A stretch of 23,802 bases of DNA from a virus. Shown here piece by piece: positions 1 through 23,802 of the stretch. Below the pieces are notes generated by a model. That model ran no database searches. It had not been told where the DNA came from and saw only the letters and a list, made by a program, of their open reading frames with translations. The position numbers were made by a program, and so were the translations under genes. Position 1 is the stretch's first letter. Each line of letters starts with the position of its first letter. The stretch lies in IMG/VR virus record IMGVR_UViG_3300008259_000172, positions 1 through 23,802 of that record; one strand, given 5' to 3'.

Positions 1-22
1 AGTAAAAGACGATTCGTTTCAT
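1..22 (-). CDS. 5' end of a leftward gene cut by the window edge
   Basis: An ATG at positions 22-20 on the minus strand opens a frame reading MKRIVFY before the window ends. An AGAAAGGG-type ribosome binding sequence lies at a usable distance upstream (about 30-37). It follows the three leftward genes at 84-928 in the same direction, after a gap of about 60 bases. Only seven codons are visible, so no function can be given and the call rests on start, ribosome binding site and context alone. Confidence 0.3.
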
Positions 23-83
23 TTTGTACCCTTTCTCAAAGCAATATGTTTTTGTAGGATGTACCAGAATTCAGACTTAATAA

Positions 84-431
84 TCATTTCTCACTCGCTT
101 TCTTTAGTATTGCTCTAGCAAAGTTGTATGTTGTTTCGCCTAGCCATGCTATTTCACCAAAGTCATGGGATATTTCTTGTATTTCCTCATCACTTAACTC
201 TTTTATTTGTGGTGTGGTTCTGTGGACTAAATCATGTATTGGGCTATCGCCAATTTTGCCAATAATTCCAACTGGTGTATCAGGCAATTCTTCATAGTAA
301 TTTTTAAAATACAGTTCTTTTTCCAACTCCGCTATGCGGTCTGCTTGTTGGCGTAGCATAGTCCCAGCCTCAACAAATTCATCATAATTTGTGTACCACT
401 CAAGTTTTTTTGCTAATTCGTATGCGTTCAT
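84..431 (-). CDS. Hypothetical 115-aa phage protein, mostly helical
   Basis: No family is recognised. I chose the start at 431 rather than an in-frame upstream ATG at 491 because the ATG at 431 has a GGAGG six bases upstream and sits one base after the stop of the preceding gene (433-726). The N-terminus (residues 1-45) is likely helical and coiled-coil forming, with a heptad-like stretch RIAELEKELY. The middle has a Pro/Gly-rich loop (DTPVGIIGKIGDSP) and the C-terminal third is acidic then basic helix. There is no signal peptide or membrane segment. It is the third gene of a leftward operon of small proteins outside the virion cluster, so an accessory or host-interaction role is possible but unproven. 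Confidence 0.7.
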   Translation of the reverse strand: MNAYELAKKLEWYTNYDEFVEAGTMLRQQADRIAELEKELYFKNYYEELPDTPVGIIGKIGDSPIHDLVHRTTPQIKELSDEEIQEISHDFGEIAWLGETTYNFARAILKKASEK

Positions 432-432
432 C

Positions 433-726
433 TTATCGCCTCCGAATATCAAAATTCTCAGCTGGATAGCGCTTAGTGTCTCCGGTATCAATCCAAATAA
501 CGGTTACAGTTTCGCTACCATCCTCAATGGCCCAACACCCATCCCCGGTTACACCAGTAGTTGTATAAAAGTACGATTTATAAAGTTTGGGGTAGTTTTT
601 GCCCTTATGAATACAGGCCTCATCGGTTAAAACAATCTTACCGCCGGCTTGATTAGGCATACTGGCAATTACCGCACCAAATGCCATTGTGGGAATAAAC
701 AGTAAACAACCTAGTAATTTACGCAT
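433..726 (-). CDS. Small exported protein with signal peptide
   Basis: This 97-aa protein begins MRKLLGCLLFIPTMAFGA, a short basic n-region and a hydrophobic core ending in an AFGA-type signal peptidase I site. Cys7 is too close to the N-terminus to be a lipobox cysteine. The mature part has two cysteines (C38 and C64) that could form a disulfide, and is rich in Tyr, Thr and charged residues, suggesting a small beta fold. It probably acts in the periplasm or is secreted. Its ribosome binding site (AAAGGA) overlaps the stop codon of the zinc-ribbon gene upstream, and its own stop is one base from the next start, so translation is probably coupled. No family is recognised. Confidence 0.7.
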   Translation of the reverse strand: MRKLLGCLLFIPTMAFGAVIASMPNQAGGKIVLTDEACIHKGKNYPKLYKSYFYTTTGVTGDGCWAIEDGSETVTVIWIDTGDTKRYPAENFDIRRR

Positions 727-730
727 CGCC

Positions 731-928
731 CTATCCTTTCTTTTGATATAACCGTTTACTAATCCGTTTATTGCAGTTGTAACATTGCCACCTATTGACC
801 CGCTTACCTTTAGTCATCGCGCCCAACTCCGCTGATTGCATTGACTGACAACTGGCACAAAACCTCTTTCCTGTAAGACTAACTTCCGCTGAACGAACTA
901 ACTTAATAAATTCCATCTGATCTGACAT
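731..928 (-). CDS. Four-cysteine zinc-ribbon small protein
   Basis: This 65-aa basic protein carries two CxxC knuckles, C24-A-S-C27 and C49-Y-N-C52, separated by 21 residues, the spacing of a zinc ribbon. The C-terminus is rich in Lys and Arg (ISKRLYQKKG), which fits nucleic-acid binding. An AGAAAG sequence six bases before ATG 928 supports the start; a second Met at codon 5 has no such signal. It is the first gene of the leftward operon, next to the divergent intergenic region, a position often held by regulators. A regulatory role is inference; only the zinc-binding pattern is seen. Confidence 0.65.
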   Translation of the reverse strand: MSDQMEFIKLVRSAEVSLTGKRFCASCQSMQSAELGAMTKGKRVNRWQCYNCNKRISKRLYQKKG

Positions 929-1028
929 ACTTAACTTTCTATAAACAGTTTACCAAATAACATTAACACAAACAACAAGAAACGATTTATTATTACCGAA
1001 TAGGAACTTATTGATTGAGTTAATCATT
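929..1028. promoter_or_regulatory. Divergent intergenic region between leftward small genes and rightward late genes
   Basis: This AT-rich gap of about 100 bases is the only place where transcription diverges in the window, so promoters for one or both operons are expected here. On the minus strand TTGTTT (975-970) and TAAACT (952-947) are spaced by 17 bases, a weak sigma-70 type match that would start transcription shortly before the gene at 928. I see no convincing consensus promoter for the rightward genes, whose transcription may need a phage-encoded activator or may begin elsewhere. Confidence 0.3.
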
Positions 1029-1298
1029 ATGGCCGCACCGATAGGAAATACTAATGCTGTAAAAGGCAAAATGTTTTATGACAAGCTGAGAAAGGTCTTA
1101 ACGCAAGAACCCCAAAAGCTGGAAAACATTGTTAAGCAGTTGATTACACAAGCCGAACAAGGCGAGGCCTGGGCCGTCAAAGAAGTTATTGACCGGCTCG
1201 ATGGCAAGGCAGTTCAAACCACCCAGATGGAAAACGCCGATGGAACCCCGCTTTTATCTGGCATCCAGGTCATGTTTGTAAAACCCCAAGATGCTTGA
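1029..1298 (+). CDS. Putative terminase small subunit
   Basis: This 89-aa protein opens with MAAPIGNTNAVKGK, the GNxNAxKG-type start seen in many phage proteins encoded just upstream of the large terminase, and continues with a helical region (YDKLRKVLTQ, QLITQAEQGEAWAVKEVIDRLDGKAVQ as two stretches) typical of small terminase or DUF5681-like proteins. In phages this subunit recognises packaging DNA and regulates the large subunit. The start at 1029 is chosen by family pattern. A TTG at 1011 in the same frame has a well-spaced AGGA upstream and would add six residues, so it is a real alternative. The gene overlaps the large terminase by 8 bases. Function is supported by position and pattern, not by a decisive motif. 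Confidence 0.65.
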   Translation: MAAPIGNTNAVKGKMFYDKLRKVLTQEPQKLENIVKQLITQAEQGEAWAVKEVIDRLDGKAVQTTQMENADGTPLLSGIQVMFVKPQDA

Positions 1299-2571
1299 GA
1301 CTTTAGACAAAGTAGTCGCTAACGCAGAGTTCCCCGTAAAACTGGCTTTCCTGTTTGAGCCCAAACGATACAAGATTCTTTACGGTGGGCGCGGTGGCGC
1401 TAAATCCTGGGGAGTTGCCAGGGCGTTATTGATCAAGGCAGCTAAGGAGCCGATGCGCATCCTATGCGCCCGTGAGTTTCAGGTCTCAATTAAGGATTCC
1501 GTACATAAATTATTGACAGACCAAATTGACAGTCTTGGCCTGCAATCCTTTTATGAGGTAACCCAGACTAGCATCAAGGGTAAGAATGGGTCCGAGTTTT
1601 TCTTTATTGGCCTAAAAAACAACATCACCAATGTCAAATCCTTTGAGGGCGTGGATGTTTGCTGGGTTGAGGAGGCGCAGACTGTTTCTAAAACTAGCTG
1701 GAATGTCCTAATTCCTACCATCCGTAAAGACAACTCTGAGATATGGATTACCTTTAACCCAGAACTTGAGACTGATGACACCTATCAGCGGTTTGTGGTC
1801 TCGCCGCCTAGTAACGCAATAGTCCAAAAGATTACCTGGCGCGATAACCCATGGTTTCCCCAGACCTTACGGGAGGAAAAAGACAATCTCCAAGTGCGAG
1901 ACATTGAGGCCTATAACACCGTCTGGGAAGGCATCTGCCGTAAGACCGTAGATGGGGCCGTGTTTGCCAACGAGATTACGATGGCAGACCTTGAGCAGCG
2001 GATTACCCGCGTCCCATATGATCCTATCAAGCCGGTTCATGCGGTCTTTGACCTTGGCTGGGCCGACAATACGGCTATCTGGTTTGTCCAGTTTGTAGGG
2101 TTTGAGATTCGATTGCTGCGATACATGGAAGACAACCAAAAAACCATGTCTTGGTATTTATCCGAAATGCAGAAGTTTGGGTATGTTTATGACACTATCT
2201 GGCTGCCGCATGATGCCGAAAACTCAACCCTGGCAGCTGCTGGCCGGTCTATCGCAGATATTGTCCGCGCAGCTGGTTACAAGGTGCAGATTGTGCCAAG
2301 AACCCCAACGGCAGACTCCATCAATGCAGCCCGAACTATGTTTGGCAAGTGTTATTTTGATAGAGAAAATTGCCATCAAGGATTACAATGTTTAAGACAT
2401 TATCGGTACGATGTGGACCCAGATACGAAACAATTTAGTAAAACGCCCTTGCACGATATATATTCGCATGGTGCGGATGCCTTTAAATATCTAGGTTTAG
2501 TAGTAAATGAGCCCCGTAAACCGGTAGCTAAACGAGCCGCGTATCAACCGGCTGGATCATGGATGGGATGA
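1291..2571 (+). CDS. terL: Terminase large subunit, PBSX/Terminase_3-like
   Basis: This 426-aa protein is the ATP-driven DNA packaging motor and headful nuclease. The N-terminal ATPase has a Walker A loop at residues 32-39 (GGRGGAKS) and a Walker B at 121-128 ending in the Glu pair (VDVCWVEE), followed by a coupling motif TFNP at 154-157. The C-terminal RNase H-like nuclease shows the expected acidic residues: D254 in FDLGWAD, D308 in LPHDAE and D396 in SHGADAF. Length is normal for the family. It acts at the portal vertex of the procapsid. The start overlaps the small subunit gene, and the stop overlaps the portal reading frame. Confidence 0.95.
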   Translation: MLETLDKVVANAEFPVKLAFLFEPKRYKILYGGRGGAKSWGVARALLIKAAKEPMRILCAREFQVSIKDSVHKLLTDQIDSLGLQSFYEVTQTSIKGKNGSEFFFIGLKNNITNVKSFEGVDVCWVEEAQTVSKTSWNVLIPTIRKDNSEIWITFNPELETDDTYQRFVVSPPSNAIVQKITWRDNPWFPQTLREEKDNLQVRDIEAYNTVWEGICRKTVDGAVFANEITMADLEQRITRVPYDPIKPVHAVFDLGWADNTAIWFVQFVGFEIRLLRYMEDNQKTMSWYLSEMQKFGYVYDTIWLPHDAENSTLAAAGRSIADIVRAAGYKVQIVPRTPTADSINAARTMFGKCYFDRENCHQGLQCLRHYRYDVDPDTKQFSKTPLHDIYSHGADAFKYLGLVVNEPRKPVAKRAAYQPAGSWMG

Positions 2572-2573
2572 CT

Positions 2574-4820
2574 ATGGCAAATGATAAGCGCATACAAGAC
2601 GCGCAGAAATATCTTAGATTCGCAAATGATGCGGATTCCTATAACCGCCAGGATGCCCTGGATGACCTTAAATTTTCTTCTGGTGACCAATGGCCTGTTG
2701 AGGTGCAAAACTCCAGAAACCTGGAGGCCAGACCCTGCTTAACGATTAACAAGCTGGATGGATTTATCCGCCAGGTTTGTAACCAGCAGCGCCAGGCGCG
2801 CCCTCGTATGAAGGCCCATTCGATGAACTCGGCAGCCAATGCAAAGGTTGCAGACATCCTGACAGGCATTTTTAAGCACATCGAGGTCAACTCGGACGCA
2901 GATACCGCCTATGACACGGCCTTTGAGTTTGCCGTGCGCATGGGATGGGGTTATTGGCGCATCGTGACCGATTACTCGCGGGAAGACTCGTTTGATCAAG
3001 AAATCTACATTAAGCCAATTGCCAACCCATTTACCGTTTACTTTGACCCCAACAGTCAGATGCCAGACGGCTCGGATGCCGAATCCTGCCTAATTACTGA
3101 GGTAATGAGCAAAAAGGACTTTAAAGCCCAATACCCTAACGCAGACGATGGCGGCAACTTTAATATGCGCGGAACTGGCGATGCCGATGCCGATTGGATT
3201 ATGAAAGATGACATTCGGATCGCTGAGTGGTGGTATACCGAGCGCAAAAAGACCAAATTATTGCTGCTTTCCGATGGCACGCAAGTCTATAAAGAAGACG
3301 CGCCCAGCGCAGAAATCATGATGGCTGCCGGCATCGAAGTGGTGGCCGAGCGCGAAACCATGCGTAAAACCATCAAATGGGCCAAGTTGACTGGGATGGA
3401 AATCCTAGAGGAGTCAACCTGGATTGGTAAATATATCCCCATTATTCCGGTGTATGGCCAGCAGCTGGTTGTTGACGATAAGCGCAAGAAATACGGCATT
3501 GTGCGTATGGCCAAAGACCCGCAGCGTATGTATAACTACTGGCGCACGGCTCTTACCGAATCTGTGGCTCTCGCGCCCAAAGCCAAATGGCTATTGGCAG
3601 AAGGCCAAGACGAGGGCCATGAGAATGAATGGAACCTGGCTAACATCAAGGCCACACCAGTATTGCGTTACAAGCAAAAAGACATTGAGGGCCAACCCGC
3701 GCCCGTGCCACAAAGGTTGCAACCAGAACCACCCGCAGCCGGAATTGTGGAGGCTACAAGCGCCATCAATAATGACTTACAAACCGTAGTTGGTATTTAT
3801 GACCCCAATCAATTTGCCCAAGGCAATATGTCCGGCAAAGCCATTCGTGGCCAGCAGATGCAGATTGATCTGTCTAACTTCCATTATTACGACAACCTGA
3901 CCCGCTCTCTCAAACAAACTGGGCGCGTAATCCTTGATTTAATCCCTAAGATTTACGATAAAGAGCGTGTCATGCGGATTATTGGATACGATAACCAGCC
4001 AGAAATGGTTACTATCAATCAGCGAATTGTGGACGAGAGCGGTGCCGAGAAAATCCTAAACGATGTGACCGTGGGCGAATACGATGTTTACATGGACACC
4101 GGCCCCGGATACCAATCCAAGCGCCAAGAGGCAGTTGAGTCAATGGTTCCGCTCTTACAAGCTAACCCAGAATTATTCCAGGCAGCTGGTGACCTGGTTT
4201 TCAGAAACATGGATTTCCCAGGTGCAGATGTAATTGCGGACCGTCTGGCAGCCATGAACCCATTGGCGAAGATTGACGAAAAATCAGACATTCCACCTCA
4301 GGTTCAGATGCAATTAATGGCCAGCCAAAAGATGGTTGCCGACTTGCAGCAGCAGATTGCAGCCCTGACCTTGAATTTGCAGCACCAGACCGATGTGCAG
4401 CGCATGAAAGAGGAAGGCCAGACCAGGCGCAAACTCATGGATGTTACCTCTAGGGCATACAACACCGAAACGATTAACGAGGCCAAAGTCAACCAGACCA
4501 ACCTCAAGGCAATTACTGACCAAAACCGCACCGAACTCGATGCCATTACCAAATTGTTACTCAAAGGAATGGATTCTCGCGCCCTGCAGCAAGAGATGGC
4601 TCGTAGAGATGCGGAACAGGGACAAGTTGCAGCGTTTTCTGAGAGCGAGGTCAATATGAATGACTCACCATTCTTGCGCGAGGAAATGGCTTTAGCGCAG
4701 CAACCGATGGTTAACCCTGGAGTTGATGATCAGATGGCCGCGCAGTTTGCGATGCAAGAGATGCAACCTCAACCATTAGAGCAGCCTGTTATCCCAGGAG
4801 TGCCGATGGGGCCTCGTTGA
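2574..4820 (+). CDS. Portal protein, P22 type
   Basis: The portal forms the dodecameric ring at one capsid vertex, docks the terminase and later carries the tail. This protein is 748 aa from ATG 2574, close to the 725 aa of P22 gp1, and shows the P22-portal style N-terminus (KRIQDAQKYLRFAND, then SSGDQWP and CLTINKLDGFIRQVCNQQRQ). The C-terminal third (about 570-700) is a long Gln- and Met-rich helical region (MASQKMVADLQQQIAALTL) matching the barrel extension of P22-like portals. In-frame ATGs lie at 2559, 2568 and 2574. I prefer 2574 because GGGA lies well spaced upstream and the protein then begins MANDKR; the ATG at 2568 overlaps the terminase stop as ATGA and is also plausible. Confidence 0.92.
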   Translation: MANDKRIQDAQKYLRFANDADSYNRQDALDDLKFSSGDQWPVEVQNSRNLEARPCLTINKLDGFIRQVCNQQRQARPRMKAHSMNSAANAKVADILTGIFKHIEVNSDADTAYDTAFEFAVRMGWGYWRIVTDYSREDSFDQEIYIKPIANPFTVYFDPNSQMPDGSDAESCLITEVMSKKDFKAQYPNADDGGNFNMRGTGDADADWIMKDDIRIAEWWYTERKKTKLLLLSDGTQVYKEDAPSAEIMMAAGIEVVAERETMRKTIKWAKLTGMEILEESTWIGKYIPIIPVYGQQLVVDDKRKKYGIVRMAKDPQRMYNYWRTALTESVALAPKAKWLLAEGQDEGHENEWNLANIKATPVLRYKQKDIEGQPAPVPQRLQPEPPAAGIVEATSAINNDLQTVVGIYDPNQFAQGNMSGKAIRGQQMQIDLSNFHYYDNLTRSLKQTGRVILDLIPKIYDKERVMRIIGYDNQPEMVTINQRIVDESGAEKILNDVTVGEYDVYMDTGPGYQSKRQEAVESMVPLLQANPELFQAAGDLVFRNMDFPGADVIADRLAAMNPLAKIDEKSDIPPQVQMQLMASQKMVADLQQQIAALTLNLQHQTDVQRMKEEGQTRRKLMDVTSRAYNTETINEAKVNQTNLKAITDQNRTELDAITKLLLKGMDSRALQQEMARRDAEQGQVAAFSESEVNMNDSPFLREEMALAQQPMVNPGVDDQMAAQFAMQEMQPQPLEQPVIPGVPMGPR

Positions 4821-4857
4821 CAACTATTAAAAAACGGTTTCTAATAGATTTAACCTA

Positions 4858-4880
4858 CCGATGGGTTCATCGGGTTTATT
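4858..4880 (+). other. Small hairpin between portal and scaffold genes
   Basis: CCGATG (4858-4863) and CATCGG (4868-4873) form a perfect six-base-pair stem closed by a GGTT loop, followed by a broken T-rich run GTTTATTCTT. This could be a weak terminator, an RNA processing site or an element adjusting scaffold expression relative to portal. The T-run is poor, so efficient termination is unlikely. Confidence 0.3.
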
Positions 4881-4894
4881 CTTGGAGTTGATCC

Positions 4895-5821
4895 ATGTCA
4901 GATGCAAATGTTGTGCAGGAACCAGTAAGGAAACAAGCTGCGAACCTGGTAACAAGTGAAAATTTAGCTGAGTTTCAGGCACAAAAACTTGGTTTAGCCA
5001 CCCAGGAAACTCCAACTGAGGCCGCGGATGCGGAGCCGGTTGTTGAGCAAGGGCGGAGTGAGCCAGATGTTGAGACAGAGGCTGCAGCAGGAGAAAAGAA
5101 GCACAACCCAAAACTCGAAAAGCGGTTTTCGGAACTGACCAAGCAGCGCGAAGCGGCCCGCCAAGAAGCGGATCGTGAGCGTCAGGCTAGAGAGGCTCTT
5201 GAGGCGCGATTAAAGGAATTGGAAACCAAGGTAAACCCTCCTAAATCTGAGGAACCTGACCCCAAACCTGACCCATCGCAATTCAATGATGCCCTAGAGT
5301 ATGCAGAGGCCCTGGCCGAATGGACTACTGATCGAAAGATGCGGGAGCGGGATCAAGCAGAACTTGCGCGGAAAGCCCAGGAAGAACAGTCGCGGATGCG
5401 GCAGAAATTCCAAGAAAGGCTAGATGCGGCTAAACAAGATTTGCCGGATTATGAGGAAATGATTGCCTCAAGTGATGTTTCGGTTTCACAACCGGTCACC
5501 GATGCAATTATTGAAAGCGATGTAGGCCCACAAATCCTATATTTCTTAGCCGAAAATCCAGATTTTGCTCGTGAGTTGGCGGAGAAATCCATCACCTCGC
5601 AACTGCGTAGTATTGGGCGTTTAGAGGCTAAATTTGAGAAATCAGAGACCCCTAAACCGAGCGTAAAGGAACCTGTTGCGAAGAAGTCTAATGCTCCGGC
5701 ACCGATTAATCCGCTGAAAGCGGGCAGTAATCCTAGCGATATAACGCTAGATGCTGACCGAAAATTTCACGGCACCTATCAGCAATGGAAAGCTGCAAGG
5801 GCCGCAGGAAAGATTCGATGA
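4895..5821 (+). CDS. Putative scaffolding protein
   Basis: This 308-aa protein sits exactly between portal and coat, where P22-like phages encode the scaffold that guides procapsid assembly and then leaves. It has the typical composition: an acidic, Ala/Glu-rich N-terminus (residues 30-65), a long charged coiled coil (about 70-118), a second Arg/Gln/Glu-rich helical stretch (about 150-190) and a short basic C-terminus (YQQWKAARAAGKIR) like the coat-binding tails of many scaffolds. No catalytic motif or membrane segment is present. A GGAG lies upstream of ATG 4895. Identification is by position and architecture; sequence in this class diverges quickly. Confidence 0.8.
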   Translation: MSDANVVQEPVRKQAANLVTSENLAEFQAQKLGLATQETPTEAADAEPVVEQGRSEPDVETEAAAGEKKHNPKLEKRFSELTKQREAARQEADRERQAREALEARLKELETKVNPPKSEEPDPKPDPSQFNDALEYAEALAEWTTDRKMRERDQAELARKAQEEQSRMRQKFQERLDAAKQDLPDYEEMIASSDVSVSQPVTDAIIESDVGPQILYFLAENPDFARELAEKSITSQLRSIGRLEAKFEKSETPKPSVKEPVAKKSNAPAPINPLKAGSNPSDITLDADRKFHGTYQQWKAARAAGKIR

Positions 5822-5854
5822 CGGGTAACTTTAAAATTAATTTGGAGAATTACC

Positions 5855-7102
5855 ATGGCAAATAACTTGCTAACTATCTCCATGATCACCAACGAGGCGT
5901 TGATGGTCTTGGAAAACGAATTGACCTTTACGGGCCGTGTAGATCGTAACTATGATGACCAGTTTGCGGTTGTCGGTGCAAAGATTGGTAACACAGTCAA
6001 TGTCCGCCGCCCAGGCCGTTTCATCGGTACTACTGGCCCAGCGCTGAATGTAGAAGACTTTAACGAGACCTCTACTCCAGTAACACTCTCAACCCAGTTC
6101 CATGTGGACACACAATTTACGACTCAAGACCTATCCTTGTCTTTGGATATGTTCTCTGACCGTGTATTGAAGCCCGCAATCGCTGCTATCGCCAACAAAA
6201 TCGACTTTGATGGCACCACAATGGCAGTAGACAACACAGCTAATACCGTTGGTACGGCTGGTGTAGTTCCATCTGACATCGCAACATTCTTGACCGCCCA
6301 GGCTTACTTGGATGGTGAAGGCGCTCCCCGTGACGGTAAGCGTTCTTGCGTAGTTGACCCATTCACCGGCGCTAGTATTGTTGGCAGCCTAAAAGGTTTA
6401 TTTAACCCACAAGGCACCATCTCTGGCCAATATGAAAAGGGCATGATGGGGCGCGACACTATTGGTATGAACTGGTATATGGACCAAAACATTGTGTCCC
6501 ATACCTATGGTTCGTATTCAACCGCTACCATGTCAACCAACACCAGCACATTTACTGGCTCGTTGACAACTGGCTGGGCTCAGACCTCAACCATTACCAT
6601 CTCTGCTGCAACCGCTAACGCCGTGCTAAACCAAGGCGATACGATTCAGATTGCTGGTGTGTTTGCTGTTAACCCACAAAACCGCCAGCCATACGGCGGT
6701 AATGTATTGCGTAACTTTGTAATTACCGCTCCTGTGACCATCACTTCTGGTGGATCGGCATCTGTAACTGTTTCCCCAGCGATTATTACTGCTGGCCAGT
6801 TCCAGAATGTCAGCGTGTTGACTACTTCTGCATCTGCAGTTGTAACCCCATTCAATAAGACTGGTGTTGTCAGCCCACAGAACTTGGTATTCCATCGCAA
6901 TGCATTTACCCTGGCTACTGCCGACTTAGAATTGCCTGACGGCGTTCATTTCGCAGGCCGTGCAAGCGATAAGGACAATGGTTTGTCGATTCGTGTGGTG
7001 CGTCAATACACCATTAACAACGACTCCATCCCAACCCGTTTAGATGTTCTATACGGCTGGGCTCCGCTTTACCCTGAACTCGCCTGCCGCGTGGCAGCTT
7101 AA
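5855..7102 (+). CDS. Major capsid protein, P22 coat type
   Basis: This 415-aa protein builds the icosahedral shell with an HK97 fold. The N-terminus (MANNLLTISMITNEALMVLE) and the following NVRRPGRF stretch match the P22 coat (gp5) family, whose P22 member has 430 residues. Residues of about 225-330, Thr/Ser/Val-rich with the VNPQNRQPYGG loop, correspond to the inserted I-domain of P22 coat. A strong GGAG nine bases upstream fixes the start. It is preceded by the scaffold gene and followed by a small structural gene. The C-terminus (YGWAPLYPELACRVAA) is also typical of the family. Confidence 0.93.
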   Translation: MANNLLTISMITNEALMVLENELTFTGRVDRNYDDQFAVVGAKIGNTVNVRRPGRFIGTTGPALNVEDFNETSTPVTLSTQFHVDTQFTTQDLSLSLDMFSDRVLKPAIAAIANKIDFDGTTMAVDNTANTVGTAGVVPSDIATFLTAQAYLDGEGAPRDGKRSCVVDPFTGASIVGSLKGLFNPQGTISGQYEKGMMGRDTIGMNWYMDQNIVSHTYGSYSTATMSTNTSTFTGSLTTGWAQTSTITISAATANAVLNQGDTIQIAGVFAVNPQNRQPYGGNVLRNFVITAPVTITSGGSASVTVSPAIITAGQFQNVSVLTTSASAVVTPFNKTGVVSPQNLVFHRNAFTLATADLELPDGVHFAGRASDKDNGLSIRVVRQYTINNDSIPTRLDVLYGWAPLYPELACRVAA

Positions 7103-7121
7103 TTAGGAAAGGAACCTTATC

Positions 7122-7358
7122 ATGTCAAATCCAGGACCAGCAAGTACCCAAACCTCTAACTACCTATTAAACGGTAGTGCAGCCGATGGTGTTTTAATCG
7201 GCATCGCAGGCGGAGAAGTGGGTTTTTATGGCGAGACCCCCGTGGTTCAAGCCGGTGCTATTACCCCATTAGTGTCCACAACGGCATCAACAACCGATAT
7301 GTGCGCACGAATCAATAGCATTATTACTGCATTGCAAAACATTGGCATCACAGCCTAA
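7122..7358 (+). CDS. Small head-associated protein, possible decoration protein
   Basis: This 78-aa protein follows the coat gene by 19 bases with an excellent AGGAAAGGA ribosome binding sequence, implying strong expression. It has a Ser/Thr/Gly-rich N-terminus, a predicted beta segment (GVLIGIAGGEVGFYGETPVV) and a C-terminal helix ARINSIITALQNIGIT. Similar helix endings are common in small phage proteins encoded beside coat genes. No enzymatic motif, signal or membrane segment is seen. It may decorate the capsid or form part of a head fibre; that role is inferred from position and expression signals only. Confidence 0.6.
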   Translation: MSNPGPASTQTSNYLLNGSAADGVLIGIAGGEVGFYGETPVVQAGAITPLVSTTASTTDMCARINSIITALQNIGITA

Positions 7359-7376
7359 GATGTTTTGAAGTAACAG

Positions 7377-7407
7377 AAAAGCTGCCCCCAAAAGGGGTGG
7401 CTTTTTT
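7377..7407 (+). terminator. Strong rho-independent terminator after the head genes
   Basis: AAAAGCTGCCCC (7377-7388) pairs with GGGGTGGCTTTT (7394-7405) through a CAAAA loop, giving a 12-base-pair stem with two G-T wobbles, followed immediately by a six-T run. It ends the head-gene block and precedes the accessory cassette. Genes downstream therefore depend on read-through, antitermination or a promoter not recognised here. Confidence 0.88.
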
Positions 7408-7422
7408 CATTTAAAGGACTAC

Positions 7423-8115
7423 ATGAAACACATAATGTTAGCTATGCCCGCATATACTGGGGTGGTTCATATGGGGACGATGCGGTCCTTAATGACTGAC
7501 TGTATTACTCTCATCAAAAGAGGGGATAGATTTACATTTGTTGACGATGTAGGAAACGCCCTGATAGCAGACTGTCGTGGTGTTATTACTACCAATTTTT
7601 ACCATTCTGAGTGCGATGAACTAGTGTTTATTGACTCAGATGTAGCCTGGGAGGCCGGGGCATTGTGCCGGCTTATTGACCATCCTGTAGACATGGTGGC
7701 AGGCGCTTATCCAGCAAGGGTTGATCCGCTTAAATTTAACATCGGATGGATTGAAGACCGCAAATATTTACAAGCAGACCCAAGCACGGGCCTGTTAGAA
7801 GTGGACCGTGTGCCTACTGGATTTTTAAAAATCACCAAAAACTGTGTTGCAAAAATGATTGAGGCATATCCAGAAACCTTTTACCATGACGCAGCAGTTA
7901 ATAACCAGTTTTATCCTTTATATGAGTCGTATATTGATCCAGAAAAGAAATGGAAATACGGCGAGGACTTTTCGTTTTGTAAACGGTGGCGCGATATTGG
8001 CGGCCAAGTCTGGCTAGACCCAGAAATTAATATGGGCCACATTGGCAATAAAATCTTTGAAGGACACATTGGAAATTGGCTTAAAAGTAGGATAATTGAA
8101 CAAACCCAACCATAA
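7423..8115 (+). CDS. GT-A-fold glycosyltransferase-like protein
   Basis: This 230-aa protein begins MKHIMLAMPAYTG, like the first strand of GT-A glycosyltransferases, and has a DxD-type metal and nucleotide-sugar site, D71-S-D73, in ELVFIDSDVAW. A later YGEDFSFCKRW stretch (E181-D182) matches the acidic pair often acting in catalysis, and H206 in NMGHIG could be the third metal ligand. Such proteins occur in many phages as glycosylators of virion parts or of host surface glycans. There is no membrane segment, so it would act in the cytoplasm. It is the first gene after the terminator at 7377-7407 and heads the cassette containing the large fibre. The sugar and target are unknown. Confidence 0.72.
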   Translation: MKHIMLAMPAYTGVVHMGTMRSLMTDCITLIKRGDRFTFVDDVGNALIADCRGVITTNFYHSECDELVFIDSDVAWEAGALCRLIDHPVDMVAGAYPARVDPLKFNIGWIEDRKYLQADPSTGLLEVDRVPTGFLKITKNCVAKMIEAYPETFYHDAAVNNQFYPLYESYIDPEKKWKYGEDFSFCKRWRDIGGQVWLDPEINMGHIGNKIFEGHIGNWLKSRIIEQTQP

Positions 8116-8124
8116 GGATTAATC

Positions 8125-8457
8125 ATGGATTCTCTAAAAATTCTTTCCCCAACATATCGTTTAGACCTTACAACTTCTGCGTCAGCTGCGCTGCAACTTA
8201 TTCCCGATACGCCAACTCGCGCATTTCGCGTGGCCATCCTAAATACAGGAACTGGAACCGCAGCGATTACCTTTGGAACAACTGATTCCAATATGGCAAC
8301 TCCAGCAATTGCAGCATCTGGCAGCAGCGGCTCGTTTATCTTGGCTCCAAGTATGTTTTTGCCAATTTTGATTGACTGCCCCGCGCCCAACTTTTACATT
8401 AAGGGTATTTCTTCTGGAACTAATTCGCTATATTTGACATTAGTAGCCACCGAATAA
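8125..8457 (+). CDS. Small beta-rich putative virion protein
   Basis: This 110-aa protein is Ser/Thr/Ala-rich with alternating hydrophobic strands (FRVAILNTGTGTAAITFGTT, FYIKGISSGTNSLYLTLVAT), a pattern typical of beta-sandwich phage structural domains. The AAGGA ribosome binding site overlaps the stop codon of the glycosyltransferase-like gene, and the fibre gene begins 10 bases after it. No enzyme motif, signal peptide or membrane segment is visible. It may be a fibre accessory or capsid-surface protein, which is inference from fold type and position. Confidence 0.55.
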   Translation: MDSLKILSPTYRLDLTTSASAALQLIPDTPTRAFRVAILNTGTGTAAITFGTTDSNMATPAIAASGSSGSFILAPSMFLPILIDCPAPNFYIKGISSGTNSLYLTLVATE

Positions 8458-8467
8458 GGGATTTACC

Positions 8468-11400
8468 ATGTCCAACGACACCGCAAAGACTATAACAACC
8501 AATATAGTGCCGGTCCAAGGGACTTTTGAGCCCTTGCCGCCGTATGAGTGCATCAACTTAATTGGCCCTGCAGGAACCCCGTTTTATGCCCCTGTAAACC
8601 CCAATTTAGACGGTGTAAACATCACCAACAGCACGATTAACAGCACGACCATCGGGGTAACAACTCCGGCTGCGGGCGCGTTTACTACTGCAAGCTCAAC
8701 TAATCAACCAGTAGGAAACAACGATTTAACAACTAAACTGTATGTTGACTCTTTGGCCCTTGGCATTTCTTGGAAACAGCCAGTAAATGCTGCCACAACG
8801 GCCAACATTACCCTGTCTGGTGCGCAAACAATTGATACTGTTTCAGTTGTTGCTGGTGACCGAGTTTTGGTAAAAGACCAAAGTACCCAATCTGAAAATG
8901 GTATTTACATTGTTGGAACGCCTTGGACTCGATCACCAGATGCAAACGCATGGGACGAGTTGGTTTCGGCTTTGGTGTTTGTGGAAAGTGGCGGTCAAGC
9001 AGGCTCTGCTTGGTATTGCCCAGTTCAACCTGGCGGAACCCTTGGGGTTACAGCAGTTACTTGGAATAATTTTTCGGTTGGTGGCGTTTATTTTGCTGGA
9101 ACCGGATTAAATCTATCCGGCGGCAATACATTCAACATCACAAATACTGGCGTGACAGCTGCAACATATGGCTCGGCATCCGCAGTTCCGGTTATTGCAG
9201 TTAACCAACAAGGCCAGATTACTAGCGCAAGCAATACGAATATTGCTATTGCTGGCAGCCAAATCACAAGCGGAACCATTGATTCTGCAAGGATTAGCGG
9301 TGATTATTCAGGAATTACTGGGGTTGGCACATTAACCAATTTAACGGTTTCCAACACAATTACTGGCTCAATTTCTGGCAACGCGGCAACTGCAACTAAT
9401 GCAACAAATGCAGCAACTGCAACCAATTTAGCTGGCGGCGCAACAGGCAGCTTGCCATATCAGAGCAGCGCAGGAACAACAACTTTTGTAGGAATCGGCT
9501 CAACCGGCCAAATATTGACAGTTTCTGGCGGTGTCCCAACCTGGGCCGCGCCCTCAGCAACTGGAGATGTTGTGGGGCCAGCATCATCTACCGATAACGC
9601 AATTGCTCGATTTGATAGCACTACTGGCAAAGTTATTCAAAACTCTGGCATTACTCTATCTGACGCAAATGCCTTGCAAAATGTTAATGAGATTAACTTT
9701 GACATTACCCCGGCAAGTGTTGTCGGTGGCGCTGGATCATTGTCTTGGAATAGTGACGATAACACCAAAACCTTGCAATTAATTGGCAACAACGATGTAC
9801 CAATTAAAGTTGGCGAAGAAAACTATTACAGAATTAAAGCATCGTCTGCAATTACCAAAGGCCAAGTATTAATGTTTACTGGCACTTTGGGCTCGTCTGG
9901 TGGCCTGACAGCAGCGCCAGCAACGGGATTAACTGCTGCCACCGGTAACTATATTTTAGGTGTTGCTAAAGAAAGTGGAATTACTAACGATTGGATTTAT
10001 GTTCAAGAGTTCGGCGAGGTTAAAGGCATTAATACCAGCGGATCAACTGCTAGTGAGACTTGGGTAAACGGCGATATTCTGTATTACAACCCTGCTGTTA
10101 CTGGCGGATTGACAAAAAATGTGCCAACTGCGCCAAACGCCAAGGTTCAAGTAGCTGCAGTTGTCCATGCAAATGCAAGCAATGGAATCTTATTTGTAAG
10201 GCCAACTTTTGAGCCAAGGCTAAATGATTTATCTAATGTGTTTGCTATATCTCCATCTGACGGTGATGTAATCGTTTGGGATAACGGCGATTCTCGCTGG
10301 GAAAATAGAGCGCAATCGTCATTGACTGCTGGATCAGCAACCAACCTTTCTGGCGGCGCAACTGGCTCTTTGCCTTACCAATCAAGCGCAGGAACGACAA
10401 CATTCTTGCCTGCGGGAACAGATGGCCAGGTCTTAAAACTTGCCAGCGGTGTCCCATCCTGGTCAAGCGACACATCTGGCGTCACGATTACCGATGACAC
10501 TACAACGAATGCAACCCGTTACATTACTTTTTCAAACCTCACAACTGGTAACGAAACCACACTAGATGTCTCGTCAACCAAGCTGCAATTTAATCCATCT
10601 ACTGGAACTTTAACTGCTACTGCTTTTAGCGGATCAGGCGCAAGTCTAACCTCTTTAAATGCAAGCAACATATCTAGCGGTACTGTAGCGGTGGGCAATG
10701 GAGGAACAGGCCAAACAAGTTATACAAATGGTCAGTTATTAATTGGAAACACCACAGGAAATACCCTTACAAAAGCAACATTAACTGCCGGCACCGGAAT
10801 TAGCATTACAAATGGTGCTGGATCAATAACAATCACCAACACAAATGTTCCCTATTCTGCAGATTATGTAATTGTTGCTGGTGGCGGTGGTGGCGGTGCA
10901 AATACAGGCGGTGGCGGTGGTGCTGGTGGTTATCTATCAGGAACTACTCAAATTGTGCCAGGATTTACTTATTCCGTTACTGTTGGTGGCGGTGGAGCAG
11001 GAGGCTCAAGCACAGCAGCAGGGACTAATGGATCTGATTCGGTTGCTCTTTCATTAACTGCTCTTGGTGGCGGTGGTGGCGGTGGTAGTGCATCACCAGC
11101 AGGAAAATCAGGCGGTTCAGGTGGAGCAAGTGGCGATTCAACAACTGTTGGATCAGGAACAACCGGACAAGGAAATAATGGCGGTAGTGGTTCAGGCGGA
11201 TATCCAAGTGGTAGAGGTGGTGGTGGTGGTGCAAGTGCTGTAGGCGCTGATAGATCAGGTGCAAATGGCGGTAATGGTGGCGCAGGAACTGCATCATCAA
11301 TAACTGGATCATCCGTAACTAGGGCCGGCGGTGGCGGTGGATTTGGAGAATATCGCGCTGGCGGAACTGCCGGAAGCGGTGGCGCTGGCGGCGGCGGTGC

Positions 11401-11632
11401 TGGTAGAGCAGCTTCAGGAGGAACTGCAACTGCTGGAACAGCAAACACAGGCGGTGGTGGTGGTGGCGGTGGAACTTATTCTGGAAATGGCGGAGCTGGT
11501 GGTTCAGGAGTTGTCATTATTTCTGTTCCAACTGCCAAATACACAGGAACCACAACTGGTTCGCCAACTGTTACTACAAACGGCTCTAATACCGTTATGC
11601 AATTTAATTCTTCAGGGAGTTACACAGCATGA
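8468..11632 (+). CDS. Large fibre/adhesin with polyglycine C-terminal domain
   Basis: This 1054-aa protein looks like a host-recognition fibre. Residues 1-90 are a short N-terminal region with NST/TTP repeats. Residues 91-200 hold a domain frequent in phage fibres (LYVDSLALGISWKQPV, then GDRVLVKDQ and ENGIYIV). Next come Asn/Thr-rich shaft repeats (SGNAATATNATNAATAT) and two copies of a 42-residue repeat at 318-359 and 624-665. A GNGGTGQTSYTNGQLLIGN shaft motif lies near 740. Residues of about 804-1013 are extremely Gly-rich with runs of up to eight glycines, followed by a beta-rich end with VVIISVP. Polyglycine domains of this kind form the tip of T4-like Gp38 adhesins. A clear AAGGGA precedes the start. 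Its place between coat and gp4 genes is unusual for a fibre. Confidence 0.8.
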   Translation: MSNDTAKTITTNIVPVQGTFEPLPPYECINLIGPAGTPFYAPVNPNLDGVNITNSTINSTTIGVTTPAAGAFTTASSTNQPVGNNDLTTKLYVDSLALGISWKQPVNAATTANITLSGAQTIDTVSVVAGDRVLVKDQSTQSENGIYIVGTPWTRSPDANAWDELVSALVFVESGGQAGSAWYCPVQPGGTLGVTAVTWNNFSVGGVYFAGTGLNLSGGNTFNITNTGVTAATYGSASAVPVIAVNQQGQITSASNTNIAIAGSQITSGTIDSARISGDYSGITGVGTLTNLTVSNTITGSISGNAATATNATNAATATNLAGGATGSLPYQSSAGTTTFVGIGSTGQILTVSGGVPTWAAPSATGDVVGPASSTDNAIARFDSTTGKVIQNSGITLSDANALQNVNEINFDITPASVVGGAGSLSWNSDDNTKTLQLIGNNDVPIKVGEENYYRIKASSAITKGQVLMFTGTLGSSGGLTAAPATGLTAATGNYILGVAKESGITNDWIYVQEFGEVKGINTSGSTASETWVNGDILYYNPAVTGGLTKNVPTAPNAKVQVAAVVHANASNGILFVRPTFEPRLNDLSNVFAISPSDGDVIVWDNGDSRWENRAQSSLTAGSATNLSGGATGSLPYQSSAGTTTFLPAGTDGQVLKLASGVPSWSSDTSGVTITDDTTTNATRYITFSNLTTGNETTLDVSSTKLQFNPSTGTLTATAFSGSGASLTSLNASNISSGTVAVGNGGTGQTSYTNGQLLIGNTTGNTLTKATLTAGTGISITNGAGSITITNTNVPYSADYVIVAGGGGGGANTGGGGGAGGYLSGTTQIVPGFTYSVTVGGGGAGGSSTAAGTNGSDSVALSLTALGGGGGGGSASPAGKSGGSGGASGDSTTVGSGTTGQGNNGGSGSGGYPSGRGGGGGASAVGADRSGANGGNGGAGTASSITGSSVTRAGGGGGFGEYRAGGTAGSGGAGGGGAGRAASGGTATAGTANTGGGGGGGGTYSGNGGAGGSGVVIISVPTAKYTGTTTGSPTVTTNGSNTVMQFNSSGSYTA
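9419..9544 (+). repeat. Fibre internal repeat, copy 1
   Basis: This encodes residues 318-359 of the fibre, starting ATNLAGGATGSLPYQSSAG and ending GGVPTW. It matches copy 2 at 10337-10462 closely at protein level, while many codons differ at the third base (for example AGC against TCT, CAG against CAA), so the protein repeat is maintained and is not a recent DNA duplication. Confidence 0.85.
10337..10462 (+). repeat. Fibre internal repeat, copy 2
   Basis: This encodes residues 624-665 of the fibre, starting ATNLSGGATGSLPYQSSAG and ending SGVPSW, the same 42-residue length as copy 1. Differences concentrate in the second half (FLPAGTDGQVLKLA against FVGIGSTGQILTVS), suggesting a structural unit with variable loops. 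Confidence 0.85.
10877..11506 (+). repeat. Glycine-codon low-complexity tract
   Basis: About 630 bases consist largely of GGT/GGC/GGA glycine codons interspersed with Ala, Ser and Thr codons, encoding residues of about 804-1013 of the fibre. The reading frame stays open, so the tract is coding. Such DNA is prone to slippage and recombination and could vary in length between related phages. A long open frame on the opposite strand here is a Pro-rich shadow. Confidence 0.8.
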
Positions 11633-11922
11633 GTCATTTTGCTAAAGTTGTTGATGGAAAAGTGGTTAAAGTTATTGTTGCAGAACAAGAATTTTTTAAT
11701 ACTTTTGTAGACACAAGTCCTGGTCAATGGATACAAACATCCTATAACACCTATGGAAATCAACATACACAAGGCGGAACACCATTGCGTGGAAACTTTG
11801 CTGGAATTGGTTACATTTATGATTATGAAAATGATGTTTTTTATCCGCCTCAACCCCACCCAAGTTCTGTATTAAATAAAGAAACATGGACCTGGGACAC
11901 AATTCAGACAACGGAGTTATAA
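11629..11922 (+). CDS. Conserved virion-region protein, cyanophage type
   Basis: This 97-aa protein reads like small proteins common in cyanophage genomes beside fibre genes: an N-terminal hairpin (MSHFAKVVDGKVVKVIVAEQ), a central PGQWIQTSYNTYG, then GNFAGIGYIYDYENDVFYPP and a Trp-containing end. It is probably a small beta-rich structural or fibre-associated protein; no function is known to me. It overlaps the fibre stop by four bases (ATGA), so it is translated in coupling with the fibre and probably works with it. No catalytic residue pattern, signal or membrane segment is seen. Confidence 0.7.
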   Translation: MSHFAKVVDGKVVKVIVAEQEFFNTFVDTSPGQWIQTSYNTYGNQHTQGGTPLRGNFAGIGYIYDYENDVFYPPQPHPSSVLNKETWTWDTIQTTEL

Positions 11923-11925
11923 AAA

Positions 11926-12234
11926 ATGGCATATCCAAAAATTGATATTGGTCATGTGGCAAATGTTTTTATTCGCATGATGACTTTTGAAAAAGCTGGA
12001 GATGTAGAAAATGGTCATACTCATGAATTTGACCATGTGACATTGTTGTCAAAAGGCAGCTTAAAAATTGTTTGCGATGGTAAAGAAACAACTTTTGTTG
12101 CCCCGCACATGATTTTTATTAATAAAGATAAACATCATGAATTAATTGCCTTAGAGGACGGAACTGTTGCCTGTTGCATACATGGAACCAGAAATAGCGA
12201 TGGTGACATTATTGACCCGGCCTGCATCCCATAA
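11926..12234 (+). CDS. Single-domain cupin protein
   Basis: This 102-aa protein fits a minimal cupin barrel. Motif 1 is G25 then H31-x-H33, with His37 where cupins usually carry Glu, followed by G44 (GHTHEFDHVTLLSKG). Motif 2 is PHMIFINKDKHHEL, with H71 as the last metal ligand. Four histidines could therefore bind a metal ion. Cupins range from dioxygenases and isomerases to non-enzymatic binding proteins, so the substrate cannot be told. It lies between two small cyanophage-type virion-region genes, three bases after the first. A role in modifying fibre or glycan, or as a structural beta-barrel, is possible but inferred from position only. Confidence 0.75.
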   Translation: MAYPKIDIGHVANVFIRMMTFEKAGDVENGHTHEFDHVTLLSKGSLKIVCDGKETTFVAPHMIFINKDKHHELIALEDGTVACCIHGTRNSDGDIIDPACIP

Positions 12235-12248
12235 ATTAACAAATAATT

Positions 12249-12560
12249 ATGATTAATTATGAATGGAAGATTTTAGAAACTGTCATTATTGATGAAGTTT
12301 TGAAATCAGTTAAATATTGGTGCAAGGCAGCAGACGGGACTCATTCTGTAGAGACAGAGGGTAACTGGAAAATGCGTAATCAGCACTTGGTAGATTCCAA
12401 CACAACAGAACACCAGGTTGCGCATTGGCTTGATTTAGATGCTACCCAAAATGACAAACATCTCATAAAATACAGATTACAAGAGCAACTGGATGCGCTT
12501 AGTTCAGAAATAAAAACTAAACCGCCCTGGGCCGTGGACACATTTAAGGTGACGATATGA
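12249..12560 (+). CDS. Conserved uncharacterised protein, DUF7936-like
   Basis: This 103-aa protein starts [10 protein letters not shown] and continues with a charged strand pattern, a VETEGNW motif at residues of about 34-40 and a C-terminal helix ([14 protein letters not shown]) before a PPW segment. I associate this pattern with an uncharacterised family frequent in cyanophages and other aquatic phages, encoded near fibre genes. No Shine-Dalgarno sequence is clear at 12249. Its end overlaps the gp4-like gene by four bases. It closes the accessory cassette. Function is unknown; a chaperone or assembly role would be speculation. Confidence 0.65.
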
Positions 12561-13522
12561 CACAACCAATCGACATCATCTCTCGCGCCCTCAAAGATAT
12601 TGGGGCTCTTGAGGCTGGTGAAACTCCCGCGCCTGCAGATGCGCAAGACGCATTCGATATGCTCAATGACATGATTGACCAATGGTCAAACGAGCAGATG
12701 ATGGTCTTTTATAAGACTGAGATTATTTTTACCTTAACTCCAGGTCAAACCCAATATACGATTGGCCCCGGTGGCCAGATCAACGGCACAATTACCGGCT
12801 CGATTTCTGGCACAACTTTAACCGTTACAGATGTTTCCGATGGCGCTATTGCGTTAGGCATGACCCTTACTGGCTCTGGTGTAGCCAATGGAACCAAAAT
12901 AACTGCGTTTAATTCTGGCGCGGGCGGGAATGTAAACTCGGATGGAACCTATACGGTCAACATCTCGCAAACAGTTGCCAGCACAACAATTAACGCCTAT
13001 TACGAAAGACCGTTATCAATAAATTCTGCGTTTGTTAGGGTAAACACTAACTCTAATGGCCAACCTATTTTGAACGGTGGCCTAGACTATCCGGTGGCCA
13101 TTCTTAACTTAGAAAATTACGAATTAATTGGCCTTAAAACCCTTAATGGTCCATGGCCCCGCGCCCTGTATTACCAGCCTGGCGAGACCCTAGGAACAGT
13201 TACCGTCTGGCCAAATCCATCCCAGGGTGAGATGCATATATTTGCCGATACCCTGTTTCAGCGCTTTACCTCAATCAATGACGAGATAATCATCCCTCAG
13301 GGCTACATAATGGCCCTTAGATGGTGTTTAGCCGAGCGTTTGATGCCGATGTATGGAAAAGCCAGCCAAACTCAAATACAGATGATTAATGGCTTTGCAA
13401 ACCATGCAAAAGCAACCATTAAACGAACCAATATGAAACCGATGCAAGTGGCCCGTTTTGAGGATTCCTTGATTGTCGGTAAACGAGCAGATGCTGGCTG
13501 GATTCTTACTGGAGGCTTTTAA
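12557..13522 (+). CDS. Head-completion/tail accessory protein, P22 gp4-like, with inserted module
   Basis: In P22, gp4 binds under the portal to close the DNA exit channel and start tail assembly. The N-terminus here ([17 protein letters not shown], then [15 protein letters not shown]) and the [14 protein letters not shown] strand match the gp4 family, as does [12 protein letters not shown] after residue 150. Between these two blocks residues 79-148 carry a beta-rich module ([11 protein letters not shown] to STTI) that also occurs twice in the next gene. P22 gp4 has 166 residues; this protein has 321, and the module explains about 70 of the excess. AAGGTGA precedes the start, which overlaps the preceding stop as ATGA, and the stop overlaps the next start as TAATG. 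Confidence 0.82.
12791..13000 (+). repeat. Beta-module copy 1, inside the gp4-like protein
   Basis: This encodes residues 79-148 with the pattern [11 protein letters not shown], [19 protein letters not shown], a Gly/Asn-rich turn, [11 protein letters not shown] and STTI. It is the longest of three copies because of extra residues in the Gly/Asn turn ([10 protein letters not shown]). It separates the two conserved blocks of the gp4 family. Confidence 0.85.
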
Positions 13523-15393
13523 TGCCAGATTTTGGATTTGTTGGCGCAGCTTACGAAGCGCCGTCCATCTATCAAGATGCCCAGGAATGCATCAATTTTT
13601 ATCCTGAAATAGACCCTACTAAGCCCCAAGGCGATAGGGGCGTTATGGCGCTTTACCCAACTCCAGGGTTAGAAACTGTTGCTATTTTGCCAAATCAGGA
13701 AGAAGTGCGAGGCATTCGGACCTTATCCGGTGGCACCCAAGTCGTAACCGTTTGCGGTGATTTTGTGTATGTTATGGAATCCGATTACACACCCAAAATG
13801 ATCGGCCAAATGAACACATCAACCGGATTAGTTGGAATTGTGGATAACGGGGTCAATGTGTATATCGTGGACGATTCCTATCGTTACACTTGGTTTATCT
13901 CCAATCCATCGAATGCTATTTTTACCGGATCAATTTCCAGCACAACCTTAACTGTTACATCGGTTTTAAGTGGAACCATTGCAGTTGGCCAGGCAATATT
14001 TGGAAATAATATTTCACAAAACACGGTCATTACTGCGCTAGGAACTGGCTCTGGCGGGGTTGGAACTTATACAGTCAGCAACTCACAAACCACAGCGTCA
14101 ACCTCTATAAACTCGGTTGCATCGCCAGCGATTGTTACTGGCTCTATATCTGGAACAACTTTGACCGTTTCTGCGGTTACTAGCGGAACTTTAAAAATTG
14201 GCCAAACCATAGAGGGCTCTGGCGTAACCGATGGCACCATCATTACGGCTTTTGGCACGGGATCAGGGGGCGCTGGAACTTACACGGTCAGCGCATCGCA
14301 GACGGTTAGCAGCACTACCATTTATGCCCTGAACTGGACCATATTGCCAGCTAATGACGGCCCGTTTGAGGGTGGCGGCACGGTTGATATTACCGACAAT
14401 TATTTTGTCTATAACAAACCAAACTCGCAGCTGTGGGCATCATCTGACCTATTAAGCCCAATTACAGACCCGTTATCTTTTGCTAGTAAAGATGGCTCAC
14501 CAGATGACCTTGTGTCAATTATTGTGGACCGCCGCGAAGTTTATTTACTCGGCGAGATGTCCTCCGAAGTCTGGATTAATTCGGGTGCCGTGCCATTTCC
14601 GTTTACTCGCATTCCAGGCACATCCACCCAGCAAGGTATTGCGGCGCAATATTCCATGTCCAGAATGGGCAACTCGTTTGCATATGTGTCAAAAAACAAT
14701 CGCGGCGAGGCTATGGTGGTGCGCATGAATGGGTATTTTCCAGAAAGAATATCCACCCATGCGGTTGAAACAACTTTAGTTAATCAGAATGTTTCGGATG
14801 CCTTGGCCTGGACCTATCAATTAGAGGGCCATGAGGTATATGTTGTTACTTTTCCAAGTATTGGCAATAATGGCCTGACATGGGCATATGACAACACCAC
14901 AGGCCTCTGGCATAAGTGGCTTTATCGTAATAATGAGAATGAATTTGAGCGTCATCGTGGCAACTGCTGCGCATTCTTTAATCAACAAGTATTGGTTGGT
15001 GATTACGAAAACGGCAAGATTTATCAGTTAGGCCGTAATTTTTACACTGATGACGGCCAGCCAATCCGCAGGATTCGTAGGGCTCCCCACATCACATCGG
15101 ATTTACAACGCCAGTATTTCCATGAGTTGCAGATTCAATTCCAGCCTGGCGTTGGTTTATCTACCGGCCAAGGGCAAGACCCCCAGGCTATGTTGCGCTG
15201 GTCTAATGACGGCGGATCAACCTGGTCTAATGAATATTGGACAAGCATCGGAAAACAAGGAAAATACCAGAATCGCGCCATATGGAGGCGGTTAGGATGG
15301 TCCAGAGATAAAGTGTTTGAGGTATCAATTTCTGACCCAGTTAAGGCGGTTATTGTTTCAGCAAATCTTAAAGCAGAGGCTGGAGAAAACTAA
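13522..15393 (+). CDS. Packaged-DNA stabilisation protein, P22 gp10-like, with two inserted modules
   Basis: In P22, gp10 forms a hexameric ring under gp4 and connects the tail needle and tailspikes. The N-terminus ([19 protein letters not shown], then [10 protein letters not shown]) and later blocks ([47 protein letters not shown]) match this family. Two tandem copies of a beta-module lie at residues 135-197 and 206-268, between RYTWF and the [10 protein letters not shown] block. Without them and their linker the protein would be near 490 residues, close to the 472 of P22 gp10. The start overlaps the gp4-like stop as TAATG, indicating translational coupling of two partners that bind each other in the virion. 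Confidence 0.85.
13924..14112 (+). repeat. Beta-module copy 2, inside the gp10-like protein
   Basis: This encodes residues 135-197: [52 protein letters not shown] and STSI. It is in tandem with copy 3, separated by eight residues (SVASPAIV). Confidence 0.87.
14137..14325 (+). repeat. Beta-module copy 3, inside the gp10-like protein
   Basis: This encodes residues 206-268: [52 protein letters not shown] and STTI. It has the same 63-residue length as copy 2 but differs in many synonymous positions. Confidence 0.87.
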
Positions 15394-15611
15394 TGTCTAC
15401 CCCGCAAAATCAACGGCTGCCAACAAGTCCTTTAGTAGACCAAACAGGCCGGCCAACCCGTGCCTGGCAGTTATTTTTATTAAACCTTTTAAATTTTTCT
15501 AGCGCATCTACAGCTACCGCTGGATCAGCTACCTTGCCTGCTAACCCAGAGGGATTTATTGAGGTAACCGTAAACGGCGAATCTAAAAGAATCCCGTATT
15601 ACAACTTATAA
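15393..15611 (+). CDS. Small conserved phage protein downstream of gp10-like gene
   Basis: This 72-aa protein has a polar N-terminus with SPLVDQTGRPTRAWQLFLLN, a short Ala/Ser/Thr linker and an end LPANPEGFIEVTVNGESKRI followed by PYYNL. The GFIxVxVNGxxxxIPYY ending recurs in small phage virion-region proteins as far as I know, with no assigned role. It occupies the place of the tail-needle gene (gp26) in P22 but is far too short and lacks the long coiled coil, so I do not call it a needle. A GGAG lies before the start, which overlaps the gp10-like stop as TAATG. Confidence 0.6.
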   Translation: MSTPQNQRLPTSPLVDQTGRPTRAWQLFLLNLLNFSSASTATAGSATLPANPEGFIEVTVNGESKRIPYYNL

Positions 15612-15613
15612 AT

Positions 15614-16093
15614 ATGTCAAATACTGAGCCAACAATTATTGTTAGAAAAGCCACAGAGGCCGATTTGCCGGCATATCTGCAACTTAGCGCCGACTTTCAT
15701 GCTGCGTCACCTATGCAAAGGGTTTGCCAATTTGAGCCAGAGGGATTTAAAGGATTTGTAGTATCTGCCATGAATAACCCAGATATTTGCATATTGGCGG
15801 CTGAACTTAATGGCGAAATCGTAGGCATTACAGGGGGGATTGTCTACCCTTTGTATTTTTCGCCATCCCACAAAGTTGCACAAGAATTATGGTGGTGGCT
15901 AACTCCTGCGGCCAGGGGCTCTGGAGTTGGTAATAAGATGTTTAAGCATTTACAATTGTGGTCAAAGGAACGCGGAGCAAAAACCATTTTTATGATTGCG
16001 CTAGAGGACGAAAGAGCGGAAAAAATGGAAAAAGTTTACTGTCGGGCAGGCTTTGAGCCGATGGAGCGTACATTTATGAAGGGGATCGAATAA
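15614..16093 (+). CDS. GNAT-family N-acetyltransferase
   Basis: This 159-aa protein has the full GNAT plan: an N-terminal strand and helix (IIVRKATEADLPAYLQLS), central strands (CILAAELNGEIVGITGG), the acetyl-CoA pyrophosphate loop R101-G-S-G104-V-G106 in motif A after WWWLTPAA, and the C-terminal motif B (AEKMEKVYCRAGFEPMERTF). It transfers an acetyl group from acetyl-CoA to an amine, probably in the host cytoplasm; the substrate is unknown. Such genes are repeatedly found between structural genes of podophages, so a virion protein or host defence factor may be the target. It follows the preceding stop by two bases and overlaps the next gene as TAATG. Confidence 0.85.
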   Translation: MSNTEPTIIVRKATEADLPAYLQLSADFHAASPMQRVCQFEPEGFKGFVVSAMNNPDICILAAELNGEIVGITGGIVYPLYFSPSHKVAQELWWWLTPAARGSGVGNKMFKHLQLWSKERGAKTIFMIALEDERAEKMEKVYCRAGFEPMERTFMKGIE

Positions 16094-17157
16094 TGGCCGT
16101 AGGAACAGGAACCGCGATAGCGATAGGAGCAGGCGCTGGCTTAATTGGCGCAAAAATGACTGCCGATGCATCCAAATCGGCTGCGCGAACTCAAGCAGAT
16201 GCAGCAAACCGCGCCATGGACCAAGAGCGGGCCATGTATGAGCGATCAAGAGAAGATTTGGCCCCATACCGCGAAACTGGTTACACCGCCCTGAAAGACA
16301 TCGAGCGGATGAAACCCTTTTTATTGGGTAGATTTAACCAGCCTTATCAATACATTCCTCACACAACCGAAGGGACAACAACGGGTGTAACACCGCCACC
16401 AACTCCTGGAGCGCTGCCATCCAATTATCAAGCTGCTAGAGCAGCTTTTGAACAACAGCAACAAGCAGAGGCCGAAAGAAGAATTGCTGCTGGCGAATTA
16501 GCGCCACCATCATTAACTGTTACTGGTAAAGACCAATTTGGCCAAGACTTTAATTTAGCAGCAGATGCCGATGCATTTAATCAGTTTTATAACCAAAATT
16601 ACAGAACTGCAGCGCCAGAAGGTGGCGCAGAAATGGTGCCAATTAGTGGCCCAAGAAGTCCGTTTGAAGAATACTTAGACCCAAGTATGGCATTTAGAAT
16701 GCGTCTTGGCACACAAGCGACTGAGCGTTTAGCAAATATTGGAGGCGGCGCAATCAGCGGCAATACAATGCGCGCCCTTACTGATTACGGTCAAAATCTA
16801 GCATCCACAGAATATGGCAATGCGTTTAATCGTTTTCAGACTGAACGCGGAAACATTTATAACACTTTGGCAAATATTGCTGGCATGGGTCAGAGTGCGG
16901 TTAATACTGGTGTAAATGCTGGTCAAAATTTTGCAGCACAGCAAACTGGCTTAATTACTGGTCAAGCAGCTGCACTAGGCGCTGGAAATGTGGGCGCGGC
17001 TAACGCATATGCTGGAGCCCTTGGTAATGTAGGAAATATGGCGCTCTTATCATCTCTTATGAGAGCCCCAGGCGCAAATCCAGCGGTTACAACACCAGCA
17101 TCAACTGCAATGGCACCAAATCCATATCAACAGTTTGCTATGCCTACTAATGCATAA
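16093..17157 (+). CDS. Putative DNA-ejection (internal virion) protein 1
   Basis: This 354-aa protein begins with a Gly/Ala-rich hydrophobic segment (AIAIGAGAGLIGAKM), followed by a charged helix (ARTQADAANRAMDQERAMYE) and a conserved-looking LAPYRETGY motif near residue 57. The centre is Pro/Gln-rich, and residues 200-330 are small-residue-rich helices (GQNLASTEYGNAFNRF, AGMGQSAVNTGVNAGQN). This matches phage proteins annotated as DNA transfer or internal virion proteins, the P22 gp7 position. In P22 three such proteins are ejected to carry DNA through the cell envelope. Sequence is too divergent to assign to gp7 itself. GGGGATC lies upstream of the start, which overlaps the GNAT stop. Confidence 0.65.
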   Translation: MAVGTGTAIAIGAGAGLIGAKMTADASKSAARTQADAANRAMDQERAMYERSREDLAPYRETGYTALKDIERMKPFLLGRFNQPYQYIPHTTEGTTTGVTPPPTPGALPSNYQAARAAFEQQQQAEAERRIAAGELAPPSLTVTGKDQFGQDFNLAADADAFNQFYNQNYRTAAPEGGAEMVPISGPRSPFEEYLDPSMAFRMRLGTQATERLANIGGGAISGNTMRALTDYGQNLASTEYGNAFNRFQTERGNIYNTLANIAGMGQSAVNTGVNAGQNFAAQQTGLITGQAAALGAGNVGAANAYAGALGNVGNMALLSSLMRAPGANPAVTTPASTAMAPNPYQQFAMPTNA

Positions 17158-17166
17158 GGAATCATC

Positions 17167-18549
17167 ATGGCAATTAATATAAAACCAGACATTTCTTTAA
17201 GCGCAAAACCACCAGCAGTAATGAGTTTGCCAGACATTGTTAGTTTGGCCCGTGGTGCGCAGGCATATCAACGCGAAAAAGAAATATTTCCTGAATTAGT
17301 TCAGCAGGCACAAATTCAAACCCGCACCGCAGCAACTGGAGAAAAGTCTGCTGCATTTACATTTGATCAAAAGCAAAGCGATGCCATCATGAATATTGTT
17401 GGCGGTTATAGAAACGATCCAAGAGTTGTTTCTGGTGATCCAAATAAAGCAATTGATGCGCTAACAGAAATTAAAGCAAAAGCAAGAAACCTAGGCATTC
17501 CTCCTGCGGTTGTAGAAAAAATTGCGTCAACTGCAACTCAGATTGCAATTAATGACCCAAAAAATCTACCCCAGTATTTTGATAATGTAATCCAGACCCA
17601 GATTGGACCATCCGGCCAACAGGCATTACAAACCCCTCAGTTGGTTACATCGGGCGGCCAAACCGGTATTTTCCGCGGTGGACCAGCAACTGTTACAACT
17701 CTGCCGTTACCTGGTGCCGCACCCGCGCCCACAGGCGTTACGCCAGCGGATATGACAGCGCCAATCCAGCCAAAACCAGCAGCCCCAACAACTGCACCGG
17801 CAGCAGCGCCAACCGTAACGCCCACCGCTCAGATGGTGCAGCCAGATACTGGCCGTCTGCCTTTAACTTATCCCGTGCGTCAAGCCGGCGTCCCTTTTGC
17901 TGCGTTACCGCAAGAAGAAGCAGACCGCACCGCTGGAAGCAAATTTCGAGATGGTTTGGTACAGCGTCAGTCTGAACTGACCACCGCACGGCGCAATTTG
18001 CAAGAAGTAGTCAAGGGAGCGCAAGAAATTCAAGCAGATGCTTTATTTCCAGAAACAGGATTAAGCGGAAAAATCAAAAGATTATATTCAGATATTACTG
18101 GTGACCCGCAATATGCACAACTGTCAAAAGATTTGGCTAATGTGCAGATTTCTAACATTAAAGCAATTGGTGGTTCTCTTGACACAGTTAATGGACAACA
18201 ATTAATACGCATGGCTAGTGGAGATGTGACATTCCCACCAGAGGTGCTGTTAAGTATTGCTCGGCGCGCTGATGCCGATATTACGAATTTAGATATGATG
18301 GCAACCGGATTGCAGCGCCACACCCAGAAATTTGGTGATGCGAATGCTAAACGATTCCAGCAGATGTGGTCATCAAACGCTGATTCCCGTATATTTGAAA
18401 TTATGAATATTGCGCGCGATGTAAAAGATGCAAACAAGCGTAAAGAATTAACAGACAAATTGCTTGGCGATATGAATGAAGATCAGCGCAAAGACTTGTA
18501 CCGAAAATACAATAACTTGATCAAACTAACCAATACGGGTGACTTGTAA
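17167..18549 (+). CDS. Putative DNA-ejection (internal virion) protein 2
   Basis: This 460-aa protein has a helical N-terminal region (LPDIVSLARGAQAYQREKE, then QAQIQTRTA), a Pro/Ala/Thr-rich flexible linker at about 180-235 (PAPTGVTPADMTAPIQPKPA) and a helical, charged C-terminal half. It lacks signal peptide, membrane segment and enzyme motifs. Its position second among three large proteins after head completion matches P22 gp20. The linker resembles those of proteins that must thread through the portal channel. An AAGGAA precedes ATG 17167, and its stop overlaps the next start as TAATG. The functional call is by position and composition. Confidence 0.6.
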   Translation: MAINIKPDISLSAKPPAVMSLPDIVSLARGAQAYQREKEIFPELVQQAQIQTRTAATGEKSAAFTFDQKQSDAIMNIVGGYRNDPRVVSGDPNKAIDALTEIKAKARNLGIPPAVVEKIASTATQIAINDPKNLPQYFDNVIQTQIGPSGQQALQTPQLVTSGGQTGIFRGGPATVTTLPLPGAAPAPTGVTPADMTAPIQPKPAAPTTAPAAAPTVTPTAQMVQPDTGRLPLTYPVRQAGVPFAALPQEEADRTAGSKFRDGLVQRQSELTTARRNLQEVVKGAQEIQADALFPETGLSGKIKRLYSDITGDPQYAQLSKDLANVQISNIKAIGGSLDTVNGQQLIRMASGDVTFPPEVLLSIARRADADITNLDMMATGLQRHTQKFGDANAKRFQQMWSSNADSRIFEIMNIARDVKDANKRKELTDKLLGDMNEDQRKDLYRKYNNLIKLTNTGDL

Positions 18550-20918
18550 TGCAAGACATTGGCCAACTAATTTTAGGTGGCACAAAACCACCTCCCCAGC
18601 AAGGCGGTGATTTATTTCGTTTTGAAAATTTGCAGCCAAGTCAGGTGGAAATGGCGGTTAAACGGTTTACAGAAATGGGCCAAAACCCAAGACTTTTGGA
18701 AACCATTCTTACGAATCCTGAAAGATTCAATTCTTACCCATTAGAAATTCGTCAGCGATTCTTTGAGATGTCTACTGGCTCGCAGCCAATCATGGCTAAG
18801 TCATTTAATGAACCATCAACACAAGCATCCGCAGCGCAACCTACAACGCAGCCAACCATGCGCCAAACATCTGCGGACCCTGTTGCAGACATGATTTTGG
18901 GCAGTCCCGTACAAACAAAAACCACAGAAACCCCAACGCGAAAGGTTGGTAAAGTTAAGGAAATGGGCGAAGCTGGCCCGTTAACTCAGTTTGGCCGCAC
19001 CGCTGCTAGTTTCTATGACATGACGATTGGGAATATTGTCCCTGGGATTGTTGAGCCAGTAACTTATGCCGGAGCCCGTGCCATTGGTAAAACCCCAACA
19101 GAGGCAAAAGAAATTAGCACGGCAGCTGCAGCGCCGTTTGAGGGTGGAATGGGTAAGACTTTTGGTGTAACTGAAACCCCAGAATACCAAAGCGAGGCAA
19201 CGCGCCGTCTGTTTAACTTTGTTGGTGAGAATTTTCAAAAGGGCGCGGCCTGGATTGCTGAAAAGACAGGATTGCCGGCTGCCGACATTGAAAACATGAT
19301 GGGAACTGTGGCTGCCGGAGGTGGTGTAAAAGTGGCTCCATCAATTCAGCGCGGCGCGGTAAAAACTGCTGAAAAGGTAGAAACCGCTCTAGGAACTGCC
19401 GAGCCAAAATTACCAGAGGCCCCAAGAGTTGAGCCAACTGTTGGCAAACCAAAAGTAACTTATGCAGAGTTTCAGGCTCAATTACAAACTAAACAAGGTG
19501 CGCCAACTGGCACATTACCGCCTGCACCAAAAATTCAAACTCCAACGATGCCTGCGCCAACCAATACGCAGCCATTCCCAGAGGTTAAATACGCGCCTAA
19601 AGGCAAAGTAAATCTAGCAGAACAAGAGCAGCGCAAACAAATTTTGTCCCGTGTTGGCCTAGAAAATGCCCGCGAATCATCCATTTTGGGCGATGGATTT
19701 GCTGCTGCCAACGAGTTCCAGACCAGCAAAGTAGACGCGCCGGTAGGCCAGTTATATAGAGATACATTAGCTAACGAGCGAGCCACATTAGAAAACTTTG
19801 GTCAACGGATTATCGAACGCACCGGCGGAACTTTAGGACTTGATGAAACCGCTTTATATGACCGAGGCACACGGATTGCGCGCCCGTTTGATGACTTTAA
19901 AAATGTGCTGCAAACTCAAATGGATCAGGCCTACAATTCGTCCAAACAAATAGCCGGCACTAAGCCAGCCGTAATACCAAACGACATACAAAAATTCTTA
20001 GATACCAATTCTAACTTTACGGTAAACGACAGTTTTATGTCTTTGCGCCGTGGTATTGAATCGCATTTAAAAGAAAATGATTTGTTAGACGCAAACGGCA
20101 AAGTAAAGCCGATGACGGTAGAACAAGCCGAAGGATTGCGTAGATACATTAATTCCAACTGGAATAATGAGCGTTCTGGCATTATTGGCCGTCTTAAAGA
20201 CAAGATTGATAATGATGTAACTAAAGTTGCTGGCGAAGATGTTTACAAAAAAGCCAGAGACATTCGCACCAAGATTGCTCGTTTATTAGACGATCCAAAA
20301 GGCGTGGCTAAGATTATGGATTACGATCCACAGTCACCCATGAATCGCGCCGTGCCATTTGAAAAGATTGCCTCAACTATTGAGCGGATGGATGTAGACC
20401 AGCAGCGACATTTAATTAAGCTGCTTAAAGAAATGCCAGACGAATTACGGCCTCAAGCAGATGCTGCAATAGCAGAAATTAAGGCACAATTTGCAAACCG
20501 TATATTGCAAGAAGGCTCTAAAAATAAAGGCCAATGGAACGCAGCTGCGATTACAAAATACCTAAACGATAACAACCGTAAACTAGGCGTTTTGATGGAA
20601 GACAAGGAAATTGCCCAGATGGTTAAAGACTTGCACGATGCCGGCCATCTTGTTAAATACGATGCATCTTATCCTGGCGCAGCAATACAAGCCCATAATT
20701 TAATTCGTTTGGGCGCGGCCCCATTACTTGGTACTGTCGGCACATCTGTTGGCGGTGCTGTAGGTGGGGCGCTTGGTGGTGTGCCTGGCGCTGGAGTTGG
20801 CGCAACTGTAGGCGGTATGTATGGCGCTAAAAAAGGTGTAGCGATGGCAGAAAAATCGGCATTAAAACGCGCCCAAAAAAAGATGATTCCTCTTAAAGAT
20901 GTTGGTAAAGGACAATAA
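18549..20918 (+). CDS. Putative DNA-ejection (internal virion) protein 3 with glycine-zipper end
   Basis: This 789-aa protein occupies the place of P22 gp16. The N-terminal 140 residues are polar and linker-like; about 140-270 holds a Gly/Ala/Thr-rich domain (TIGNIVPGIVEPVTYAGARA); 280-350 is a Pro/Thr-rich linker; 350-700 is a large helical domain (LSRVGLENARESSILGDGFA, EQAEGLRRYINSNWN). Residues of about 715-765 form a glycine-zipper hydrophobic stretch (GGAVGGALGGVPGAGVGATV) followed by a basic tail, suited to inserting into the host membrane. No lytic transglycosylase signature is recognised. It directly precedes the tail fibre gene. Confidence 0.65.
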   Translation: MQDIGQLILGGTKPPPQQGGDLFRFENLQPSQVEMAVKRFTEMGQNPRLLETILTNPERFNSYPLEIRQRFFEMSTGSQPIMAKSFNEPSTQASAAQPTTQPTMRQTSADPVADMILGSPVQTKTTETPTRKVGKVKEMGEAGPLTQFGRTAASFYDMTIGNIVPGIVEPVTYAGARAIGKTPTEAKEISTAAAAPFEGGMGKTFGVTETPEYQSEATRRLFNFVGENFQKGAAWIAEKTGLPAADIENMMGTVAAGGGVKVAPSIQRGAVKTAEKVETALGTAEPKLPEAPRVEPTVGKPKVTYAEFQAQLQTKQGAPTGTLPPAPKIQTPTMPAPTNTQPFPEVKYAPKGKVNLAEQEQRKQILSRVGLENARESSILGDGFAAANEFQTSKVDAPVGQLYRDTLANERATLENFGQRIIERTGGTLGLDETALYDRGTRIARPFDDFKNVLQTQMDQAYNSSKQIAGTKPAVIPNDIQKFLDTNSNFTVNDSFMSLRRGIESHLKENDLLDANGKVKPMTVEQAEGLRRYINSNWNNERSGIIGRLKDKIDNDVTKVAGEDVYKKARDIRTKIARLLDDPKGVAKIMDYDPQSPMNRAVPFEKIASTIERMDVDQQRHLIKLLKEMPDELRPQADAAIAEIKAQFANRILQEGSKNKGQWNAAAITKYLNDNNRKLGVLMEDKEIAQMVKDLHDAGHLVKYDASYPGAAIQAHNLIRLGAAPLLGTVGTSVGGAVGGALGGVPGAGVGATVGGMYGAKKGVAMAEKSALKRAQKKMIPLKDVGKGQ

Positions 20919-20920
20919 TT

Positions 20921-21661
20921 ATGGCAGTCAATCTCTCACCAATCGGCAACGGTTTTCAGTTTTTTAATAACGATGGCCTGCCTTTAAACGCCGGCAAAAT
21001 CTACACTTATCAAGCTGGATCAACAACCCCGCTTGCTACTTATACTGACTCTAGCGGTCTAATTGCTAATACCAATCCTATTATTTTAGGAACAGACGGA
21101 CGGCCACCATCGACAATTTGGTTAACCGAAGGGTTTTTTTACAAGTTTGTTTTAAAAGACTCATCCGATGTAACTATACAAACTTACGACAATTTATATG
21201 GAATTGTTAGCGCAACCCCCCCAGCTGCCACCCCAATTCCTGCGGGCGGAATATTATTGTGGTCAGGATCGATTGGCTCTATTCCTGCTGGCTATGTTTT
21301 GTGTAACGGCACAAACGGCACACCAGATTTGCGAGACCGATTTGTTGTAGGCGCTGGCTCATCTTACGCCGTAAACGCAACTGGTGGCTCTGCCGATGCT
21401 GTAGTTGTAACCCATACACACACAGCATCTGTAACCGATCCAGGCCATGTCCATTTCCAAACTTACGCACAAAATTTAGGATCAGGTTCGCTTGATGGAT
21501 TCCAGTTAAATAGTGGCTTTACATCAAATACAAGCGCATCAACAATTAATACTCAATCAAAAGTTACTGGCATTTCTGTAACCAATGCAAACGCAGGCGT
21601 TAGCGGAACTAATGCTAATCTGCCCCCTTACTATGCGCTTTGCTACATTATGAAGACCTAA
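20921..21661 (+). CDS. Tail fibre with head-binding-like N-terminus and collar domain
   Basis: This 246-aa protein has two parts. Residues 1-95 (LNAGKIYTYQAGSTTPLATY, then NPIILGTDGRP and YKFVLKDSSDV) resemble the N-terminal head/tail-binding domain of podophage tailspikes and fibres. Residues of about 105-246 are a phage tail collar domain: IPAGYVLCNGTNGTPDLRDR, FVVGAG, histidine motifs THTHT and PGHVH, and the end LPPYYALCYIMKT. The domain trimerises and often binds metal through its histidines. It sits where P22 encodes its tailspike. AAAGGA precedes the start. It likely binds the host surface; no depolymerase beta-helix is present. Confidence 0.85.
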   Translation: MAVNLSPIGNGFQFFNNDGLPLNAGKIYTYQAGSTTPLATYTDSSGLIANTNPIILGTDGRPPSTIWLTEGFFYKFVLKDSSDVTIQTYDNLYGIVSATPPAATPIPAGGILLWSGSIGSIPAGYVLCNGTNGTPDLRDRFVVGAGSSYAVNATGGSADAVVVTHTHTASVTDPGHVHFQTYAQNLGSGSLDGFQLNSGFTSNTSASTINTQSKVTGISVTNANAGVSGTNANLPPYYALCYIMKT

Positions 21662-21662
21662 T

Positions 21663-21917
21663 ATGGAATGGCAAACAATTATTAATTTTGGATTAGGGTG
21701 CCTTGTTGCAGCAATTGGCTGGTTTGCTAGAGAAATCTGGGATTCGGTTAAAGAGTTGCGCCGAGACATCCACCAGATTGAAAAAGACTTACCAGAAATT
21801 TATGTGCGCCGTGATGATCTAAAAGAAGTAAGAGTTGAAATGGCCGCGCGGTTTGATAAGCTAGAAAGCATTATGTCATCGTTTTTTGATCGGTTAAACG
21901 ATAAGGCAGATAAGTAA
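21663..21917 (+). CDS. Small membrane protein with N-terminal TM and coiled coil
   Basis: This 84-aa protein has a transmembrane helix at about 5-22 (TIINFGLGCLVAAIGWF) and then a charged coiled coil to the end (EIWDSVKELRRDIHQIEKDL). Similar small proteins lie near holins in many phages. The topology would fit an inner-membrane spanin-like or holin-accessory protein, but no partner lipoprotein is recognised. It starts one base after the fibre stop and overlaps the next gene as TAATG. Confidence 0.65.
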   Translation: MEWQTIINFGLGCLVAAIGWFAREIWDSVKELRRDIHQIEKDLPEIYVRRDDLKEVRVEMAARFDKLESIMSSFFDRLNDKADK

Positions 21918-22132
21918 TGGATGTGCCATATAACAACGGCAAAATTAAGATTGGCTCTAAGTATGATCTTAATCCGTTAAGGCCAAAATACATTGAAAGC
22001 GAGCAGGATATGCTGGAATTGCAAAGTTATTTGATTCAAGACCCGCGGATACTTAATAAACAGTATTGGGCAAAAAGAATCTATATCCTAATACTTTTGT
22101 TTGTTTCGGTTGTCATACTAATGGCCAATTAA
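21917..22132 (+). CDS. Small protein with C-terminal TM helix
   Basis: This 71-aa protein has a polar N-terminal region (PYNNGKIKIGSKYDLNPLRP) and one C-terminal transmembrane helix at about 55-70 (IYILILLFVSVVILMA), so it is probably tail-anchored in the inner membrane. AAGG is found upstream of the TAATG overlap with the previous gene. It lies in the lysis region, where it may support or regulate the holin; that role is inference. Confidence 0.6.
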   Translation: MDVPYNNGKIKIGSKYDLNPLRPKYIESEQDMLELQSYLIQDPRILNKQYWAKRIYILILLFVSVVILMAN

Positions 22133-22309
22133 ATGTTAATGACCATTCTAAATATGTTTGCTTTATTTATCGCCTTTTTTGCGGTAATAACCTTTGCGGT
22201 ATTTTTTAGTTTTTTCTTATTCATTATGTATGCCTGCATTTATATTGGGTGGAAAGAAATAAAAGGAATGCCAATCTCAGACATATTGCGGAAATTAAAA
22301 GATAAATGA
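22133..22309 (+). CDS. 58-aa hydrophobic membrane protein
   Basis: This short gene reads MLMTILNMFALFIAFFAVIT and onward to a very hydrophobic stretch of about 35 residues (one long or two short membrane helices), then IYIGWKEIKGMPISDILRKL with a basic tail KDK. It starts on the base after the stop of the 21917-22132 gene and stops seven bases before the next ATG, so it fills an otherwise empty gap exactly. Size, hydrophobicity and basic C-terminus would suit a pinholin- or holin-accessory protein, but no family is recognised. Confidence 0.65.
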   Translation: MLMTILNMFALFIAFFAVITFAVFFSFFLFIMYACIYIGWKEIKGMPISDILRKLKDK

Positions 22310-22315
22310 TGAGAT

Positions 22316-22768
22316 ATGGCAGACGAATTGGGGCTATCCGCTGGTGCCAAGGGCATTAGCGAAGGTTTAAAGACGGGCCGAGAGGCTGGTAGAGAGATTG
22401 GCAAGAACATCGAGGATGTTCAAAAAGAGGCAGTTGATGTAGCAAAGCAGCAAGCGCAGGCAAGGATTAGAGAGCGGCGCGAGGCAGAGTTAAAAAAAGA
22501 ACGGGCAATTTACAAGGCCCTGGAAGAATATAAGCACCGGAAAAAGATTTCGGATGAGGAATACAAGTTAAGAATAGATTTTATAAAGAAGTATGGAACT
22601 AAAGAATGGCAAAAGTTATTAGACATTAAAACTGAAATTGAACGGCTAGAGCGCGAGGATAAGAAATACTTTGACGCGGAATTATCTAAAGTTAAGTGGG
22701 TTCAGTTTTGGTGTTTTTTAGTAGCAGCCTGGATTGCGTATTACATGGTATGGGGGAGTAAAAAATAA
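22316..22768 (+). CDS. Coiled-coil protein with C-terminal TM helix
   Basis: This 150-aa protein is highly charged and helical over residues 10-125 (EGLKTGREAGREIGKNIEDV, KQQAQARIRERREAELKKER, KTEIERLEREDKKYF), then has a Trp-rich transmembrane helix at about 127-146 (WVQFWCFLVAAWIAYYMVW) and a short basic tail. It is a tail-anchored inner-membrane protein with a long cytoplasmic coiled coil. No family is recognised. It overlaps the holin gene as TAATG, so its product is made together with the holin. It could be a lysis regulator or antiholin; this is inference from context. Confidence 0.65.
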   Translation: MADELGLSAGAKGISEGLKTGREAGREIGKNIEDVQKEAVDVAKQQAQARIRERREAELKKERAIYKALEEYKHRKKISDEEYKLRIDFIKKYGTKEWQKLLDIKTEIERLEREDKKYFDAELSKVKWVQFWCFLVAAWIAYYMVWGSKK

Positions 22769-23178
22769 TGTTTCCGTTAACCGCTTTATTTGATGTTGGG
22801 ATGAAGGTCCTAGATAAATTTATTCCAGACCCAGAGGCTAAAGCCAAAGCCCAGCAAGAATTATTAAAGATGCAGCAGGAAGGCAAGCTGGCCGAATTAC
22901 AAGCCGACATGAACGAGCAAAACAATATATCTGACCGGTGGAAAGCAGATTTAGGCTCTGATTCTTGGCTATCTAAAAATATCAGACCAATGTCCTTGGT
23001 TGCTATTTTTGCGGGTTATTTCTTGTTTGCCATGATGTCGGCGTTTGGTTACGATGCCAAAGAATCGTATGTCAATTTATTAGGCGAATGGGGTATGTTA
23101 ATTATGTCGGCGTATTTTGGTGGCCGAACCCTTGAAAAGATTATGGAAATGAAGGCTAAAAAAGATGAACCTAAGTGA
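22768..23178 (+). CDS. Holin, 3TM/GTA-holin-like
   Basis: This 136-aa protein has an amphipathic charged N-terminal half (PDPEAKAKAQQELLKMQQEG) and the signature SWLSKNIRPMSLV at about 66-78 that introduces the first membrane helix (75-93); a second lies at about 103-118 (LLGEWGMLIMSAYFGG), followed by a Lys/Glu-rich tail. This is the pattern of the GTA_holin_3TM family. It would form lesions in the inner membrane that release the endolysin. GGGGAG lies upstream of the start, and its end overlaps the endolysin gene by 14 bases. Confidence 0.85.
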   Translation: MFPLTALFDVGMKVLDKFIPDPEAKAKAQQELLKMQQEGKLAELQADMNEQNNISDRWKADLGSDSWLSKNIRPMSLVAIFAGYFLFAMMSAFGYDAKESYVNLLGEWGMLIMSAYFGGRTLEKIMEMKAKKDEPK

Positions 23179-23602
23179 ACACTTTACCCTTGAGGAATTA
23201 ACGGCCTCTGAAACTGCCGCTCGGAACGGCTGGGACAACTCACCAAATCTCAACGAATTATCAAATTTAAAACGGTTGGCAGAGTTTTTAGAGCAAGTTA
23301 AAACGGTTGTTGGCGGTAAACCCGTCATGATTAATAGCGCATTTCGGTCTAAACTGGTCAATGATGCCGTAGGGTCTAAAGACTCTAGCCAACACCGGAT
23401 TGGCTGCGCTGCAGATATTCGTGTTCCAGGCATGACCCCAGATGATGTAGTTAAGGCCGTAATTGCTGCCGATATTGGTTATGACCAAGTAATCCGCGAG
23501 TTTGACCGCTGGACCCACATCTCAATCCCCAACAATCCGGAAGACAAGCCCCGGCAGCAGGCATTAATTATTGATCGCAGCGGTACTCGGCCATACGCGT
23601 GA
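23165..23602 (+). CDS. Endolysin, M15-type peptidase
   Basis: This 145-aa enzyme is predicted to cleave peptidoglycan stem peptides (L-alanyl-D-glutamate or D-Ala-D-Ala type). The Peptidase_M15_3 pattern is complete: INSAFRS at 56-62, zinc ligands H77 and D84 in SSQHRIGCAADI, and H118 in RWTHISI with the nearby acidic E112 in VIREF. There is no signal peptide or membrane anchor, so it would rely on the holin for export. The start lies inside the holin gene (14-base overlap). It is the last gene of the rightward operon and is followed by a terminator. Confidence 0.9.
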   Translation: MNLSEHFTLEELTASETAARNGWDNSPNLNELSNLKRLAEFLEQVKTVVGGKPVMINSAFRSKLVNDAVGSKDSSQHRIGCAADIRVPGMTPDDVVKAVIAADIGYDQVIREFDRWTHISIPNNPEDKPRQQALIIDRSGTRPYA

Positions 23603-23606
23603 TAGA

Positions 23607-23780
23607 CTAAATAGTGACTTCTGGTGTTTCCTTGGCACCTTTTGGCCCCACCTCAACCGTGGGGTTTTTTTCTTGCATGATTACGGCGTCTGAAAACCCC
23701 TCAAGATAGGCGTTATGAACGGCCTCCAGATGCCCTAAAACAAGCAAAACGGCCCCAACAATCAATAAAGCGGGGCGCAT
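23607..23780 (-). CDS. 57-aa convergent membrane-anchored ORF
   Basis: On the minus strand ATG 23780 to TAG 23607 encodes MRPALLIVGAVLLVLGHLEA, then VHNAYLEGFSDAVIMQ and a polar end NPTVEVGPKGAKETPEVTI. The first 18 residues form a signal anchor or signal peptide with no lipobox cysteine. GGTGGA lies upstream of the start. The frame is short, but the clear hydrophobic N-terminus and polar remainder argue for coding. It ends five bases from the endolysin stop and contains the late-operon terminator within its coding sequence. A periplasm-facing small protein is likely; function is unknown. Confidence 0.5.
   Translation of the reverse strand: MRPALLIVGAVLLVLGHLEAVHNAYLEGFSDAVIMQEKNPTVEVGPKGAKETPEVTI
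23646..23671 (+). terminator. Rho-independent terminator of the late/lysis operon
   Basis: CCCCAC (23646-23651) pairs with GTGGGG (23659-23664) around a seven-base loop and is followed by seven Ts. It lies 44 bases after the endolysin stop. On the other strand there is no T-run after the stem, so it acts only rightward. The same bases encode part of the convergent 57-aa ORF. Confidence 0.85.
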
Positions 23781-23802
23781 GAAACATCCACCACAATGTC
23801 AC

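Follow-up and report, generated by a model that had tools for sequence, protein, structure and literature searches.

The tail genes of the virus analysed here carry three copies of one β-module of roughly 65 residues (~63 to 72), a single copy in the head-to-tail adaptor and a tandem pair in the gp10-like tail-closure protein, and we consider it probable that this module is an autonomous, promiscuous β-unit that serves as a generic, outward-facing decoration of virions. It is no speciality of these two proteins; it occurs in more than 10 virion protein families. The window, i.e., the whole stretch of DNA that was analysed, comprises positions 1 to 23,802 (23,802 nucleotides) of the record IMGVR_UViG_3300008259_000172. 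Copy 1 (positions 12782 to 13000, plus strand) covers residues ~76 to 148 of the adaptor, in the β-region that separates helix 2 from helix 3. Copy 2 (13912 to 14121, plus strand) covers residues ~131 to 200 of the gp10-like protein and is followed in tandem by copy 3 (14128 to 14331, plus strand; residues ~203 to 270). No further copy was found in the whole 32,336-base (32.3-kb) record.

The preliminary description, made from the sequence alone, had recognized one β-unit shared by the two proteins, and this holds statistically. The pairwise local scores between the copies were 168, 198, and 212, compared to means of 46 to 47 for shuffled sequences (z, 17 to 22), and a profile of the module, with a median of 85 bits on 564 real copies, never exceeded 13.3 bits when run on 6,077 shuffled sequences. 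At amino acids common to two copies, only 18 of 36, 21 of 41, and 11 of 40 codons are identical, and therefore, the three copies are not recent duplicates, as had been claimed from their synonymous differences. Threonine, serine, and glycine make up 52% of the module residues; 2.3% are charged and 4.9% aromatic. The conserved columns are mostly turn glycines, threonines, and core β/hydrophobic residues, and, apart from one nearly invariant tyrosine, the only aromatic residue of that kind, no conserved acidic or aromatic patch was seen in them.

Searches of Pfam and NCBIfam with the module gave no significant match, and profile searches of the PDB returned only chance matches to antibodies; no carbohydrate-binding family was matched in any of the three. 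Weak matches to GTP_EFTU_D2, RecA, and Big_6 were dismissed; Big_6, the best hit to an Ig-like family, stayed below the cut-off (E 0.1; 13.3 bits, with a cut-off of 27.6), which leaves the module with no significant Ig-like family match. A literature search on the motif GTYTVS yielded no paper. The module thus lacks a named function, as had been supposed. A tblastn search of phage records with the lone module found nothing, although MW202520 and MW202674 hold the module; since both were missed, the failure is probably due to low-complexity masking.

The protein that carries copy 1 (positions 12557 to 13522, plus strand; 321 amino acids) matches phrog_12985 over its whole length (E 8.9e-43) and Pfam family PF24175 (SU10_adaptor) with 42.3 bits, above the curated cut-off of 27. 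With its predicted structure as the Foldseek query, the best folds in the PDB were the adaptors of cyanophage A4, GP4, KHP30, DEV, and SU10, with those of T7 and KP32 lower in the list; P22 gp4 was not among the best 50 matches listed. In the AlphaFold2 model, helices 4-14, 26-44, 248-266, and 271-292 form a four-helix bundle with a β-region between them. In T7 and SU10, fibres dock on the β-domain of the adaptor, and P22 and Sf6 are reported to have no such dock (PMC6702177, PMC9509320); P22 gp4 is therefore not the closest model. Hence, the label "gp4-like" is better replaced by SU10/T7-type adaptor, because the SU10_adaptor match is above the cut-off and the structural matches agree. In the model, the module interrupts the predicted β-region that matches the T7/SU10 fibre dock. 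As a side observation, the adaptor gene is labelled "portal protein," apparently wrongly, in three Manatee Spring records (L084, L085, and L088).

The second carrier (positions 13522 to 15393, plus strand; 623 amino acids) is a gp10-like β-propeller tail-closure protein (head closure Hc3; phrog_578, E 6.6e-105). Foldseek matched its model to the closure proteins of P22 (gp10; 8eap, E 6.9e-25, TMt 0.81), Sf6 (gp8), Pam1, and Pan3 (9vyg, TMt 0.85), with TMt values of 0.81 to 0.85. Subtraction of ~140 module residues leaves ~483 amino acids, compared to a median of 493 for module-free gp10 frames, and the earlier estimate that the protein without its modules has about the normal length is thus borne out. 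When strands are counted in groups of four on the model, the tandem pair appears to sit in an outer hairpin or loop of propeller blade 2. The proposal that the two module-bearing proteins belong to two adjacent rings of the tail is supported. They lie among gene families, and in a gene order, that mark a P22-like short-tailed phage: P22-type portal and coat and a DNA-ejection protein are neighbours, and the adaptor is followed by gp10. Directly after gp10, in the position of P22 gp26, lies a gene for a protein of 72 amino acids (15393 to 15611, plus strand) with an N-terminal motif that is found in most relatives (P..(F/L)(L/I)D..tgRP.r.W, usually resembling P..FLD..tgRPtr.W). It has no match in Pfam and might correspond to gp26 as the plug or needle.

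AlphaFold2 models of the monomers, built from alignments of 70 relatives of the adaptor and 80 of the gp10-like protein, had mean pLDDT values of 86.5 and 91.7, respectively, and the modules were among the best-predicted parts (mostly 90 to 97), with a dip at a long loop of the adaptor copy. Each copy is predicted with confidence as a compact β-unit in which two short strands lie between a long first and a long last one, the outer strands being ~20 residues long: strands 76-95, 103-105, 114-118, and 130-148 in copy 1 (pLDDT mostly 90 to 96); 131-150, 157-161, 168-173, and 181-200 in copy 2 (~91 to 97); and 203-222, 229-232, 240-244, and 252-270 in copy 3 (~92 to 98). These models agree with the claim of an independent fold. 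The ends of each module are adjacent, and it could therefore be spliced into a hairpin loop with the host fold undisturbed. Module-free relatives exist for both proteins, and alignment with them gave the clean insertion points that had been predicted. The adaptors of Rhodoferax phage P26218, MW202557, and Pseudomonas phage PAE2 align on both sides of the module, which appears as a gap, and the gp10s of the same three phages, of MW202674 and MW202520, and of Xanthomonas phage PBR31 align cleanly as well. At the adaptor site, PBR31 has a divergent insert that looks related to the module. The position of the insert is fixed across relatives, at core columns 71-76 of the adaptor and ~117-129 of gp10.

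Beyond these two proteins, a scan with a consensus query revealed the wide distribution of the module: 59 loci came from genome records of bacteria and archaea, and viral contigs yielded more. The carriers include Sinorhizobium phage phiLM21 and a Rhizobium prophage, the latter with the module in its sheath and cement. Among 89 module proteins other than adaptors and gp10s, Pfam identified capsid cement proteins (8; PF23982/PF22758), neck terminators (6; PF23961), baseplate J proteins (6; PF04865), tail sheaths (4; DUF3383, phrog_205), and pectate-lyase-like tailspikes (3; PF12708), as well as glycine-rich fibres and capsid proteins of two families; PHROGs added baseplate wedge (10) and minor head proteins (8). 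In one (pro)phage-like locus (L417), neighbouring genes for cement, a head protein, phrog_1876, and sheath all carry the module, and in two others (L425 and L409), the same is true of cement, phrog_1876, and sheath. A secreted Bacteroidota protein of 2,296 amino acids (L434:6300-13187) has five modules next to GEVED, fn3, and secretion sorting domains; the module is therefore not confined to viruses. Two longer profiles, PHROG 21413 and PHROG 38233 (tail fiber protein), include the module, which is not recognized there as a domain of its own. We thus see in it a new domain of a known kind, the promiscuous decoration domains of phages, one that has no name, is apparently masked by standard low-complexity filters, and occurs on more than 10 kinds of virion protein in environmental phages and in prophages. 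With a public profile, many uncharacterized phage proteins could be annotated, as could those parts of the two PHROGs that bear the module.

In relatives, copy number was tallied over the loci retrieved (the best 80 per scan; the frequencies are not population estimates, and the host names are record titles, many of them of metagenome bins). The complete distinct adaptors have 0, 1, or 2 modules (67, 166, and 11 proteins, respectively), and the complete distinct gp10s have 0, 2, or 4 (158, 88, and 6), never 1 or 3. In all 236 distinct complete pairs, gp10 modules occur only alongside an adaptor module; the adaptor module by itself was seen in 77 loci. Seeming cases of gp10s with one module and of adaptor-module loss (L236) were rejected as truncations at contig edges. 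On a core tree of 107 relatives, presence of the gp10 modules amounts to one change and that of the adaptor module to two, one of which is again a contig-edge truncation. Three gp10s with four modules (L018, L028, and L061) appear to have the fourth nested in a loop of the third. Copy number does move, since the adaptor count differs by one module between L224 and L234, which are near neighbours. Adaptors and closure proteins with 0, 1, 2, or 4 copies are natural pairs for testing virion decoration.

The modules group by position, with ~50% identity between the three positions, and copies from the same genome are hardly more alike than random pairings, so that nothing points to concerted evolution. 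These position-specific lineages and the lack of convergence within genomes led us to reject recent duplication and gene conversion. Each of the three positions represents an old lineage of its own, and purifying selection is evident from dN/dS values of 0.06 to 0.08 for modules and 0.03 to 0.04 for cores (approximate values; saturated pairs were dropped). The length of the protein encoded after gp10 also varies with the modules: it exceeds 100 amino acids in 2% of the phages with gp10 modules, in 46% of those with the adaptor module only, and in 97% of the module-free phages, and it is a stub of 72 to 80 amino acids in nearly all phages with gp10 modules. The module-bearing relatives of IMGVR_UViG_3300008259_000172 form one lineage, and therefore, any link between modules and other traits is a sample of one.

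In our model, phages would insert the module into exposed loops of virion proteins as a decoration that faces outward. In the monomer models, the adaptor copy lies in the β-region between the helix pairs, the equivalent of the T7/SU10 fibre dock, and the tandem pair of gp10 apparently in the outer hairpin of blade 2; by homology to SU10 and T7, both sites should project outward. With 12 adaptor subunits and 6 closure subunits, the stoichiometry we infer, each ring would then bear ~12 modules, and together they would form a collar round the neck. The role may be generic: bulk, stabilization of contacts between rings and appendages, or weak, non-specific contact. A generic function is suggested because the module decorates cement, sheath, neck terminator, baseplate, fibre, and spike proteins of unrelated phages. 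It is imaginable, if quite doubtful, that the module is a widespread unit of virion collars, its copy number set by the symmetry of the rings, with 12 adaptor modules pairing with 2 × 6 closure modules across the 12-to-6 step; if true, this would explain why gp10 has modules only as even counts and only where the adaptor has one too.

The preliminary description had proposed, as one option, binding to host-surface or mucus glycans, and a related reading is that the modules adhere weakly to host-surface, capsule, or environmental glycans and thereby raise the encounter rate, a role that has been suggested for Ig-like domains and demonstrated for neck-borne carbohydrate-binding modules of lactococcal phages. 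We regard this as rather unlikely. The presence of the module on many exposed virion proteins and on the secreted Bacteroidota protein, with its GEVED, fn3, and secretion tail, would suit adhesion, as would the carbohydrate-binding modules that 936 phages bear on the neck (PMC6669499). However, the low content of charged and aromatic residues is more in keeping with a neutral structural decoration than with a site for ligand binding, no conserved patch of acidic or aromatic residues is present beyond the single tyrosine, neither Pfam nor NCBIfam gave a carbohydrate-binding match, and the modules evolve only mildly faster than the cores. The glycan or mucus binding proposed earlier is thus not supported, and weak ligand or glycan binding is possible. 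T7 lodges its fibre between a dock on the adaptor and one on the nozzle (PMC6702177), and in a similar way, the adaptor module and the gp10 pair could clamp a tail fibre or spike at its base, between the two rings. The location of copy 1 in the region that matches the fibre dock, the dependence of gp10 modules on an adaptor module, and the stub after gp10 all speak for such an appendage dock. On the other hand, 77 loci manage with the adaptor module alone, the module is also found on proteins that dock no fibre (cement and sheath), and the correlations rest on a single gain in gp10; on balance, we judge this role unlikely. Both the adhesive and the docking roles overlap in part with generic decoration.

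It is very improbable that the two or four gp10 modules act as a moving arm that lengthens the tail on adsorption. In SU10, four Ig-like nozzle domains lie between blades 2 and 3, blades 1 to 3 facing away from the channel, and these domains straighten on adsorption, with the tail becoming longer (PMC9509320). The arrays of two or four modules in gp10 seem to occupy the same propeller region (blade 2 here, by strand counting), but the module matches no recognized Ig family, most phages have only two, and the copies on adaptor and capsid would be unexplained. Most remote of all is that the module is low-complexity sequence of chance similarity or a neutral passenger. Its high content of threonine, serine, and glycine and the failure of the filtered tblastn search to find any copy could be read in this way. 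The shuffles, the purifying selection, and the confident folds speak against this reading, however, and chance similarity is refuted. Generic decoration therefore is the reading we prefer.

Known systems offer several parallels to such decoration. Ig-like domains of phage virion proteins are likewise small β-domains on unrelated exposed proteins (Fraser et al. 2006, as cited in PMC10684548); the module differs in having no significant Ig match in Pfam, four predicted strands, and a composition rich in threonine, serine, and glycine. As in the SU10 nozzle protein gp17, tandem β-domains appear, by strand counting, to be inserted around blades 2/3 of a propeller below the adaptor (PMC9509320), but here they number two or four, belong to another family, and sit on a core closer to that of P22 and Pam1. 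The fibre docks of T7 gp11 and gp12 also add β-structure to the adaptor and the ring below (PMC6702177); there, however, the docks are integral to each fold, whereas the module is an extra insert common to both proteins. The neck passage structure of 936 lactococcal phages is decorated with exchangeable modules, which sit at the ends of separate collar proteins and whose binding has been measured, whereas the present modules are inserts in core proteins (PMC6669499). The best independent structural match, although a partial one (TMt 0.42), is the cement protein of Arthrobacter phage Bridgette (8eci), which Foldseek aligned with the adaptor model over 94 columns (probability score 0.97; 23% identity). 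Its sequence scored only 5.6 bits with the module profile, with strong bias, and unmasked blastp gave 31% identity over 68 residues without composition correction; this protein is free-standing, whereas the module is an insert.

Two further genes of the neighbourhood should be mentioned. A GNAT acetyltransferase is encoded within the tail cluster (window positions 15614 to 16093), and PBR31 likewise has an acetyltransferase gene shortly after gp10. Between the coat gene and the adaptor (window positions 8468 to 11632) lies the gene for a glycine-rich, fibre-like protein of 1,054 amino acids (PF21722), which matches head-decoration and tail-fibre PHROGs.
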